Source of the DNA: Xanthomonas bonasiae
Lineage (GTDB): Bacteria > Pseudomonadota > Gammaproteobacteria > Xanthomonadales > Xanthomonadaceae
Length of the DNA: 64,000 nt
Direction: 5' to 3'
Assembly: GCF_017163705.1 (NCBI RefSeq)
Contig: NZ_JAFIWB010000015.1
Span: forward strand, 1-64,000
Below the pieces are notes generated by a model. That model was not told where the DNA came from. It searched no databases and worked only from the letters and a program-made list of their open reading frames with translations. The position numbers and the translations under genes were made by a program. This document shows, piece by piece, positions 1 to 64,000 of the stretch; position 1 is the stretch's first letter, and each line of letters starts with the position of its first letter.

Positions 1-47
1 TGATTGAAAAACGAAATTCTGATTGTACGAAGCAATGGGGAGGGCTC

Positions 48-626
48 ATGAGTAATTCAAACATGCGTGTCATTCGTCCGGCTCTTTTCTGCTTCCTTCT
101 CGCGATGCTGGCAGGTTGTGGTCGGGTGAGCCTCACGTGGAAGGAGGAAGTTCGCCTGTCCGATGGGCAGTTGATCACCATTGATCGAACAGCCAAGGGC
201 CACATTCAACGTGAAATCGGCGGTCCGACAGGCTGGGAGCCAACAGAAGTAACACTGCAAGTACAGTCCGTCGTTGATAGCGCAAAGGCGCCGCCCACAT
301 GGCGCTCCAATCTGGTTCCGATCGTTCTGGACTATGACGTGGCGACGTCAACGTGGGTTGTGGTGGCTACATATATCTACTGCGGCACCTGGCATAAGGC
401 TGGGAAGCCGTCGTCCTTGTATGTCGAGTACATCTCCACCAATGGCGGCGACTGGCGAGTCGTTCCGCTGGAATCCAGTCGAATCGGACAGGCATCTAAT
501 CTCCTCGTCAGCATCCGCCATACCGGAGAGCCTGCTTTGATTCGGGAGGCGGAAAAGGAAGTGCGGAGACGCAGAGCCTCGAATATATATAAGGCGATTA
601 CGCCGACCTCAAAGAATAATTGCTAG
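48..626 (+). CDS. Small predicted lipoprotein, function unknown
   Basis: 192 residues. A lipoprotein signal peptide is visible: basic N-region, hydrophobic stretch, and a lipobox LAGC with the acceptor cysteine at residue 24, so the protein should be lipid-anchored and periplasmic. The ATG at 48 is preceded by GGGAGG at a good distance. The mature part begins with a Trp-Lys-Glu-Glu segment followed by an L-S-D-G-Q turn, a pattern I associate with small lipoproteins of unknown function. It lies 44 bp upstream of the giant lipase-like RTX gene on the same strand, so the two are probably cotranscribed. A role as immunity protein or partner of that hydrolase is inference from position only. Base composition is visibly less GC-rich than most of the window. 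Confidence 0.75.
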   Translation: MSNSNMRVIRPALFCFLLAMLAGCGRVSLTWKEEVRLSDGQLITIDRTAKGHIQREIGGPTGWEPTEVTLQVQSVVDSAKAPPTWRSNLVPIVLDYDVATSTWVVVATYIYCGTWHKAGKPSSLYVEYISTNGGDWRVVPLESSRIGQASNLLVSIRHTGEPALIREAEKEVRRRRASNIYKAITPTSKNNC

Positions 627-670
627 TGCGATATGTGACCTGGAATTGCAAATAATCTTAAGGACTAGAT

Positions 671-3600
671 ATGGCAGACAAATTTGACTACGCATTTTTG
701 GCAAACCGGGTCTACGATCGCCCACTCGTGAATCGTATCCCCTTGTCGCGGGGATGGGACGAGAAGGCATGGTACGACGACAACGCGATCACTGGATTTT
801 CCGCTGGTGTATACCAGCGGGGCAGCGAGATTGTGATTTCGTTCACGGGTTCCAATGAGGCCCTGATCGACGACTTTGCCGTGGCCAACATACCGACCGG
901 CCTTGGTGCAAGCTCGCCGCAGGTATTGCAGGCGATGGTCCTGGTGATGAAGGTCATGGCGCAGAACCCGGGAGCACAGATCAGCTTTACGGGACATTCG
1001 CTCGGCGGCGGTCTGGCATCCATGATGAGTGTCTTCTTTGACTTGCCATCCACGACTTTCGACGCCGCACCGTTCCAAGCCACCGCGGTCAATAAAGCGC
1101 AGGTTGAATTAATTCATGCGCAGCTTGCTGCGATAGGATACTTAAATAGCGAGTTTGATGCCTATGTACAATCCGTGCTTCCAGAATTCGTTGCGCGGGA
1201 ATCACAGGTAACCAGCTACTACCTTGAGGGCGAGATTCTGGAGTTGATCCGCTTTCCGGGGACGGTTATAGAAGGCAATGCGATGCCGGTAATAAGCATC
1301 GGCACACCTTCAATTCTCGACGGTACAAGTTTTCTCGCGAGCCTGAGTCCTCGTGCTGAACTCCACTCGATGACGCTGTTGCAGGCAGCGATGTACTCCG
1401 AAGACTTCCGGCTCGGAATGGCCCAGCAGCGCTTGGCGCTTGCGGAGTTCATCGATCCTTCGCTTTATGGGAATAGTCCAGATCAAGATCTGCCTAATTT
1501 CATGGCGCAACTTATGATTCGTCACTTGGCCGAAATGAAGGCTGGCAGTCCGTTGGCGCGGCTGGATTCTATCGGCCAAGACCTGCAGCGCATCGGTACC
1601 GCAGGAACCGCATCCGAGACGACTCTCAACAAGGGCATCATCGATGCACTTGCCGAATACTACTTTTTTCAGCAAGACGCGGTTAGCGCAGGCCTAGTGG
1701 AGAACGTCAGTGGTGGCATCTCTCTAGACATGTCGCGCTTCTCCCAAGATGGAGATGAACGGGGGAGAAATCGTCTTTCCAGAGCACTCTGGGATTTCCT
1801 CAAAGATGACGGCAGCGCCTCTCCCTTGCTTAGCGGGATGGGGAAGCTGGTGATCGAAAACGGTCTCGGCGGCCTTTCCTACGACGGTGATGGCAGCAAC
1901 GAACTTGTGATCGGTGGAAAAGAGAGCGACACGCTTAGAGGAGGCGCGGGCGATGACTACATTTATGGCCTGGAGGGTAACGATAATCTAGAAGGTGGCG
2001 CAGGACATGATTTCCTGGCAGGTGGGATTGGCGACGACAACTATCATTTCTGGAGTGGCGATACAACGGAAATTACCCTGGATCGCATCGCCGATTCGGA
2101 CGGGATGGGACATATCTGGTTTGATGGTAGCGTCATCACGGTTGGGCAACGGACTTCGGAAGTTTCCTGGCTGGACAGTACAGGCAAGCTCCAGTTGACC
2201 TTTCTGGACAGTGGCAACGGCCGCGGCACCTTGGTCATCGACGTGATTGCAACGCATGGCAGCATCCGGGTCCAGGACTGGGCTCAGGGTGATCTGAGTT
2301 TGAGCCTGGGCGGTCAAGTCCCCGTCGTTGATGGATCACAACTGACCGGCGAGGATGATCTTTTCGGTAGCAATGGCAATAACGTTGGCGCCGACACTAT
2401 CAAAGCATTGGGCGGCAATGATGGCCTTGAAGGCGGTGCAGGCGACGACCACCTCGATGGTGGTGCCGGTAATGACCTAATTCTCGGCGGCACGGGTAAT
2501 GGCGTACTGATTGGTGGCGAAGGTAACGACTACATCTACGATGGATACGAGCAGGCGAGCTTCAGCGAGCTCGACACGACGCCCGATCCTGATACGGGTA
2601 AGAGCGAACAAGACGAGTTCTACGAACGCGTGAACGGGCTGGGTGCAGCGGTTCTCGATCATGGCAAGGCCTGGTACATCGCAGATTTGATTTATGCGCC
2701 TGGCTGGACCGAGCTGGACCCGAACGCCACACCGAGCGGAGACGACATGATCGATGCCGGCGGCGGCAACGACACGGTGGTGGCGGGCGACGGTAATGAC
2801 ATCATTCGCGGTGGAAGCGGAAACGACCGCCTGACGGGTGGCTACGACAATGACGTAATCTTCGGTGAGGCCGATGACGACACCATCAGTGGCGACTATC
2901 CGGATGCGGCAGGCGCCGGGAACTCTATAGGGTGGCGTTCGTCCGACCAGGCGCATCACAACGGCAACGACGTGATAGACGGCGGTGCCGGCAATGACAG
3001 CATTAGCGGCAATGGTGGCAACGACGTACTGTCCGGGGGCGACGACAATGACCGGATCTGGGGCCGAGGCATGGCAGGTGCTGCCGACAGCGACGATGCC
3101 GACAGTGACTACATCGACGGTGGCGCTGGTGACGACATTCTGACCGGCGATGACGGCGACGACGTCATTATCGGCGGCATAGGCAACGACAACATCTGGG
3201 GAGACAATAGCCAGGCCGGCACGCGTCACGGCAACGACAGCATCGATGCCGGAGCAGGCAATGACTTCGTCAGCGGTGGCGGAGGCGATGACATGATCGA
3301 GGGCGGCGCCGGCTCCGATACCTTGACAGGCGATTCTCGGGACATCGACGGATCTGCGCATGGACGCGATCTGATCCACGGCGGCGCCGACAACGACATC
3401 ATCGATGGCGGGGGCGGGGACGATGCACTGTATGGCGACGATGGGGACGACCAGATCGTTGGTGACGTGGCTTCCGACGGGACACTTGCCGCTACCTACC
3501 ACGGCAACGACTATCTGGATGGTGGAGCCGGAAACGACCTGCTGATCGGCAATGGTGGAAACGATCAGTTGTCCGGTGGGACGGGTGATGACGAATTGCA

Positions 3601-5062
3601 GGGTGGGGACGGCGACGATCTGCTCGATGGAGGTGCCGGCAAGGACGTTCTCCACGGTGAGGCCGGCGACGACACGCTCAGTGGCGGCGACGACGACGAC
3701 AAGCTATACGGTGGTGCTGGCGATGACCGCCTCAGCGGCGGCACTGGCGTGGATACGCTCGCAGGCGGGGACGGCAAGGATATCCTTGATGGCGGTGATG
3801 GCAACGACATCCTCGATGGCGAGGCTGGCAACGACACGATCTATGGCGGCGCTGGCGACGACACTATTGATGCTGACGACGGCGAGGATACGGTCTATGC
3901 CGGTGTCGGCAATGACAGCATCTATGCAGGGGCCGGGAACGACGTCATCCATGCCGAAGGCGGAAACGATATCGTCACCGCTGCGGAGGGAGACGATCAG
4001 GTCTACGGCGGCGCCGGCAGCGATACGCTCCATGGTAGTGCAGGCAACGACGCGCTGTATGGCGAAGATGGCGACGACTATCTGATCGGTGGTGCGGGCA
4101 ACGACACCCTGATCGGTGGAGCAGGTCTGAATCGCTACTACTTCGACCGTCAATTCGGCCAGGACGTTGTCCAACTAACAATCGGTAGCCAGGACCAGAT
4201 CTACCTGCAGCAGGGAATCGCGGCCGATGAGGTTACCTTCACCCGTGACCAGAACGACTTGGTCTTGGCCATGGCCGACGGCAGCAGCCTGCGCGTGGCA
4301 GGCTATTTCGCCACCGGCACCGCCGCATGGATCCAACTGGGCGACGGTTCCTGGATCAGTCGTGAATTGATCGACTCGGGCGTCTACTACGGTACCGTCA
4401 CTGGCGGAAGCGGCGCTGGTGAAAACCTGCAGGGCACGGACGGCGACGATCGCCTGTACGGCCTGGGCGGCGACGACACGATCGATGGCCAGGGCGGAAA
4501 CGACTTGATCGACGGTGGCCAGGGCAACGATACCCTGTCGGATGGGCAGGGCAACGACTTCGTTTATGGCGGCGCCGGAAACGACGTCATCAATCTCGTC
4601 CATAACGGGGGAGGGAACGGTTCGGATGTCATCGACGGCGGTGCCGGCGACGATACCTACAACATCGCCTGGGGCTCAGGTTACGATGTGATCGGCAAAC
4701 TGGACGCCGCCAATGCCGGTAGCGACACCATCAATCTGGTTGGCATCAGCCAGAACATGGTGATGAACTACCAGGTCGACGGCAACGACCTGATGATCTT
4801 CATCTCCGGAAGCGTCGGCAGTCCGGGTGCAACCGCCGACAACATGGTCGTGCTGGAGGGCTTCCTCGCCAACGGCGGCCATCGCGTCCGTTTCGCGGAA
4901 GGAACCGAGCTCTCGGCTGCCGACTTCCAGCAGCGATCGTGGACGGGGACTTCGGGAAACGATACTTATGTCGGAACTTCTGCGCCAGACGTCATCAACG
5001 GACTAGGGGGCAACGACACCCGGGATGGACGGAAACGACAGCATCTACGGCGGCGAGGGTGA
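671..5062 (+). CDS. RTX-repeat protein with lipase-like N-terminus (5' part of a frameshifted gene)
   Basis: 1463 codons. Residues 1 to about 260 form an alpha/beta-hydrolase module of the lipase/DUF2974 type: the nucleophile elbow G-H-S-L-G-G carries Ser110, and Asp217 and His232 are plausible further triad members. From about residue 405 onward the sequence is almost entirely calcium-binding RTX nonapeptides (GGxGxDxLx), interrupted by haemolysin-type linkers. Such proteins are usually exported by type I secretion; no secretion genes are in the window. An AAGGA ribosome site precedes the ATG. The frame ends in a short unrelated tail (R-D-G-R-K-R) after the last intact repeat, while repeats resume at once in another frame at 5025, so this is one broken gene of about 2,800 codons rather than a complete protein. 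Confidence 0.85.
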   Translation: MADKFDYAFLANRVYDRPLVNRIPLSRGWDEKAWYDDNAITGFSAGVYQRGSEIVISFTGSNEALIDDFAVANIPTGLGASSPQVLQAMVLVMKVMAQNPGAQISFTGHSLGGGLASMMSVFFDLPSTTFDAAPFQATAVNKAQVELIHAQLAAIGYLNSEFDAYVQSVLPEFVARESQVTSYYLEGEILELIRFPGTVIEGNAMPVISIGTPSILDGTSFLASLSPRAELHSMTLLQAAMYSEDFRLGMAQQRLALAEFIDPSLYGNSPDQDLPNFMAQLMIRHLAEMKAGSPLARLDSIGQDLQRIGTAGTASETTLNKGIIDALAEYYFFQQDAVSAGLVENVSGGISLDMSRFSQDGDERGRNRLSRALWDFLKDDGSASPLLSGMGKLVIENGLGGLSYDGDGSNELVIGGKESDTLRGGAGDDYIYGLEGNDNLEGGAGHDFLAGGIGDDNYHFWSGDTTEITLDRIADSDGMGHIWFDGSVITVGQRTSEVSWLDSTGKLQLTFLDSGNGRGTLVIDVIATHGSIRVQDWAQGDLSLSLGGQVPVVDGSQLTGEDDLFGSNGNNVGADTIKALGGNDGLEGGAGDDHLDGGAGNDLILGGTGNGVLIGGEGNDYIYDGYEQASFSELDTTPDPDTGKSEQDEFYERVNGLGAAVLDHGKAWYIADLIYAPGWTELDPNATPSGDDMIDAGGGNDTVVAGDGNDIIRGGSGNDRLTGGYDNDVIFGEADDDTISGDYPDAAGAGNSIGWRSSDQAHHNGNDVIDGGAGNDSISGNGGNDVLSGGDDNDRIWGRGMAGAADSDDADSDYIDGGAGDDILTGDDGDDVIIGGIGNDNIWGDNSQAGTRHGNDSIDAGAGNDFVSGGGGDDMIEGGAGSDTLTGDSRDIDGSAHGRDLIHGGADNDIIDGGGGDDALYGDDGDDQIVGDVASDGTLAATYHGNDYLDGGAGNDLLIGNGGNDQLSGGTGDDELQGGDGDDLLDGGAGKDVLHGEAGDDTLSGGDDDDKLYGGAGDDRLSGGTGVDTLAGGDGKDILDGGDGNDILDGEAGNDTIYGGAGDDTIDADDGEDTVYAGVGNDSIYAGAGNDVIHAEGGNDIVTAAEGDDQVYGGAGSDTLHGSAGNDALYGEDGDDYLIGGAGNDTLIGGAGLNRYYFDRQFGQDVVQLTIGSQDQIYLQQGIAADEVTFTRDQNDLVLAMADGSSLRVAGYFATGTAAWIQLGDGSWISRELIDSGVYYGTVTGGSGAGENLQGTDGDDRLYGLGGDDTIDGQGGNDLIDGGQGNDTLSDGQGNDFVYGGAGNDVINLVHNGGGNGSDVIDGGAGDDTYNIAWGSGYDVIGKLDAANAGSDTINLVGISQNMVMNYQVDGNDLMIFISGSVGSPGATADNMVVLEGFLANGGHRVRFAEGTELSAADFQQRSWTGTSGNDTYVGTSAPDVINGLGGNDTRDGRKRQHLRRRG
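5005..5030 (+). other. Frameshift site in the RTX gene
   Basis: The repeat reading moves from the frame of 671 to the frame of 5025 here. Simply dropping one base joins the frames but leaves neighbouring G-N-D motifs 7 residues apart instead of 9. Restoring 5 bases (for example between the ATGG copies around 5024) gives the normal 9-residue spacing. The register therefore favours a 5-bp deletion over a single-base insertion. Confidence 0.6.
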
Positions 5063-8000
5063 CGATGTACTCGACGGTGGCTCGGGCAACGACATACTGT
5101 ACGGGGACGATGGCAATGACATCGTTCGCGGTGGTGACGGCGACGATCGTCTCTACATGGGGTTTAGGGGCAACTATGTCGATCGCTATATCGGCGGAAA
5201 CGGCAATGACGCCTATTACCTAAACCACAACTACACTTCGTCTGCATCCCCGCCGACCACGCAGAGCAGCAATATCGAGGAAGAGGCTGGTGGTGGTATC
5301 GATACGCTCTATACCAACTTCTACAATTCCACGCTTGGTGCGAATGTCGAGAATCTGGTCTATACCCCTGCCAATTTCTGGTACCCGAATTCGCCCAGCC
5401 AATTGAGCGGCAACGCACTCGACAATGTCATCCAGATCATCAGGACATCCAGTGCAACTCAGATGCCGGACCTGAGCTTCCGGCTGGATGGCAAGGGCGG
5501 CAAGGACACCTTGATGGGCAGTTCCAGCAAGGATACTTATGTCGTCGACAGTGCTGACGACGTCATCGTCGAGCAGCAGACGGACTACGACTCGATCGAC
5601 ACCGTCGAGGCGAGCCTGGATTACTCGATCGAAACCCGCCTAGACCTGGAGAATGTCCGGCTCACAGGCGCGGCCGTGTCGGCGATCGGCAACAGCGACG
5701 ACAACTTACTGGAGGGTCACATCGCTACCGGAATCAACCAGCTGTCCGGTCTTGGAGGAAACGATACCTACCTGGTCACCCGGAAGGACGTGGTGATCGA
5801 GTCGGCAGGCGGCGGCAATGACACAGTGGTCATCGCCGCCTGGGACGAGACGACCAGCATGGACATGTGGGTATCGGTGTCGGACTACGCCAACGTGGAG
5901 AACCTCACGCTGTACACCGTCTACGGCGACGGCGTCAGGCTGCTCGGCAATCTGAGCGGAGACGATGGCGGAAACGTGCTGAAGGGCAATATGTTCAGCA
6001 ACGAGGTGCGCGGAGGAGGGGGTAATGACGTCATTTGGGGAGACTACAAGAACCCACTCGACAGCCAGGCTGCGAGTTCGTCCTATAGAGATATCCTCTA
6101 TGGAGAGGGAGGAGACGACACGATCATGTCCTCCGTTTATGGCGCGGATCTATATGGCGGAGCTGGCAACGACATCCTGATCGGCATCGGCGGCGCCTAC
6201 CTCAACGGAAGCTACACCAGGTCCTATGGATGGAGCGACCGATTCTTCTACGATGTGGGGGGCGGAACCGATAGGATCCGGTCCTGGAACGGCAGCACCG
6301 ACGATTTCGACCAAGTCATCTTCGGTGAGGGCGTCAACCCGGACGATGTCGTCTGGTCGCAGGACGGCACCAGCCTCGTCATCCAGGTCGGCAGCGATCC
6401 GAACGACCGCCTGATCGTAGAGAACTACTGGCGGGAGAGTGCGCCGGGGCAGTACACGTTGATTCAACCGATCGACGAATTCGTGTTTGCAGACGGCACC
6501 GTCCGGCGGGGCGACCTTAGCCAGCTGCCGTACGACAACAATCCGCCGGTGGCGAACTGGTTCCAGCTTCCATCCACGGTGCGCGCCGGAGAAGCATTCG
6601 AATTCGCACTGCCCGTTGGTGCCTTCACCGACGATGCCGACGACACACTGACCTATTCGCTCAGCGGCCCGACCTGGATGAGCATCGATCCGGTCACCGG
6701 CACGATCAGCGGGACGCCGCCGCAGAACGCCGAGCAGGTCTCGTTGACGATCACCGCGACAGATCGATTCGGCGAATCCGCATCCACCTATGGGAGCTTC
6801 AAGGTGATCGTGGTTATGCTTGGCACCGAGGGCGACGATGTCATCACCGGCACCGCGCGCGGCGAGGAGTTGTATGGCCTAGCGGGCAATGATCGTCTCG
6901 CTGGCGGCGGAGGCACGAATGTCATGTACGGGGGTAAGGGCGACGACACCTACGTTTTGACGGAGTCCAGCTACGACAGCATCGTGGAGCTGGCCGATGA
7001 GGGCTTCGATACCGTCGAGAGCAGCTTGTACACGTACACCACCGCCGAGAGCATCGAGCGGGTCGTCATGGTCGAGGGTAGTTCGGCGTATCTCGTGTAC
7101 GGCGCCAGCGGCTCCCAGGAGCTGATCGGCAATTCCGCTGCCAACTACCTCAATGGCGGCACGGGTGCCGATCGCATGGCCGGCGGCGCGGGCGACGACG
7201 TGTACGTCGTCGACGATGCCGACGATGTCGTCGTCGAGGGGGCAGGCGAGGGCGAGGACGGAATCCTGGCCAGCCTGACATGGACGCTGTCAGCCAATGT
7301 GGAGAAGGGGAGCCTGACAGAGGGCGTGGACTTGGGGCTGACCGGCAACGACTTGGCCAATACTCTCTATGGAAACGACTCGAATAACGCGCTTGATGGT
7401 GGCCTTGGCGCGGACTCCCTGTACGGCTACGGCGGCGATGACACCTACTACGTCGATACGGACGCCGACAGCATCGTTGAGGATGAGGGCCAGGGTATCG
7501 ATATCGTCGTGCGTGGTTTCGGTAGCCAGTACGTCCTGGCCGAAAATGTCGAGAACCTGCGCCTGACGGGTAGTGCCGGCCAGGGTAATGGCAATGCGCT
7601 GGATAATCTCATCGAGGGTAGTGCCGCCGATAACACGTTACTAGGACTGGACGGTGCCGACGAACTGCGCGGCATGGCCGGCAACGATACGCTTTGGGGC
7701 GGCAATGGCGACGACCTGCTGGTGGGCGGCGAGGGTGACGACATGTATGTCGTCGATACCACGACTGGCAGCGACCGGATCGACAATACCGGCGGCGGCA
7801 CGGACCGGCTGATTTTCGAGAATGGCGTCACCACTTCGCAGCTGGGCTTCACCCGCGACGGGAACGATTTGGTTGTTACGGTCAACGACAATGCCAACCA
7901 ACGCGTCACGGTCATCGACCACTTCCTGGGTGGCGATATGGCCCTGGACTATCTGCAGCCTGCCAGCGGCTCGGTCCTGGATACAGCGGCGATCAATGCC

Positions 8001-9083
8001 TTGGTCAGCAACAATGGAGGTGGAGGCGAAAACGGCGGCGGCGGTACGCCAGTGACGGGTAATGACTCCGACTATCCATCGCAGAACACCGGCACCGCCG
8101 CCGGCGAGCAAATCGTCGGCAGCAGCGGGCGTGATCTGATCAAGGGTCTGGGCGGAGCCGACACACTGTTCGGCATGGGAGCCGACGACAAGCTCGACGG
8201 CGGCGACGGCGACGACTATCTCTCGGGCGGCAATGGCAGTTTCAGCGGTTCGGGCAACGACATCCTGGTTGGCGGTGCCGGCGATGACCAGCTGGTGGGT
8301 GAGGATGGTGCCGACATGTTGTTCGGTGGCACGGGCAACGACACCTACTTCTACGCCGCCGGATCAGGCGTGGATACCATCGACAACACCGGCGGCGGCA
8401 CCGATTGGCTGTACTTCGATGGAATAGACCGCTCCCGCCTGACCTACCACCGCGACGGCGACGATCTGGTCGTGCGTGTGGACGGCGACGCGGGACAGCA
8501 GATGCGTGTGCTTGGTCACTTCCTTGGCGGCGAACGTGCGGTTGCCTATGTACAACCCGGTGATGGTGGCTACGCAATTTCGGCCGACACCATCGCTGGT
8601 CAGCTGATGCCGCTAGGCTCATCCAGCCGCAGTGTGGCCGCGGCCTCGCTGACTACTATGCCGGCGTTGGACACGTTCATCTTGGGCGATGACGAGGCGA
8701 GCAACCTTGCACAAGCCGTAGCGGCTTTCGCCATCGGTGTGCCGACTCTGTACGGGCCGAGGATGATTGCAGCCACCGCGGCGCCAACGGCGGCTCCACA
8801 GCAAGGGATCACTCTGCTGCCGCGGGCCAGTGCTGGCGTCATAGGGCTAGGTTCTGGCAAATCTGAGTCGCCGATTGCGCCTTCGGCTCCGGCTGGTGTG
8901 GTCCAGCAGCCGCGTGCTGAATTGCACCAGCTTGTCGAAAGCTTGGCCAGCTTCGCCGGCCAAAGCGTGCTGCCGCCGGCCAACGGCATCGGGTTTGACG
9001 AATCTGGTATCGCCACCAGGATGTCGGCCTGGCGGATATCACACGCAAGCCCTGGTCTGCGCTCGCGTCAGATGCAACTGTGA
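5025..9083 (+). CDS. RTX-repeat protein, C-terminal part after the frameshift
   Basis: 1352 codons of continuing RTX repeats. The first residues are already a nonapeptide (D-G-N-D-S-I-Y-G-G), with no signal sequence and no convincing ribosome site before the ATG at 5025, so this is the downstream half of the gene starting at 671. Visible inside: more RTX blocks, a cadherin-like/dystroglycan-type putative Ig domain around 6540-6810 (motif G-T-I-S-G-T-P), and haemolysin-related linkers of the form FTRDGNDLVV followed by a DHFLGG segment near 7850-7950 and again near 8450-8540. The last 170 residues are repeat-free and probably hold the secretion signal. If the frameshift is real, the lipase-like domain would be made without this region. 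Confidence 0.8.
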   Translation: MDGNDSIYGGEGDDVLDGGSGNDILYGDDGNDIVRGGDGDDRLYMGFRGNYVDRYIGGNGNDAYYLNHNYTSSASPPTTQSSNIEEEAGGGIDTLYTNFYNSTLGANVENLVYTPANFWYPNSPSQLSGNALDNVIQIIRTSSATQMPDLSFRLDGKGGKDTLMGSSSKDTYVVDSADDVIVEQQTDYDSIDTVEASLDYSIETRLDLENVRLTGAAVSAIGNSDDNLLEGHIATGINQLSGLGGNDTYLVTRKDVVIESAGGGNDTVVIAAWDETTSMDMWVSVSDYANVENLTLYTVYGDGVRLLGNLSGDDGGNVLKGNMFSNEVRGGGGNDVIWGDYKNPLDSQAASSSYRDILYGEGGDDTIMSSVYGADLYGGAGNDILIGIGGAYLNGSYTRSYGWSDRFFYDVGGGTDRIRSWNGSTDDFDQVIFGEGVNPDDVVWSQDGTSLVIQVGSDPNDRLIVENYWRESAPGQYTLIQPIDEFVFADGTVRRGDLSQLPYDNNPPVANWFQLPSTVRAGEAFEFALPVGAFTDDADDTLTYSLSGPTWMSIDPVTGTISGTPPQNAEQVSLTITATDRFGESASTYGSFKVIVVMLGTEGDDVITGTARGEELYGLAGNDRLAGGGGTNVMYGGKGDDTYVLTESSYDSIVELADEGFDTVESSLYTYTTAESIERVVMVEGSSAYLVYGASGSQELIGNSAANYLNGGTGADRMAGGAGDDVYVVDDADDVVVEGAGEGEDGILASLTWTLSANVEKGSLTEGVDLGLTGNDLANTLYGNDSNNALDGGLGADSLYGYGGDDTYYVDTDADSIVEDEGQGIDIVVRGFGSQYVLAENVENLRLTGSAGQGNGNALDNLIEGSAADNTLLGLDGADELRGMAGNDTLWGGNGDDLLVGGEGDDMYVVDTTTGSDRIDNTGGGTDRLIFENGVTTSQLGFTRDGNDLVVTVNDNANQRVTVIDHFLGGDMALDYLQPASGSVLDTAAINALVSNNGGGGENGGGGTPVTGNDSDYPSQNTGTAAGEQIVGSSGRDLIKGLGGADTLFGMGADDKLDGGDGDDYLSGGNGSFSGSGNDILVGGAGDDQLVGEDGADMLFGGTGNDTYFYAAGSGVDTIDNTGGGTDWLYFDGIDRSRLTYHRDGDDLVVRVDGDAGQQMRVLGHFLGGERAVAYVQPGDGGYAISADTIAGQLMPLGSSSRSVAAASLTTMPALDTFILGDDEASNLAQAVAAFAIGVPTLYGPRMIAATAAPTAAPQQGITLLPRASAGVIGLGSGKSESPIAPSAPAGVVQQPRAELHQLVESLASFAGQSVLPPANGIGFDESGIATRMSAWRISHASPGLRSRQMQL

Positions 9084-9093
9084 GAGCGGGACG

Positions 9094-9119
9094 GAGGGCA
9101 GTAGTTACTTACTGCCCTC
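9094..9119 (+). terminator. Hairpin after the RTX gene
   Basis: GAGGGCAGTA and TACTGCCCTC form a perfect 10-bp stem around a 6-base loop, 10 bp after the stop of the RTX gene. There is only a weak T-rich tail, so termination efficiency is uncertain. Confidence 0.6.
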
Positions 9120-9361
9120 TTGGTTCCACCCCGGTCATGCTTGGGGCCAACGCAGATAGCGATCTTGGCACCATTCCTTCGTTCGAGTGCGGATGCAGCG
9201 TCGATGGCGAACAACCGAAAGGGTTAGGACGAGAATGCTTCACTGGCAGCCAACTTTGATTGGTCCAGGGGATGGCGGACTCCACTACACGAGGAGAGCG
9301 TCATGCTCCGTAACGCCACTGTCCCCCTGCCGAAGCGCGACCGTGCTGGCTCAAGCTCCCC

Positions 9362-9694
9362 TTGGACGCAATTGCCGCCGAGCCGCTGCCTGGCGCATCG
9401 GCGCCGCCGTTGTGCCCCGAGGCCGACAAGGTCGTCACGCCCAGACGCTCGATCCCGCGCCGGCCCACGCAATGCACCATCGGCTATCGCTACTACGATG
9501 TGGACCGCAATGGCATGCGGGTCGGGCGGCCGGTGCCGAGCTTGCGCTTGCATGGCTTGTGGCTGGAAGGCATCGGCTTCGCGGTGGGCGGCAAGGTGCG
9601 CATCACGATGGCCAATGGCGCCCTGCTGATCACGGCCGTGCCTGACGTGCGGCCCACGATCCAGAAGAAGCGTTCGCGCAAGTCGTCGCCTTAG
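9362..9694 (+). CDS. symE: SymE-like type I toxin family protein
   Basis: About 110 residues in the open frame. The SymE core is clear: a Y-R-Y-Y-D strand, then P-S-L-R-L-H-G-L-W-L-E, G-F-A-V-G and a final V-R-I-T strand, which is the AbrB-like fold of SymE. In E. coli, SymE is an SOS-induced toxin held down by an antisense RNA (SymR); no antisense promoter was identified here. The frame opens at TTG 9362 without a good ribosome site. An ATG at 9303 with a strong AGGAG site lies upstream but in a frame one base out of register, so a one-base loss in the CCCC run near 9356 may have disconnected the natural start. The gene may therefore be poorly expressed or broken. Confidence 0.6.
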   Translation: MDAIAAEPLPGASAPPLCPEADKVVTPRRSIPRRPTQCTIGYRYYDVDRNGMRVGRPVPSLRLHGLWLEGIGFAVGGKVRITMANGALLITAVPDVRPTIQKKRSRKSSP

Positions 9695-9998
9695 GCGTGC
9701 CGCCCGCGGCCGCAGAGGTGTGCGGCCGCTTGGGTGTTTGGTGGGGTCGGCCGAATCGCGGTCAGATTTGGCTGGCGGGGAGTACACGCCCGTCGTGTAG
9801 TGCCACAGACGGAATTCCGTGGCACTTCACACCCGGCGCTTCCGCGTTCGCAGCCGCGAACACCCCATTGCCGCGATCGGGAGGCGCCTGAACACGCCCG
9901 CCCGCACGATGAGAAGGCGTCGTCATGCGGGCGCCGGCGGATCTGTATACCCTCAAGGCACCATGGGATTGCCGTGGCGACTCGAAGGGAGAGGACAC
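9695..9998. other. Intergenic, no gene recognised
   Basis: About 300 bp between the SymE-like gene and the GvpU-like gene. Several frames are open because of high GC, but none has a recognisable protein or start signal. Confidence 0.5.
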
Positions 9999-10430
9999 AT
10001 GTCACAACACGAAGAACAATCGACCGCGGCGCTGGATACCGATGCGCTGCTCGCCGCGGCGCACCATCCCGACTACCTGCTGCAGGATCTGGTGGCGATC
10101 GCGAACCTGGGCGTGCAGATCGGGCTGACGCTGACGGTGGGCGGCAGCACCATCTCCGGCATGCTGATCGGCGGCAAGGAGTTCATGCAGCGGCTGACCG
10201 AGTCGATCACCGAGGTGGCGCCCGACGAGCTGGTCGCGCCGCTGCAGGAGCGCTTCCAGCCCTATCGCGACATCTACGAGCAGAGCGAGCTGAAGCCGGC
10301 CACCTTCGTCCATCTCGCCGATGCGCGGGTGGTGGCGACGGGCGGCGAGTTTCCGGTCAACGGTTGTCTGTGGCGGGGGCGGATCAGCCAGGTCTCCGGC
10401 TTCAGCATCGGCGTGATGTCCAGCGTCTGA
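9999..10430 (+). CDS. GvpU-like protein (gas vesicle accessory family), orphan
   Basis: 143 residues from the ATG at 9999, chosen because AGGGAGAGG sits just upstream; longer in-frame starts give only arginine-rich low-complexity sequence. The order of conserved pieces matches Bacillus GvpU as I remember it: a G-V-x-I-G-L-T-L-T-V-G-G strand, I-S-G-M-L-I-G-G-K-E-F, a helix, an F-V-H-L strand with A-R-V, then W-R-G-R-I-S-Q-V-S-G-F at the C-terminus. GvpU acts in gas vesicle clustering in Bacillus, but there are no gvp genes nearby, so the role here is unknown. It is probably a cytosolic small beta-rich protein. It ends just before a strong terminator. Confidence 0.65.
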   Translation: MSQHEEQSTAALDTDALLAAAHHPDYLLQDLVAIANLGVQIGLTLTVGGSTISGMLIGGKEFMQRLTESITEVAPDELVAPLQERFQPYRDIYEQSELKPATFVHLADARVVATGGEFPVNGCLWRGRISQVSGFSIGVMSSV

Positions 10431-10452
10431 GGCGGTCCAGCGGCACGGCAAG

Positions 10453-10477
10453 ACCCCGCTTCGGCGGGGTTTTTTTT
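10453..10477. terminator. Rho-independent terminator between convergent genes
   Basis: Stem ACCCCGC/GCGGGGT with a TTCG tetraloop followed by a run of eight T. It ends the GvpU-like gene. The minus-strand GGDEF gene stops 6 bp beyond it. Confidence 0.9.
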
Positions 10478-10482
10478 GCCCG

Positions 10483-11955
10483 CTACATGGAAAATTGGTC
10501 TCTGCCCGCCTGTTTCGCCCGGTACAGCGCGGCGTCGGCCATGCCGACCAGTTCCGCGGCGGTCCAGCGCTGATCCTCCATGTGCACGCTTGCCACGCCG
10601 ATGCTCACCGTCACCCGCGCGTCGGTCGGGCTGGACGCGTGCGGCAGGTCCAGGTCGCGCACCGCGGCGCGCACCTGCTGCGCCAGCGTCTGCGCGCCCG
10701 CGGCGTCGGTGAACGGCAGGATCACCGCGAATTCCTCGCCGCCGTAGCGCGCGGCGATGTCGTGCGGCCGCTGCGCGCAGGCGGCCAGGGCCTGTCCCAC
10801 GTGCCGCAGGCAGGCGTCGCCGTTCACGTGTCCGTAGGTGTCGTTGTAGAGCTTGAAGTGGTCCACGTCGATCATCAGCAGCGAAATGCTGGAGTGCAGG
10901 ACTTCGCTCTGCTGCAGCGCGCCGCGCAACTTGTAGTCGAAGCCGCGCCGGTTGTAGATGCCGGTGAGCGTGTCGCTCCAGGCTTCCGTGCTCAGCTTGG
11001 TCTCGCTGGCCTGCATGCGCCGCAGTTGCTGGTCCAGCCAGAGGCCGAGGCCGACGAACAGCGCGCACGCGATCACGGCGATGCACGAGCGCCGCACGGC
11101 CACCGCGCGCCAGGGCGCAAGCACTTCGTCGGTGGACACGCCGATCAGCACCCAGAACGGATAGCGCTGGACAGGGGCGAATCCGGAGATCCGCTCCACT
11201 CCGTCGATGGGCGACACGGCGGCGATGGAGCCGCGGCGCAGTGCCTGCATGGTCCGATGGAAGGGCGTGCCGGCGATGCTGCCGCCGCTTCGGCCGATGT
11301 CTCCGGGGGAGCGGGAGACGACAGTGCCGTCGTCGCCGACGATCGCGATCGATCCGTCGTGTCCGATGTCGAACAGGCGGTGGAAGCGGGCGAAATAGTC
11401 GACGGAGATGCCGACCAGCACGATGCCGGCGAAGGAGCCGTCGGGCTTGTCGATGCGCCGGGTCAGCGGGACGATCCAGGCGCCATCGGCCGGGCTGCGG
11501 ATCGGCCCGCTCAGCAGCGCCAGGCGGTCGCCGTGGTGCCGATGGTGTGCGAAGTAGGCCGGTTCGGAACCGTTGCGGTGCTTCGCGTCTGCAGGGAGCG
11601 AGGAATTCACCGGGTGCCCGTGCGCGTCGTAGACGACGATGACATGCACCCGGTCGGAGCGGTCGACCTCTTCGCGCATGGAGTCGCGCAGGGCGTCCGG
11701 CGCCAGAAGGCCGCTCTCGACGCCGGCGACGACGCCTGTCAGCACCGTCTCGGCGATGGCGAACGAATCGCTGGTGTGCTGGGCGAGGGAACTGGCCAGG
11801 TTCAGCGCATTGGTCCGTGCGGTCTGCAACGCCGTGTTCCTGGCGTCGCGCAGCGACGAGTACTCCGAACCGGCCAGCACCGCCCACGCGGCGGTGACGA
11901 ACAGGTACAGCGCCACGCGCTGGGCCAGGTTTCTGCGGCGCTTGCCTTTGGTCAT
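10483..11955 (-). CDS. Membrane diguanylate cyclase with Cache sensor domain
   Basis: 490 residues from the ATG at 11955, preceded by GAGGGGG; the further upstream open frame is low-complexity and rejected. Layout: basic N-terminus, first membrane helix at about 13-32, an extracytoplasmic PDC/Cache-type sensor domain up to about 290, a second membrane helix at about 295-315, then a C-terminal GGDEF domain. The active site is G-G-E-E-F at 405-409, so it should make cyclic-di-GMP from two GTP. An R-P-H-D inhibitory site lies exactly five residues before it, so product inhibition is expected. No EAL domain is present. The ligand of the Cache domain cannot be read from sequence. It converges on the GvpU-like gene with a terminator between them. 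Confidence 0.9.
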   Translation of the reverse strand: MTKGKRRRNLAQRVALYLFVTAAWAVLAGSEYSSLRDARNTALQTARTNALNLASSLAQHTSDSFAIAETVLTGVVAGVESGLLAPDALRDSMREEVDRSDRVHVIVVYDAHGHPVNSSLPADAKHRNGSEPAYFAHHRHHGDRLALLSGPIRSPADGAWIVPLTRRIDKPDGSFAGIVLVGISVDYFARFHRLFDIGHDGSIAIVGDDGTVVSRSPGDIGRSGGSIAGTPFHRTMQALRRGSIAAVSPIDGVERISGFAPVQRYPFWVLIGVSTDEVLAPWRAVAVRRSCIAVIACALFVGLGLWLDQQLRRMQASETKLSTEAWSDTLTGIYNRRGFDYKLRGALQQSEVLHSSISLLMIDVDHFKLYNDTYGHVNGDACLRHVGQALAACAQRPHDIAARYGGEEFAVILPFTDAAGAQTLAQQVRAAVRDLDLPHASSPTDARVTVSIGVASVHMEDQRWTAAELVGMADAALYRAKQAGRDQFSM

Positions 11956-12210
11956 GCCCGCCGCCCCCTCGCGGCGCGTCTCTCGACTCCCCTGGCGATT
12001 ATCGGCAGCGGAGCCCCGGGCTGAACCACCAGGGCGGCGCGACGGGCACGCATGCCGCCAGGCGCGTGGCCGCCGTGGGCGCGTTGGCGTCAACTCACCG
12101 CCCGCCGTTGGAGCGAACATTTGAAGGACGACGCGTTTTCGCCAAGGGCGGTCGTTAGCTGGCAGGTGAAACCTAAATGCGTCACGCGTACGCATGTTCC
12201 GGCGGTCCGC

Positions 12211-12400
12211 AGGCGCATCGTCGACATCGTCGACGCGCGGCACGGCCCACTGCGCCGCGCCTGCACGCTGCGCAGCCGCTCGCTCGATGCGCAGGCCGGC
12301 TTCTGGATCGGGATCGGCATGCTGTGCGAGCGAAGCGCATCTGGCGCGCATACCGGACGCGATCACCGAGGTGCGCGCCACCTGCCGCAGGACGCTTCGC
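12211..12400 (+). pseudogene. Remnant of a ParD-like antitoxin-type gene
   Basis: This stretch aligns base by base with the intact ParD-like gene at 25769: both encode R-I/G-I-V-x-I, L-R-R-A-C-T, S-R-S, A-Q-A, and F-W-I-x-I-G-M-L-C-E. Here the start codon is lost (AGG in place of ATG) and the frame breaks after the C-E codons at about 12330, with the rest (A-R-I-P-D-A-I-T) continuing in another frame. It is a decayed second copy, not expressed as a full protein. Confidence 0.65.
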
Positions 12401-12863
12401 CGCGCGTTGCCGATGCCATCCCGGGCGGCGGCCGCGGTGCCCGAAGGGATGGCGGCGTAGCGAACGCGAGGACGTGTCGCGACCTGCGCAAGAGCGCTGC
12501 GCGTCGACGCGCGTTGGACGTGGCGTTGGGCCACGGATGAGGTCATGGCTGTTGCGCAGCAGCATGCAACCCCGAAACGGGCGTGTTACATCTACCCGCG
12601 TTGGATCGATCCAAAGCCGTCGATGCATTGCATCCTGGGGAAGACGGCGAGTGGGGGATCGCGTGCCACGCGTCTGCTGATGGTCGCTGACGGATCCGCA
12701 TGCACATGCGGCCGCGGCGATGCGTCGGCGCCGACGTTGCGCGCGGTCCATCGGGTCGATCCGGTCCACGTTGCGTTCTCGCATCGCGCGCCGTTGTCAC
12801 TGCGGTTGCGTGCCGCCATGCGCGCCGCGGGTGCCACCGACCGACACTTCCTGGGAGCCTGCC
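12401..12863. other. Upstream region of the first GH92 gene
   Basis: No gene is supported. It contains the perfect palindrome at 12601-12614 described separately; the remaining open frames are arginine-rich shadows. Confidence 0.5.
12601..12614. promoter_or_regulatory. Candidate LacI-family operator, upstream of GH92 gene 1
   Basis: TTGGATCGATCCAA is a perfect 14-bp palindrome, 250 bp before the GH92 start. Its GGATCGATCC core recurs exactly at the start of the lacI-type gene (22298) and in a near-match before the TonB receptor (16494). This suggests a common operator for the locus. LacI-type repressors bind such even palindromes with a central CG. Confidence 0.55.
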
Positions 12864-15800
12864 ATGACGTTCCGCCCGCCCTTCGCGCACCTGCCTGATG
12901 CTTCGCGCCGGTGGCTGGCGTCCGTCGTTGCGGCGGCGTTGCTGCTGGCAGGCAGCGGCGCGGCGTGCGCGCACGACAGCGGCTTCGCCTCCTCGTTCGA
13001 GCGCGGCGAACCCGCGCCGGCGCCGGCCGCGCAACCTGGCCAGCAGGGCGTGCAGGTCGCTGTCGGCAACGGCCCCGCGCATCCCTACGCGGCCAAGGCC
13101 GGCATGGGCTACACCGGGTTGCACGCGTTGCGCTATCGCGCCGCTGCGGCCGGGCGCGCGTCGCTGTTCGCGGTCGATGTTGCGGTGGAGCCGGACACGG
13201 TGCTGTCGTGGATGGTGCTGCCGGAAATCGTGGACGGCGACACGGTGGCCTCGACCGGTGTGGCGGTGGATCTGCTGTTCGACGATGGGCGCCGGTTGTC
13301 GGAGCTGGGCGTGGAGGATCAGCACGGTGCGCTGGTCAGCGCACAGGGGCAGGCGGCGTCGCAAACGCTGTATCCGCAGCAGTGGGCGCTCAAGCAGGTG
13401 CGGCTGGGCGAGGTGGCGGCCCTGCGCGGCAGGCGCATCCGTGCCATCGAGTTGCAGGTGCAGCCTGGCGCCGGCAAGGTGGCGTCGGGCTGGATCGACG
13501 ATGTCGCGTTGCGCCGCGAGGCAGCGCCGCAGGCGGCGCGACGGCCGAGCGACGAAGTGGTGACCACGCGCGGCACGCAGTCGAACGGCACGTTCTCGCG
13601 CGGCAACAACATTCCCGCCACGGCGATGCCGCATGGCTTCAATTTCTGGGTGCCGGCGACCGATGCTGGTTCGCTCGGCTGGCTGTACCGCTGGAACGAG
13701 CAGAACGGCGAAGACAACCGGCCGCGGCTGCAGGCGCTGTCGATCAGCCACGAACCCAGTCCATGGATGGGCGATCGGCAGACCTTCCAGGTGATGCCCT
13801 CGTCCACGCGCGGAGTGCCGGAGGCGGACCGCGGCAAGCGCGCGTTGTCGTTCGGTCACGACCACGAAGAGGCGCGCCCGCATCTGTACCGGGTGGACTT
13901 CGACAACGGTATCCGCGCCGAACTGGCGCCGAGCGAGCGGGCGGCGATCTTCCGCTTCCGCTTTCCGCGCGGTGGCGACGCCAATCTGCTGTTCGACAAC
14001 GTCGATACGCGCGGTGGCCTGACCCTGGACGCGGCGACGCAGACGCTGCGCGGCTACTCCGACACGCGCAGCGGGCTGTCCAACGGCGCCACGCGCCTGT
14101 TCGTGTATGCGCGCTTCGACCGTCCGTGGATCGCCAGCGGCAAGATCGCCACGGGACGGCCCACCGGCTACGTGAAGTTCGCGCCGGGCGCCGAGCGCGA
14201 AGTGGTGATGCGCATCGCCACCTCGCTGATCTCGGTGGAACAGGCGCAGCGCAATCTGCAGCAGGAGATCGGCGACGCCGGGTTCGACGTGGTGCGGGAG
14301 CGCGCGCAGGACGCGTGGGACGCGGTGCTGGGACGGGTGCAGGTGCAGGGCGCCAGCCACGATCAGCGGGTCACGCTGTACTCCAATCTGTACCGCCTGT
14401 TCCTGTATCCGAACATCGCCCACGAGAATGTCGGCGATGCGGCGCATCCGGATTGGCGGCATGCCGACCAGAACACGTGGTCCAAGGACAGTGCCGGCGG
14501 CGACGCCGAGCGCAGCTCCGCGCCGGTGGCGCCGGGCAAGGTCTACGTCAACAACGGCTTCTGGGACACCTTCCGCACCAGTTGGCCGGCCTACGCGCTG
14601 TTCGCGCCGGAGCAGGCCGGGGCGATGATCGACGGCTTCCTGCAGCAGTACCGCGACGGCGGCTGGGTGGCGCGCTGGTCCTCGCCCGGCTACGCGGACC
14701 TGATGGTCGGCACCAGCTCCGACGTGGCCTTCGCCGACGCCTGGCTGAAGGGCGTGCGCGGATTCGACGCGCACGCCACCTATGCCGCGGCGCTGCGCAA
14801 TGCCACGGTGGTGCCGCCGGTGGCGAACGTCGGCCGCAAGGGGCTGGCCCGCTCGATGTACCGCGGCTACGCCGCCAACGACGTTCACGAAGGGCTGTCG
14901 TGGACGCTGGAGGGCGCGCTCAACGATTTCGGCCTGGCGCAGATGGCGCAGGCGCTGGCCGCCGAGGAACAGGATCCGCAGCAAGCGCAGCGCTATCGCG
15001 AAGAAGCCGAGTATTTTCAGGCGCGTGCCACCGACTACGTGGCGCTGTTCGATCCCGCGACGCGCTTCTTCCGCGGGCGCACGCCCGCCGGCCAGTGGGG
15101 CGTGCCGGCGTCGGGCTTCGATCCGCGCATGTGGGGCGGCGACTACACCGAGGCCAATGCCTGGACCTTCGCCTTCACCACCCCGCACGATGCCGCCGGC
15201 CTGGCCGGGCTGCTGGGCGGCGAGGATGCCTTGGCGACGCGGCTGGACGCCCTCTTCGCCACGCCGGAGACGGCGGACCCGCAGTTCGCCGGCAGCTACG
15301 GCGGCGTCATCCACGAGATGACCGAGGCGCGCGACGTGCGCATGGGCATGTACGCCCACAGCAACCAGCCGGCGCACCACATTCCGTGGATGTACGTGGC
15401 GGCGGGGCAGCCGTGGAAGACGCAACGCATCACCCGCGAGGTGTTGCGCCGGCTGTACCTGGGCAGCGAGATCGGCCAGGGCTATCCCGGCGACGAGGAC
15501 AACGGCGAGATGTCGGCGTGGTACCTGTTCGCGATGCTCGGGTTGTATCCGCTGCGCATGGGCGCGCCGGAGTATGTGATCGGCTCGCCCGCGTTCCCAC
15601 GGGCGGAGGTCGATCTCGGCAACGGCCGCAAGCTGGTGGTGATCGCACGCAACAACAGTGCGCGCAACGTGTACGTGCAATCGCTCACGCTCAACGGCAA
15701 GCCGTGGGATAAGGCCTGGCTGCGCCATCAGGACATCGCCGACGGCGCCACGCTGGAGTTCGTGATGGGCGAGACGCCGTCGCGCTGGGGCAGCGGCGCC

Positions 15801-16256
15801 GCTGCGCTGCCGCCGTCGCTGACCCCGCCCGGCAGCGCGCCGCGCGGCCTGCAGGACGTGGCGTCGCAGGCGGTGGCAGTGTCGTTGAATGGACAACCCA
15901 AGGCCGCCGCATTGATCGACGACCACGCGACGACGGCGCTGTCGCTGCCGGCCGGCGCCAGCGTCGACCTGCGCCTGGCGACACCGACGCGCGCCACGCA
16001 CTACACGCTGACCAACGCCGACAGCGCATTGTCCGGCCTGTCCTGGACGCTGGAAGGGCGCAATGGCGACGGTGCCTGGACCATGCTGGACCAGCGGCGC
16101 GCGCAGGCGTTCGCCTGGGCGCGGCAATTGCGGCCGTTCCGCATCGCCCACCCCGGCGCCTACGCTGCGTACCGTTTGCGCCTGGAGGCGGGCGAGGGCG
16201 TGGCGCTGGCCGAGATCGAACTGTTGCGGCCGGTGGCCCGGCAGGCCGCGCCATGA
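12864..16256 (+). CDS. GH92 family alpha-mannosidase-like exo-hydrolase, exported
   Basis: 1130 residues from the ATG at 12864, with GGGAG 8 bp upstream. A signal peptide (hydrophobic core about 17-33, cut after A-C-A) targets the periplasm or outside. An N-terminal jelly-roll-like region (about 40-230) precedes the GH92 fold, and a C-terminal discoidin-like beta domain occupies about 1020-1125. GH92 landmarks include N-G-F-W-D-T-F-R-T, the segment H-S-N-Q-P-A-H-H (833-840) and G-D-E-D-N-G-E-M-S-A-W-Y (876-887). GH92 enzymes are calcium-dependent exo-alpha-mannosidases. The presumed acid-catalyst Glu of the N-E-P-x-H-H motif is Gln835 here; GH92 members with this change are reported to act on mannose-1-phosphodiesters, so the substrate may be phosphomannan-like. 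It heads the TonB/GH92/LacI locus. Confidence 0.88.
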   Translation: MTFRPPFAHLPDASRRWLASVVAAALLLAGSGAACAHDSGFASSFERGEPAPAPAAQPGQQGVQVAVGNGPAHPYAAKAGMGYTGLHALRYRAAAAGRASLFAVDVAVEPDTVLSWMVLPEIVDGDTVASTGVAVDLLFDDGRRLSELGVEDQHGALVSAQGQAASQTLYPQQWALKQVRLGEVAALRGRRIRAIELQVQPGAGKVASGWIDDVALRREAAPQAARRPSDEVVTTRGTQSNGTFSRGNNIPATAMPHGFNFWVPATDAGSLGWLYRWNEQNGEDNRPRLQALSISHEPSPWMGDRQTFQVMPSSTRGVPEADRGKRALSFGHDHEEARPHLYRVDFDNGIRAELAPSERAAIFRFRFPRGGDANLLFDNVDTRGGLTLDAATQTLRGYSDTRSGLSNGATRLFVYARFDRPWIASGKIATGRPTGYVKFAPGAEREVVMRIATSLISVEQAQRNLQQEIGDAGFDVVRERAQDAWDAVLGRVQVQGASHDQRVTLYSNLYRLFLYPNIAHENVGDAAHPDWRHADQNTWSKDSAGGDAERSSAPVAPGKVYVNNGFWDTFRTSWPAYALFAPEQAGAMIDGFLQQYRDGGWVARWSSPGYADLMVGTSSDVAFADAWLKGVRGFDAHATYAAALRNATVVPPVANVGRKGLARSMYRGYAANDVHEGLSWTLEGALNDFGLAQMAQALAAEEQDPQQAQRYREEAEYFQARATDYVALFDPATRFFRGRTPAGQWGVPASGFDPRMWGGDYTEANAWTFAFTTPHDAAGLAGLLGGEDALATRLDALFATPETADPQFAGSYGGVIHEMTEARDVRMGMYAHSNQPAHHIPWMYVAAGQPWKTQRITREVLRRLYLGSEIGQGYPGDEDNGEMSAWYLFAMLGLYPLRMGAPEYVIGSPAFPRAEVDLGNGRKLVVIARNNSARNVYVQSLTLNGKPWDKAWLRHQDIADGATLEFVMGETPSRWGSGAAALPPSLTPPGSAPRGLQDVASQAVAVSLNGQPKAAALIDDHATTALSLPAGASVDLRLATPTRATHYTLTNADSALSGLSWTLEGRNGDGAWTMLDQRRAQAFAWARQLRPFRIAHPGAYAAYRLRLEAGEGVALAEIELLRPVARQAAP

Positions 16257-16375
16257 AGCGGCGACAGCGCAGCGCGTGCGACGTCCGTCGCCCGCTGCAG
16301 GAGAACGCAATCCGCTAGACCGGTGGCGCGATAGCGGGCTCGCCGGAAAGTGCCGAGGTAGCTGGTTTTTCACGT

Positions 16376-16393
16376 GATTGGGACGATCCAATC
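16376..16393. promoter_or_regulatory. Inverted repeat upstream of the TonB receptor gene
   Basis: GATTGG and CCAATC flank six bases, giving a 6-6-6 dyad. It overlaps a stretch resembling half sites of the locus palindrome (GATCCAA). It could be an auxiliary operator or a mRNA hairpin. Confidence 0.35.
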
Positions 16394-16490
16394 CGGTTTG
16401 TGCAGGACAGGAGGAAAAAAACGCAAGGCCGGCTCGCCGCAGTGACGCCGGATGTTTTCCTGCCGCGACGCGCGCACGTTCCGCTCGGTC

Positions 16491-16506
16491 TTTGGATCGA
16501 TTGAAA
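16491..16506. promoter_or_regulatory. Candidate LacI-family operator, upstream of the TonB receptor gene
   Basis: TTTGGATCGATTGAAA shares ten contiguous bases (TTGGATCGAT) with the perfect palindrome at 12601 and has the same dyad centre, with two mismatched pairs. It lies 46 bp before the receptor start, a good place for a repressor site. Confidence 0.5.
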
Positions 16507-16552
16507 CCCGTCGTCGCCGCAGCCGATCAATCTTTGGGAGAGGATGATTGAA

Positions 16553-19500
16553 ATGAACCGCATGCCACACGTACGCCACCGCAGCACCTTGTCTGTGGGG
16601 ATCGCCATCGCCTTGTGCGCGAGCGCCGCCTCCACCACCGCCTTCGCTCAGCAGGCCGACAGCACGCCAGCGCCCTCGGGCCAGGCCGAACTGCAGGCCA
16701 AGGATCTGGACGCGGTCACGGTGACCGGCTACCGCTACGCGATCGAGAAAAGCCTGGAGCAGAAGCGCAACGCCAACGCCGTGGTGGACGTGATCACCGC
16801 CGAGGACGTCGGCAAGTTCCCCGACAAGAACGTGGCCGATGCGTTGCAGCGTGTGCCCGGCGTGGTCATCAGCCGCGATGGCGGCGAGGGCAAGAACGTC
16901 AGCGTGCGCGGCCTGTCCTCGGAGCTGGTGCTGACCGAGTTGAACGGCAACTACATCGCCACCGCCGAGTCCAACGGCGACCCGACGCGCTCGTTCAACT
17001 ACACGCTGTTGCCATCGAACCTGCTGGGCAGCGCGGAGTTGTACAAGACGCCGGAAGCGCGCATCGACGAAGGCGGCATCGGCGGCACGGTGATCCTGCA
17101 GACGCGGCGGCCGCTGGAGCTGGAACCCCATTCCGGCTTCGTTTCGGTCGAGGGCACCTGGGCCGATACCAGCAAGAAGACCGACGGCCAGTTTTCCGGT
17201 TCGTACTCGTGGCACGACAAGGACAACCGCTTCGGCGTGTTCGTCGGCTACACGCAGCAGAAGCGCACGGCGCGCACCCTGGACGCCAGCACCGAGGACT
17301 GGCAGTGGTACGGCCGCGACGAAGTCGGCCCGGCCGTGGACGTGAACGGCAATCCGTCGGCGTTCAACTCCAACTGGTGGGGCGGCACCGGCTTCTGGGA
17401 CCAGAACGGCAATTACCGCACCGGCTTCATGATGCCGACCGCGGTCAGCCTGGACGTCAAGCAGGAGGAGCGCGAGCGCAAGGGCGGCCAGCTGACCTTC
17501 CAGTTCAAGCCGACCGACGACCTGACCCTGACCGCGAACTACTTCCGCTTCGATCTCTCGCAGAACTCGCAGACCAACACCGTCAAGATTCCCGAGTGGA
17601 ACATCGCGCGCTACTACGGCGACGGCAACTGGCGCGGCGGCCGCCTGCTCGACGGGCTGCACCTCGATCCCAGCGGCACCATCGTCACCGGCGCCGACTA
17701 CAGCCTGCATCCGGGCAAGGCGTACTACTGCAGCGAAGCCCAGGCCGCGGCGGCCGGCCTGCCGCCGGGCGGCTGGGGCTCGGACGACTGCACCGTGCCG
17801 ACGCCGCAGATCACCGGCAGCTACAACATCGAAAAATCGCTGTCGCAGACGGTGGACCTAGGCGGCGAGTGGCGCGGCGAGAGCGTGGACGTGTCCTTCA
17901 AGGCCGGCCGCACCTGGGCCAAGGGCGGGCCGGAGCTGCAGTTCTCCCTGCCGATCAAGCCGCGCCTGCAGAACCCCGACGGCAGCTGGACCAACGGCAA
18001 CTTCGCCAGCGCCTGGGACCTGACCGGCACCCCGACCATGACGTTCTCGCCGGAGCTGATGCAGAACCTGCGCGACGGGATCCTGCAGGTCGATCTGGGT
18101 TCGACCGGCTCGTCCTGGACCCGTAACACCAACCAGCAGAAGTACGCGCAGATCGACACCACCTGGCATCTCGACGGCGAGGTCTTCGATTCGCTGCAGT
18201 TCGGCCTCAAGCGCCGCGACGGCGGCATCCACCGCAACACCGGCAACAACTACTGGGTGTGTCCGGGCACCGACCCGGGCGACTACGACAACCGCTACTG
18301 GAACGGGCGCTGCAACGCCATCGCCACGCAGTTCTCGCCGGACCTGCTGTATGCGATGGACAACTTCCCCGGCGGGGTGAAGGCCAGTGCGTTTCCGGCG
18401 ATCAACTTCCCGGGCTATATCGGCTACTTGAACAACACCTACGGCGCGATGCAGACCCGCAGCGAAGACAACTTCGTCTACAACGTCGACGAGAAGATCT
18501 ATTCCACCTACCTGCAACTCAACTTCCACACCGAGCGCCTGCGCGGCAACGTGGGCGTGCGGGTGGCGCGCACCGGCCAGCACGCCGATTCCACCGACAA
18601 GGTAACCGCCTACAACGACTACTTCTTCGACGGCGCCGACGGCAATCCGCTGGCCTGCCAGCAGGGCGCCGCCATGCCCACCGGCGCCCCGGCCGACACC
18701 TACTGCGGTACCGAAGGCTACTGGCGGCTGTCGGACAGCGAGCAACGCAACGAGTCGTTCGTCATCAGCGGCCTGGACCGCAATTACACCGACGTGCTGC
18801 CGAGCTTCAACCTGGCCTACGACCTGACCGAGAACCTGCTGTTGCGCGCGGCGGCGTCGAAGGTGATTGCGCGGCCCAGCTACACCGACATCGCCGCGCC
18901 GGGCAGCCTGGAGTACTACAGCCCCGAGTACGTGGCCGACCGGCGCCTGACCGGCGGCGCCAGCGAGCAGGGCTGGTACGGCTCGGGCAGCAACAAGAAC
19001 CTGGAGCCGTACAAGGCCAACCAGTTCGACCTGGGGCTGGAGTGGTACTTCCAGCCGGGCTCGGTGGCGGGTGTGGGACTGTTCCGCAAGAACGTCGAGA
19101 ACTTCGCGGTCGGCGTGATCAGCGACGTGAGCATGATGGTCGACGGGCAGATGGTCACCGTGCAGAACTACAGCACCCAGGCCGGCGGCCAGGATGCGGT
19201 CTCGCAAGGCGTGGAGCTGTACGCGCAGCACACGCTGGCATCCGGCCTCGGCGTACAGTTCAACTACACCTACAACGATGCCAGCAAGGCGGCGGTGCGG
19301 CTGGAGGATGGGACCGAGGTCGGCAAGACCTCCATGCCCGGCAGCGCCAAGAACCAGACCAACCTCACCGTGTTCTACGAGACCGACCGCCTGCTGCTGC
19401 GCGCCTCGTACAACCGTCGCGGCGAACTGGTGCAGGGCCTGGTCAACGGGCTGAATATCTACGAGGAGCCGTACTACCAGATCGATCTGAACGCGGCCTA

Positions 19501-19654
19501 CAACATCACGCCGGCGCTCAGCCTCTCCGCGTCGGTGCTGAACCTGACCAAGCAGGAGACGCGCCAGCACCTGGGCGATGACACCCGCGATCGTTTCTAT
19601 ACCGGCGGCTACGCCGGCCGGCTGGCGTATCTGGGGCTGACCTACAAGTTCTAG
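16553..19654 (+). CDS. TonB-dependent outer-membrane receptor, carbohydrate type
   Basis: 1033 residues. The ATG at 16553 is preferred over 16544 because GGGAGAGG is then 9 bp away rather than touching it. A signal peptide ends near A-F-A-Q. The plug domain begins at about residue 45 (V-T-V-T-G-Y, then S-L-E-Q-K-R-N-A) and includes F-P-D-K-N-V-A-D-A-L-Q-R-V-P-G, a hallmark of the long TonB receptors of Xanthomonas and Caulobacter that import glycans. The C-terminus is a beta-barrel ending in aromatic Y-K-F. TonB, ExbB and ExbD are not in the window. Position between two GH92 genes and beside a LacI regulator suggests import of mannose-containing oligosaccharides. Induction by relief of LacI repression is inferred. 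Confidence 0.92.
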   Translation: MNRMPHVRHRSTLSVGIAIALCASAASTTAFAQQADSTPAPSGQAELQAKDLDAVTVTGYRYAIEKSLEQKRNANAVVDVITAEDVGKFPDKNVADALQRVPGVVISRDGGEGKNVSVRGLSSELVLTELNGNYIATAESNGDPTRSFNYTLLPSNLLGSAELYKTPEARIDEGGIGGTVILQTRRPLELEPHSGFVSVEGTWADTSKKTDGQFSGSYSWHDKDNRFGVFVGYTQQKRTARTLDASTEDWQWYGRDEVGPAVDVNGNPSAFNSNWWGGTGFWDQNGNYRTGFMMPTAVSLDVKQEERERKGGQLTFQFKPTDDLTLTANYFRFDLSQNSQTNTVKIPEWNIARYYGDGNWRGGRLLDGLHLDPSGTIVTGADYSLHPGKAYYCSEAQAAAAGLPPGGWGSDDCTVPTPQITGSYNIEKSLSQTVDLGGEWRGESVDVSFKAGRTWAKGGPELQFSLPIKPRLQNPDGSWTNGNFASAWDLTGTPTMTFSPELMQNLRDGILQVDLGSTGSSWTRNTNQQKYAQIDTTWHLDGEVFDSLQFGLKRRDGGIHRNTGNNYWVCPGTDPGDYDNRYWNGRCNAIATQFSPDLLYAMDNFPGGVKASAFPAINFPGYIGYLNNTYGAMQTRSEDNFVYNVDEKIYSTYLQLNFHTERLRGNVGVRVARTGQHADSTDKVTAYNDYFFDGADGNPLACQQGAAMPTGAPADTYCGTEGYWRLSDSEQRNESFVISGLDRNYTDVLPSFNLAYDLTENLLLRAAASKVIARPSYTDIAAPGSLEYYSPEYVADRRLTGGASEQGWYGSGSNKNLEPYKANQFDLGLEWYFQPGSVAGVGLFRKNVENFAVGVISDVSMMVDGQMVTVQNYSTQAGGQDAVSQGVELYAQHTLASGLGVQFNYTYNDASKAAVRLEDGTEVGKTSMPGSAKNQTNLTVFYETDRLLLRASYNRRGELVQGLVNGLNIYEEPYYQIDLNAAYNITPALSLSASVLNLTKQETRQHLGDDTRDRFYTGGYAGRLAYLGLTYKF

Positions 19655-19672
19655 GCGCGCCCCTGGTGTCCG

Positions 19673-19713
19673 GGCCCACGCGGCGCTCCCGTTCGGCGGG
19701 AGGCCGCGCGGGC
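19673..19713 (+). terminator. Hairpin between TonB receptor and second GH92 gene
   Basis: Nested complementary blocks GGCCC, CGCGGC and CTCCCG pair with CGGGAG, GCCGCG and GGGCC around a short TTCGG loop, with one A-C mismatch. A T5 run follows about 10 bp later. It could lower transcription into the second GH92 gene rather than stop it. Position may be off by one base. Confidence 0.5.
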
Positions 19714-19788
19714 CTGACGCCGTTTTTCGTTGCAGGCCACGACCGTTCCCGTCGCGCGGGGCGGTCGCTCACCACAGGACCACACCGC

Positions 19789-22233
19789 ATGACGCTTCCC
19801 CCGCTGCCCTCCCTGCTCCGCACGCTCGCCCTGTCCTTGTTGCTGACCGCGCCGGCGCTGGCGGCCGCGCCACGGCCCAGCGCCGAGGTCAACACCTTCA
19901 TCGGCAGCAAGGACGACGGCAACACCTTTCCCGGCGCGTCCGCACCGTTCGGGATGATCCAGGTCAGCCCGATCGGCGCGCACTACGCCGGCTGGCGCTA
20001 CGACGATCCGCAGATCCGCGGCTTCGGCCATTCCTTCCTCTCCGGCGCCGGCTGTTGGGAACAGGGCGGGCAGGTCTCGGTGCTGCCGGTGACCGGGCGC
20101 ATCGGCCCGGGCGGCGAGTTCGAGACGGCCGATCCGAAGGCGTTCGACCACGCGCGCTACGGTGCGCGCTACCAGCACGATGGCGAGCGTGGCCAGGCCG
20201 GCTACTACAAGGTGCGGTTGACCGATTACGGCGGCATCGATGCCGAAGCCACCGCGCTGACCCGGGCGGCGGCCGAACGCTACACCTTTGCGACCTCGGG
20301 CGAGGGCCATGTGCTGGTCAACATCGGCCAGGCCAACGCCCGCCATGTCGTCACCGGCAGCACCCTGAGCGTGGTCGGCGACCGCGTGGTGGAAGGCAAG
20401 CTGGTGACCGACAGCTTCTGCGGCGGCCACCAGTACACGACCTGGTTCCGCCTGGAGTTCGATCGTCCGTTCAAGGCCTTCGGCACCTGGGGCGAGGCCG
20501 GCGGCGTGACGGGGTCGCGCCATGTCATGGAAGGCGAGGGCAAGCCGAGCGGCGCCTGGCTGACCTTCGACCTGGGCAAGGACCGCGCGGTCACCGCCAT
20601 CTCGGCGATCTCGCACGTCGATGCCGAGGGCGCGCGCAACAACCTGCGCAGCGAGGGCATGGCCAATGGCCGCCTGCTCGGCTTCGATGCCATGCGCACC
20701 CGCGCACAGCGGACGTGGGACAAGGAGCTTGCCAGCGTGCGCGTGCGCGGCGGTAGCGGCGACGACCGCGTGGTGTTCTACACGGCGCTGTATCACGCGC
20801 TGCTGCAGCCGCTGACCGGCAGCGATGCCGATGGCCGTTACCGCGGCTACGACGACCTCATCCACCGCGCCGACGGCTGGACCTACCACGAGTATTTCTC
20901 GCTGTGGGATACCTACCGCTCGCAGAACCAGTTGCTGGCCCTGCTGCGGCCGCAGCGGGCCGCCGACATCGCACGCTCGCTCCTGGCGATCGATGAGCAG
21001 GGGGGCTGGCTGCCGCGCTGGGGCTATGCCAACTTCGAGAGCAACGTCATGACCGGCGATCCGGTCACGCCGTTCCTGGTCGACCTGTGGCGCTTCGGCG
21101 CGCTGCAGGGGCGCGAGGCCGAGGCCTACGCCGCGCTGCGCCGCAACGCGTTCGAGATGCCGCCGTTGAACTCGCGACATGCCGGCCGTTCCGGCAATGC
21201 CAATTACCTGGCGCACGGCTTCGTGCAGTACGACCGCGCGTTCCCGTCCAAGGGCATGGATGTCGATCCGCACCACGGCGGCTCGGCGACGCTGGAGTAC
21301 GCGCTGGCCGACTGCGCGCTGTCGACGATGGCCGGCGCGCTGGGTCACGCCGAGGACGCCGCGGTGCTGAACCGCCGCGGGCGCAACTGGCGCACGCTGT
21401 GGGACCCGACGGTGCGCGATGCGCAGACCGGTTTCAGCGGCTTCCCGCGGCCGCGCACCGAGGACGGTGCGTGGTACACGCCGTCGGATGGCCATTACGA
21501 CCCGCGCTCGCAGCACGGCTTCCATGAAGGCACCGCCTGGCAGTACCAGTGGCTGGCGCAGCAGGACGTGCCGGGCCTGGTGCAGGCGATGCACGGACCG
21601 GAGCAGGCCGCGCGGCGCCTGGACGCGTTCTTCGCCTACGACGCGCTGCTGGCCGATCCGGCCGGCGCCGCGCGCAAGGAATGGGTGGTGGGGCCGTACA
21701 GCTACTACAGCCAGTTCCGCTACAACCCCAACAACGAACCCGATCTGCACGCGCCGTGGATGTACACGTTGATCGGCCAGCCATGGAAGACCAGCACCGT
21801 GCTGCATGCGGCGCAGACGCTGTTCACCAATGCGCCGAATGGCGTCACCGGCAACGACGACCTGGGCACGATGTCGGCGTGGTACCTGTTCAGCGCCATG
21901 GGCCTGTATCCGGCGGTGCCCGGCACCGGGCAGTTCCTGCTGCATGCGCCGCGCTTCTCGCGCATCGAGCTGGACGTGGGGCCGGGCCGCACGCTGCGCA
22001 TCGACGCGCCGCAGGCCGGTGACGGCGCGCTGCGCTATATCCGCGGCGTGACCCTGGACGGACGCACGCAGGCGCCGGTCTGGCTGGACTGGGCGCAGCT
22101 GCGCCAGGGCGGCCGCTTGCGCTTCGAGCTGAGCGAGGCGCCGCAGCCGCAGGGCTGGGGCACGCGCCCGCAGGACCTGCCGCTGTCGCCCTGTGCCGCC
22201 GAGCCCGCTGCGGCGGGCATGACCTTGCGCTGA
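19789..22233 (+). CDS. GH92 family alpha-mannosidase, exported
   Basis: 814 residues from the ATG at 19789; the longer open frame upstream is not supported by a start signal, and the hydrophobic leader (about 8-23, cleavage after A-L-A) begins right after this ATG. The GH92 domain fills the mature protein: V-N-T-F-I-G-S near the N-terminus, G-G-W-L-P-R-W, N-N-E-P-D-L-H-A-P-W-M-Y (648-659) and G-N-D-D-L-G-T-M-S-A-W-Y. Glu650 occupies the presumed acid-catalyst position, so this copy looks like a normal calcium-dependent exo-alpha-mannosidase releasing mannose. It lacks the extra N- and C-terminal beta domains of the first GH92 gene. It is 134 bp behind the TonB receptor and 75 bp before the lacI-type gene, so probably part of the same transcription unit. 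Confidence 0.9.
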   Translation: MTLPPLPSLLRTLALSLLLTAPALAAAPRPSAEVNTFIGSKDDGNTFPGASAPFGMIQVSPIGAHYAGWRYDDPQIRGFGHSFLSGAGCWEQGGQVSVLPVTGRIGPGGEFETADPKAFDHARYGARYQHDGERGQAGYYKVRLTDYGGIDAEATALTRAAAERYTFATSGEGHVLVNIGQANARHVVTGSTLSVVGDRVVEGKLVTDSFCGGHQYTTWFRLEFDRPFKAFGTWGEAGGVTGSRHVMEGEGKPSGAWLTFDLGKDRAVTAISAISHVDAEGARNNLRSEGMANGRLLGFDAMRTRAQRTWDKELASVRVRGGSGDDRVVFYTALYHALLQPLTGSDADGRYRGYDDLIHRADGWTYHEYFSLWDTYRSQNQLLALLRPQRAADIARSLLAIDEQGGWLPRWGYANFESNVMTGDPVTPFLVDLWRFGALQGREAEAYAALRRNAFEMPPLNSRHAGRSGNANYLAHGFVQYDRAFPSKGMDVDPHHGGSATLEYALADCALSTMAGALGHAEDAAVLNRRGRNWRTLWDPTVRDAQTGFSGFPRPRTEDGAWYTPSDGHYDPRSQHGFHEGTAWQYQWLAQQDVPGLVQAMHGPEQAARRLDAFFAYDALLADPAGAARKEWVVGPYSYYSQFRYNPNNEPDLHAPWMYTLIGQPWKTSTVLHAAQTLFTNAPNGVTGNDDLGTMSAWYLFSAMGLYPAVPGTGQFLLHAPRFSRIELDVGPGRTLRIDAPQAGDGALRYIRGVTLDGRTQAPVWLDWAQLRQGGRLRFELSEAPQPQGWGTRPQDLPLSPCAAEPAAAGMTLR

Positions 22234-22297
22234 GTCCGCACACGACACCGGCAGCGACGCGCAGCCGATGGTTTACGCTGCGCGTCTCGTCAGAAGG

Positions 22298-22307
22298 GGA
22301 TCGATCC
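22298..22307. promoter_or_regulatory. Candidate autoregulatory operator at the lacI-type gene start
   Basis: GGATCGATCC, a perfect 10-bp palindrome, sits between the AAGGGG ribosome site and the ATG at 22309. It is identical to the core of the palindrome at 12603-12612. Confidence 0.5.
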
Positions 22308-22308
22308 G

Positions 22309-23466
22309 ATGCGCCAGAAGCGTCCGCCCCGTGCCGCATCCATACGCGCGTCCAAGGCCGTCCTGCCCACGCCGGCACCGGCGCCGGACGCGGTGGATGG
22401 CACGGGGAAGGCCGGGCCGGCCGCCGCGGGACGCGACCGCCAGCGCGTGGTGACCGTCACCGACATCGCCGATGCGGTCGGCGTCTCGCGCGCGACCGTG
22501 TCGCTGGTGCTGCGCGGCAGCCCGCTGGTCCATGCCGACACGCGCGCGCGGGTGGAAGCGGAGCTGAAGCGGCAGCGCTACGTCTACAACCGCGGCGCGG
22601 CCAATCTGCGCCGGCGCACTTCGACCAGCGTGGCGCTGGTCATCAACGACCTGGCCAATCCGTTCTTCGCCGAGTTCGCGGCCGGCGTGGACGAGGCGCT
22701 GGGCGAGCAGGGCTACGTGACCCTGCTAGGCAGCACCGGCGAGTCGCCCGCGCGGCAGCAGGCGGTGCTGGGCTCGCTGATGGAGCACACGCCGGCGGGC
22801 GTGATCCTGTCGCCGGCCGAGGGCAGCGACGCCGCCGAGCTGCACACGGTGCTGGACGCGCGCGCGAACGTGCTGCTGTTCAACCGCGAACTCGCCGGCG
22901 CCGACGACTGGGGCTTCCTCGGCCTGGACAACCAGCGCGGCGCGCAACTGGCGACCGAGCACCTGATCGCACTCGGCCACCATCGCATCGCCTTCTACGG
23001 TGGCCATGCCGCGTCCAGTTCGTGCCGCCAGCGCCGCGCCGGCCACGCGCAGGCGATGCGCAGCGCCGGGTTGCCGGTCGACCCGGCCTGGTTGATCGAG
23101 TCGGCGCCCAACCGCCTGGAAGCGGCCGCGCGCCACGGCGAGCTGTTCGCCGTCGCGGCGCCACCGACGGCGGCGGTCTGCTACAACGACACGGTCGCGC
23201 TGGGCCTGATGCTGGGCCTGCTGGCGCGCGGCATCCGGCCCGGCCAGGACTTCGCCGTCACCGGCTTCGACGACATTCCCGAAGCCGCGGTGAGCACGCC
23301 GGCGCTGACCACGCTCGCCGCGCAGCCGCGCGCGCGCGGCCGGCAAGCGGCGCAGCTGGTGCTCGCGCAACTGGACGACCGCGCCGCGCCGCGCAGGACG
23401 ATCGCGCCGGTGAGCCTGTCGGTGCGCGAAAGCAGCGGAGCGCCGATCGCTGCCGCGCTCGCGTAG
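22309..23466 (+). CDS. LacI-family transcriptional regulator
   Basis: 385 residues. The DNA-binding helix-turn-helix starts at about 47 (V-T-V-T-D-I-A-D-A-V-G-V-S-R-A-T-V-S), with the hinge L-R-R-R-T-S-T after it, and a periplasmic-binding-protein-like sensor domain from about 105 onward (V-A-L-V-I-N-D-L-A-N-P-F-F). The 46-residue Pro/Ala-rich extension before the HTH is unusual for the family. AAGGGG supports the ATG at 22309, but an internal start nearer the HTH cannot be excluded. Its place after GH92-TonB-GH92 suggests it represses this locus and responds to a mannose-containing sugar. The shared palindromes support autoregulation. A hairpin follows the gene. Confidence 0.92.
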   Translation: MRQKRPPRAASIRASKAVLPTPAPAPDAVDGTGKAGPAAAGRDRQRVVTVTDIADAVGVSRATVSLVLRGSPLVHADTRARVEAELKRQRYVYNRGAANLRRRTSTSVALVINDLANPFFAEFAAGVDEALGEQGYVTLLGSTGESPARQQAVLGSLMEHTPAGVILSPAEGSDAAELHTVLDARANVLLFNRELAGADDWGFLGLDNQRGAQLATEHLIALGHHRIAFYGGHAASSSCRQRRAGHAQAMRSAGLPVDPAWLIESAPNRLEAAARHGELFAVAAPPTAAVCYNDTVALGLMLGLLARGIRPGQDFAVTGFDDIPEAAVSTPALTTLAAQPRARGRQAAQLVLAQLDDRAAPRRTIAPVSLSVRESSGAPIAAALA

Positions 23467-23578
23467 CGCTGCGATCGCGGGTGCGGCCGAAGCGGCGAGT
23501 CCGGACGACACGACCGAGCACGCCGTTCCATCGCGACACCCTCTAGACAGAGACGGGCAGATAGTGGAACGCACCACC

Positions 23579-23598
23579 ACCGCGGAGCGTTCCGCGGT
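23579..23598 (+). terminator. Hairpin after the lacI-type gene
   Basis: ACCGCGGA/TCCGCGGT stem (8 bp) with a GCGT loop followed by TTT. Flanking CACCAC and GTGGTG may extend it. It separates the mannoside locus from the downstream DUF2231 gene. Confidence 0.55.
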
Positions 23599-23651
23599 TT
23601 CGTGGTGAGCGGGCGATTCGCCCCATTCCTCCCTTCGTCGAGAGCCGTCTC

Positions 23652-24095
23652 ATGCATCTGCAGACTGCAGCGCGCCGTTCCGTGGTGGCCAACGCCCTCT
23701 ACGGCCTGCTCAACCCCATCCCGTTCGGCTGCTTCGTCGCCGCGCTGATCTTCGACATCGTCTATGCCCGCAGCGGCGTGATCCTGTGGACCAAGGCGGC
23801 GGCCTGGCTGATCGCGATCGGCCTGGTCATCGCAATCGTGCCGCGCCTGATCAATCTGACCCAGGTCTGGATCACCGCGCGACGTTCCGCGCTGCCGGGG
23901 GAACGGCTCGACTTCTGGTTGAACCTGCTCGCCATCGTCGCCGCCATCTTCAATTCCTTCGTGCACAGCCGCGATGCGTATGCGGTGGTCCCCGCGGGTC
24001 TCTGGCTTTCGATCGCCACGGTCGCGCTGCTGGCGATCGGGCATGTGCTCATCGCCATCCGCACGACGCCACGCGAGGGTCACGTCCATGGCTAA
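23652..24095 (+). CDS. DUF2231-like four-helix membrane protein
   Basis: 147 residues with four hydrophobic helices (about 13-37, 42-62, 88-108, 112-135) and short loops. The start of the sequence (N-P-I-P-F-G-C-F-V-A-A-L-I-F-D) matches the DUF2231 pattern, a family of inner-membrane proteins without an established activity, often beside redox or cytochrome proteins. The stop overlaps the start of the next gene by 8 bp (24088-24095), so the two are translationally coupled and probably act together with the PQQ-type dehydrogenase. Only a weak GAGAG precedes the ATG. Confidence 0.75.
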   Translation: MHLQTAARRSVVANALYGLLNPIPFGCFVAALIFDIVYARSGVILWTKAAAWLIAIGLVIAIVPRLINLTQVWITARRSALPGERLDFWLNLLAIVAAIFNSFVHSRDAYAVVPAGLWLSIATVALLAIGHVLIAIRTTPREGHVHG

Positions 24096-25392
24096 GCGCC
24101 TCTGCACGTCCGCCTTCGCCCTGAGCTGCGCAATGGCCCTGGCCGCCTGCAGCGGCAAGGCCACGCTCGAACCGACCCAGCAGGCGGGCAACGCGCCGCC
24201 GTTGCCGGAAGCCCGCAACTTCCTGCTGCCGCCGATGCGGGTTCCCGAGGGTGTGGGCTGGAAGGAGGGGCAGGCGCCCACGGTGGCGGCGGGCCTGAAG
24301 ATCGAGAAGATCGCCGGCGGCCTGAAGCATCCGCGCCAGCTGTACGTGCTGCCCAACGGCGACGTGCTGGTGGTGGAGGCCAACTCGCCGGGCATGGAGC
24401 CGGTCACCACGCCCAAGCAGCTGATCGCCAGCCTGATCCAGAGCCGCTCCGGCAAGAGCGCCAAGGGGGGCAACCGCATCACCCTGCTGCGCAGGACAGC
24501 GGACGGCAAGTGGGAGCAGCATGCGTTCCTGAAGGGGCTGCACTCGCCGTTCGGCGTGCAGCTGATCGGCGATGCGCTGTACGTCGCCAACACCGACAGC
24601 ATCATGAAGTTCCCCTACGTCGCCGGCCAGACCGAGATCACCGCGGCCGGCACGCTGTTCGCCGATCTCCCCGGCACGATCGAGCACCATTGGACCAAGG
24701 CGCTGCTGGCCAGCCCCGACGGCCGCAAGCTGTACGTCGGCGTGGGCTCCAACAGCAACATCGGCGAGAACGGGCTGGACGTGGAGTACCGCCGCGCGGC
24801 CGTACTGGAAGTGGATGTCGCCTCGGCCAGCAGCCGCATCTTCGCCTCCGGCATCCGCAATCCGACCGGACTGCAGTGGGAGCCGCACACCGGCGCGCTG
24901 TGGGCGATCGCCAACGAGCGCGACGAGATCGGTGCCGACCTGGTGCCCGACTACCTGACCTCGGTGCAGGACGGCGGATTCTACGGCTGGCCGTACAGCT
25001 ATTACGGGCAGAACGTGGATGTGCGGGTCAAGGATCAGCGCCCGGACCTGGTGGCCAAGGCGATCAAGCCGGACTACGCGCTGGGCTCGCATGTGGCCGC
25101 GCTGGGCCTGTGGTTTTCCCGCGGCGAGACGCTGCCCGCGAAGTACCGCGAAGGCGCGTTCGTGGCCGAGCACGGCAGCTGGAACCGCTCGCCGCTCAGC
25201 GGCTACCAGGTGGTCTACGTGCCGTTCCAGCAGGGTCGGCCGGCCGGTCCGCCGCAGACCGTGGTCAGCGGCTTCCACTCGCAGGACCAGTCGCAGCTGT
25301 TCGGCGCCCCGGTCGGCCTGGCGCAGGACAAGGACGGCGCGCTGCTGATTGCCGACGACGTCGGCAACAGCGTCTGGCGGGTGAGTTTCTGA
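24088..25392 (+). CDS. PQQ-dependent sugar dehydrogenase family lipoprotein (sorbosone dehydrogenase-like)
   Basis: 434 residues from the ATG at 24088, which overlaps the DUF2231 stop. A lipoprotein signal peptide with lipobox LAAC (Cys21) predicts membrane anchoring facing the periplasm. The mature part is a six-bladed beta-propeller of the soluble-glucose/L-sorbosone dehydrogenase type: G-L-K-H-P-R-Q-L-Y-V-L-P-N-G-D-V-L-V near 75, G-S-N-S-N-I-G-E-N near 225, I-R-N-P-T-G-L-Q near 255, and H-G-S-W-N-R-S near 365. Members oxidise sugars or aldoses using PQQ, passing electrons to the respiratory chain; the substrate cannot be read here. A strong hairpin follows the stop. Confidence 0.85.
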   Translation: MAKRLCTSAFALSCAMALAACSGKATLEPTQQAGNAPPLPEARNFLLPPMRVPEGVGWKEGQAPTVAAGLKIEKIAGGLKHPRQLYVLPNGDVLVVEANSPGMEPVTTPKQLIASLIQSRSGKSAKGGNRITLLRRTADGKWEQHAFLKGLHSPFGVQLIGDALYVANTDSIMKFPYVAGQTEITAAGTLFADLPGTIEHHWTKALLASPDGRKLYVGVGSNSNIGENGLDVEYRRAAVLEVDVASASSRIFASGIRNPTGLQWEPHTGALWAIANERDEIGADLVPDYLTSVQDGGFYGWPYSYYGQNVDVRVKDQRPDLVAKAIKPDYALGSHVAALGLWFSRGETLPAKYREGAFVAEHGSWNRSPLSGYQVVYVPFQQGRPAGPPQTVVSGFHSQDQSQLFGAPVGLAQDKDGALLIADDVGNSVWRVSF

Positions 25393-25397
25393 TCGAG

Positions 25398-25443
25398 CGC
25401 AGACCCGCGCCGCCCACCTGTACATGGGCGGCGCGAGTCTGCG
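25398..25443 (+). terminator. Long hairpin after the dehydrogenase gene
   Basis: CGCAGAC plus GCGCCGCCCA pair with TGGGCGGCGC plus GTCTGCG around an 8-base loop, with one 2x2 internal loop. It begins six bases after the stop codon. No T run follows, so it may act as a transcript-end or stabilising structure. Confidence 0.6.
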
Positions 25444-25712
25444 CGCGATGCGGCGCTTGGCGCGGGCCACGCCGGCCGCTGCCGACTTTGAGGCGGCAGG
25501 AACGCAACCGTCGGGCGTGCCTACGCGCGCCTGTGCGCCACATCGAGATGGACGCTGTTCCCCCCGCTTTTGCGGCTGGTCTGCGCGTCTGTGACGCACC
25601 TTCGGCGTATCCCGTCCAGCGCTACGAAATGCAGAAGGAGCGGCGTCCTGCGCATCCGTTGCCGCCGCCCTCGTGCCGGGGATGAGCGCTGCAGTCGCGC
25701 GCGAGGCGTGTA

Positions 25713-25741
25713 TTGTTCGCGATATACGAATCGTATATGAT
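25713..25741 (+). promoter_or_regulatory. Promoter with palindromic operator for the ParD-like gene
   Basis: A -35-like TTGTTC and a -10-like TATGAT are separated by 17 bp. A perfect inverted repeat, ATATACGA-A-TCGTATAT (25722-25738), fills the spacer and overlaps the -10. This is the classic arrangement for autorepression by a ribbon-helix-helix antitoxin-type regulator. It is strikingly AT-rich against its surroundings. Confidence 0.6.
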
Positions 25742-25768
25742 TCATGTATCCCGGACACAGGAGCCCCC

Positions 25769-25981
25769 ATGGGCATCGTCAACATCGACGACGAACTGCA
25801 CGACCAACTGCGCCGCGCCTGTACGGTGACCAGCCGCTCGATCAATGCGCAGGCCACCTTCTGGATCAGGATCGGCATGCTGTGCGAGATGCATCCGGAG
25901 CTGTCGTTCCAGGACCTGGTGGCGCGCGAGTTGCGTGCGGCCGGGGTGCAACCGCAGGCGTTGAAATCGGGCCGAGCGTGA
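25769..25981 (+). CDS. ParD-like ribbon-helix-helix family protein
   Basis: 70 residues from the ATG at 25769 with AGGAG 5 bp upstream. The N-terminus G-I-V-N-I-D-D-E-L-H-D-Q-L-R-R-A-C followed by S-R-S-I-N-A-Q-A matches ParD-like antitoxin-type proteins that precede a methionine aminopeptidase gene. No ParE-like toxin follows; instead the stop overlaps the GTG start of map (GTGA). It probably binds the palindrome at 25722 and represses its own operon. A decayed copy lies at 12211. Function beyond autoregulation is unknown. Confidence 0.8.
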   Translation: MGIVNIDDELHDQLRRACTVTSRSINAQATFWIRIGMLCEMHPELSFQDLVARELRAAGVQPQALKSGRA

Positions 25982-26754
25982 TCAAGCGGCCGGACGAACT
26001 CGCGCTGATGGCCGAGTCCGGCCGACTGCTGGCGCAGGTGTTCCATGCGCTGGACCAGCTGCCGCTGGAAGGCCGCAGCACGCTGGAACTCAACGACTTC
26101 GTCGAACGGATGATCGTGGAAGAACTGCACGCGCGGCCGGCCAGCAAGGGCCAGTACGGATTCCCGTTCGTGCTCAACGCTTCGATCGACGACGTGGTCT
26201 GCCACGGCGTGCCCTCGGCCGACGACGTGTTGCGCAGCGGCTAGATCGTCAATCTGGACATCACGCTCGAAAAGAACGGCTACATCGCCGATTCCAGCAC
26301 CACCTACCTGGTGGGCGAGGTCGCCTATCCGGCGCGGCGGCTGGTGCAGGCGACCTATCAGGCGATGTGGAAGGGCATCGCCGCGGTGCGCCCCGGCGCG
26401 CGCCTGGGCGACATCGGCCACGCCATCGCCCGCCATGCGCGCGAGCACGGCTACAGCGTGGTGAAGGAATACTGCGGGCACGGCATCGGCCGCGAGATGC
26501 ACGAAGATCCGCAGATCCTGCACTACGGCCATGCCGGCACCGGGTTGGAACTGCAGGAAGGCATGGTGTTCACCATCGAGCCGATGCTCAACCAGGGCCG
26601 CGCGGCGATCCGCGCGCTGCCGGAGCAATGGCCGGTGCATACGCGCGACGGCAAGCTGTCGGCGCAGTTCGAGCACACGGTGGCGGTGACGCGCAGCGGC
26701 GTGCGGGTGCTGACGTTGCGGCCCGGCGAGAAGCCGCTTTGCCGGGTCGATTGA
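25978..26754 (+). pseudogene. map: Type I methionine aminopeptidase interrupted by in-frame TAG
   Basis: Read through, the frame encodes 258 residues of a type I methionine aminopeptidase, which removes the initiator methionine in the cytosol. The GTG start overlaps the ParD-like stop. TAG at 26242-26244 is codon 89; all later sequence is intact in the same frame. The metal ligands are all preserved but lie after the stop: Asp94 (N-L-D-I), Asp105 (A-D-S-S), the His of G-H-G-I-G-R, Glu of F-T-I-E-P and Glu of F-E-H-T-V. A restart at the GTG of 26311 would lose both aspartates, so neither fragment should be active. A single G-to-T change from GAG could explain the stop; sequencing error or amber readthrough are alternatives. 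Another map gene elsewhere is expected to supply the essential activity. Confidence 0.8.
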
Positions 26755-27004
26755 CGGGGAACGGCAGGAGTTGAGCGCTACGCCGCAGGATCGTCGAAGT
26801 CGAAGACCTGCCCGGGCTCGGCGGCGACGAAGCTGGCAGCGGCAACGCCTGCCAGGCGTAGCGCTTCGGACAGTGTCTCGCGCGGCTCCTCGCGGCCTTC
26901 GTCGGTCAGTTGGAAGGTGTCCAGTGGAGACCCAGGGCATGCCGGGCAGCCGTATCCTGGAAGACGCACGGCTTCGCCGTGGTCGATGTGCCTGGGCGAT
27001 GAAC
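26686..27004. repeat. Left copy of a ~320-bp imperfect direct repeat flanking a 5.4-kb segment
   Basis: This region matches 32372-32696 at a constant offset of about 5,687 bp. It contains the 3' end of map, the short convergent gap, and the 3' end of the metallo-hydrolase gene. In this copy map is the continuing gene, while the hydrolase part is a remnant. Confidence 0.75.
26778..27004 (-). pseudogene. 3' remnant of the MBL-fold hydrolase gene
   Basis: The last 50 or so codons read nearly as in the intact gene at 32465: F-Q-L-T-D-E-G-R-E-E-P-R, S-E-A-L-R-L-A-G and the end V-F-D-F-D-D-P-A-A. Further upstream the similarity continues with small indels to about 27004 and then stops. There is no metal site and no start, so it is a fragment left by the event that made the flanking repeat. 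Confidence 0.75.
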
Positions 27005-27046
27005 GGCGACAGAGCTTACCGGGAGATCGGGCGCCAGCGTGGGCCA

Positions 27047-27448
27047 TCAGCTGGATGGCTCTCCGTCCTTTGGGAGCAGTTCTCCAGCCATCTCTATTGC
27101 CTGCTCGCGTGAAGCGGCAAGAAGTAGAGGGTAGCCCCAGAACTTGGCAAAAACGACCGCAAATGCCTTGAAACCAAGACGTTTCGCCGAGTTTGGTTCG
27201 ACCAGGATCATTGCCAGCACCAGCCTTCGCAATTCGAGCTTGTGCTTCTTCATCCACAGCGCGGTGCGTTTCTTTTCCTCCGGCGAGTGCTCATGGTCTT
27301 CAGCAGGTGCGGTATCGGTCAAGAGCACGAATGGCTCCCCGCGCTGCAGATTTTCCTCGAATTCCTCGAAGTCCTTCTGGTGGTCATGTCCGGGTTCTTG
27401 GGCAAGATTCATCCAGACCAAAGGGAAGTCAGAACTGTTCATCGACAT
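27047..27448 (-). CDS. Hypothetical protein, 133 residues
   Basis: The ATG at 27448 is chosen because AAGGAA sits 6 bp upstream; the longer frame upstream is unlikely. The N-terminal half is acidic and charged (D-H-Q-K-D-F-E-E-F-E-E-N), followed by a Lys-rich helix (K-K-R-T-A-L-W-M-K-K-H-K) and a mildly hydrophobic helix near the C-terminus. There is no signal peptide. I do not recognise a family. Its start overlaps the stop of the upstream membrane gene by 20 bp, so the two are coupled and lie downstream of the siderophore receptor on the same strand. A link to iron uptake is inferred from position only. Confidence 0.6.
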   Translation of the reverse strand: MSMNSSDFPLVWMNLAQEPGHDHQKDFEEFEENLQRGEPFVLLTDTAPAEDHEHSPEEKKRTALWMKKHKLELRRLVLAMILVEPNSAKRLGFKAFAVVFAKFWGYPLLLAASREQAIEMAGELLPKDGEPSS

Positions 27449-27890
27449 GGCCGTTTCCTTTGCTTTTGAGGCGACGCCAGGTGGCCGCAATGGCGAACAC
27501 GCCCGGCAACGTAATGAAGAACACTGCCGAAAAGGCAATGTGCCAACCGTCGCGCAACCCGTCGGAGATGCCTCCGAGGGTATTCAGGACGACAAGCACG
27601 CTGCCGAGGGCCAGCGCACCCCACTGATCCTTGCGGGTTCCGATCAGCGCTAGAAGTACCGTGACGATCCAACAACCGTAGAACGCGGAAAACATCCACA
27701 GCACGCCGGGCTCAAACGTGATCGCCGGCGTCGCTCCGTGCGCTCTCACAAAGTCGTTTACGTAGAAGAACAACTGGAAGGTGACAAAAAGCACGGCACC
27801 AGCGGCTGTCGTCAACCAGAACAAGGCGACCTTGTCTGGGTGGTTCGTGGCCGGGTCTTGTGCGGGGCGCGAGGGGGGCTGAAGAGGCAT
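27429..27890 (-). CDS. Four-helix membrane protein of unknown function
   Basis: 153 residues from the ATG at 27890; an upstream TTG would add 15 residues but is less likely. Four hydrophobic segments are visible (about 24-42, 60-80, 88-106, 118-138) after a Pro-rich cytoplasmic N-terminus. No catalytic motif is seen. It begins 72 bp after the stop of the siderophore receptor gene, same strand, and overlaps the next gene, so it is probably part of the receptor operon. Confidence 0.65.
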   Translation of the reverse strand: MPLQPPSRPAQDPATNHPDKVALFWLTTAAGAVLFVTFQLFFYVNDFVRAHGATPAITFEPGVLWMFSAFYGCWIVTVLLALIGTRKDQWGALALGSVLVVLNTLGGISDGLRDGWHIAFSAVFFITLPGVFAIAATWRRLKSKGNGHVDEQF

Positions 27891-27962
27891 GGGAGTTTTC
27901 TCGATATCAATGGCGATATGTCTGAGGATTTCCAACGGCTGAAGCGTTCGCCTGAGCGCAGA

Positions 27963-30275
27963 TCAATACCGGTAGTTCAGCGTCACCATCACGTTGCGTG
28001 GTGCGCCATACCCCACGGTGTCGAAATCGCCTTTCTGTAGCGCGTACTTCCTGTCGAAAACGTTGTTGACGTTGACGGCCACGTTGGTCTGCTTGGTGAT
28101 GGAGTAGCGCCCCATCAGTGATGCCAGGGCATAAGACCCCTGTTCCCCGCCCAGCGAACTGGTGCCGGTATTGGGCGCCTGGTAGAAGCGGCTTTGCCAT
28201 TTGACGCCTCCGCCCAGCGTCAACTTGCTCCACTCTCCGGGCAACTGGTAGCTGGTGAAAAGCTGGGCCGTGGTGCGCGGCAATTGCGAATTCAAGCGCA
28301 CGCCATCGCCATCTTGCGCCGTGAAATGGGCGATCCCTGCGTAGATGTTCCAGCCATGCGCCAACTCGCCCTGCAGGTCCAGCTCGATCCCGCGTGACTT
28401 CGTCCCATCCGCGCCTCGATAGGCTTGGCCACCGGCTGGCGTATAGGTTCCTGCGACCATCTGCGCCGCGTTGTCCAGCTCGGTCTCGAACAAGGCCACC
28501 GACGCATTCAGACGCCCGTCCATGTAAGCGCCTTTGAGGCCGATTTCCTTGGTCTTTCCCTTCGCCGGCGTGAGCACGTTGCCCCTGCTGTCGCGATAGT
28601 CGGTTTGCGGATTGAAGATGCCCGTGTAGCTCACGTAGGCCGAATAGGTCTTGTCGATGTCGTAGACCACGCCGGCATACGGGGTGAATTCACTGCGCTT
28701 CTTGTAGTGCAACGACGAGCCACCGACGACGTCGTCGATTTCGTAGTTGCTGAAGCGGCCGCCGACAATGAGTTTCAGAGGCTCGGCCAGCGAGAACCGG
28801 GCGGCGCCATAGACACCGCTCTGCTTGATTCGGGTGCGGGTCGGTATCCAAGCCATGGCATCGAAGTCGGGGCGCGGATAGGCTGGACTCAGCGCATAGA
28901 CATTGACCGGCGCAAAGCCGGGATAGAACGGAGCGACATCCTCCTGGCCGGCCGTGCGGCGCGAACGCGTCGCTCCCACCACCAGGTCATGCTGGCGGCC
29001 AAACAGTTCGACGGGGCCGCTCGCCATCACGTCGAAGGTGTTTTGACGGCTGCGACCTTCGGACGCCAGTGCTACCGGATACGCCCCGTAGGGATAGGTG
29101 CCCAGTCCCGTGGCGCGATCGGGGCGGCCGATCAGGCCGAGGAGTTCGGCATCGTAGTCGGTGCGGTACTGGTTGGCGACGGCCCGGAGTTTCCACCCGT
29201 TGTCGAAGCGGTGTTCGATCTCGGCAAACGCCGTCTTGAGGGCGTTGTCCCAATGGCTCCAGTCCTGCGCGTAGTTCCTGGAACGTGAGTACTCCGCCTG
29301 CGTGCCGTCGCTGAACCACAGCGGCAACCCTCCCCAGGTGGAGCCCTTCGGCGTGATGTCCTGGTAGTCATAGCCCAGGCTCACCGTCGTGTCCGCTGTC
29401 AGATTTGCCTCGATGATGCCGTAGAACGACTTCCTCTTCGGCTTGTAGCCGTCGATGTACGCGTGTCCGTCCTGGTACGTCCCCACCATGCGCGCGCGAA
29501 TGCGGCCGTCCTCGGTCAACGGCACCGAGATGTCGCCCATGCCCCGGTAGGTGTCCCAACTCCCGGCACCAAGCGAGGCGGCTGCCGAGAAGTCGCGGGT
29601 CGGTCGTTTGCGCACCAGGTTGATGGCGGCCGAGGGATTGCCGGTGCCGGTCAGCAAGCCGGAGCCGCCGCGCACGACCTCGACACGATCATAGAACGCG
29701 GTATCGAGGGAACCGATGCCGCTTCCGTTGACGATGTCGCCGACGACGGTGGGAATGCCGTCGTACTGAACGTTGTTGATCAGGAAACCACGCGAATAGA
29801 AACTCGTTCGTTCGCTGTCGGACTGGTACGACGCGACGCCCGTGGCGTTCTCCAACACGCCCTGCACCGAATTCAACTGTTGATCGTCCATGCGCTGGCG
29901 CGTGATCACCGTCAGCGCCTGTGGTGTTTCCTGCAGGGACAGCGGCAGGTGCGTCGCCGCCGCAGTTTCGCCCGTGGTGTAGGAGCCGGTACCTTCGGTG
30001 GTCGCCGTATCCCTGCGGCCCGTTACGGTAATGGCCGGGAAGGTTGTCTCCTCTTGAGAGGTCCCCTCTGGCTTGGTTTGGATCTGCGCTGGCTCGGCGG
30101 CGAATGCGCCCTGCGCGCCAATGAAAACGGCCACCGCAACCGCCGAGCCAAGCACGGTGCGGGGCGCGCTCCTGATGGCGGCCTTGTACCGCCCACCCAG
30201 AGGAGGATGAGCGGCGCACGCTGTGCGCCTATCGATTGGCCAACGGGACTTCCCAACAGGTGTGAGGGCGGACAT
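27963..30275 (-). CDS. TonB-dependent siderophore receptor
   Basis: 770 residues from the ATG at 30275; the TTG codons just before it are less likely. A long N-terminal arm leads to a signal peptide ending A-F-A-A. The plug starts at about 85 (I-T-V-T-G-R-R, then L-S-L-Q-E-T-P-Q-A-L-T-V-I-T-R), and includes R-V-E-V-V-R-G-G-S-G-L-L-T-G and N-P-S-A-A-I-N-L-V-R-K-R-P-T, signatures of ferric-hydroxamate/pyoverdine-type receptors (FhuE/FpvA group). The barrel ends N-V-N-N-V-F-D-R-K-Y and a final N-Y-R-Y. No sigma-regulator signalling domain is present. A Fur-box-like sequence overlaps the start region. It should import an Fe(III)-siderophore; no biosynthesis genes are nearby. Confidence 0.92.
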   Translation of the reverse strand: MSALTPVGKSRWPIDRRTACAAHPPLGGRYKAAIRSAPRTVLGSAVAVAVFIGAQGAFAAEPAQIQTKPEGTSQEETTFPAITVTGRRDTATTEGTGSYTTGETAAATHLPLSLQETPQALTVITRQRMDDQQLNSVQGVLENATGVASYQSDSERTSFYSRGFLINNVQYDGIPTVVGDIVNGSGIGSLDTAFYDRVEVVRGGSGLLTGTGNPSAAINLVRKRPTRDFSAAASLGAGSWDTYRGMGDISVPLTEDGRIRARMVGTYQDGHAYIDGYKPKRKSFYGIIEANLTADTTVSLGYDYQDITPKGSTWGGLPLWFSDGTQAEYSRSRNYAQDWSHWDNALKTAFAEIEHRFDNGWKLRAVANQYRTDYDAELLGLIGRPDRATGLGTYPYGAYPVALASEGRSRQNTFDVMASGPVELFGRQHDLVVGATRSRRTAGQEDVAPFYPGFAPVNVYALSPAYPRPDFDAMAWIPTRTRIKQSGVYGAARFSLAEPLKLIVGGRFSNYEIDDVVGGSSLHYKKRSEFTPYAGVVYDIDKTYSAYVSYTGIFNPQTDYRDSRGNVLTPAKGKTKEIGLKGAYMDGRLNASVALFETELDNAAQMVAGTYTPAGGQAYRGADGTKSRGIELDLQGELAHGWNIYAGIAHFTAQDGDGVRLNSQLPRTTAQLFTSYQLPGEWSKLTLGGGVKWQSRFYQAPNTGTSSLGGEQGSYALASLMGRYSITKQTNVAVNVNNVFDRKYALQKGDFDTVGYGAPRNVMVTLNYRY

Positions 30276-30297
30276 CAACAATACTCATTCGCATTTG
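30276..30297 (-). promoter_or_regulatory. Possible Fur box at the siderophore receptor start
   Basis: On the minus strand GCGAATGAGTATTGTT precedes the receptor ATG directly. It resembles GAATGAGAATNATT Fur sites, with several mismatches. A repressor here would also cover the ribosome site, for which no separate Shine-Dalgarno sequence is seen. Confidence 0.4.
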
Positions 30298-30621
30298 GAC
30301 GCCGTATTTAACAATGCGGACACAGGGGAGTCATGGCGAAACCAGGCCAGATTGTTATTCAGTTAGGCCAAGCGCGATGACGCTCGACAAGATGGCCGCA
30401 ATGAAAAATAGTTTGACCTGGTTTCGCAATGTGACGTCCAGCCGGCGCGGGTACGCTGCGCTCGATCGTGGTTTGCCACGCCTCAGCCCAGCCGGCTTGG
30501 CCGGCCGAACAAGCGCTTTGTTCTTATCCAGGAATCCCCTATGTCCCCCCTTCGTCTTTGTATGCCGACGATGCAGTCGGCCAAGCGCGCCTCTTACCCC
30601 GGTAGTCGTTGAGAGGAGCAC
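30298..30621. other. Intergenic between siderophore receptor and Fur-like genes
   Basis: No gene is supported. Divergent promoters for the receptor (minus) and the regulator (plus) are expected here, but I cannot place convincing -35/-10 boxes. Confidence 0.4.
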
Positions 30622-30828
30622 ATGAGTACCGCCGCCGTCTCCCGTGCCAAACCCACTGCCACAAGCGGCGTCGGCCTCGTCGTGGTCCCGATGCCTTGCG
30701 CATCGCCCGCAGCAGTGGCGCTGGACACCACGCCATGCCGCTATTGCCGGTTCCGACGATCCGCGCCTTGGGCTGGCTGTGGCCGGCTTCCATCGGTCGC
30801 AAGAACCCGCCGTCAGGCAAACGCATGA
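30622..30828 (+). CDS. Small ORF overlapping the Fur-like gene start
   Basis: 68 codons behind a strong AGAGGAG ribosome site. Its TGA overlaps the start of the Fur-like gene in an ATGATGA. The N-terminus is ordinary (M-S-T-A-A-V-S-R-A-K), but the C-terminal half is Arg/Pro/Cys-rich and looks non-native, so either a short leader peptide couples translation to the regulator or an older reading frame has decayed. I do not recognise it. Confidence 0.35.
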   Translation: MSTAAVSRAKPTATSGVGLVVVPMPCASPAAVALDTTPCRYCRFRRSAPWAGCGRLPSVARTRRQANA

Positions 30829-31358
30829 TGAAGCGCACCGCAGCAGCCGATCCCGCGACCGCATCGCCGACGTCGTCTCAGGAACAACGGTTGGCGACGA
30901 GCCGGCTGCGACCGACGATCGCTCGTACCAGCGTCCTGAACGTGCTGGAGCAGGCGACACCGAGCTGTCTCGATGCCAGCCAGATGTATCGCATCCTCAG
31001 CACGCAATCCGACAGCCTCGCGCCGGGATCGGTCTACCGGGCGCTGAACGATCTATGGACCGCTGGGTTGTTGGTTCGCACCGAAGGCGCACGTGGGCGC
31101 GCGTTCTATGCCATCAGGCCGGAAGCGCTGAACGACCAGCACGACACGCTGCGCTGCCAGTGCGGCGCGCGGCTGGTTTTCATCGAAGACCTGGCGTTGC
31201 ATGAACACCTGCGGTCGCTGGCATCCGGGCAGGGCTTCGCTCTCGACGAGGAGTCGGTCTTCACCATCACCACGACGTGTGCGCAATGTCGGCCACTGCG
31301 CAAGGAAGGACAGCAGGCGACAGAGGGCGGCCGGTGGTCCCGGGCCAGGACGGCCTGA
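30825..31358 (+). CDS. Fur-family transcriptional regulator
   Basis: 177 residues from the first ATG at 30825 (a second ATG follows at once). After about 28 low-complexity residues comes a winged-helix domain (T-S-V-L-N-V-L-E, A-S-Q-M-Y-R-I-L, S-V-Y-R-A-L-N-D-L) typical of Fur/Zur/PerR. The dimerisation domain has the metal-site region Q-H-D-T-L-R-C-Q-C, with C-x-C in place of the usual C-x-x-C, and a second C-A-Q-C near the end. Fur proteins repress iron or zinc genes when metal-loaded. It is divergent from the siderophore receptor, so it is a good candidate for a local regulator. Which metal it senses is not decided by sequence. It converges with the AraC gene with 5 bp between stops. Confidence 0.85.
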   Translation: MMKRTAAADPATASPTSSQEQRLATSRLRPTIARTSVLNVLEQATPSCLDASQMYRILSTQSDSLAPGSVYRALNDLWTAGLLVRTEGARGRAFYAIRPEALNDQHDTLRCQCGARLVFIEDLALHEHLRSLASGQGFALDEESVFTITTTCAQCRPLRKEGQQATEGGRWSRARTA

Positions 31359-31363
31359 TCCAG

Positions 31364-32215
31364 TCAGGGCGAGGTTTCATCGGGGAGCATGATGCCGGGC
31401 ACGGAAGCAAGCTCGGCGCCGCTCATGCGATCGGAGAGGTAGCGTGCCGGAGGCTTGCCCACGGCCTTGCGGAACATGGTGACGAACCCGCTGGCGTTTT
31501 CGTACCCCAGCTCCAATGCCACCGTTTGCACGCTTTCACCCTTGGTCAAACGTTGCAGCGCAAGGATCACATGCAGCTGCCGACGCCAGCGTCCGAAGCT
31601 CATTCCGATTTCGTGCAGCAGAAGACGGCTCATGCTTCGCTCGCTCATGCCGATGCGAACAGCCCAATTGGCCTTCGAGGTTTTGTCGGTGGGATCGGCC
31701 AGCATCATTTCCGCGAGGCGGCGCAATCGCGTGTCGCGCGGCATGGGCAGATGCAGGCCTTCCACCGGTGCTGCCACCAACTCGTCGAGCAATGCGGCAA
31801 TCAACCGTTCCTCCCGTCCCCCCAGCGCGTATAGCTCCGGAAAACCGGCCACCTTCAACAGCAACTCGCGTAGCAATGGCGATACCGAGATCGTGCAACA
31901 GGTCTTCGGAAGATCCGGTGCGGCGTCTGGCTCGACGAACAGGCAATAGCATTCCGTTTCGCCCGCCCCCCGCGCCGCGTGCGGCAAGTCTCCCGGTATC
32001 CAGATGGCGCACTGCGGCGGCACGATCCAGACGCCGTCTTCGATTTCGCAGTTGAGGATGCCGCGTACGGAGTAGATCAGCTGCGCCTTGCGGTGCTGAT
32101 GCCTCGCATTTTCCCAGTCCTTTGTTACCCATGTGGCACTCAAGGCCACAACGGGCCGCGAGACGCTGTCGACGTCCCTGGGCACAGTTAGATCGGTGAT
32201 TGCGATGCTCGACAT
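31364..32215 (-). CDS. AraC-family transcriptional regulator
   Basis: 283 residues. An N-terminal cupin-like sensor (about 20-110; H-Q-H-R-K-A-Q-L-I-Y-S-V-R-G, W-I-V-P-P, W-I-P-G-D-L-P-H) precedes a C-terminal pair of helix-turn-helix motifs (about 170-265), with the second HTH marked by V-A-L-E-L-G-Y-E-N-A-S-G-F-V-T-M-F-R-K and ending P-P-A-R-Y-L. The domain order resembles NimR/YeaM-type regulators, which control an adjacent exporter; none is adjacent here. It lies inside the repeat-flanked segment and may regulate the iron genes or be a passenger. Confidence 0.9.
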   Translation of the reverse strand: MSSIAITDLTVPRDVDSVSRPVVALSATWVTKDWENARHQHRKAQLIYSVRGILNCEIEDGVWIVPPQCAIWIPGDLPHAARGAGETECYCLFVEPDAAPDLPKTCCTISVSPLLRELLLKVAGFPELYALGGREERLIAALLDELVAAPVEGLHLPMPRDTRLRRLAEMMLADPTDKTSKANWAVRIGMSERSMSRLLLHEIGMSFGRWRRQLHVILALQRLTKGESVQTVALELGYENASGFVTMFRKAVGKPPARYLSDRMSGAELASVPGIMLPDETSP

Positions 32216-32371
32216 GTTGTCTCGCAGAGCCTCGGATGGAAGAGGAGGCTTTGGCCTAATCGAAAAATATAATTGCCAGCTTGCTCAATTAAGTCTAGCT
32301 GCTCCGCAGACAAGGTGCGATCAGCCATGCTGACCATTCCTTGCGTTCGTGGCCTGGCTCCTCCTGGCTGG
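32216..32371. other. Intergenic, right edge of the inserted segment
   Basis: A short minus-strand frame (about 32190-32335) begins M-A-D-R-T-L-S-A-E-Q-L-D-L-I and looks protein-like for some 25 residues before decaying. It may be a gene fragment. No complete gene is supported. Confidence 0.3.
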
Positions 32372-32440
32372 GGTGACGCACACGGCGTTCGGGTGCTGAA
32401 GTTGCGGCCTGGGAAGAAGCCGCTTCGCCAGATCGATTGA
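32372..32440 (+). pseudogene. 3' remnant of map
   Basis: The last 20 or so codons of map survive (G-V-R-V-L-x-L-R-P-G-x-K-P-L, ending I-D then TGA at 32438) and nothing of the gene upstream. It pairs with the hydrolase remnant at 26778 as evidence for the flanking repeat. Confidence 0.65.
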
Positions 32441-32696
32441 CGAGGAAACGGCAGGCGCGCAGCGCTACGCCGCAGGATCGTCGAAGTCGAAGACCTGCCC
32501 GGGCTCGGCGGCGACGAAGCTGGCAGCGGCAGCGCCTGCCAGGCGTAGCGCTTCGGACAGTTTCTCGCGCGGCTCCTCGCGGCCTTCGTCGGTGAGTTGG
32601 AAGGTGCCCCAGTGAATGCCCAAGGCATGCCGGGCGCCAGTGTCCTGGAAAATGCGCACGGCTTCGGCGGGGTCGATGTGCTGGGGCGCCATGAAC
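32372..32696. repeat. Right copy of the ~320-bp imperfect direct repeat
   Basis: This copy matches 26686-27004. Here the hydrolase gene is intact and the map end is the remnant, the mirror image of the left copy. Scattered mismatches and small indels show that the copies have diverged. Confidence 0.75.
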
Positions 32697-33454
32697 CAGC
32701 GCGGCGCGTAGGCGCCGATGGGGATCAAGGCCACATCGGGTGCGCCGTGCCTGGCGCGGATCTCGCGAAAGATGGCGCCATCGCCGTAGCCGGTATCGCC
32801 GGCGAACCAGACGGAACCGCGCGCGGTCTGGATGAAGAAGCCGCACCACAGCGCCATCCTGCGGTCGCGCACGCCGCGGCTCGACCAGTGGTTGGCGCGG
32901 GTGAGGATCACTGCCGCGGTGTCGCCGATCGGCAGCCGATCGTGCCAGTCGCCGGTTGCGATCCGTGCATCGGGAACGCTGTTGCGCAGCAGGAGATCGT
33001 TGCCCAGCGGCATCACGAACAGCGGGCGATGCGCTCGATGCAGCTTGCGCAAGGTCGCGATGTCGAAGTGATCGTAGTGGTTGTGGCTCAGCAGGACTGC
33101 ATCGATCGGCGGCAGGTCAGAGAACTTCACGCCCGGTGCCGTGACCCGCTTGGGGCCGGCGATCTGCGAAGGGCTTGCGCGCTGCGACCAGACCGGGTCG
33201 GTGAGCAGGTTGATGCCGGCCATCTGGATCAGCAGCGTGGCATGGCCGACCATGGTGACGCGGATGCGATCGCTCCGCTGCGCAGGAACGGTGGGCGTCA
33301 CCGCTACCTGCGCGGGCCAGCGCACCGCGCCCATGGCGGCTTTCCAGCGCAGCACGTTTGCCAACGAGTTGTCGATGGTCGGCTGGCCTGGATTGAAGAA
33401 GCGCACCCCGTCGAAGTGGTCGCTGACGGGGCCGCTGTAGTAGGGGTTTTTCAT
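32465..33454 (-). CDS. MBL-fold metallo-hydrolase, NAPE-PLD/UlaG-like
   Basis: 329 residues from the ATG at 33454. The metal-binding motif H-N-H-Y-D-H (His124, His126, Asp128, His129) is complete, followed by W-F-A-G-D-T-G-Y-G-D and a final H-W-G-T-F-Q-L-T-D-E. The N-terminal W-P and G-H-A-T-L-L-I-Q segments place it with the phospholipase-D-like (NAPE-PLD/RomA) branch of the metallo-beta-lactamase fold. It should be a Zn-dependent hydrolase of a phosphodiester or lactone; the substrate is unknown. No signal peptide is apparent. It is transcribed in line with the TetR gene 80 bp upstream. Its 3' end is duplicated at 26778. Confidence 0.85.
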   Translation of the reverse strand: MKNPYYSGPVSDHFDGVRFFNPGQPTIDNSLANVLRWKAAMGAVRWPAQVAVTPTVPAQRSDRIRVTMVGHATLLIQMAGINLLTDPVWSQRASPSQIAGPKRVTAPGVKFSDLPPIDAVLLSHNHYDHFDIATLRKLHRAHRPLFVMPLGNDLLLRNSVPDARIATGDWHDRLPIGDTAAVILTRANHWSSRGVRDRRMALWCGFFIQTARGSVWFAGDTGYGDGAIFREIRARHGAPDVALIPIGAYAPRWFMAPQHIDPAEAVRIFQDTGARHALGIHWGTFQLTDEGREEPREKLSEALRLAGAAAASFVAAEPGQVFDFDDPAA

Positions 33455-33534
33455 CGGAAAGGTGATCGGTGCGAAGGGGGGGGCGATGGCGCAGGCAGAG
33501 CGGCGAGGAAGGGGGCGGGAAGCCCGACTTCGGC

Positions 33535-34176
33535 TTATCCGACACCGGCTCTCGGCTCGATTCCGTGCAACAGCAACCGCCCATGCTGTTCGGCCAGCGC
33601 GCCGAGATCCGGCGCGTGCGCGCTGTCGCTGCCGAAGACCTGGTGGAACAGCATCGCCATCATCATCGGCCCCATGATCGACAGCACGTAGAGCTTGGGA
33701 TCGCCGGGGGGGGCCGCGCCGCGGGCCTGGGCCTTTTCGATGATGCCGGCGACGGTGGACATCACCCGGTCGATGGCTTCGGCGTGCCAGATGCGGGCCA
33801 GTTCCGGAAACGCGCGGCTCTCGCCGATCACCATGCGCACGATCGCGGGCAGGCGTTGGTCGCCCATGCGCTCGGCGGCGCGCGTCAGCAGCAGGGTGGT
33901 GAGTTCGGCGAGCCCGCCTTCGAAGGTGGCGGCGGCGGCCTCGATCGGGGCGAGGTTGGTCAGCAGCCCATGGCGCACGACCGCGGCGAACAGGTCCTGC
34001 TTGTTGTCGAAGTACAGGTACAGCGTGCCTTTCGCCACGCCCGCGCGTTTGGCCACGTCCGCCAGCTTGGTCTCGGCAAAGCCGTTCTCGGCGAAGGCGT
34101 CGAGCGCGGCGCTCAGGATCTCCGCAGGGCGGTCGTCCTTGCGGCGTTTCCATTTGGGTGTCGTCGGTTGCGTCAT
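33535..34176 (-). CDS. TetR-family transcriptional regulator
   Basis: 213 residues. The N-terminal helix-turn-helix (about 18-62) shows I-L-S-A-A-L-D-A-F-A-E-N-G-F-A-E-T-K, D-V-A-K-R-A-G-V-A-K-G-T-L-Y-L-Y-F and K-Q-D-L-F, a standard TetR domain. The C-terminal ligand domain is helical with no diagnostic motif. Its start is 12 bp after the stop of the FAD monooxygenase gene, so both are one operon, and it may bind the palindrome at 35725 to repress it. The monooxygenase substrate could be the inducer. Confidence 0.9.
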   Translation of the reverse strand: MTQPTTPKWKRRKDDRPAEILSAALDAFAENGFAETKLADVAKRAGVAKGTLYLYFDNKQDLFAAVVRHGLLTNLAPIEAAAATFEGGLAELTTLLLTRAAERMGDQRLPAIVRMVIGESRAFPELARIWHAEAIDRVMSTVAGIIEKAQARGAAPPGDPKLYVLSIMGPMMMAMLFHQVFGSDSAHAPDLGALAEQHGRLLLHGIEPRAGVG

Positions 34177-34188
34177 GCGGTCTCGATG

Positions 34189-35706
34189 CTAGTGCAGGCT
34201 GTATCCGTGGGACACACGATACGCATCCAGCGCCGTGAGTGATGCATCGGCCGCGGCGAAGGCGACATAGCCGTCGGGGCGCAGCAGATAGGCCGCGTCC
34301 TGCGCGAAGCCGGCAGCGTGATGTTCGGGCTGCCATGCGAAGACGCGCAGGACGATGTCGCGGGCGTCGCACCAAGCATCCAGCTCGGGCGGCGCGCTGC
34401 CGTAAACGTGCAACTGCCAGCCGATCTGCGGCAAGGGCGCGTAGTTGTCGGCGTCGGCGGTCTGCACCCACGGCAGGCGATCGCCGCCTTCGACGGCGCC
34501 GGCCCTGCCGGCGCTCAACGGGCTGTCCCGATAGTGCAGCATCGTCTGCGACACGGTGCGGAACATCAGCTCGCTGACGTTGCGCAGCCGGTAGGCCAGG
34601 CTGGCCAGGGTCGGGGCGATGTAGGTCCTGACGAAACCGGCGACGCTGCCTTCGGCGGTGACCAGGGTGAAGGCGCGGTCGGTGGTATTGACCAGGCTGC
34701 GCGCGAACGCCTGCCGTTCGGCGGCGTAGCTGTCGAGCACGGCGTCGGACGCGCGGCCCTCGAGCACGTCGGCGAGTTTCCAGGACAGGTTGATGGCATC
34801 GAGGATGCCGGTGTTCATGCCCTGGCCGCCGACCGGGCTGTGGACGTGCGCGGCATCGCCGAGCAGGAACACACGGCCGTGGCGGAAGCTGTCGGCGACG
34901 CGATGGTGCACGCGATAGGTCGAGAACCAGTTGACCTGGTCGATGCGCACGCCGAGATTGCGGATGGCGTCCTGGCTGACGTCGCCGAAGGTCAGGCTCT
35001 CCGCCCGGTCGGCGCGCTCGTCGCGCACGGTGCCGATCAGCCGGTAGTGCCCGGTCTTGCTGTAGGCCAGCACGAGGATGAAATCGCCGTCGCCGAGTGC
35101 GATATGCGCTTCGTCCATCGACTGCAGGCCGCCGAGTTCCACGTCGGCGACATAGAACACCTGCCTGTAGGTGCCGCCTTCGAAACCGATGCCGAGTTGA
35201 TGACGCACCGGCGAGCGTGCGCCGTCGCAGGCCGCCAGATAGCGCACCTCCGCGGCCTGCTCGCTGCCGTCGGGCAGGCGCAGGCGCGCGGCGACGCGAT
35301 CGCCGTGGTCATCGAAGGAGAGCAGTTCGGTGTTGCGCTCGACGGCGACGCCCAGCGACTGGAGTTGGGCGATCAGCAGGCGCTCGTGCTGGTCCTGCGG
35401 GTACACCAGCACGAAGGGGTAGGGCGAGATGCCCGCCGCGGAATCCTGCAGCGCGATCCGCGCGCGGCGCTTGCCGCGCGCCCACAGGTTCATCGCCGGG
35501 GTGCGATGGCCGGCGGCGACGACCGCGTCCGCAATGCCCACCTGGCGGTACAGCTCGAGGGTGCGCGCCTGCACTGCCATGGCACGCGAGGTCTCGCCCG
35601 GGCCGGCGCTCTTGTCGATGAGGCGCACGCCCACCCCCTGCCGGGTCAGCCACAACGCCAGAGTGAGTCCGGTAGGACCGGCGCCCACGATCAGTACTTC
35701 GGCCAT
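34189..35706 (-). CDS. FAD-dependent aromatic monooxygenase (PHBH/UbiH-like)
   Basis: 505 residues from the ATG at 35706, with GAGGAAG upstream. The three FAD hydroxylase motifs are visible: G-A-G-P-T-G near residue 7, the D-G-A-R-S motif near 165, and F-L-L-G-D-A-A-H-V-H-S-P near 285, followed by G-G-Q-G-M-N-T-G. Such enzymes hydroxylate phenolic or polyketide-like aromatic rings using NAD(P)H and oxygen. The C-terminal thioredoxin-like region is as long as in PheA/TetX-type flavoproteins. It is coupled to a TetR gene, suggesting an inducible detoxification or antibiotic-modifying role; the substrate is unknown. Confidence 0.88.
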   Translation of the reverse strand: MAEVLIVGAGPTGLTLALWLTRQGVGVRLIDKSAGPGETSRAMAVQARTLELYRQVGIADAVVAAGHRTPAMNLWARGKRRARIALQDSAAGISPYPFVLVYPQDQHERLLIAQLQSLGVAVERNTELLSFDDHGDRVAARLRLPDGSEQAAEVRYLAACDGARSPVRHQLGIGFEGGTYRQVFYVADVELGGLQSMDEAHIALGDGDFILVLAYSKTGHYRLIGTVRDERADRAESLTFGDVSQDAIRNLGVRIDQVNWFSTYRVHHRVADSFRHGRVFLLGDAAHVHSPVGGQGMNTGILDAINLSWKLADVLEGRASDAVLDSYAAERQAFARSLVNTTDRAFTLVTAEGSVAGFVRTYIAPTLASLAYRLRNVSELMFRTVSQTMLHYRDSPLSAGRAGAVEGGDRLPWVQTADADNYAPLPQIGWQLHVYGSAPPELDAWCDARDIVLRVFAWQPEHHAAGFAQDAAYLLRPDGYVAFAAADASLTALDAYRVSHGYSLH

Positions 35707-35724
35707 GGCATGCTTCCTCGATAT

Positions 35725-35770
35725 AAATGACCAGCGGGCCATTTATTGCAGGCCCAGGTCTGGGAGTCAA
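35725..35770 (-). promoter_or_regulatory. Promoter and candidate TetR operator for the FAD monooxygenase operon
   Basis: On the minus strand TTGACT (35765-35770) is followed after 17 bp by AATAAA. An interrupted palindrome AAATG-x-CC...GG-x-CATTT at 35725-35744 lies just downstream, before the ATG at 35706. This is a typical TetR repression site. Confidence 0.5.
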
Positions 35771-36102
35771 GCAACGGCCGCTGGGCGGACGCATGACGTT
35801 CCCAAAGCGACGCAAATCGGAGCCTGCTTGTGCCGATGCGGCGATGACGGCGTTCCATGTCCGCAGAAAATGCGGCGATCGTGCGTACGGCCATGGCCTC
35901 GCCTGTTCGGCGGCTTCATCACCGGCAAGTGGCGGCGCTGGCCGAATGCGACAGCGACACCGCATTACGCGGCATCGCGGAACGGGCGCAGCGTGGCGTG
36001 CTGCGCAGATCCCTGGCGGGAGACGCAGCACCAGCTACGAGATGGTGGCGGGAGACGAGCGTCGTTCGCGGCGGCGGACCGGATCGCGGGCCACAGGCGG
36101 GC
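35771..36102. other. Intergenic, no gene recognised
   Basis: About 330 bp between the monooxygenase promoter and the 3' end of the VOC gene. Several open frames exist but look like shadows. Confidence 0.45.
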
Positions 36103-36582
36103 TCAGCCGCGCCGCGCGGCTTCGATCGCGGCGATGTCGATCTTGATCATGCCCATCATCGCCTCGAACGCGCGCCTGGCCACCGCCGGATCGGGATCGG
36201 TGACCGCGGCGGTCAGCACGCGCGGGGTGATCTGCCACGACACGCCCCACTTGTCCTTGCACCAGCCGCAGGCGTTTTCCTGGCCGCCGTTGCCGACGAT
36301 GGCGTTCCACAGGCGGTCGGTCTCGGCCTGGTCGTCGGTCGCCACCTGGAACGAGAACGCCTGGCTATGCGGGAACGCAGGGCCGGCATTGAGGCCGAGG
36401 CAGGGGATGCCGAGCACGCTGAACTCGACCGTCAGCACGTCGCCCTGCTTGCCGGCAGGGTAGTCGCCGGGCGCGTGATGCACCGCCTTTACCGCACTGT
36501 CGGGAAAGGTCTCGGCGTAGAACGTTGCGGCCTCCAGCGCGGTGCCGTCGAACCAGAGGCAAATGGTGTTCTTGCTGATCAT
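36103..36582 (-). CDS. VOC-superfamily (PhnB-like) protein
   Basis: 159 residues from the ATG at 36582, preceded by AGGAG at 7 bp. It opens I-C-L-W-F-D-G-T-A-L-E-A-A-T-F-Y-A-E-T-F-P-D, the PhnB/3-demethylubiquinone-methyltransferase-like signature of the vicinal oxygen chelate fold, and has F-S-F-Q-V, W-C-K-D-K-W-G-V-S-W-Q and a final A-M-M-G-M-I-K-I-D helix. Some annotation pipelines name such proteins methyltransferases, but no SAM-binding motif is seen, so only a VOC-fold metal-binding or dimeric role can be supported. It is divergent from the small membrane protein gene at 36866. Confidence 0.85.
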   Translation of the reverse strand: MISKNTICLWFDGTALEAATFYAETFPDSAVKAVHHAPGDYPAGKQGDVLTVEFSVLGIPCLGLNAGPAFPHSQAFSFQVATDDQAETDRLWNAIVGNGGQENACGWCKDKWGVSWQITPRVLTAAVTDPDPAVARRAFEAMMGMIKIDIAAIEAARRG

Positions 36583-36865
36583 CTGGACTCTCCTGAATGG
36601 ACAGGGATGCCGCATCGAATGGCGTGGCCGCTGCGCGACAGGGACAGCCGTGGCGCGCATGCGCTGCGACGCGCCACGCTGCCGGCACGTGCCGCTGGCT
36701 GCTACGGCACGATTAGGCGACGGATGGCGCAGGAAGGCATGTCGCACGGCAGCATGGCGCATGCGGGCCGGCGCGGGCCGCGGGCCGTCGAGGCGGGCAC
36801 GGGCTAGCAAGCCCTTCACCTGCGGTGTGGTGTTTTAGAGGCCGCACAACCACACGGAGCTTTGC

Positions 36866-37021
36866 ATGGACACCACGCTGATGCCATGGGTCGCCGGACT
36901 GTTCATCCTGTTCGTCGGATCGGCCTTCTATCTGGTCACCCGGGCCAAGAAGAATCGCGACCGCCCGGCTAAGGACGCAGCCGCGACGAAGTCCGGCGAC
37001 GATGCGTCGCTGAAGAAGTAG
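36866..37021 (+). CDS. Small single-pass membrane protein
   Basis: 51 residues. One hydrophobic helix (about 7-26, V-A-G-L-F-I-L-F-V-G-S-A-F-Y-L-V) is followed by a basic then mixed-charge tail ending S-L-K-K. CGGAG precedes the ATG. The composition is typical of a real membrane microprotein rather than a GC shadow. No family recognised. Confidence 0.6.
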   Translation: MDTTLMPWVAGLFILFVGSAFYLVTRAKKNRDRPAKDAAATKSGDDASLKK

Positions 37022-37340
37022 CGTTGCATGGGCGGCGTGCGCATGGCGCGCTGCCGCGAGCGTCCTATCGCGATGCGGCACTCCGAATGCTGCCGCTGTT
37101 GCGGTCTCCCCGCCTGCAATCGGATGTGAGAACGCCACGCTGATCGCGCGCGCCGCGCGTGTGGAGGAATCCAGCCTGGCTTGGCGTCGCGTTGACCATC
37201 GCACAAGGCGATGTCAGGTCCGTGCGCTGTCCCGAACGAACGCCTTCAGTGCAGCCGCAAGCCAGGCCGCCCCGGACGAGCACAGTCGTGTGCCGCAGCC
37301 TCCGTTGCTGTCCGCCAGGCGACCCTGGCCGTCCTCGCCG
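37022..37340. other. Intergenic, no gene recognised
   Basis: About 320 bp downstream of the small membrane protein and of the minus-strand P450 gene. No coding region or clear terminator seen. Confidence 0.45.
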
Positions 37341-40300
37341 TCACGAGAAAATGTCCGCCACGTAGCGGCCGTGCTCGCGTTCGATGCGGTCGGCCCAGGC
37401 GCTGGCGTCCTCGGCGCTGACGCCCATGCTGTCGCGATAGATGCGCACGAAGGTGTCGCGCACCGCCGGCGCCATGTGCTCGCCGTCGCCGCACACGAAC
37501 ACGGTGGCGCCTTGCTGGAACAGCGCCGATACGCGCTCGCGGTCCTGCCACATGCGGTGCTGGACATAGGCCACGCCGTCCTGCGGCGCCTGCGAGAAGG
37601 CCAGGCGGACATCGACCACGCCCATGTCCTGCCAGCGTTGCAATTCGTCCTTGTACAGGCAGTCGACGTCGGGATGGTCGATGCCGAAGAACAGCAAGGC
37701 GTAGCCGACCTCGCGCCCGCCCGCCTTCTGGATCGCGCGTTCCTGCAGGAAGCCATGGAACGGGGCGATGCCGCTGCCGGCGCAGACCAGGATGATCGGC
37801 GTGGCCGGATCTTCCGGCGGGTGGAAGCTCGCCTGCGAAGGCCGCACCGCGACCGACACCAGCGCGCCTGCTTCGAGACCTGCCAGATAGGTGGAGGCCA
37901 CGCCGCGGCGTCGCCCGATCCCCGACAGCGCCGGCGCGTCGAGCACGGCCACGGTCAGCGAACACTGCGCCGGGTCGCGCAGCGGCGAGGAGGAAATGGA
38001 ATATTGCCGCGCGCGCATGGCCGGAAGCGCGCCGAGAAACGCGCCCAGCGCCAGTTCGCAGGCGGGGAAGCGCTCCAGCAGATCGAGCAGGCTGGTCTTC
38101 CTGGCGAGCACCTCGTCGGTATAGGCCGGCTCGGCGGCCAGCGTTTCCAGTGCGGCGCGATCGGGCGGGCAACGCGTGGCGGCGGCCAGTTGCGCGACCT
38201 GCGCGCGCGTGGCCGGTTGCGCCAGTTCCACGTAGTCGGCGAGCACCTGCGCCAGCGCGACCGGATAGCCGCTGGGCAGGCCGGATGCGGCACCAGGCCG
38301 CTGGCCGATGATGACCTGGGTATCGCTGGCCAGGCCGAAGCGCCGCAGCACGCGCTCGACCTGCGCGGCGGGGTTGCGCGGCAGCACCGCGAGATAGTCG
38401 CCGGTGCGGTAGCGCATGCCCTCGGGCAGGGCGATCTCGATGTGGCGCTTGGAGCGCGCGAACGGTGCGGACATGTCGACCAATTCGCGATTGTCGACGA
38501 TGCGCCCGTGGTCGAGTTCGGTCAGCCGCAACGCGCCGAGCCGTGCGGCCGGCACGATCTGCACCTCCAGCGCCTGCGCGGTGTGCTCCTGCGTCGCCTT
38601 GCCCAGCGCCTGGCCGAGGTCCGGCCACAGTCCGGCGTACCAGGCATCGAAGCCGCCGAAGAAATCGCCGCCGGCGTCGGTTTCGCCGCGGGGTCTGACG
38701 CGTGCGGCACCGGCCGCCTCCAGCGCGGCATCGACCCGTTTCGGAATCGCCTGGTAGGTGCGCGCCCATTGCCGGTTGCCGGATCCGAACACGGTGTAGC
38801 GCACGCCGGCCAGATCGCCGGGGGCCAGCCCTTCCACCCACGCGAGGAAGCGGCGCGCATTGTCCGGTGGCTGGCCTTCGTAGGACGAGGTGACCACCAC
38901 CACCGCGCGATCACGCGGCAGGCGGCCGACATGGTCGTCCAGCGGCGCGACCACCGGCGCATAGCCCTGCGCTGCGGCGTCGCCGCCGATGCGCTGCGCG
39001 AACGCCTCGCACGAGCCGGAATTGCCGCCGTACAGCACCAGTAGTGGCGTCCCCGCTGCCGTGCTGGCGGGGGCCGGCGTGGCGGCCGGCGCCAGGACTT
39101 TCTGCGGTGCGGACGGCACCGCGCTGCGGCGGCGCAGGGCGAGGTCGTCGCGCCGGCGTGCGCGGATGCGGAAGCCGTCCGGTTTCAACGTCAGGGTCTC
39201 CGCGACGTCGAGCTGGTAGTTCGGATCGACCTGGTCCAGGTCGAAACGTTGCAGGATCATGCTCAGCACCAGCTGCGCCTCCTGCATCGCGAAGCCGCGC
39301 CCGATGCAGGCGCGCGCGCCGTTGCCGAACGGTTTCCAGGCATTGGGCGGGAGCCGTTCGGCCGCGTCGGGCGCGAAGCGCTCCGGCCGGAAGGCCTCCG
39401 GATCCTCCCACACCTTCGGATCCCGGTGCAGGGTGGGAATCAGCACGAGCAGGGTGTCCTGCGGCGTCACCGCATAGCGGCCGGCCAGCGTGGTCGCCTC
39501 GCGCGCCGCGACCGCGAACGCCGGGGCGGTCGGCCACAGCCGCAGGGTTTCCTGCAGGATCTGCTCGATGTAGCGCAGTCTGGCCAGGTCCTCGACCTGC
39601 GGCGGCTGCGTGCCCAGCGCGGCGTCCACCGCCTCGCGCGCGCGCGCCATCGCCGCCGGGTGGCGCAGCAGCAGATACAGCGCGAACGACAGCAGGCCGC
39701 TGGTGGTCTCGTGGCCGGCGATCAGGAAGGTCACCATCTGGTAGCGGATGTTCTCGTCCGACAGCGCCTCGCCGGTCGCCTGGTCGCGTCCGTACAGCAT
39801 CAGGTTGAGCAGGTCGTCGCGCGCGGCCGCGTCCGGGTCGGCCCGGCGCTCGGCGATCAAGGTGTCGGCGACGCCGCGGATCATCGCCAGGTCGGCCTCG
39901 TAGCGGCGCCGGCCGGGCGCGAGCAGGCGGTTGGCGATGTCGGGCCGGCGCGCGCGCGATCCGGCCTCGGCCAACGCGCCCACCATCGCCGCGACGAAGG
40001 GGTGCATCTCGTTCTGGTAGAAGCTGTTGAAGCGGTAGTCGAAGGCGCACAACGCGATCGTGTCGAGCGTCAGCCTGGTCATGTTGTCGGCCACGTCGAT
40101 CACCGCGTCCGGGCCGAACCGCTCCCAGCGCTGCAGCATCTGTTCGGCGATGTCCTCCATGCGCCCGAACATCGCGCGTACGCCGATCGGACCGAACGCG
40201 GGCATCAGCAGCCGGTGCGCCTTGGCCCAGTTGGGTTCGTCGTTGTAGGCGGTGAACAGGCCGTCGCCGCCGAGGTCGCGCAACGTCTGCAGCGGCCGGT

Positions 40301-40514
40301 GCAACTTCTTCTCGAAGCGGGTCTCGTCGCAGACCTCGTCCACCAGGTCCTGTCCGCTCAGCACGGTCAGCGACAGCGGTCCGCTGTTCAGGCGAAAGAT
40401 CGGGCCGTGCACCTTGGCCAGCCGCATCAGGCTCTGCACCGGCGCATCGCCATCGAGATGGTGGAAATTGCCGAGCAGCGGCAGCGAACGCGGTTGCGGG
40501 ATGGTCTGCGTCAT
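37341..40514 (-). CDS. Self-sufficient cytochrome P450-reductase fusion (CYP102/P450 BM3-like)
   Basis: 1057 residues, close to the 1049 of Bacillus P450 BM3. The N-terminal P450 domain (about 1-460) has the I-helix A-G-H-E-T-T-S-G, the E-T-L-R-L-W motif, and the haem loop F-G-N-G-A-R-A-C-I-G-R-G with Cys403 as haem ligand. The reductase half has an FMN-binding flavodoxin domain (L-V-L-Y-G-G-N-S-G-S, about 490-640), an FAD domain (R-Q-Y-S-I-S-S-S-P) and an NADPH domain (V-C-A-G-S-G-I-A-P-F, and a final D-I-F-S). It should hydroxylate fatty acids in the cytosol using NADPH and oxygen. It starts within the TetR gene end (ATGA), the same regulator-P450 order as bm3R1-CYP102A1. Confidence 0.95.
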   Translation of the reverse strand: MTQTIPQPRSLPLLGNFHHLDGDAPVQSLMRLAKVHGPIFRLNSGPLSLTVLSGQDLVDEVCDETRFEKKLHRPLQTLRDLGGDGLFTAYNDEPNWAKAHRLLMPAFGPIGVRAMFGRMEDIAEQMLQRWERFGPDAVIDVADNMTRLTLDTIALCAFDYRFNSFYQNEMHPFVAAMVGALAEAGSRARRPDIANRLLAPGRRRYEADLAMIRGVADTLIAERRADPDAAARDDLLNLMLYGRDQATGEALSDENIRYQMVTFLIAGHETTSGLLSFALYLLLRHPAAMARAREAVDAALGTQPPQVEDLARLRYIEQILQETLRLWPTAPAFAVAAREATTLAGRYAVTPQDTLLVLIPTLHRDPKVWEDPEAFRPERFAPDAAERLPPNAWKPFGNGARACIGRGFAMQEAQLVLSMILQRFDLDQVDPNYQLDVAETLTLKPDGFRIRARRRDDLALRRRSAVPSAPQKVLAPAATPAPASTAAGTPLLVLYGGNSGSCEAFAQRIGGDAAAQGYAPVVAPLDDHVGRLPRDRAVVVVTSSYEGQPPDNARRFLAWVEGLAPGDLAGVRYTVFGSGNRQWARTYQAIPKRVDAALEAAGAARVRPRGETDAGGDFFGGFDAWYAGLWPDLGQALGKATQEHTAQALEVQIVPAARLGALRLTELDHGRIVDNRELVDMSAPFARSKRHIEIALPEGMRYRTGDYLAVLPRNPAAQVERVLRRFGLASDTQVIIGQRPGAASGLPSGYPVALAQVLADYVELAQPATRAQVAQLAAATRCPPDRAALETLAAEPAYTDEVLARKTSLLDLLERFPACELALGAFLGALPAMRARQYSISSSPLRDPAQCSLTVAVLDAPALSGIGRRRGVASTYLAGLEAGALVSVAVRPSQASFHPPEDPATPIILVCAGSGIAPFHGFLQERAIQKAGGREVGYALLFFGIDHPDVDCLYKDELQRWQDMGVVDVRLAFSQAPQDGVAYVQHRMWQDRERVSALFQQGATVFVCGDGEHMAPAVRDTFVRIYRDSMGVSAEDASAWADRIEREHGRYVADIFS

Positions 40515-41215
40515 GGGGTGCCTTCCTGGGGAGCGTGCAGTGGCGCGACCGGCGCGCGACCGGTGTCGCGATGCGGGGAATGCAGCAGGGTGGCGAGGAC
40601 GGTGTCGACCAGCCGCGCCCGCGCCTCGCCGGCCGCGATCTCCGGGGCCAGCCGCGCCAGCAGCTGCGGGAACTCCGGCGGCTGGCTCAGCATGCTGTTG
40701 AGCAGGACGAAGAACAGCGCCGGATGCGTCGCCTTCACGATGCCGGCTTCGATGCCGGCAAGGATCAGAGCATGGCCGGCCTCGTAGGAGGGACGCAGCA
40801 GGCGTTCGGCGACGACGGTGGCGCGCTCTGGGCGTTCGGACACCACGCGCGCGACGAAGTCGCGGACCGCGGGGTTGGCCTCGTAGAAGGCGGCCATGAT
40901 CAGGATGGCGTCCGTCAGCCGCTCGTGCAGCGGGCGCTGGTCGTGGCGGGTCAGCGTCGCCATGGCGTCGAGGCGCGGGACGACGTCCTGCGCGAGCTGG
41001 TTCACGCAGGCGTTCCACAGCTCGGCCTTGCTGCCGAAATGCACGCGCACCAGGCTCGGGCTCACCCCTGCGGCGGCGGCGATGGTTCGGATATCGGCCC
41101 GCTCGAAGCCGTACCGGGCGAAGCTGGCGGTGGCCGCCGCCAGCAGTGCCTGGCGGCCGTCGGCCTGATCCTTGCCCGGGCGGCCGCGGGGGCGCGGGGG
41201 TGGCTTTGTCGCCAT
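40511..41215 (-). CDS. TetR-family regulator of the P450 gene
   Basis: 234 residues. The N-terminal domain has R-G-R-P-G-K, L-L-A-A-A-T-A-S-F-A-R-Y-G-F, I-R-T-I-A-A-A-A-G-V-S-P-S-L-V-R-V-H-F and K-A-E-L-W, a TetR helix-turn-helix. Its stop overlaps the P450 start by 4 bp, so the two are translationally coupled. A strong palindrome lies 17 bp upstream of the start. By analogy with Bm3R1, which represses CYP102A1 and is released by fatty acids, this protein likely represses the tetR-P450 operon; the inducer here is inferred. Confidence 0.93.
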   Translation of the reverse strand: MATKPPPRPRGRPGKDQADGRQALLAAATASFARYGFERADIRTIAAAAGVSPSLVRVHFGSKAELWNACVNQLAQDVVPRLDAMATLTRHDQRPLHERLTDAILIMAAFYEANPAVRDFVARVVSERPERATVVAERLLRPSYEAGHALILAGIEAGIVKATHPALFFVLLNSMLSQPPEFPQLLARLAPEIAAGEARARLVDTVLATLLHSPHRDTGRAPVAPLHAPQEGTP

Positions 41216-41231
41216 GGTCGGCGTTCCTGCG

Positions 41232-41253
41232 TAAATGTTCAGTTGTACATTTA
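41232..41253. promoter_or_regulatory. TetR-type operator upstream of the tetR-P450 operon
   Basis: A 22-bp dyad: half sites TAAATGT and ACATTTA are perfect, with two further matching bases (CA/TG) inside. It is AT-rich against the surroundings and sits 17 bp before the regulator start, so it should mediate autorepression. Confidence 0.75.
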
Positions 41254-41505
41254 ATGGCAGTCGGCGGCCTTTGCAACTTGGCCGTTCAGCAGGCAGAGCG
41301 TTTGCGCGGCTGCTGGCGCAGGCGCGGCATCGCCGCGTTCCTGCCCGAGAAGCGGACGGTGCGCCGTTGCGCGAACTGCGGCGAAATACGTGTCCATCCG
41401 TGCCGCAGGCGCGGCCCGATCGGCATGCAGCCCAGTGAGCGCGCGGCCGTGCAAGCGCTGCAAGCCGCAGCGCCTGCCGCTATCGCGGTGCGGGCCGCAT
41501 GGGCT

Positions 41506-42801
41506 TCACTTCGGGGTGCCCAGCCCGCCGATGTTGACCATCACCCGCAGGCCGATCACCAGCGCGTTGTCCGGCGCGCGGCGCGCGGCGGTATTGCCCA
41601 GGATGTCGGGATTGACGATGTACTGGACGTTCGGAACCAGCGACAGCGGCAACTGCGCGACGCGATAGCTGTAGTTGAGTTCGAAGATGGTCTCGTTGCG
41701 CGAGATGTCCGGCGCGGCGCCGCGCTTGCGCAGCAGGTCGTTCATGTAGCCCTGCTGGTCGGCGCTGAAGCGGTAGTAGTTCGCGACGGCGCCGAATCCG
41801 TCGCCCGGTCGCGATGCGAACGGGCCGCTGTAGTACAGGCCGGCGGTGACCTGCAGGTCGTACACCTGGCGCGCATCCAGCGGCGCGGCGATGTTGCCGA
41901 ACGCGACCAGCATGCGCTTGCCGGCCATGCCCTGCGGCCGGTAGAGCGCGCGTTCGCCCATCACGTAGGTGCCCCAGCGACCGCCGTCGTACATGCGCGC
42001 CTGCCCGCCGACCAGGCCGCGCAATCCGCCGCTCCGGTTGTAGCGCAGGTCGCTGTAGTCGGCCGAGTTGTACCAGACGCCGGCCACGTAGCGCGGTGCG
42101 CCCCGGCCGAGCGCGGGGTCGGGCTCGTAGCCGACTTCCAGGGTGCCGAGCACGCCGCTGCTGTCGGCGGTGCTCCAGTCCAGGCCGTCGTTGTTCTTGC
42201 GTTGCGGATTGAGTTCGAACGCGCCGACCGAGACATAGCGCGCATCGGGCTTGTAGCGCAGCTTCGCGCCCCAGTTGACGTACGGAAAGCCGACGAAGCC
42301 GCCATCGGCCTGGCTCAGCTGGAACGGGCAATCCGATGCGCCGACGAAGCGGCAACCGTAGCGGCTGCGCGCGAATTGCCAGGTGGTGTTCATGCGCCCG
42401 GCGACGAGTTGCCAACGGCCGTCGGCGAACGCCTGTTCCCAGGTCAGCTGCGCCAGTTGCGCTTGCTGTTGTGGGTACCAGTAGCCCTGCACCTTGACGC
42501 CGTTGCCGATCTGGCGCTGCGACAGGCTGTCGCCGTAGTACCAGGCGCCGGTGACGTGCAGGGTGGCGCCGGGAATGCCGAACAGGCGCTGCAGATCCAG
42601 GTCGGCGCCGGCGACCACGCCGCCGGCATTGCGATCGCCGCGCGACAGGCCGCCATCGGCGTTGCGCGCATAGTCGTTGGACCAGACGAAGCGCGGCGCG
42701 ATGCCGTGTTCGTCCAGCCATCCATCGGTATCGGCGGCCATGGCGGTGGCGGGAAGGGCAGCGGCCGCCAGCAACGAGACAAAAGAAAGGGTTCGGGACA
42801 T
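41506..42801 (-). CDS. OprB-like carbohydrate-selective porin
   Basis: 431 residues from the ATG at 42801 with GGAGCG upstream; the longer frame is low-complexity. A signal peptide ends A-T-A-M-A-A. The mature protein is a beta-barrel of the OprB type: W-L-D-E-H-G-I-A-P-R-F-V near its start, G-A-D-L-D-L-Q-R-L-F-G, W-Q-L-V-A-G-R-M-N-T, and E-x-N-Y-S-Y-R-V near the end, closing with V-N-I-G-G-L. It should form an outer-membrane channel for sugars or sugar acids. It is last in the IclR-MFS-aldolase cluster, 283 bp behind the aldolase gene with a hairpin in the gap. Confidence 0.85.
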   Translation of the reverse strand: MSRTLSFVSLLAAAALPATAMAADTDGWLDEHGIAPRFVWSNDYARNADGGLSRGDRNAGGVVAGADLDLQRLFGIPGATLHVTGAWYYGDSLSQRQIGNGVKVQGYWYPQQQAQLAQLTWEQAFADGRWQLVAGRMNTTWQFARSRYGCRFVGASDCPFQLSQADGGFVGFPYVNWGAKLRYKPDARYVSVGAFELNPQRKNNDGLDWSTADSSGVLGTLEVGYEPDPALGRGAPRYVAGVWYNSADYSDLRYNRSGGLRGLVGGQARMYDGGRWGTYVMGERALYRPQGMAGKRMLVAFGNIAAPLDARQVYDLQVTAGLYYSGPFASRPGDGFGAVANYYRFSADQQGYMNDLLRKRGAAPDISRNETIFELNYSYRVAQLPLSLVPNVQYIVNPDILGNTAARRAPDNALVIGLRVMVNIGGLGTPK

Positions 42802-43034
42802 GGGACGCTCCACGGACGAGACGATGCGCCCGCTGGACGCGCGCGGCAGGTGCGCGGCGTCGCGGCAGTGCGCGAAGGGGAGACACCTTCCGGTCGTGGA
42901 GCCGCAAGACAGCGTCGCGTCCGTCGGCGACGGACACGGCCTGTGCGCAGATCTGTGGGGGGACCGGCAAAAGACGCGGTGACACAGCACAAAACGCGGT
43001 GCGCGGCGCCGATCCGCGAGCCATCGGCGCAGCG

Positions 43035-43062
43035 GATGGGCCGCGCCACTGCGCGGCCCATC
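43035..43062 (-). terminator. Perfect hairpin between aldolase and porin genes
   Basis: GATGGGCCGCGC and GCGCGGCCCATC form a 12-bp stem with a CACT loop, 22 bp after the aldolase stop. No T run follows on the minus strand, so it may be an attenuator or mRNA stabiliser that separates porin expression from the upstream genes. Confidence 0.5.
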
Positions 43063-43084
43063 GGACTGGATGGAACCCGTCGGG

Positions 43085-44014
43085 TCAGGCCACCTTGCCG
43101 AGGCCGGCGGCGGCCATCGCGTCGGCGATTTCCTTGTCGGCGCCGTCGGCCAGCGGCAGCAGCGGCGAACGCACGGTGGCGTGATCGAGCAGGCCGCGTG
43201 CGGCCAGCGCCCACTTCAGCGCGACCGAGCCTTCCATGTGCGAGCCGCGGTGATAGACGCTCTTGGTCACCGGCAGCAGGCGGTCGTGCAGCGCGCGCGC
43301 CCTGGCGTAGTCCTTGGCCTTGCCGGCGGCGATCATCTCGATCAGCGGCTCCGGGGCGATGCAGCCGTAGCCCACCAGCGCACCGTCCACGTCGAACATG
43401 GTGTGCAGCAGGTATTCGTCGTGGCAGGTCAGCACCGGCACGTTCGGACGCTCCTTGCGGAACACCGGGATCTCGGTGTCCCAGCGCTTCATGTTGCGCA
43501 CGCCGTTCTTCATCGCGATCACGCCCGGCAGCGCGGCGATCTCCAGCAGCGTTTCCAGGTTGTAGGTGGCCTTGGTCACGTCCGGGTACTGGAACAGGAT
43601 CATCGGCAGGCCGCTGGCTTCGTGGATGGCCTTGTAGCGATCCTGCGGCGCGCCCTTCTGGTAGCCGAAGCGCAGCCAGCCGTGCGAGGGATAGATCAGG
43701 CCCGCCGAGGCGCCGGCGGCGACCGCGCGCTTGGCTTCGTCGGCGGCCACCCGGGTGCCTTCCAGGGTGATGCCGGCGATGATCGGAATGCGGGCGTCGA
43801 CGGCGTCGCGGAACGCCTCGATCACCTTGGCCTGCTCGTCGCGCTCCAGGAAGGTGCCTTCGCCGGCGTGGCCGAGCACGGTCAGGCCCTTGACGCCCTC
43901 GATGCCGCCCAGCCATTTGCCGATGCGCTTGATCGCGGAATAGTCGACGGCGCCGTCGCGGGTGAACGGGGTGACGGGCGCGGGAACCAGGCCTTTCAGG
44001 TCGATGTTGCTCAT
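43085..44014 (-). CDS. DapA/NAL-family aldolase or dehydratase
   Basis: 309 residues forming a single TIM barrel of the dihydrodipicolinate synthase/N-acetylneuraminate lyase family. The Schiff-base lysine is Lys169 (A-M-K-N-G) and the catalytic Tyr is Tyr143 (F-Q-Y-P-D). The usual G-T-T-G-E or G-S-T-G-E loop reads G-H-A-G-E (48-52), so both hydroxyl residues are replaced and it is probably not a lysine-pathway DapA. It may cleave or dehydrate a 2-keto-3-deoxy sugar acid. The company of an MFS transporter, a porin and an IclR regulator supports a catabolic role. The substrate is unknown. Confidence 0.85.
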   Translation of the reverse strand: MSNIDLKGLVPAPVTPFTRDGAVDYSAIKRIGKWLGGIEGVKGLTVLGHAGEGTFLERDEQAKVIEAFRDAVDARIPIIAGITLEGTRVAADEAKRAVAAGASAGLIYPSHGWLRFGYQKGAPQDRYKAIHEASGLPMILFQYPDVTKATYNLETLLEIAALPGVIAMKNGVRNMKRWDTEIPVFRKERPNVPVLTCHDEYLLHTMFDVDGALVGYGCIAPEPLIEMIAAGKAKDYARARALHDRLLPVTKSVYHRGSHMEGSVALKWALAARGLLDHATVRSPLLPLADGADKEIADAMAAAGLGKVA

Positions 44015-44128
44015 GCTGTTTTCCTCTTCTTCGGGTCAACGGGGGATGGAGTCGAACGCGGCGCTCGACGTGGGGTGGTGCGAAGCGATGGCGCGCGGCG
44101 GGCTGCGCCGCCGCGGCCGGCGCCGGAC

Positions 44129-45532
44129 TCAGGGCGAGAGTTCTTCCAGCGATTTGCCCTTGGTTTCCAGCGCGCACAGCAGCGTCACCGCCGCGCCGGC
44201 CAGCAGCACCGCGGCGAAGGCGACGAACACGTAGCGCAGGCCGATGCCGGCGATGACCGCGCCGACCACCAGCGGGCCGCTGGCCGAGCCCAGGCGCAGC
44301 CAGGCGCTGCCCAGGCCGGTGCCGATGGCACGGATGCGGGTGGGATAGAGCTCGGCCGAATACAGGTACAGCGAGAAGGTGATGGTCTGCACCGCGGCAT
44401 AGCCCAGCGCGGCGAACACCAGCACCTGCAGCGCCGAGGTGCCGCCCAGCATCGCCAGCGCCAGCAACGGGATGCTGCCCGAGGCGAAAGCGACGACGTA
44501 CCAGCGCTTGCGCCCGACCCGGTCGATCGACAGCGCGCACACCACCGCGGCGGCGACGCCGGCCAGCGAGGTGAGGAAGCCGTAGGCGATGCTCTGCTGC
44601 AACGACAGCCCGAAATGCTGGCGGTACAGCGTCGGCAACCAGGTGATGAGGCCGTTGGCCACCAGGTACGAACAGAACCACAGGCACCAGATCACCAGCG
44701 TGCGCTTGAGATAGACGCTGCCGAACAGTTCGCGCCAGTCCGAGCGCTGCGCCTTGGGCAGCGCGTTGCGGTCGAACACCGGTGCCGGCAGCGGGCCGTG
44801 GCGGCGCTCGGCGCTGCGCTCGAGGTCGGACACGATCGCGTCGGCCTTGTCGTAACGGCCCTTGGACGCCAGCCAGCGCGGCGATTCGAACATGAAGAAA
44901 CGCAGCGGGATCATGACCAGCGCCGGGATCAGCCCGACCATGAACATCGCCTTCCAGCCGTAGGCCGGCACCATGAAGTAGCCGATGCCGCCGGCGGCGA
45001 CCAGGCCCAGCAGGAACATCACTTCGTACAGCAGGAAGAAGCGGCCGCGCTTCTTCGAGCCGATCAGTTCGTTGATGTAGGCGCTGGCCACCGGCACTTC
45101 GCCGCCGGTGCCGATGCCCTGGATGAAGCGGAACGCCATCATCGCCGCGGCGCCGCCGGCGAACAGGCAGGCCACGTCCATCGACACGAACAGCAGGATG
45201 GTGAACAGCAGCACGTGCAGGCGGCCGATGCGCTCGGCCAGCCAGCCGAAGAACACCGAGCCGAGCAACTGGCCCAGGTAGCCGGCTGACAGGATCATGC
45301 CGATCTGCGCCGGCGACAGGTTCCACTCCTTGGCCAGCACCGGCATCGCGTAGGCGATGGCGATCACCGTGTAGCCGTCGAAGAAGGTGGCGGCGCCGAC
45401 GATGTTGCGCGCCCACCAGACCTGGCGGGTGATGGGCAGGCGTTCGAGCCGGGCGCCGATTTCCGCCTGCGCCTCGGCGGGCGGCAGCGAACGGGCGGTG
45501 GCGGCGTTGGCGGTGGTGGTGGGCATGAGCAT
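44129..45532 (-). CDS. MFS transporter, metabolite:H+ symporter type
   Basis: 467 residues, 12 predicted membrane helices in two halves with a central cytoplasmic loop (about 220-270). It starts at the ATG at 45532 behind GAGAGGCA; a second ATG is two codons on. The family signatures G-W-L-A-E-R-I-G-R after helix 2 and D-R-V-G-R-K after helix 8 are present, and F-F-D-G-Y-T-V in helix 1 and P-T-R-I-R-A-I-G-T-G point to the metabolite/H+ symporter or sugar-porter branch. It should carry the substrate of the adjacent aldolase across the inner membrane. It lies 98 bp after the IclR gene and 114 bp before the aldolase gene, same strand. Confidence 0.88.
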   Translation of the reverse strand: MLMPTTTANAATARSLPPAEAQAEIGARLERLPITRQVWWARNIVGAATFFDGYTVIAIAYAMPVLAKEWNLSPAQIGMILSAGYLGQLLGSVFFGWLAERIGRLHVLLFTILLFVSMDVACLFAGGAAAMMAFRFIQGIGTGGEVPVASAYINELIGSKKRGRFFLLYEVMFLLGLVAAGGIGYFMVPAYGWKAMFMVGLIPALVMIPLRFFMFESPRWLASKGRYDKADAIVSDLERSAERRHGPLPAPVFDRNALPKAQRSDWRELFGSVYLKRTLVIWCLWFCSYLVANGLITWLPTLYRQHFGLSLQQSIAYGFLTSLAGVAAAVVCALSIDRVGRKRWYVVAFASGSIPLLALAMLGGTSALQVLVFAALGYAAVQTITFSLYLYSAELYPTRIRAIGTGLGSAWLRLGSASGPLVVGAVIAGIGLRYVFVAFAAVLLAGAAVTLLCALETKGKSLEELSP

Positions 45533-45630
45533 CGTTGCTGCCTCTCGCAGGACAAGAAGAACCCGGCGCGGGCGCCGGAGCGTCCACGAAGCGGTCGGAT
45601 TGCAGGGGGACCGGGCGGGCGCCCGGACGG

Positions 45631-46485
45631 TCAGGTGCTGGGTGCGGTCACGGCGACGCTCCCGCTGGCCTGGATCGCGAAGGCGATGTCCTTGGCCGCG
45701 AGCAGGGTGGGTTGGAGGGCGGTGTCGAGCAGTTCGTCGTGGCTGGTGCGCACCGACGGCGCGGCGACGCTGATCGCGCCGAGCGGATAGGCGTCGGCAT
45801 CCAGCACCGGCACCGCCAGCACGCGCAATCCCTCGGTCAGCATCGAATCGAGGATCACGTAGTTGTCGCGGCGGATGCGGTCGAAGGTGCCGAGCATGGC
45901 GGCGATCTCCGGCGCGTGCGGCGCCTGCACGTTCACTCCGGTCACCCGCGTCACTTCCGCCGGCGACAGATGCGCGAGCATGGCCAGGCCGATCGCGGTG
46001 CGGGTGCTGGGCACGGTGGTGCCGATGCGGATGTCCACGCCCAGCCGGGTGATGCCGGCACGTACCCGTTCGATGTAAAGCACGTCGGGACCCTGCAGCA
46101 CCGCGAAGCTGGCCGCTTCGTTGACGTCGCTGACCAGCGCGCGCAGCAACGGCCGCACCACGCTGCGCAGGTCGCGGCGGGCGATGGCGTGGAAGCCGAG
46201 GTCCAGCACTTTCAGGGTCAGGCGGAAGCGGCGGCTTTCCGGAAGGCGATTCACGTAGCCCAGCTCGACCAGCGTGTTGAGCATGCGGAACGTGGTCCCC
46301 GGATCGAGCCTGGCCAGCGCCGCGATCTGGCTCAGCGACAGTTCCTCGTGTTCGGAGGAAAACGCTTCCAGCACCCGGAACCCCTTCGCCAGCGATTGCA
46401 CGGTGCTGCGCAGCTTCTTGTCCGCCGCGTCGCCGCTGTCCTCGGCGGCGGCGTCCAACGCGCCCGGGGGGATGGTCTTGGTCAT
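45631..46485 (-). CDS. IclR-family transcriptional regulator
   Basis: 284 residues. The ATG at 46485 is preferred because AGGA then stands 7 bp away; an ATG two codons upstream is too close. The winged helix (about 28-90) shows V-Q-S-L-A-K-G-F-R-V-L-E-A-F, L-S-Q-I-A-A-L-A-R-L and T-T-F-R-M-L-N-T-L, and the C-terminal GAF-like effector domain runs from about 105 (R-S-V-V-R-P-L-L) to the end. IclR regulators control aromatic or sugar-acid catabolism. It heads the MFS-aldolase-porin cluster and probably controls it, and a palindrome 83 bp before its start suggests autoregulation. Confidence 0.92.
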   Translation of the reverse strand: MTKTIPPGALDAAAEDSGDAADKKLRSTVQSLAKGFRVLEAFSSEHEELSLSQIAALARLDPGTTFRMLNTLVELGYVNRLPESRRFRLTLKVLDLGFHAIARRDLRSVVRPLLRALVSDVNEAASFAVLQGPDVLYIERVRAGITRLGVDIRIGTTVPSTRTAIGLAMLAHLSPAEVTRVTGVNVQAPHAPEIAAMLGTFDRIRRDNYVILDSMLTEGLRVLAVPVLDADAYPLGAISVAAPSVRTSHDELLDTALQPTLLAAKDIAFAIQASGSVAVTAPST

Positions 46486-46904
46486 CGGCATGTCCTGGTG
46501 GCTGTCGTGCGTCGCCAGCTTGCCGAACCGGCTGGCTGGTGTCGCTTGACAAGCGTGTTTCGGATTGCGAAAATTATTTCGAAAGTACGTGCCAAGATTC
46601 TGCCAGCGCCCTTGCCGCGTCAAGTTGCGCCGCAACATGCGTGGTGGGCGCGGCGCGGATGCGGGTAGCAATGCGACCGCGCGGCGCGCGACGATGCTGG
46701 CCAAGGCCATTCCGATGGCGATCGGCGCCATGCCCGATCGAGCGGTTTCGCCATGCCGTGTCGGCGCTCGACCCTCCGCCGGTCCTGCCGTCCTTCGATC
46801 GATGCGAGATGACTGCGGAGCGCCGTGTAGACGGACGCGTCTGCGGATTGCGGCGCAAGCCGTGCTAACAGACAAGCGAACGCGGCGCCGATAGCGTGGC
46901 GTGC
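46486..46904. other. Upstream region of the iclR gene
   Basis: About 420 bp without a supported gene, holding the palindrome at 46568. Transcription diverges from here (IclR cluster minus, hypothetical gene at 46905 plus). Confidence 0.45.
46568..46581. promoter_or_regulatory. Candidate IclR operator
   Basis: CGAAAATTATTTCG is an inverted repeat with 5-bp arms around ATTA. It resembles the GGAAATNATTTCC pattern of IclR-type sites and stands out as AT-rich. It lies 83 bp before the iclR start. Confidence 0.55.
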
Positions 46905-47375
46905 ATGGCCCGAACGAACCGTCAGCCGCCGCAACCGCCTGCGCAGAAATGGTGGCAGACGCTGTCGTTCAAGCGCGCCGCCGCCGAGGTGTCGGCGGTG
47001 CTGGTGCTGGTCGGCGGCACTTACGGATGCGTGCAGTACGTGGAGGTCAAGCCGCTGGAGCGGCGTTTGGCCGAAGCGCAGGCCGCCGCGTGCAAGCCGG
47101 CGGCCAGTTCGCCCTCGATCGAGTTCAGCCTGTTGCCGGGCGACAGCCGCGTCCTATGGGAGGGCGCGCTGACGGTGACCAATGCGACGCGCGGCGGCGA
47201 TGGCGGGAGGACACGGTTGCGGGCGACGCCGCGCGAGGGTGCGCCGGTCGAGCGCGCAGGGCTGTCGCCGGGCGACGGCTTCGATGTGCCGATTGCCGGA
47301 CAAGGTACCTATCGGGTCTATCTGAAACGCAGCACCGCCGATTTCATCGAGGTGTCCGTGCTGCATCGGCGTTGA
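46905..47375 (+). CDS. Hypothetical membrane-anchored protein
   Basis: 156 residues from the ATG at 46905 (a GTG three codons upstream is an alternative; neither has a strong ribosome site). A single hydrophobic helix at about 27-45 (A-A-E-V-S-A-V-L-V-L-V-G-G-T-Y-G) is followed by a short coiled segment (V-K-P-L-E-R-R-L-A-E-A-Q-A) and a soluble C-terminal domain of mixed beta character. It is probably an inner-membrane protein with a periplasmic domain. I do not recognise a family. It is convergent with the gene at 47406, with 30 bp between stops. Confidence 0.6.
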   Translation: MARTNRQPPQPPAQKWWQTLSFKRAAAEVSAVLVLVGGTYGCVQYVEVKPLERRLAEAQAAACKPAASSPSIEFSLLPGDSRVLWEGALTVTNATRGGDGGRTRLRATPREGAPVERAGLSPGDGFDVPIAGQGTYRVYLKRSTADFIEVSVLHRR

Positions 47376-47405
47376 ACCGCAGCACGCGAGGCCGCCGCCG
47401 CTGCC

Positions 47406-48161
47406 TCACTGCGCGGTTGCGGTCTCGACGATGGCGCCGTTCTCGTACACGCTCAGCTGGCGCATGCGTCCATCCGCTGCCGGCGCGAACACGAAGCGCA
47501 GGTCGCGTTCCTCGGCGAAGAAGCGCGTCGGCGATTCGGCGCGCAGGGTGACGACCAGCGCGCCCGCAGTGAGCTTCAGATGGTCGCCTTTCACGGCGAC
47601 GCGGATGTCGCCGACCTTCTGGCCGAGATAGGTGCCGGCGTAGCCGGCCAGGATGTCGGGCGCCAACGTCAGGTGCGTGGCGGGCGCTACGTAAGTCACC
47701 GCGCCGTGCGCATAGCTGTAGATGCGGCGCATGCGCCAGTGGCCGTCGACCGCTTGCCAGAGATTGGTGAACTCGGCCTGGCCGTCCAGCTGCTCGGGCT
47801 TGCCGTCGCGCTGCACGTAGAAGCGGTGCGTGCCCGACAGCAGCGCGAAGCCGCCGGCCAGCGGATGGAACTGCAGGCTGTCGGCGACGGCCTCGCGGCG
47901 CAGGTGCATCGCCAGGTCGGCGCAGGGGCCGTTGCGCAGGGATTGCAGCACCGCGGGCCTGGACGCGGTGAGGCCGGTCCTGTCGTGGTAGAACTCCACG
48001 TCGTCGGTGAGCAGCTCGCCCATCGCACGCATGTCGCAGGCGTTGTAGGCCTGCCAGTAGCGCGCATCGGCGGCGCGCACCGCCGCTGCGTCGTCGTCGG
48101 CCGCGGTTGCGGCGCCGCTCAGGCTCAGCAGCACGCACAGGACAAGGTGGCGAAAGCGCAT
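47406..48161 (-). CDS. Exported DUF4440/NTF2-like domain protein
   Basis: 251 residues from the ATG at 48161, with AGGAG upstream. A signal peptide (about 1-21, ending A-T-A-A) is clear. The mature N-terminal half is an NTF2-like/DUF4440 domain: A-A-D-A-R-Y-W-Q-A-Y-N-A-C-D, L-L-T-D-D-V-E-F-Y-H-D, F-T-N-L-W-Q and W-R-M-R-R-I-Y-S-Y-A-H. The C-terminal 100 residues form a separate beta-rich domain (Y-A-G-T-Y-L-G, L-T-A-G-A, F-V-F) resembling lipocalin-like tails of periplasmic hydrolases. It is likely a periplasmic small-molecule-binding or enzyme-like protein. The function is unknown. Confidence 0.75.
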   Translation of the reverse strand: MRFRHLVLCVLLSLSGAATAADDDAAAVRAADARYWQAYNACDMRAMGELLTDDVEFYHDRTGLTASRPAVLQSLRNGPCADLAMHLRREAVADSLQFHPLAGGFALLSGTHRFYVQRDGKPEQLDGQAEFTNLWQAVDGHWRMRRIYSYAHGAVTYVAPATHLTLAPDILAGYAGTYLGQKVGDIRVAVKGDHLKLTAGALVVTLRAESPTRFFAEERDLRFVFAPAADGRMRQLSVYENGAIVETATAQ

Positions 48162-48575
48162 GGCGGGCTCCTGCAGCAGGACCGCGATTGCAGCGCACTT
48201 CCGCGCCGCTGGCGCGTGCATCAAGTCATGTGCACGGATGGCCGTAGAGGTTTCGCACAATCGCTGCGGAGACGGCATGGTGCCGTTTCTGTCGCGAATG
48301 ATCGACGTCTAAGGTCGTCCTTCAGGTGCCTGGATAGGTTCGATGGAAATAATTGTTTTGCAATCAACAGACCCGCGCCGACCCAAATGACATTTGAACA
48401 TGATCGCGATGCAGGCGATGGAGTCACAGGGCGTAGAGCCTCGGTAGATCGAAGGCCTCGAAATGGACGATGTTGAAAGCAGGCTCTGACTGCGGTCCGC
48501 TTAAGTGCTATGTGCACGCCGCGCCGACTGCGCTATTCTTCTGTGGGGGATTACTATCACAGCAGGGGCTGACGC
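48162..48575. other. Intergenic, less GC-rich, no gene recognised
   Basis: About 410 bp with a visibly lower GC content than its neighbours. No protein frame or RNA is convincing. It may be the remains of a transferred segment together with the small secreted protein that follows. Confidence 0.4.
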
Positions 48576-48764
48576 ATGAAGCTGGCGACCGCATTTACGC
48601 TGATGTTGGGAATGGCGTTTTGTCTGGCAACGGATCGGGCCGATGCGAGTGGTGAATCTGACGGCCTGCGCGCGTCATCGCCAGTGGCATATATTTTCCC
48701 GTGCTTAAGCAGCCGCTGTAAAAATGTCATAGGCGCGGAAGCAGATATCCATTTCGTGGGATAG
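48576..48764 (+). CDS. Small secreted peptide-like protein
   Basis: 62 residues. A signal peptide (M-K-L-A-T-A-F-T-L-M-L-G-M-A-F, cut near A-D-A) leaves a mature part of about 37 residues with two cysteines six residues apart (P-C-L-S-S-R-C-K), a plausible disulfide. CAGGGG precedes the ATG. The less GC-rich context suggests horizontal origin. A decayed fragment of a longer protein is an alternative. Confidence 0.45.
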   Translation: MKLATAFTLMLGMAFCLATDRADASGESDGLRASSPVAYIFPCLSSRCKNVIGAEADIHFVG

Positions 48765-49031
48765 GAGCAGCGCGGCAACTGCTCTCGCGACTGCATATGG
48801 CATGCATGTCGCGACCGTGCCCCGTCTGGCGGATGGGGCACGCGGATTGCCGCGTTCATCCGTGCGCATGCGACTTCGGTTGCATTTCGCGTGGACGTTC
48901 CGTCGCGTAGGGCTGAAGGCGCTTATGCATCTGCTGGCCTGGAGTGGAATCCGCGGGCATGTAGCCTGCATGCTTCATCTTAGAGAGTCGCTGCCGCTTT
49001 GGGGCATGTGCGAGAGCGGGGAAAAGCTGCG

Positions 49032-49778
49032 ATGAAAAACGATGCACCGCAGCCCTTCGACGCGGAAAGCAGGCCAAGGCCTGTATTGGACGGTGTGCGC
49101 ATCGCGGTGGTCGAGGACGACGCCGAGCTGTGCGCGATCATCGTCGACGAGCTGGGCCACGAGGGCGCGCAGGTGCTCGGCTTCGGCAGCGCCGAAACGC
49201 TGTACCGGCATCTGCTCGGCCATGTTTGCGATCTGGTGGTGCTGGATGTCGGGCTGCCGGGCGAGGACGGCTATTCGGTGGCGCGCTATCTGCGGCAGAT
49301 CGCGCCGCAGGCGGGCATCGTGATGCTCACCGGCCGCGGCGCCAATCCCGACATGACCCGCGGCTTGCTGCAAGGCGCGGACATTTACCTGGTCAAGCCG
49401 CTGGATGTGGAACTGCTGATCGCCGCATTGGCCAATCTGCGTCGGCGCTTGCAGCTTGCCGCATCGCCGGAGGCGTTGCCGGCGCAGGAATGGCGCTTGA
49501 GCGACGACGGCTGGACGCTGTCCTCGCCAGCGCAGCGCACGCTGGCGCTGACCGAGGCCGAACGCGGCCTGCTGAAGGCGCTGTTCGCGCAACGCGGCGC
49601 GCCGGTGGACCGCGACACGCTGATCGCGGCGGTCACCGACGCGCCGTGGGACTTCGATCCGCACCGCCTGGAGGTGCTGGTGCATCGCCTGCGCGCACGG
49701 GTGACCGCGGCCACCGCCGCGACGCTGCCGCTGCGTGCGGTGCGCGGGCAGGGATATCTGCTGGGCGACAACGCCTAG
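49032..49778 (+). CDS. Orphan OmpR/PhoB-type response regulator
   Basis: 248 residues from the ATG at 49032. The receiver domain (about 22-140) has the acidic pair Asp29/Asp30, phospho-acceptor Asp72 (V-V-L-D-V-G-L-P-G), Thr100 and Lys122 (L-V-K-P-L-D), so it should be phosphorylatable. The C-terminal winged-helix domain (about 150-245) ends G-Q-G-Y-L-L-G, typical for DNA binding by OmpR-family regulators. No histidine kinase gene is adjacent. The large surface-protein operon begins 365 bp downstream on the same strand, so it is a natural candidate for its regulator, but this is position only. Confidence 0.9.
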   Translation: MKNDAPQPFDAESRPRPVLDGVRIAVVEDDAELCAIIVDELGHEGAQVLGFGSAETLYRHLLGHVCDLVVLDVGLPGEDGYSVARYLRQIAPQAGIVMLTGRGANPDMTRGLLQGADIYLVKPLDVELLIAALANLRRRLQLAASPEALPAQEWRLSDDGWTLSSPAQRTLALTEAERGLLKALFAQRGAPVDRDTLIAAVTDAPWDFDPHRLEVLVHRLRARVTAATAATLPLRAVRGQGYLLGDNA

Positions 49779-50143
49779 TCTTCGCCGCATCCGCATCCGC
49801 ATCCGCATCGCGCGCGGAGCCGACGCCACGCGATCGGTAGACAGATTGCGCGTTTCACTCGCCATGCCGGCGCGCCGCCTCCCGTCACAGTGCGGCCATG
49901 GGCCGCATCTCATTGCCATTGCGCCATGCGTCTCGCTGTGCGTGTGAGGAAGTGAGAGCGAACGCGAACTGCTGCTACTGACTGCCTGCGCGCCCCTGCG
50001 CAGAATCCGCGCCACCACACCGGCAGGCCTCGCCTGCGCTTTCGGGGTGGGTACCGATCCCGATCGTCAGCGCGCCCCGCACGGCCTAGGCCTGGGGCGC
50101 CGGTTCGTGGGTCCGGCTTGGATGCTTGGGGAGAGAGAGGCAC
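49779..50143. other. Upstream region of the DUF11 surface operon
   Basis: About 365 bp without a gene. It holds the hexamer repeat at 49785 and presumably the operon promoter, which I cannot place. Confidence 0.45.
49785..49808. repeat. Hexanucleotide tandem repeat (CCGCAT)x4
   Basis: Four perfect CCGCAT units begin 7 bp after the response regulator stop. Such short tracts can vary in copy number by slippage. Here it is non-coding and 335 bp before the next gene. Confidence 0.75.
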
Positions 50144-53100
50144 ATGGATCATTTGATGCGCGGCAGCCGTGCGGCTGCACTGCGGGCGTGGGCGCGTGCC
50201 GCCTGCGAACACCACCGGACCACGGCGTCGTCGGGGCGACGCTTGCGGTTGCTGATGGCCGTCCTGCTGTCGGCCGCGCCTGCGCTGGCCGCGGCCGCGG
50301 ACCTGCAGATCACCAACCTGTCCGACACCGGCTACGATCCCACGCCGGCCGGGGGCAGCGTGGTCTACAGCGTCACCGTCGAGAACAGTGCCGCCGATAC
50401 GGTCAACAACGCGGTGGTGATCTTCGACCTGCCCGCCGGTGCCCAGGCGGGCTCGCCGTTGCCGTCCTCCTGCAGCGTGGCCGCCGGCAACGCGCAGCGC
50501 ATCGAATGCCGGGTCGGCACGCTGGTCGGGACCTTCTCTTCCAACGGCGCGCCGGTGACCTTCCAGTTGCCGGTGAGCACGGTCGGCCTGGCCCCGGGCA
50601 CGATCGAGATCCGCGGCGCGATCGGCGTGGAAACCGGCCTGCCCGCGGCGAGCACGCCGATCGCCTCGCTGGCCGATGCCGATCCGTTCTTCGCCGGCGA
50701 CAGCAACGCGGCCAACAATCGCCGCCTGGAAGCGACCACGCTGGAATCGGCGGGCGACCTGAGCGTGGAGAAGACCGCCACGCCGAACCCGGTCGTCGCC
50801 GGCGCCGAGGTCACCTATACCGTCACCGTGCGCAACGCCGGACCCAGCGCTTCGGCCGGCTTCACCGTGGTCGACACGCTGCCGGCCGCGGTGCAGTACG
50901 TGGCCAACAGCTTCAGCGGCAGCGGCTGGACCTTCAACAGCGGCAGCATGACCGCCACCCACGCCGGCGCGCTGGCCAATGGCGGCAGCAGCAGCTTCAC
51001 CTTCCGCGCCCGCGTCACCGCGGCCAGCGGCAACATCGTCAACACCGCACGCGTGCAGGCCGGCTCCACGCCGGATCCGTTGCCCGACAACAACACCGGC
51101 AGCGTGACCACCACGGTCACCGCCGGCGCCGACCTGGCGCTGAGCAAGAGCGTCAACCCCTCGCCGGCGATCTCCGGCCAGCCGGTCACCTTCAACATCC
51201 AGGTGCGCAACCAGGGGCCGAGCGCCGCGGTCAATCCGCGCTTCGTGGACAACCTGCCCACCGGCTTCCTGACCACCGGCGGCACCGTGCCGGCCGGCTG
51301 GACCTGCACCAACAGCAACGGCGACGCCACCCGCACCTGCGCGTTGAACGGCAGCCTGGCGGTCGGCGCCGTAGCCGATTTCACCATCGAGAGCACGGTG
51401 CCGGCGTCCGGCACCAACAGCAGCGGCGACGTCACCAACAGCGCCACCGCCAGCTCCGACACGCCGGACGCGAACAGCACCGACAACACCGGCAGCACCA
51501 CCTTCACCGTGCTCGCCGACGGTGCCGACCTGTCGCTGCAGAAGACCAAGACCCCGGCGCTGGTGCCGGTGTGGAGCGGCATCGGCAGCGATCTGGACAG
51601 TCGCATGACCAGCAGCATCGTCGTGCGCAACATGGGACCGCGCCCGGCGACCGGCCAGGTGCAGACGGTGGATACGCTGGCGACCGGCGAAGAGCTGTTG
51701 CAGCCGGACGGCAGCGTGGCGCAGCCGGGCGTGGCGTTCGCCAGCGGCGCGTGGACCTGCACCGTGGACCAGGCCTACAGCGGCTCCAGCGTGCAGCACG
51801 TGACCTGCGATCTCGGTGCCGGTTCGCTGCCGTTGGCAGTGGGCGCGCAGGCGCCGACGCTGCAGTTGCTGACGCGCGCGCGCAGTTCCTCGGCCAACCT
51901 GCTCAACAACGCCTGTACCGGCGGCTCCGGCGGCTCGATCGAGCCGCTGACCGGCAACGGCATCGACCGCGACCCGGAAACCGGCAACGACTGCTCGGGC
52001 GCGGGCACCCGCACCACCGACGAGCGCGCCGACCTGTCCATCGTCAAGCAGACCAATGGCGCCGGCGCCGCCGACAACGTGCTGGCGGCCAACCAGGACA
52101 CGCTCAGCTACACCCTGACCGTGACCAACAACGGCCCGGACAGCACCACCGGCGTGGTGGTCAACGACACCGTGCCCGGCTTCGTCAACGGCCGCACCCA
52201 GATCAGCGTGACCACCACCCCGGCCGGCTGGAACTGCGCCGTCAACGGCGCCTCGGTGGTCTGCCGCTCCGGCACCACCGCGCTGGCCAACGGCGCCACC
52301 GCGCAGATCGTCATCCAGGTCCAGCGCGCGCTGTTCGACAGCTTCAACCAGCCCGCCGGCACCTGCGGCGGCACCGCCATCAGCGGCGCGTTCTGCAACA
52401 CCGCCGGGGTCGGCATCGATGCGGCCGTGGCCGGTTCGGTGGGCGAGCTCAACGGCAACAACAACCAGGCCTCGGACTGGATCCGCATCGCGCGCGTGGC
52501 CAACGTCGCCACCACCGCCAAGACCATTTCCTCGGGCACGCCCGGCCGCGCCGGCGTCAACACCACCTACGTGATGTCCTACATCAACCGCGGCCCGTCG
52601 ACGGTGCCCGGGGTGATCTTCCGCGACGTGTTCACCCTGCCGGCCAACGATTCGGGCTTCGTGCTGGTGTCCGCGCAGCGCACCGGTGCCGGCACCCAGG
52701 CCTGTACCGCCAGCGCTGGCGCCGGGGTGACGGTCACCGTCGACGCCGGCGGCACCTCCTACGCCAATCCGACCGGCGCGCCGGCGCAGGTCACCGTGCA
52801 GTGCCCGGCGCTGCCCTCGCTCACCAACGAGCAGACCGAAACCCTGCAGGTGGTGATCCGGCCCAACGTCAACAGCGGCAACACCGGCCGCCAGTTCGAC
52901 AACACCGCCGACTTCGTGGTGGACCTCGATGGCGACGGCAACGGCGATGCCACCGCGGGCACCGACGGCGACGGCAACACCTACGACTTCAATACCGACA
53001 CCAGCGACGACAGCAAGAGCGCGCAGCTGCCGTTCGAGGCCGGCCAGGTCGACCTGATCACCAACAAGGTGGACACCGGCTTCACCGGCGGCGTGGATCC

Positions 53101-56100
53101 GCTCGGCTTCGACGCGACCAATGCCGCGGCGAACCTGATCACCTACCGCATCACCATCCGCAACAACGGCCCGTCGGTCGCCACCGACGTGCGCCTGGCC
53201 GACACCTTCACTCCGCCGTCCGGCCGCACCGTCACCTTCATCGGCGCCTCGGCCACGCCCACCGGCACCTTCGATCCGGCCGCCTGTTCGGTGACGTCCG
53301 GCAGCAACCCGACCGTGGGCGCGGTGCAGGTGCTGAACTGCCTGATGCCCGGCATCGGCTTCAGCAACAACGTCGCCGGCGTGGTCGCGTCCGGCCAGAC
53401 CAGCACGCTGTACCTGCGCTACCGCTACGACACCCCGCCCGGCGCGGCCGGCGACACGGTCAGCAACCTGGCCCAGGCCACGTCCGCCGAGACCGACAGC
53501 AACACCGCCAACAACGGCGCCAGCCAGGAAACCACGATCCGCGCCTCCGCCGACGTGGGCGTGAGCAAGCACGTGATCACCACCGCGCCCGATGCCGATC
53601 CGGATGCGGCGCTGCCGGCCAACGCCACCTCGGTGGGCCTGCGCCAGCCGTTCTTTTACGTCATCGACGGCATCAACAACGGTCCCGGCGCGAGCCTGTC
53701 GCGCGATCGCAGTGGCAGCAGTCCGCTCAACGGCACCGGCACCGTGGTCAGCGACACGCTGCCCGCCGGGCTGGTGGTCGTCGGCCAGGTGAGCTGGCAG
53801 AAGAAGGGCCCGATCCCGGGCGGCGGCGGTGGCGAAGTGCCCAACGGCACCGGCAACTGCACCCAGGCCTCGGCCACGCTGACCTGCAACCTCGGCGACG
53901 TCACCGTCGGCGGCAAGCTGCGCATCGTGGTGCCGGTGCGCTGGGATGCCTATCCGGGCGCGTCGGCGATCAACAACACCGCGACCATCACCACCGAGCA
54001 GGTCGATCGCGTCCCGCCGAACAACACGTCCACCGTGCCGATCCTGGTCACCCGGGCGTCGCTGGCCGGTACCGTGTTCGAGGACCGCGACCGCGCGGGC
54101 GGCAACGGCGGCGTTCACCAGAACGGCGAACCCGGCATCGCCGGCGTCACCATCGTGCTGAGCGGCACCGACGCCTACGGCAATGCGGTCAACCGCAGCA
54201 CCACCACCGCGGCCGACGGCAGCTACAGCTTCGACAACCTGTCGGCGGCCGGCGCGGGCGGCTACACGCTGACCCAGACCCAGCCCACCGGCTATCGCAA
54301 CGGGCCGGTGGATCCGCCGGTCGCCGGCGCCAGCGCGCCGTCGCTGGGCGGCACCTATGCCGCCGGCAGTCCCAACTCCAGCTACACCACGATTCCGGTC
54401 GGCGCGTCCGACGCGGCCGTGCGCTACGACTTCCCGGAAGTGCGTCGTCCCAGCCTGTCCGGCCGGGTCTACGTGGACCTGAACTTCAACAACGTGCGCG
54501 ACGGCGGCGATCCGGCGATCGCCGGCGCCACCGTGGAACTGCTCGATGCCGTCACCGGCGCGGTGCTGGCCACCACCAGCACCGACGGCAACGGCGCCTA
54601 CCGCTTCGACGACCTGGATCCGACGCTCACCTACAGCGTGCGCGAGCCGCTGCCGAGCGGGCAGTACAGCAACCGTCCCAGCGCGATCAATCCCGGCCAG
54701 ATCGGCGGCGCGGCGTGCGCGGCGGGCACCTGCGTGGCCGGCACCGCGGTGGCCGCGCCCGGCGGCCCGGATGCGGCCAGCACCGACCGCATCTCGCAGA
54801 TCCAGCTGGGCGCGGGCCTGGACGGCACCGAGTTCAACTTCGGCGAGAACCCCAGCGGCAGCGCGATCCAGGGACGGGTGTGGCGCGACGACGACAACGA
54901 CGGCGTGATCGACCCGGCCGAGACCGGCCTCGCCGACGTGGAGCTGGTGCTGACCGGCACCGACCAGAACGGCCAGGCGGTCAACCTGACCACCAAGACC
55001 GATGCGACCGGCAACTACAGCTTCATCGGCCTGCTGCCGGGCACCTACACGGTGACCGAGCCGACCCAGCCGACCGGCACCCTCAACGGCAAGACCGTGC
55101 CCGGCGACAAAGGCGGCACCGCCACCGGCGTGACCACCACGCCGTCGGCGATCGCCACCATCGTGCTCGGCGCCAACCAGCAGGGCCAGCACTACGACTT
55201 CGGCGAAGTGGCGGCGGCGTCGCTGTCCGGCCGCGTGTACTACGACAACGACGACAACGGCGTGGTCGGCAGCGACGAATCGGGCATCGCCAACGTGCGC
55301 GTGGTGCTGACCGGCACCGACGATCTCGGCGCCGCGGTGCAACTGAGCGTGCAGACCGATGCGCAGGGCAACTACCGCTTCGAGAACCTGCGCCCGGGCA
55401 CCTACACGGTGACCGAACCGGATCAACCGGCCGACACCCGCAACGGCGTCACCAGCGCCGGTACCGTTGGCGGCACCACGCATGGCGTGGCGACCCCGCG
55501 CGAGACCGTGCCGTCGGCGATTTCCGCGGTGGTGCTGACTCCGGGCGCGCAGTCGATCGACAACAACTTCGGCGAGATCGCCAACACCCCGGACCTGGTC
55601 GTCAGCAAGCTCGCCGACCCGGTCAAGTTCACCGTCAACAACACCGCCCGCTACACGATCAGCGTGCGCAACATCGGCCCGCGTCCGACCGCCGGCGTGT
55701 ACCAGGTGCAGGACCGCCTGCCGCCGGGCGTGACCCTGGCGGCGCTGCCCACCGGCAACGGCTGGACCTGCGCCGGCGCGGTCGGTGCCGACCGTTTCAG
55801 CTGCGACGCCAGTACGCTGATCGCGCCCGGACAGACCGCCAGCGATCGCATCCACGTGCAGGTCGCGGTCGGCGCCGCGGCGGCGACCGGCAACCCGGTC
55901 AACAACGCGGTGCTGGTGCAGGGCGGCGGCGAAGACGCCACGCACAGCCCGACCCCGGCCGAACGCGGCGCGTTCGAGGGCGACGTGACCCAGCTGCCGG
56001 TGTGCGATCCGGCGATCACCCAGAACGCCTGCCGCGTGCCGACCCAGGTGCAGTTGGCGGCCTCGGTGTCGGGCACGGTGTGGTTCGACGTCGGCAACGA

Positions 56101-57889
56101 CGACACCCTGCTCGACGGCGGCGATCGCCGCCTGCAGAACTGGATCGTCGAACTGGTCGATCCGACCAGCGGCCAGGTGGTCAAGACCACGCTCAGCGCC
56201 GCCGACGGCAGCTACCGCTTCGGCGACGTGATCCCCGGGCAGAAGTGGCACATCCGCTTCCGCGATCCGAGCTCCGGGGTCATCTGGGCGTTCCCGGTCA
56301 GCGGCGAGACCGCTTCCGGCGCCGCCGCCCCGTGCGCGGCCGACGCGGCGATCAGCAACGGCAGCAACAGCTCGTGCCGGGTCAGCGACGGCGGCATCAG
56401 CCAGCTGGAAGTGGTGCTCAAGGCCGGCGAGAACCTGCCGCAGCAGAGCCTGCCGGTGGATCCGTCGGGCGTGGTCTACGACGCGGTCACCCGCGACCCG
56501 GTGCCCGGTGCGATCGTCACCCTGGCCCCGATCGGCGTCTGCGCCGGCTACGACCCGGCCACCAGCCTGCTCAACAGCGCGGCCGGCGGCTACCGCATCG
56601 ACGGCAACGCGGTGTCGATGACCGTCGGCAACGACGGCTACTACCAGTTCCTGTTCGGCCCGGCGGCGCCGGCGCGCTGCGAGTTCGAGCTGACAGTGAC
56701 CCCGCCGGGCGGCTACGTCTTCGTCTCCACGCTGATCCCGGCCGAAGGCAGTTCGCTGTCGCCGCCCGGCGCGGTGGGCAGCAACTACCAGGTGCAGCCC
56801 AACGCGCTGGCGCCGACCGGTCCGGTCGGCACTGCGACCCAGTACTACCTGCGGCTGTTCGCCGGGTCGGCCACCGCCGGCATCGTGCACAACCACATTC
56901 CGCTGGACACCGCGGTGGCCACCGGCCTGGCCATCACCAAGACCGGCGACCGCCAGACCGCCGAAGTGGGCGATACCGTGCAATACACCATCACCATCCG
57001 CCAGACCGCCGGCAGCCCGCTGCAGACGGTGAACGTGGTCGATCGCCTGCCGCGCGGCTTCACCTACATCGACGGCACCGCGCGCGCCAACGGCGTGGCC
57101 GTGGCCGAGCCGCTGGGCAAGCCCGGCCCGACCCTGGGCTTCGCCACCGGTCCGATCCAGGTCGGCCAGCAGATCGCGCTGACCTACCGGGTGCGCATCG
57201 GCGTCGGCGCGCAGCAGGGCGACGGCATCAACCGCGCGCAGGCGCACGGCTGCTCGATCGCCGGCGGCTGCATCGATCCGGTCTCGCTGCAACCACGTTC
57301 CGGTTCGTTGCCGTCCAACCAGGCGCAGTACCGCGTGCGCGTCAGCGGCGGCGTGTTCACCGAGGAGGGCTGCGTGCTGGGCAAGGTGTTCGTGGATTGC
57401 AACGTCAACCACGTGCAGGACCGCGAAGAGCTCGGCATTCCCGGCGTGCGCCTGTACTTCGAGGACGGCACCTGGGTGATCAGCGACTCGGAAGGCAAGT
57501 ACAGCTACTGCGGCCTGCCGCCGCAGAGCCACACGCTGAAGGTCGATGCCAGCACGCTGCCGGTCGGCTCGCGCCTGACCACCAGCAGCAACCGCAACCT
57601 CGGCGATGCCGACAGCCTGTTCATCGATCTCAAGAACGGCGAACTGCATCGCGCCGACTTCGTCGAGGGCAGCTGTTCCAACCCGGTGATCGAGCAGGTC
57701 AAGGCGCGCCGCACGCAAGGCGAGGTGCGCGCGCCGGAAACCGAAACCGGCCATGCGCCGCTGCGCTTCAGCAGCAAGCCGCTGCGCGCGCCGCAGCAGG
57801 GCACCGACAGCCCGGCGCAAGCGCCGATCGTCAAGCCGCGCGGCACCCCACCGCCCGATGTCACCGTTCCTGCGGAGGTGCAGCCATGA
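50144..57889 (+). CDS. Giant secreted DUF11/SdrD_B-like repeat surface protein
   Basis: 2581 residues from the ATG at 50144 behind GAGAGAGAGG. After a long arginine-rich N-region a signal-peptide core (about 37-54, ending A-L-A-A-A-A) precedes the mature chain. Eight or so DUF11-type Ig-like domains come first, each starting like A-D-L-S-V-E-K-T and holding V-R-N-x-G-P-S and V-D-T-L-P. From about residue 1300 four SdrD_B/Cna-B-like domains follow (L-S-G-R-V-Y-x-D, G-x-Y-x-F-x-x-L, T-V-T-E-P), then further DUF11 and Cna-B-like units. Cna-B-like folds suit long fibres. No LPxTG, membrane anchor or RTX motif is seen, so attachment must depend on a partner. The TGA overlaps the start of the barrel gene (ATGA). 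Confidence 0.88.
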   Translation: MDHLMRGSRAAALRAWARAACEHHRTTASSGRRLRLLMAVLLSAAPALAAAADLQITNLSDTGYDPTPAGGSVVYSVTVENSAADTVNNAVVIFDLPAGAQAGSPLPSSCSVAAGNAQRIECRVGTLVGTFSSNGAPVTFQLPVSTVGLAPGTIEIRGAIGVETGLPAASTPIASLADADPFFAGDSNAANNRRLEATTLESAGDLSVEKTATPNPVVAGAEVTYTVTVRNAGPSASAGFTVVDTLPAAVQYVANSFSGSGWTFNSGSMTATHAGALANGGSSSFTFRARVTAASGNIVNTARVQAGSTPDPLPDNNTGSVTTTVTAGADLALSKSVNPSPAISGQPVTFNIQVRNQGPSAAVNPRFVDNLPTGFLTTGGTVPAGWTCTNSNGDATRTCALNGSLAVGAVADFTIESTVPASGTNSSGDVTNSATASSDTPDANSTDNTGSTTFTVLADGADLSLQKTKTPALVPVWSGIGSDLDSRMTSSIVVRNMGPRPATGQVQTVDTLATGEELLQPDGSVAQPGVAFASGAWTCTVDQAYSGSSVQHVTCDLGAGSLPLAVGAQAPTLQLLTRARSSSANLLNNACTGGSGGSIEPLTGNGIDRDPETGNDCSGAGTRTTDERADLSIVKQTNGAGAADNVLAANQDTLSYTLTVTNNGPDSTTGVVVNDTVPGFVNGRTQISVTTTPAGWNCAVNGASVVCRSGTTALANGATAQIVIQVQRALFDSFNQPAGTCGGTAISGAFCNTAGVGIDAAVAGSVGELNGNNNQASDWIRIARVANVATTAKTISSGTPGRAGVNTTYVMSYINRGPSTVPGVIFRDVFTLPANDSGFVLVSAQRTGAGTQACTASAGAGVTVTVDAGGTSYANPTGAPAQVTVQCPALPSLTNEQTETLQVVIRPNVNSGNTGRQFDNTADFVVDLDGDGNGDATAGTDGDGNTYDFNTDTSDDSKSAQLPFEAGQVDLITNKVDTGFTGGVDPLGFDATNAAANLITYRITIRNNGPSVATDVRLADTFTPPSGRTVTFIGASATPTGTFDPAACSVTSGSNPTVGAVQVLNCLMPGIGFSNNVAGVVASGQTSTLYLRYRYDTPPGAAGDTVSNLAQATSAETDSNTANNGASQETTIRASADVGVSKHVITTAPDADPDAALPANATSVGLRQPFFYVIDGINNGPGASLSRDRSGSSPLNGTGTVVSDTLPAGLVVVGQVSWQKKGPIPGGGGGEVPNGTGNCTQASATLTCNLGDVTVGGKLRIVVPVRWDAYPGASAINNTATITTEQVDRVPPNNTSTVPILVTRASLAGTVFEDRDRAGGNGGVHQNGEPGIAGVTIVLSGTDAYGNAVNRSTTTAADGSYSFDNLSAAGAGGYTLTQTQPTGYRNGPVDPPVAGASAPSLGGTYAAGSPNSSYTTIPVGASDAAVRYDFPEVRRPSLSGRVYVDLNFNNVRDGGDPAIAGATVELLDAVTGAVLATTSTDGNGAYRFDDLDPTLTYSVREPLPSGQYSNRPSAINPGQIGGAACAAGTCVAGTAVAAPGGPDAASTDRISQIQLGAGLDGTEFNFGENPSGSAIQGRVWRDDDNDGVIDPAETGLADVELVLTGTDQNGQAVNLTTKTDATGNYSFIGLLPGTYTVTEPTQPTGTLNGKTVPGDKGGTATGVTTTPSAIATIVLGANQQGQHYDFGEVAAASLSGRVYYDNDDNGVVGSDESGIANVRVVLTGTDDLGAAVQLSVQTDAQGNYRFENLRPGTYTVTEPDQPADTRNGVTSAGTVGGTTHGVATPRETVPSAISAVVLTPGAQSIDNNFGEIANTPDLVVSKLADPVKFTVNNTARYTISVRNIGPRPTAGVYQVQDRLPPGVTLAALPTGNGWTCAGAVGADRFSCDASTLIAPGQTASDRIHVQVAVGAAAATGNPVNNAVLVQGGGEDATHSPTPAERGAFEGDVTQLPVCDPAITQNACRVPTQVQLAASVSGTVWFDVGNDDTLLDGGDRRLQNWIVELVDPTSGQVVKTTLSAADGSYRFGDVIPGQKWHIRFRDPSSGVIWAFPVSGETASGAAAPCAADAAISNGSNSSCRVSDGGISQLEVVLKAGENLPQQSLPVDPSGVVYDAVTRDPVPGAIVTLAPIGVCAGYDPATSLLNSAAGGYRIDGNAVSMTVGNDGYYQFLFGPAAPARCEFELTVTPPGGYVFVSTLIPAEGSSLSPPGAVGSNYQVQPNALAPTGPVGTATQYYLRLFAGSATAGIVHNHIPLDTAVATGLAITKTGDRQTAEVGDTVQYTITIRQTAGSPLQTVNVVDRLPRGFTYIDGTARANGVAVAEPLGKPGPTLGFATGPIQVGQQIALTYRVRIGVGAQQGDGINRAQAHGCSIAGGCIDPVSLQPRSGSLPSNQAQYRVRVSGGVFTEEGCVLGKVFVDCNVNHVQDREELGIPGVRLYFEDGTWVISDSEGKYSYCGLPPQSHTLKVDASTLPVGSRLTTSSNRNLGDADSLFIDLKNGELHRADFVEGSCSNPVIEQVKARRTQGEVRAPETETGHAPLRFSSKPLRAPQQGTDSPAQAPIVKPRGTPPPDVTVPAEVQP

Positions 57890-60800
57890 GCCGGCCCGTC
57901 ACGACGCGCCGCCTGCCGCGGCTGACCCTGCTCGCCTGCGCCCTGGCCGCGCTGCCGGCGCTGGCCCAGCAGACGGTCGGCAGCAGCCGCTTCACGCCGG
58001 TGCTGGGCGAGGCCGGCACGCTGTACCCGCGCACGCCGAGCAGCGCCGATGCCGCCGCGCAGACGCTGGCGCCGCGCGGCACGCTCGACGCGCACGCCGC
58101 GCAGGGCATGGACCAGGTGCAGGTGGAGGTCGACCGCGATGGCGCGCCGGCCGACGGCCAGACGCCGGTGCACGTGACCGTGCGCCTGCTCGACGACGCC
58201 GGCAAGCCGTTGCAGGGCGAGCACTTCGCCACCGTCGAACACACCGGCGGCCGCATCCTGCTGCCGGGCTCGCGCACCGACGAACTGGGGCCGGGCGCGG
58301 CCGATGCCGACAAGGTCACCCCGGGCGTGCAGCTGCCGGTGCGCGACGGCGTGGCCGAGTTCGACCTGCTCGCGCCGGACCAGCCGCAGGACGTGGTGCT
58401 GCGGGTCAGCGCCGGCGGCCACAGCGCCGAAGGCACGATCGGGTTCGTGCCGGAGATGCGCGAGATGATCGCCACCGGCCTGATTGAGGGTGTGGTCAAC
58501 TTCGGCCGCCGCGACAACAGCGGGCTGATCGCGCCGGTCGATCACGACGACGTGTTCGAACGCGATATCCGCCGCTGGGAAAAGCAATTCAACAACGGCA
58601 AGGCCAACGCTGCCGCGCGCACCGCGTTCTTCGTCAAGGGCCGGATCAAGGGCGAATACTTGCTCACCGCCGCCTACGATTCGGACAAGGACGTGCGCGG
58701 CCGGCTGCTGCGCGACATCCAGCCGGAAGAGTTCTATCCGGTGTACGGCGACTCCTCGCTGCGCGGCTTCGACGCGCGCTCGGCCGAGCGCCTGTACGTG
58801 CGCGTGGACAACCGCCGCAGCTATCTGCTGTACGGCGATTTCCAGACCGGCGACACGCTGGCCACCGCGACCGGCGTCGGCGCGCGCAGCAGCATGCCGC
58901 AGCGCAGCCTCGGCACCTACAACCGCACCGCCACCGGCCTGGGCTGGCACTACGAGAACGCACGCGTGCGCTCCAACGTGTTCGCCATCCAGGACTCGCT
59001 GCGCCAGGTGATCGAAGAATTCGCCAGCCAGGGCAGCGGCCCGTACGCACTGCGCAACAACGCGGTGCTGGAAGGCAGCGAGCGGGTGGAAGTGGTCGTG
59101 CGCGACCGCAACCAGCCCTCGCGGATCGTCTCGGTGCAGCCGCTGGCGCGGTTGGTGGACTACAGCTTCGAGCCGTTCTCGGGGCGCATCCTGCTCAACC
59201 AGTTCCTGGCCTCGTTCGACAGCGACCTCAATCCGGTGTCGCTGCGCATCACCTACGAACTCGACCAGGGCACCGAGCGCTTCTGGGTCTACGGCGCCGA
59301 CGGCCAGCTGCGGCTGACCGATGCACTGGAAGTCGGCGGCGCGGTGGTGGACGACCGCAACCCGTTCGCCGAATTCCGCATGGGCAGCGTCAACGCCGGC
59401 TACCGCTTCGGCCCGAATACCGCGATGGCGGTGGAGTTCGCGCGCACCCAGAGCGAGATCAACACCAACTCGATCAACCAGGTCGCCACCCCGGGGCTGC
59501 AGGACCTCAGCGGCCGCGTCGAAGGCGATGCGTGGCGCGTGGAGTTCGGCCACGACGGCGACAAGCTCGACGCCAACCTGTTCGCCGCGCGTACCGATCC
59601 GGCGTTCAACAACCCGGCCTCGCCGCTGTTCGGCGGGCGCGGCGAGTACAACGCCAAGGTCGACTACCACCTGACCGAGCGCGTGGACCTGTATGCCGAA
59701 GGCCTGCGCAGCGAGGACCGCAACCCGGACGGCGGCAAGCGCGATGCCGGCGGTGCCGGCGTGCGCGTCGGCGCCACCGAAAGGCTCACCCTGGACGTCG
59801 GTGTGCGTTCGATCCGCGAGACCGTCGGCGCGTACTCGCCGTGGTCCTCGGGCCTGGGCTACGGCAACACGGGTGGTCTGACCGGCGGCTTCGCCACCGG
59901 CTCCGGCGGCGGCGCGCTCGGCTACGGCCAGCAGCCGCTGGATCCGTTGACCGGCCTGCCGGTGATCGGCTCCAGCAGCGCCGTCACCGGCACCGCCAGC
60001 GACCTGCCGATCGGCACCCGCCTGGAATCGGATAGCGCGCGCATCGGCGCCGGCTACCGCGTCGGCGCCAAGCTGTCGCTGGGCGCCGAGTACGAGCAGA
60101 GCGTGTCCGGCGAAGACCGCAACCGCATCGCCGCCGGCGTCGATTACCAGGTGCTGGAACGCAGCCGCCTGTACGGCCGCTACGAGAAGCAGACCGGCCT
60201 GACCAGCGCTTACGGCATCACCACCACCGACCGCGAGGCCGATGCGCTGGTGTTCGGTATCGACAGCAGCTACGTGCGCGACACCCAGGCGTTCTCCGAG
60301 TACCGCATGCGCGATGCGATCAGCGGCCGCGACGTGCAGGCCGCCTCCGGCATCCGCAATACCTGGGACGTGCGCGAGGGCGTGCGCCTGAGCAGCTCGG
60401 CCGAACACGTGAAGGTGTACGACGGCAACACCGGCGATGCCACCGGCCTGGCGCTGGCGCTGGACTACGGCGTCAACCCGCTGTGGCGCGGCTCGGTGCG
60501 GGTGGAGTACCGCATCAGCGGCGACGTCGCCCAGACCGCGACCGACGAGGCCTTCGACACCACGCTGGTGCAGTTCATGCTGGCGCGCAAGCTCAGCCGC
60601 GACTGGACCCTGCTCGGCCGCAACTACCTGCTGCAGACCAACTACGCCGCGCGCGGCGACGTGCTGCAGAACCGCTTCCAGCTGGGCGTGGCCTACCGCG
60701 ATACCGACACCAACCGGATCAACGCGCTGGCCCGCTACGAGTACAAGCTGGAGCGCGACGAGAGCGGACTGACCCTGCTCGACGGGCAGGCGGTGGACGG

Positions 60801-61260
60801 CAGCAGCCAGGACATCAGCAGCCGCGCGCACATCGTCTCCACCCATGCCGACTGGCATCCGTCGCGGCCGTGGTGGCTGACCGCGCACGTGGCCGGCAAG
60901 TGGCAGCAGGACCGTTTCGCCTATGCCGACGGCGGCCGCGTGGACAGCCGCTTCCATGCGGTGCTGGTGTCCGGGCGCGTGGTCTACGACATCACCGAGA
61001 ACTGGGACATCGGCGTGCTCGGCTCCACCTTCCGTGGCCAGAGCGGTTCCAACCAATACGCCTACGGCATGGAAGTGGGCCGGCTGCTGCGCCAGAACCT
61101 GTGGCTGTCGGCCGGCTACAACTGGTCCGGCTACACCGCCGACCGCGACCTGTCCGGTTACGAGTACACCCAGCAGGGCGTGTTCCTGCGCCTGCGCTTC
61201 AAATTCGACGAAGACCTGTTCCGCCGGGATCCGGTCCGTTACCGCGACCCGGCGCGCTGA
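57886..61260 (+). CDS. Outer-membrane beta-barrel protein with N-terminal Ig-like region
   Basis: 1124 residues; the ATG overlaps the DUF11 gene stop by 4 bp. A signal peptide ends A-L-A-Q. At about 75-185 an Ig/invasin-like segment is visible (D-G-A-P-A-D-G-Q-T-P-V-H-V-T-V-R-L-L-D). A linker (R-D-I-R-R-W-E-K-Q-F-N-N) follows, then from about 240 a long series of amphipathic strands with alternating aromatic residues (Y-L-L-Y-G-D-F, L-S-L-G-A-E-Y, W-L-S-A-G-Y-N-W-S-G-Y) to the C-terminus (R-L-R-F-K-F-D-E-D-L-F). This fits a large outer-membrane barrel. No TonB box is seen. It could export or anchor the giant DUF11 protein; that is inference from coupling. Confidence 0.8.
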   Translation: MSRPVTTRRLPRLTLLACALAALPALAQQTVGSSRFTPVLGEAGTLYPRTPSSADAAAQTLAPRGTLDAHAAQGMDQVQVEVDRDGAPADGQTPVHVTVRLLDDAGKPLQGEHFATVEHTGGRILLPGSRTDELGPGAADADKVTPGVQLPVRDGVAEFDLLAPDQPQDVVLRVSAGGHSAEGTIGFVPEMREMIATGLIEGVVNFGRRDNSGLIAPVDHDDVFERDIRRWEKQFNNGKANAAARTAFFVKGRIKGEYLLTAAYDSDKDVRGRLLRDIQPEEFYPVYGDSSLRGFDARSAERLYVRVDNRRSYLLYGDFQTGDTLATATGVGARSSMPQRSLGTYNRTATGLGWHYENARVRSNVFAIQDSLRQVIEEFASQGSGPYALRNNAVLEGSERVEVVVRDRNQPSRIVSVQPLARLVDYSFEPFSGRILLNQFLASFDSDLNPVSLRITYELDQGTERFWVYGADGQLRLTDALEVGGAVVDDRNPFAEFRMGSVNAGYRFGPNTAMAVEFARTQSEINTNSINQVATPGLQDLSGRVEGDAWRVEFGHDGDKLDANLFAARTDPAFNNPASPLFGGRGEYNAKVDYHLTERVDLYAEGLRSEDRNPDGGKRDAGGAGVRVGATERLTLDVGVRSIRETVGAYSPWSSGLGYGNTGGLTGGFATGSGGGALGYGQQPLDPLTGLPVIGSSSAVTGTASDLPIGTRLESDSARIGAGYRVGAKLSLGAEYEQSVSGEDRNRIAAGVDYQVLERSRLYGRYEKQTGLTSAYGITTTDREADALVFGIDSSYVRDTQAFSEYRMRDAISGRDVQAASGIRNTWDVREGVRLSSSAEHVKVYDGNTGDATGLALALDYGVNPLWRGSVRVEYRISGDVAQTATDEAFDTTLVQFMLARKLSRDWTLLGRNYLLQTNYAARGDVLQNRFQLGVAYRDTDTNRINALARYEYKLERDESGLTLLDGQAVDGSSQDISSRAHIVSTHADWHPSRPWWLTAHVAGKWQQDRFAYADGGRVDSRFHAVLVSGRVVYDITENWDIGVLGSTFRGQSGSNQYAYGMEVGRLLRQNLWLSAGYNWSGYTADRDLSGYEYTQQGVFLRLRFKFDEDLFRRDPVRYRDPAR

Positions 61261-61267
61261 GGAATCC

Positions 61268-62290
61268 ATGATGACCACGACCCAACCCCGCTTCGTCCTG
61301 TCCCGCACCGTCGCCGCCGCCTTGCTGCTCGGCGCCTGTGCCGCCGGCAACGCCCAGACCCAGCTGTTGCCGCAGCAGCAACGCATCAGCGACGCCGCCA
61401 TCGCCGCCGACCTGCACGGCTACCAATCCGTGCAGGACCGCATCCAGGCGCTCAACGACGGCGGCCGCCCGGTGCGCGACTACGCCTTGTCCAAGGCGCA
61501 ATGCTGGCTCGACGTGTCCTTCCACGAATACACCCGCAACGACCGCAGCGCGTTCCCGCAAGGCGCGCTGAGCGAGTCGGAGAAGCTGGTGCAGCTGATG
61601 GAGCAGGGCGCCGCGACGATCCCGACCGAGACCCCGCTGGTCAACGACGCCAAGTACCTGCGCGACGACCTGTGGCAGCGCCTGCGCGCGCTGCACGGCA
61701 GCGCCGGTTTCAGCTGCGCGCAGCAGGCGGCGGCCTGCGGCGAGGTCGAGCTGGTGCATGCAGGCAACGAGTTCAACCAGCAGCAATGGCGCCATTCCAA
61801 GCCGTACATCCAGATCGCCGAGGACCTGGTCAACGACGCCGAGGCGCTGGCACGGCAGTGCGACGGGCCGAAGCAGGCGGACACGCCGGCGGCGGCGCCG
61901 ATTCCGCTGGTGGCCAACGTGCTGTTCGAATTCGACCGCGACGGCTACAAGGACATCCGCACCCACTCGCTGGAAAGCCTGGATCGCGCGCTGGCACGCA
62001 TCGCCGAAGAGAAGCTGAGCTTGCAGAAGGTGGAGCTGGTCGGCCATGCCGACCGCATGGACGGCCGTGGCCACGACTACAACCAGGGCCTGTCCGAGCG
62101 CCGCGCGCGCACCGTGCGCGAGCTGCTGATCGGCCGCGGCGTCGCCGCCGACCGCATCCGCTACGAATACCGTGGCGACAGCCAGCAGGTGCAGCAGTGC
62201 GCCGGCGTGAAGCCGCGCGCGGCGCTGCTGGAATGCCTGCTGCCGAACCGCCGCGTCGAAGTGCGACTGGTGGTCGGTCGCGGCGACTGA
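61268..62290 (+). CDS. OmpA-like peptidoglycan-binding envelope protein
   Basis: 340 residues, starting 7 bp after the barrel gene; two adjacent ATGs (61268, 61271) are possible. The leader can be read as a lipoprotein signal (L-L-L-G-A-C) or a normal signal peptide ending G-N-A-Q. The N-terminal 200 residues are helical with repeated glutamines and two or three cysteines. The C-terminal OmpA-like domain (about 215-335) shows L-F-E-F-D-R-D-G, V-E-L-V-G-H-A-D-R and N-Q-G-L-S-E-R-R-A-R-T-V, the peptidoglycan-binding signature. It should tie the barrel/DUF11 complex to the cell wall. It is the last gene of the operon. Confidence 0.9.
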   Translation: MMTTTQPRFVLSRTVAAALLLGACAAGNAQTQLLPQQQRISDAAIAADLHGYQSVQDRIQALNDGGRPVRDYALSKAQCWLDVSFHEYTRNDRSAFPQGALSESEKLVQLMEQGAATIPTETPLVNDAKYLRDDLWQRLRALHGSAGFSCAQQAAACGEVELVHAGNEFNQQQWRHSKPYIQIAEDLVNDAEALARQCDGPKQADTPAAAPIPLVANVLFEFDRDGYKDIRTHSLESLDRALARIAEEKLSLQKVELVGHADRMDGRGHDYNQGLSERRARTVRELLIGRGVAADRIRYEYRGDSQQVQQCAGVKPRAALLECLLPNRRVEVRLVVGRGD

Positions 62291-62300
62291 CGGCGCTTGG

Positions 62301-62700
62301 AGCCCCTCTCCCCCGGGAGAGGGGTTGGGGTGAGGGTCCGGCGCGAAAGCGCCTCGCGGAGTTTGGGTGCACGAGGCTGCGCCCGTACCCTCATCCGGCC
62401 CTGCGGGCCACCTTCTCCCGCCGGGAGAAGGGAGCAGCCCTAGCCCCTCTCCCATCGGGAGAGGGGTTGGGGTGAGGGTCCGGCGCGAAGCGTCTCGCGG
62501 AGTTTGGGTGCACGAGGCTGCGCCCGTACCCTCATCCGCCCCTTCGGGGCACCTTCTCCCGATGGGAGAAGGGAACGGCTCTAGCCCCTCTCCCATCGGG
62601 AGAGGGGTTGGGGTGAGGGTACGGCGCGAAGCGCCTCGCTGAGTTTGGGCGCGCGAGGCTTCGCCCGTACCCTCATCCGCCCCTGCGGGGCACCTTCCCT
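62301..62700. repeat. Three tandem copies of a 141-bp intergenic repeat
   Basis: Units begin at 62301, 62442 and 62583 with AGCCCCTCTCCC, exactly 141 bp apart; the third is cut short near 62700. Each holds a hairpin CCCTCTCCC/GGGAGAGGG, a second hairpin CTTCTCCC/GGGAGAAGG, and distant complementary blocks GGTGAGGGT and ACCCTCATCC, so each unit can fold on itself. The units match at most positions. Similar CCCTCTCCC repeats are common between genes of Xanthomonadaceae. They lie after the OmpA-like gene and may act as terminator or mRNA 3' structure. Confidence 0.9.
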
Positions 62701-62840
62701 CGAAAACGGGCCATGGTCCCGCCGGCAGAAGGAGGCGCGGCCGGCCGGGCAGCGCTAAAGAATTCCCGCGCAGCGCCGCCATCATGGTGAAGCGAAGTCG
62801 CTTTCGCCGCCCGGATCGGGCTGTCCATGAGGGAACGCGC

Positions 62841-63644
62841 ATGCTGTCCTTGCCACGCCTGCTGGGTCGTCACCTGGCCAAGTTCCTGTCCAAGCCGCGC
62901 CGGCACCGCTCGGAACTGCCGACCAGTCCGCCGCAGCTGCTGCAGGCGACCTTGCGCAAGGGCGACGTGCTGCTGGTCGAGGGCAACAGCCGCTTCTCCA
63001 CCGCGATCAAGTACCTGAGCCAGTCCACCTGGTCGCACGCCGCGCTGTACATCGGCGATCACCTGGGAACGGCGGCCGACGCGGACGCGCCGACCTTCTG
63101 CGACGTGGACATCAACGTCGGCGTGCGCGTGGTCGGGCTGAGCGAATTCGCCGGCCTGCACACGCGCATCTGCCGCCCGGTGGGACTGGGCGCCGACGAG
63201 ATCGATGCGGTCGTCGACTACATGGTCAGCCGCGTCGGCAACAGCTACGACCTGAAGAACATCTTCGACCTGGCGCGCTACCTGATCCGCACCCCGCCGC
63301 TGCCGTCGTCGGTGAAGCGCCGCTTCCTGGAACTGGGCAGCGGCGAGCCGACCAAGGCGATCTGCTCGACGCTGCTGGCGCAGGCCTTCGGCGCGATCCG
63401 CTATCCGATCCTGCCGGAGATCGGCAGCGTGCCGGTGTCCGACGCGCAGGATGCGGAGATCCTGCACAACCGTCATTACAGCCTCTACCTGCCGCGCGAC
63501 TTCGACGTCTCGCCCTATTTCAACGTGGTGAAGCCGCGCCTGCAATCCGGCTTCGATTTCCATCGGTTGGTGTGGCATGGCGATGGCGATGTCGATGCCG
63601 ATGCAGACGTGGCGCAACGTCTGCGCGTTGCACAGGTTGCCTGA
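62841..63644 (+). CDS. YiiX/YebB-like permuted NlpC/P60 cysteine hydrolase
   Basis: 267 residues from the ATG at 62841, with GAGGGAA 5 bp upstream; a longer frame is not needed. The fold order is circularly permuted NlpC/P60: L-R-K-G-D-V-L-L-V-E-G, then the His motif W-S-H-A-A-L-Y-I-G (His66), later the Cys motif A-I-C-S-T-L-L-A (Cys175). Such proteins are thought to act as amidases or acyl hydrolases on cell-wall peptides or lipids. There is no signal peptide; the N-terminus is basic. It follows the tandem repeats and is likely a separate transcription unit. The far C-terminus is an Asp-rich tail (D-G-D-V-D-A-D-A-D). Confidence 0.8.
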   Translation: MLSLPRLLGRHLAKFLSKPRRHRSELPTSPPQLLQATLRKGDVLLVEGNSRFSTAIKYLSQSTWSHAALYIGDHLGTAADADAPTFCDVDINVGVRVVGLSEFAGLHTRICRPVGLGADEIDAVVDYMVSRVGNSYDLKNIFDLARYLIRTPPLPSSVKRRFLELGSGEPTKAICSTLLAQAFGAIRYPILPEIGSVPVSDAQDAEILHNRHYSLYLPRDFDVSPYFNVVKPRLQSGFDFHRLVWHGDGDVDADADVAQRLRVAQVA

Positions 63645-63824
63645 AAGCGGTTGCAGTCTTCGCACCGCTCGGACCTGAATGCGGAGGTTCACCGCCGCGG
63701 CAGCGCGAAAACCGGCGATTCGATCACAACGCCTTCAGTTTCCTGCACTGCCAGGCGTCAAGTTTGCGGCGATCGCGGCCGATATCGGTGGATATACATC
63801 ACCGGCATCGCCCTCAGGATCGCT

Positions 63825-64000
63825 ATGAATCCCGTCCATTTCCTGCGTCGTCGCATCGCCAACCTGCCGATGACGCGCAAGTTCGTGGTGCTGTGCACCC
63901 TGCTCGCCATCGGCGTGATCCTGCTCGCCGTCGCCGCCGCGCGTCTGCAGTACCTGGACCTGGTGGATGCGCGCAAGCAGACCGTGAAGACCCAGATCGA
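63825..64000 (+). CDS. Methyl-accepting chemotaxis protein, N-terminal part (runs off the window)
   Basis: 58 codons are visible, starting at the ATG at 63825 with AGGA 7 bp upstream. A basic cytoplasmic start (R-R-R-I-A-N-L-P-M-T-R-K-F) leads into one membrane helix (V-V-L-C-T-L-L-A-I-G-V-I-L-L-A-V-A-A-A) and then R-L-Q-Y-L-D-L-V-D-A-R-K-Q-T-V-K, the entry of an sCache-type sensor typical of Tsr/Tar-like chemoreceptors. The signalling domain lies beyond the window, so the assignment rests on this N-terminal pattern. Confidence 0.75.
   Translation, partial: MNPVHFLRRRIANLPMTRKFVVLCTLLAIGVILLAVAAARLQYLDLVDARKQTVKTQI

Follow-up and report, generated by a model that had tools for sequence, protein, structure and literature searches.

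A coupled trio of giant fibre protein, predicted very large barrel and OmpA-like protein in Xanthomonas bonasiae: a candidate surface-display unit with diverse natural fusions

The barrels of type Va autotransporters and of type Vb two-partner secretion have 12–16 strands, and SprA, of the type 9 system with its C-terminal signal, has 36. Both are among the nearest known systems to the three-gene locus considered here. Its fused forms in relatives are like Va autotransporters in having an N-terminal passenger and a C-terminal barrel, and its split forms are like Vb in having coupled passenger and barrel genes, the difference being that the trio's barrel is predicted to be far larger, at 36–40 strands. 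Inverse autotransporters (intimin/invasin, type Ve) also combine a barrel with Ig-like domains, and the barrel protein of the trio has a weak N-side match to invasin; however, its Ig-like domain precedes the barrel and no C-terminal passenger comes after it. SprA, going by the accessible text of PMC10994853, provides a further likeness, being a single chain that forms a very large barrel through which surface proteins are exported. In overall design there is a likeness to AtaA-TpgA (type Vc), for which the accessible text of PMC13082670 describes a long surface fibre, an outer-membrane anchor and a periplasmic peptidoglycan-binding partner, with TpgA binding the AtaA anchor through its N-terminal domain. 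The trio differs from AtaA-TpgA in that its barrel is one domain of ~900 residues usually encoded by a separate gene, and in that its fibre has DUF11/SdrD_B repeats.

The window, that is the whole stretch of DNA analyzed, is 64,000 nucleotides long and the features relevant here are as follows.

48999..49778, + strand: gene for an OmpR-type response regulator, upstream of the trio; start codon uncertain
50144..57889, + strand: giant fibre gene, product P0001 (ATG 50144, TGA 57889, 2581 aa)
56864..57886, + strand: giantC, conserved C-terminal region of the giant (residues 2241-2581)
57584..57727, + strand: signature in the giant's tail (residues 2481-2528), a candidate docking/export signal
57886..61260, + strand: barrel gene, product P0002 (1124 aa; all Pfam and NCBIfam models below cut-off or unmatched)
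58117..58287, + strand: Ig-like (Big_1-like) stretch on the N-side of the barrel protein (residues 78-134)
58468..61203, + strand: predicted barrel strands (residues 195-1106; 36–40 long strands, the number varying with the minimum length)
59035..59271, + strand: small conserved domain inserted between barrel strands (about residues 384-462, from alignment)
61268..62290, + strand: OmpA-like gene, product P0003 (340 aa; N-terminus signal-like by eye)
61358..61882, + strand: N-domain of P0003 (residues 31-205), candidate barrel-binding part
61949..62200, + strand: OmpA domain of P0003 (residues 228-311); its Asp262 and Arg279 have counterparts in solved OmpA domains

The initial annotation had described a giant gene whose TGA overlaps the barrel ATG as ATGA, and an OmpA-like gene starting 7 bases after the barrel stop, and this layout is borne out by the ORF coordinates and by Pfam. 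A purine-rich stretch lies directly 5' of the giant ATG; a scan for promoters and terminators gave nothing over chance level. Is the overlap of giant and barrel more than happenstance? At each of the 69 loci whose giant lies upstream, the search for the first start codon in frame with the barrel began 40 bases before the giant stop, with the two other frames as control (n = 138). This codon is at or before +3 in 67–68 of the 69 split loci versus 46 of the 138 control frames, and exactly at −4 in 37 of 69 versus 4 of 138; the start-stop coupling of giant and barrel is more than chance. In the two exceptions, L106 and L107, the barrel frame is broken. Further afield, in L201 and L202 (cyanobacterial and alphaproteobacterial records), the upstream gene likewise shares four bases with the start of the barrel gene and is matched by the giantC profile.

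The survey of the family used 198 Xanthomonadaceae genomes with the barrel, the giant's last 341 residues and the P0003 N-domain (without the common OmpA domain) as queries. Matches of any strength, many of them weak, were found with the barrel query in 89 of the 198 genomes and with the giant's last 341 residues in 101. When a strong match is defined for barrel and giantC as E<1e-50, a cut-off chosen once the tables were known, 37 genomes have the barrel, 36 giantC and 34 the P0003 N-domain, with 36 and 34, respectively, of the barrel genomes being shared with the latter two (Fisher p of 9e-39 and 4e-35 with genomes treated as independent). The sole barrel genome without giantC, G135, has a partial barrel there, and those without the N-domain (G048, G068 and G121) are all of fused types. 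At 30 of the 38 barrel places giantC is upstream on the same contig, ending 0–691 bases before the barrel match; it is 3.6–11.4 kb downstream at four others, and at the remaining four none is on the same contig. Throughout the 198 genomes the P0003 N-domain is confined to those bearing the barrel, which it adjoins, starting 89–246 bases past the barrel match at all 35 places where it was found. Five of the nine same-genus genomes listed, the present one included, have a strong barrel match, and the weaker matches (E above 1e-50) include a distant branch whose inspected members share the layout. The earlier proposal of a conserved and coupled three-gene unit thus survives the co-occurrence search that it had called for, as the three are in the same genomes and nearly always side by side; since the trio is a conserved coupled unit, the objection which that proposal had itself anticipated, that the genes might rarely be adjacent elsewhere, fails.

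Beyond these genomes, a scan of one genome per species revealed at least 588 stretches encoding a barrel relative, a family of predicted very large barrels that is linked with giant repeat proteins at almost all of the loci inspected. The best 79 of these loci, mostly from Xanthomonadaceae and Burkholderiales, were compared in detail. By BLAST, giantC is upstream in 69, downstream in six, fused in one and lacking in three, and so is beside or fused to the barrel in 76 of the 79; by profile it is present in 77, the misses being L116 and L139. The available sequence has just 153 bases ahead of the barrel match in L116 and 2 in L139. An OmpA gene was found in 69 of the 79, a contig edge cuts off three of the other ten (L119, L121 and L133), and none was found in the flanks examined of the remaining seven (L126, L135, L136 and L140-L143); many fused forms have no detected OmpA domain. 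The OmpA gene is not universal in the system. Taking all 144 loci, which are not all distinct because the sets L031-L050 and L071-L149 overlap partly (e.g. L034 = L071) and whose counts are not independent events because the loci share ancestry, giantC has no match within the stretch examined in eight (L051-L055, L116, L139 and L199). When 398 genomes of the phylum were searched with a profile, 67 had a match, in some cases confined to the Ig-like part, and 24 plasmid records matched, including several from alphaproteobacteria and two from cyanobacteria; barrel relatives extend to both Alphaproteobacteria and cyanobacteria. On an Acinetobacter haemolyticus plasmid there is a single chain followed by an OmpA gene. 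Viral contigs yielded one relative only, L203, which is read as bacterial flank.

The modules are not joined alike in all relatives. In addition to three separate genes as in the window, there are cases with giant and barrel in one frame of 3728–4230 aa (L042, L044, L045 and L047, the latter being the same place as L128, in Lysobacter selenitireducens), none of the four having a barrel signal peptide visible by eye at the fusion junction, and genome G105 has one split and one fused copy. A single chain may run fibre-barrel-OmpA with OmpA last (L056) or fibre-OmpA-barrel (L189, L190 and L191); OmpA may instead be at the N-end of the barrel protein with the giant separate (L192, L195 and L069), or at the C-end of the giant with the barrel separate. 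The last is indicated by profile matches in L062, L063, L065-L068 and L070, with none found at the giant C-end in L064, and Pfam confirms it over cut-off in all six giants scanned (L063, L065-L068 and L070), these having been chosen after the profile hint. On a FastTree tree, some forks of which are open, of 88 non-redundant barrels (reduced at 82% identity from 142), 22 are fused, 54 have the giant upstream, 8 have it downstream, with three of the eight (L051, L054 and L055) set by hand from coordinates, and 4 are undetermined; at least four changes between split and fused are required. As far as sequence can speak, these rearrangements are the strongest evidence for a joint unit, and modules joined in several different ways among relatives argue for one machine. 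Natural fusions also hint at which module contacts which. Since OmpA can be at the giant's C-end, that end should be periplasmic, and a fibre located outside would therefore have its N-end facing away from the cell and its C-end retained within. That the OmpA module provides the wall tether, as surmised at the outset, gains strong support from OmpA domains being fused to the barrel in some relatives and to the giant in others.

The giant itself has eight DUF11 and six SdrD_B stretches in Pfam, both families far over cut-off, and has the tandem DUF11 and SdrD_B domains by which DUF11/SdrD_B surface proteins are recognized. It carries eight of the ten DUF11 matches listed for its own genome, the other two being on contig C12, and its N-terminus has a hydrophobic stretch that, judged by eye, is signal-like. 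The length of the giant differs among relatives. GiantC, which comprises the last DUF11, an SdrD_B-like domain and the tail, is the portion kept adjoining or fused to the barrel. Over the 64 loci with all parts, median identity is 68.4% for giantC (2241-2520), 59.3% for the barrel and 53.0% for the OmpA protein, and the best stretch of the remaining giant has 44.3%, being lower than giantC in 64 of 64. The tail signature around residues 2481-2528 is recognizable in the tails of all 16 relatives compared. In strict form its first part, GEL..RADF.EG, is in 66 of the 79 best-matching loci (not found in the other 13) and in 88 of all 144, and its second part, QVKARR, is in 62 and 82, respectively; as the strict forms cover just part of the loci, the signature is not universal. 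It may well serve as a docking or export signal. The initial annotation saw no anchor or tag in the giant, a description now refined by the strongly conserved C-terminal region, 2241-2581, and its signature.

That P0002 would be an outer-membrane barrel rests on predicted structure and not on a family match: in the members scanned, no model of Pfam or NCBIfam reaches its cut-off over the barrel region, and the sole Pfam match of P0002 with E<=0.01 is Big_1, which is below cut-off (E 1.1e-4, 22.7 of 34.9 bits). Two AlphaFold models were made from alignments of 64 and 65 sequences, which are mostly common to both so that the models are not independent. Counted outside the inserted domain, both have 40 strands if the minimum length is 7 residues, or 37 and 36 if it is 9, with 32 of the predicted strands after residue 440; confidence is moderate (pLDDT 65.9 and 70.6; pTM 0.64 and 0.66). 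In the first model an N-side Ig-like domain is seen, with beta strands at residues 75-188. The domain inserted at about 384-462 has no convincing relative in PDB or Pfam and is possibly a plug.

Foldseek with these models retrieved large barrels of a generic kind, headed by SprA and Mtr, the query TM-scores being at most 0.26 among the matches listed. SprA was rank 1 for one model and rank 2 for the other, but at a query TM-score of 0.16, and among the PDB-sequence matches of the whole profile or of the inserted domain (E<=10) there was no SprA chain. Given generic Foldseek matches and PDB searches without SprA, P0002 is best regarded as a predicted very large barrel for which no solved close relative was found. 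Kinship with SprA, suggested by size and Foldseek rank, gained no support from sequence searches of the PDB, and because sequence did not bear it out SprA is kept here solely as a size comparison.

P0002 has no Pfam match (E<=0.01) to the Autotransporter, POTRA or ShlB-type families, nor to those of type 11 (Slam), usher or TonB-dependent receptor barrels, and it has none in Pfam to the inverse-autotransporter barrel family. YadA_anchor is matched by neither P0001 nor P0002 (Pfam, E<=0.01), and the genome has three YadA_anchor matches elsewhere. By analogy the trio would work like AtaA-TpgA or like an autotransporter, yet it matches none of those families. Two further candidates were set aside: for type 11 secretion, the accessible text of PMC12282271 concerns mainly DUF1194; and DUF3233, averaging 312 residues and 12 strands in the accessible text of PMC3206015, is not comparable in size with P0002.

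P0003 has PF00691 at residues 228-311 with 43.8 bits against a cut-off of 27.2, and Asp262 and Arg279 align with an Asp and an Arg of solved OmpA domains that presumably have a role in binding peptidoglycan. On its sequence it thus appears to have the OmpA-type peptidoglycan-binding domain of a type Vc partner. With the TpgA model NF047726 it scores 85.4 bits, over residues 210-333 only, far below the cut-off of 350 for a TpgA-type partner. The N-domain is a candidate for the part that would bind the barrel.

As far as comparative genomics can show it, the three modules form a single unit that is conserved, tightly coupled and has been fused more than once. The reading we lean to, and consider somewhat probable, is that they are one surface-display machine made of a fibre, a barrel as anchor and exit channel, and an OmpA wall tie. 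The giant would be exported by Sec, its N-terminal Ig-like chain would cross the outer membrane, and giantC would remain on the periplasmic side bound to its very large partner barrel, which would be the giant's anchor and most likely its exit channel too. The OmpA-like protein would dock on the barrel or on the giant's end and tie it to peptidoglycan, which would let a fibre whose length far exceeds the periplasm bear load. We infer with fair confidence that the giant is surface-located and wall-anchored; with less confidence, and by analogy, the barrel itself may be its translocator, a role favored because the single-chain forms are laid out like autotransporters. Adjacency and fusion are evidence of a shared task and not of transport.

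Might the barrel and OmpA protein just hold giantC at the outer membrane, with the giant exiting by another route? Conserved giantC and the logic of docking fit such a role, and AtaA-TpgA, in the accessible text of PMC13082670, is an example of a fibre anchor strengthened by a peptidoglycan-binding partner in the periplasm. However, the single-chain forms have fibre first and then barrel in one polypeptide, as in autotransporters, and an anchor without export seems to us rather unlikely. A giant that stays in the periplasm as a spacer linking barrel to peptidoglycan, with there being no surface fibre at all, would accommodate OmpA domains at the giant C-end or between repeats and barrel, as well as those single chains that are short, about 1600–1900 aa. 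Yet giants of ~2600 aa and more would, at the usual domain size, extend over several periplasm widths, and their repeat part diverges faster than giantC and their length varies, as in surface fibres, which makes a wholly periplasmic giant improbable. That some distant relatives are annotated 'TonB-dependent receptor' brings to mind solute uptake, with the barrel as porin or TonB-type receptor and its two partner proteins as accessories, but TonB receptor, plug and porin families are not at cut-off in P0002 or in the distant barrels scanned, and such a role would not account for the strict association with giant fibres; of this we are highly doubtful.

A bolder reading goes further. It is tentatively conceivable, short of an even chance, that the trio belongs to a separate outer-membrane export system of Proteobacteria and cyanobacteria in which a single-chain 36–40-strand barrel, with room enough for Ig-like domains to pass, exports a giant fibre recognized by its giantC and a peptidoglycan-binding part acts as stopper. 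If so, its barrel would be as large as SprA or larger, and repeated fusion and fission would have given rise to one-, two- and three-protein forms of the system. The open-access literature yielded no description of the trio or of the barrel, which is consistent with the earlier supposition that the trio is undescribed. The trio can be tested directly as a possible new route by which giant adhesin-like proteins are exported and anchored to the wall, and it gives context to many genes annotated only as 'DUF11 domain-containing', 'hypothetical' or 'TonB-dependent receptor'.

Possible control of the trio by the response regulator just upstream was also part of the initial annotation. The gene is a real OmpR-type one, and 12 of 20 close relatives have an upstream match to it. 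It does not belong to the system in general; it is possibly a local regulator of the trio and not a core part. No match to the kinase part was found in the window. In L031 a histidine kinase precedes the regulator, with a 90% identical match in L032.

A single genome (G105) carries both a split trio, with the giant protein and the barrel encoded separately, and a copy in which the two share one open frame (loci L040 and L042). Another single-chain copy lies at L203:309-5306, on a contig from a viral collection; because the far end of that contig resembles prophage genes when inspected by eye, we read the copy as part of a bacterial flank.

At two Lautropia loci (L141 and L143) the barrel comes first and the giant lies downstream, followed by a second giant-like frame; no OmpA gene was found at either. 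Among more distant barrels, the one at L199:5132-14117 is preceded by a frame of 1570 aa, and a match to the conserved C-terminal region of the giant (residues 2241-2581) is absent there. Public records label distant barrels of the same family, that of plasmid record L202 (6939-10646) and other plasmid matches, as TonB-dependent receptors.

At two loci from the same genus (L031 and L032) a histidine kinase gene stands directly 5' of the response regulator gene. It has no match in the window, where (47406-49778) a DUF4440 gene on the opposite strand precedes the regulator. At the other end of the trio, immediately 3' of the OmpA gene, there is a repeat:

62314-62702: three copies, spaced by about 141 bp, with inverted-repeat content
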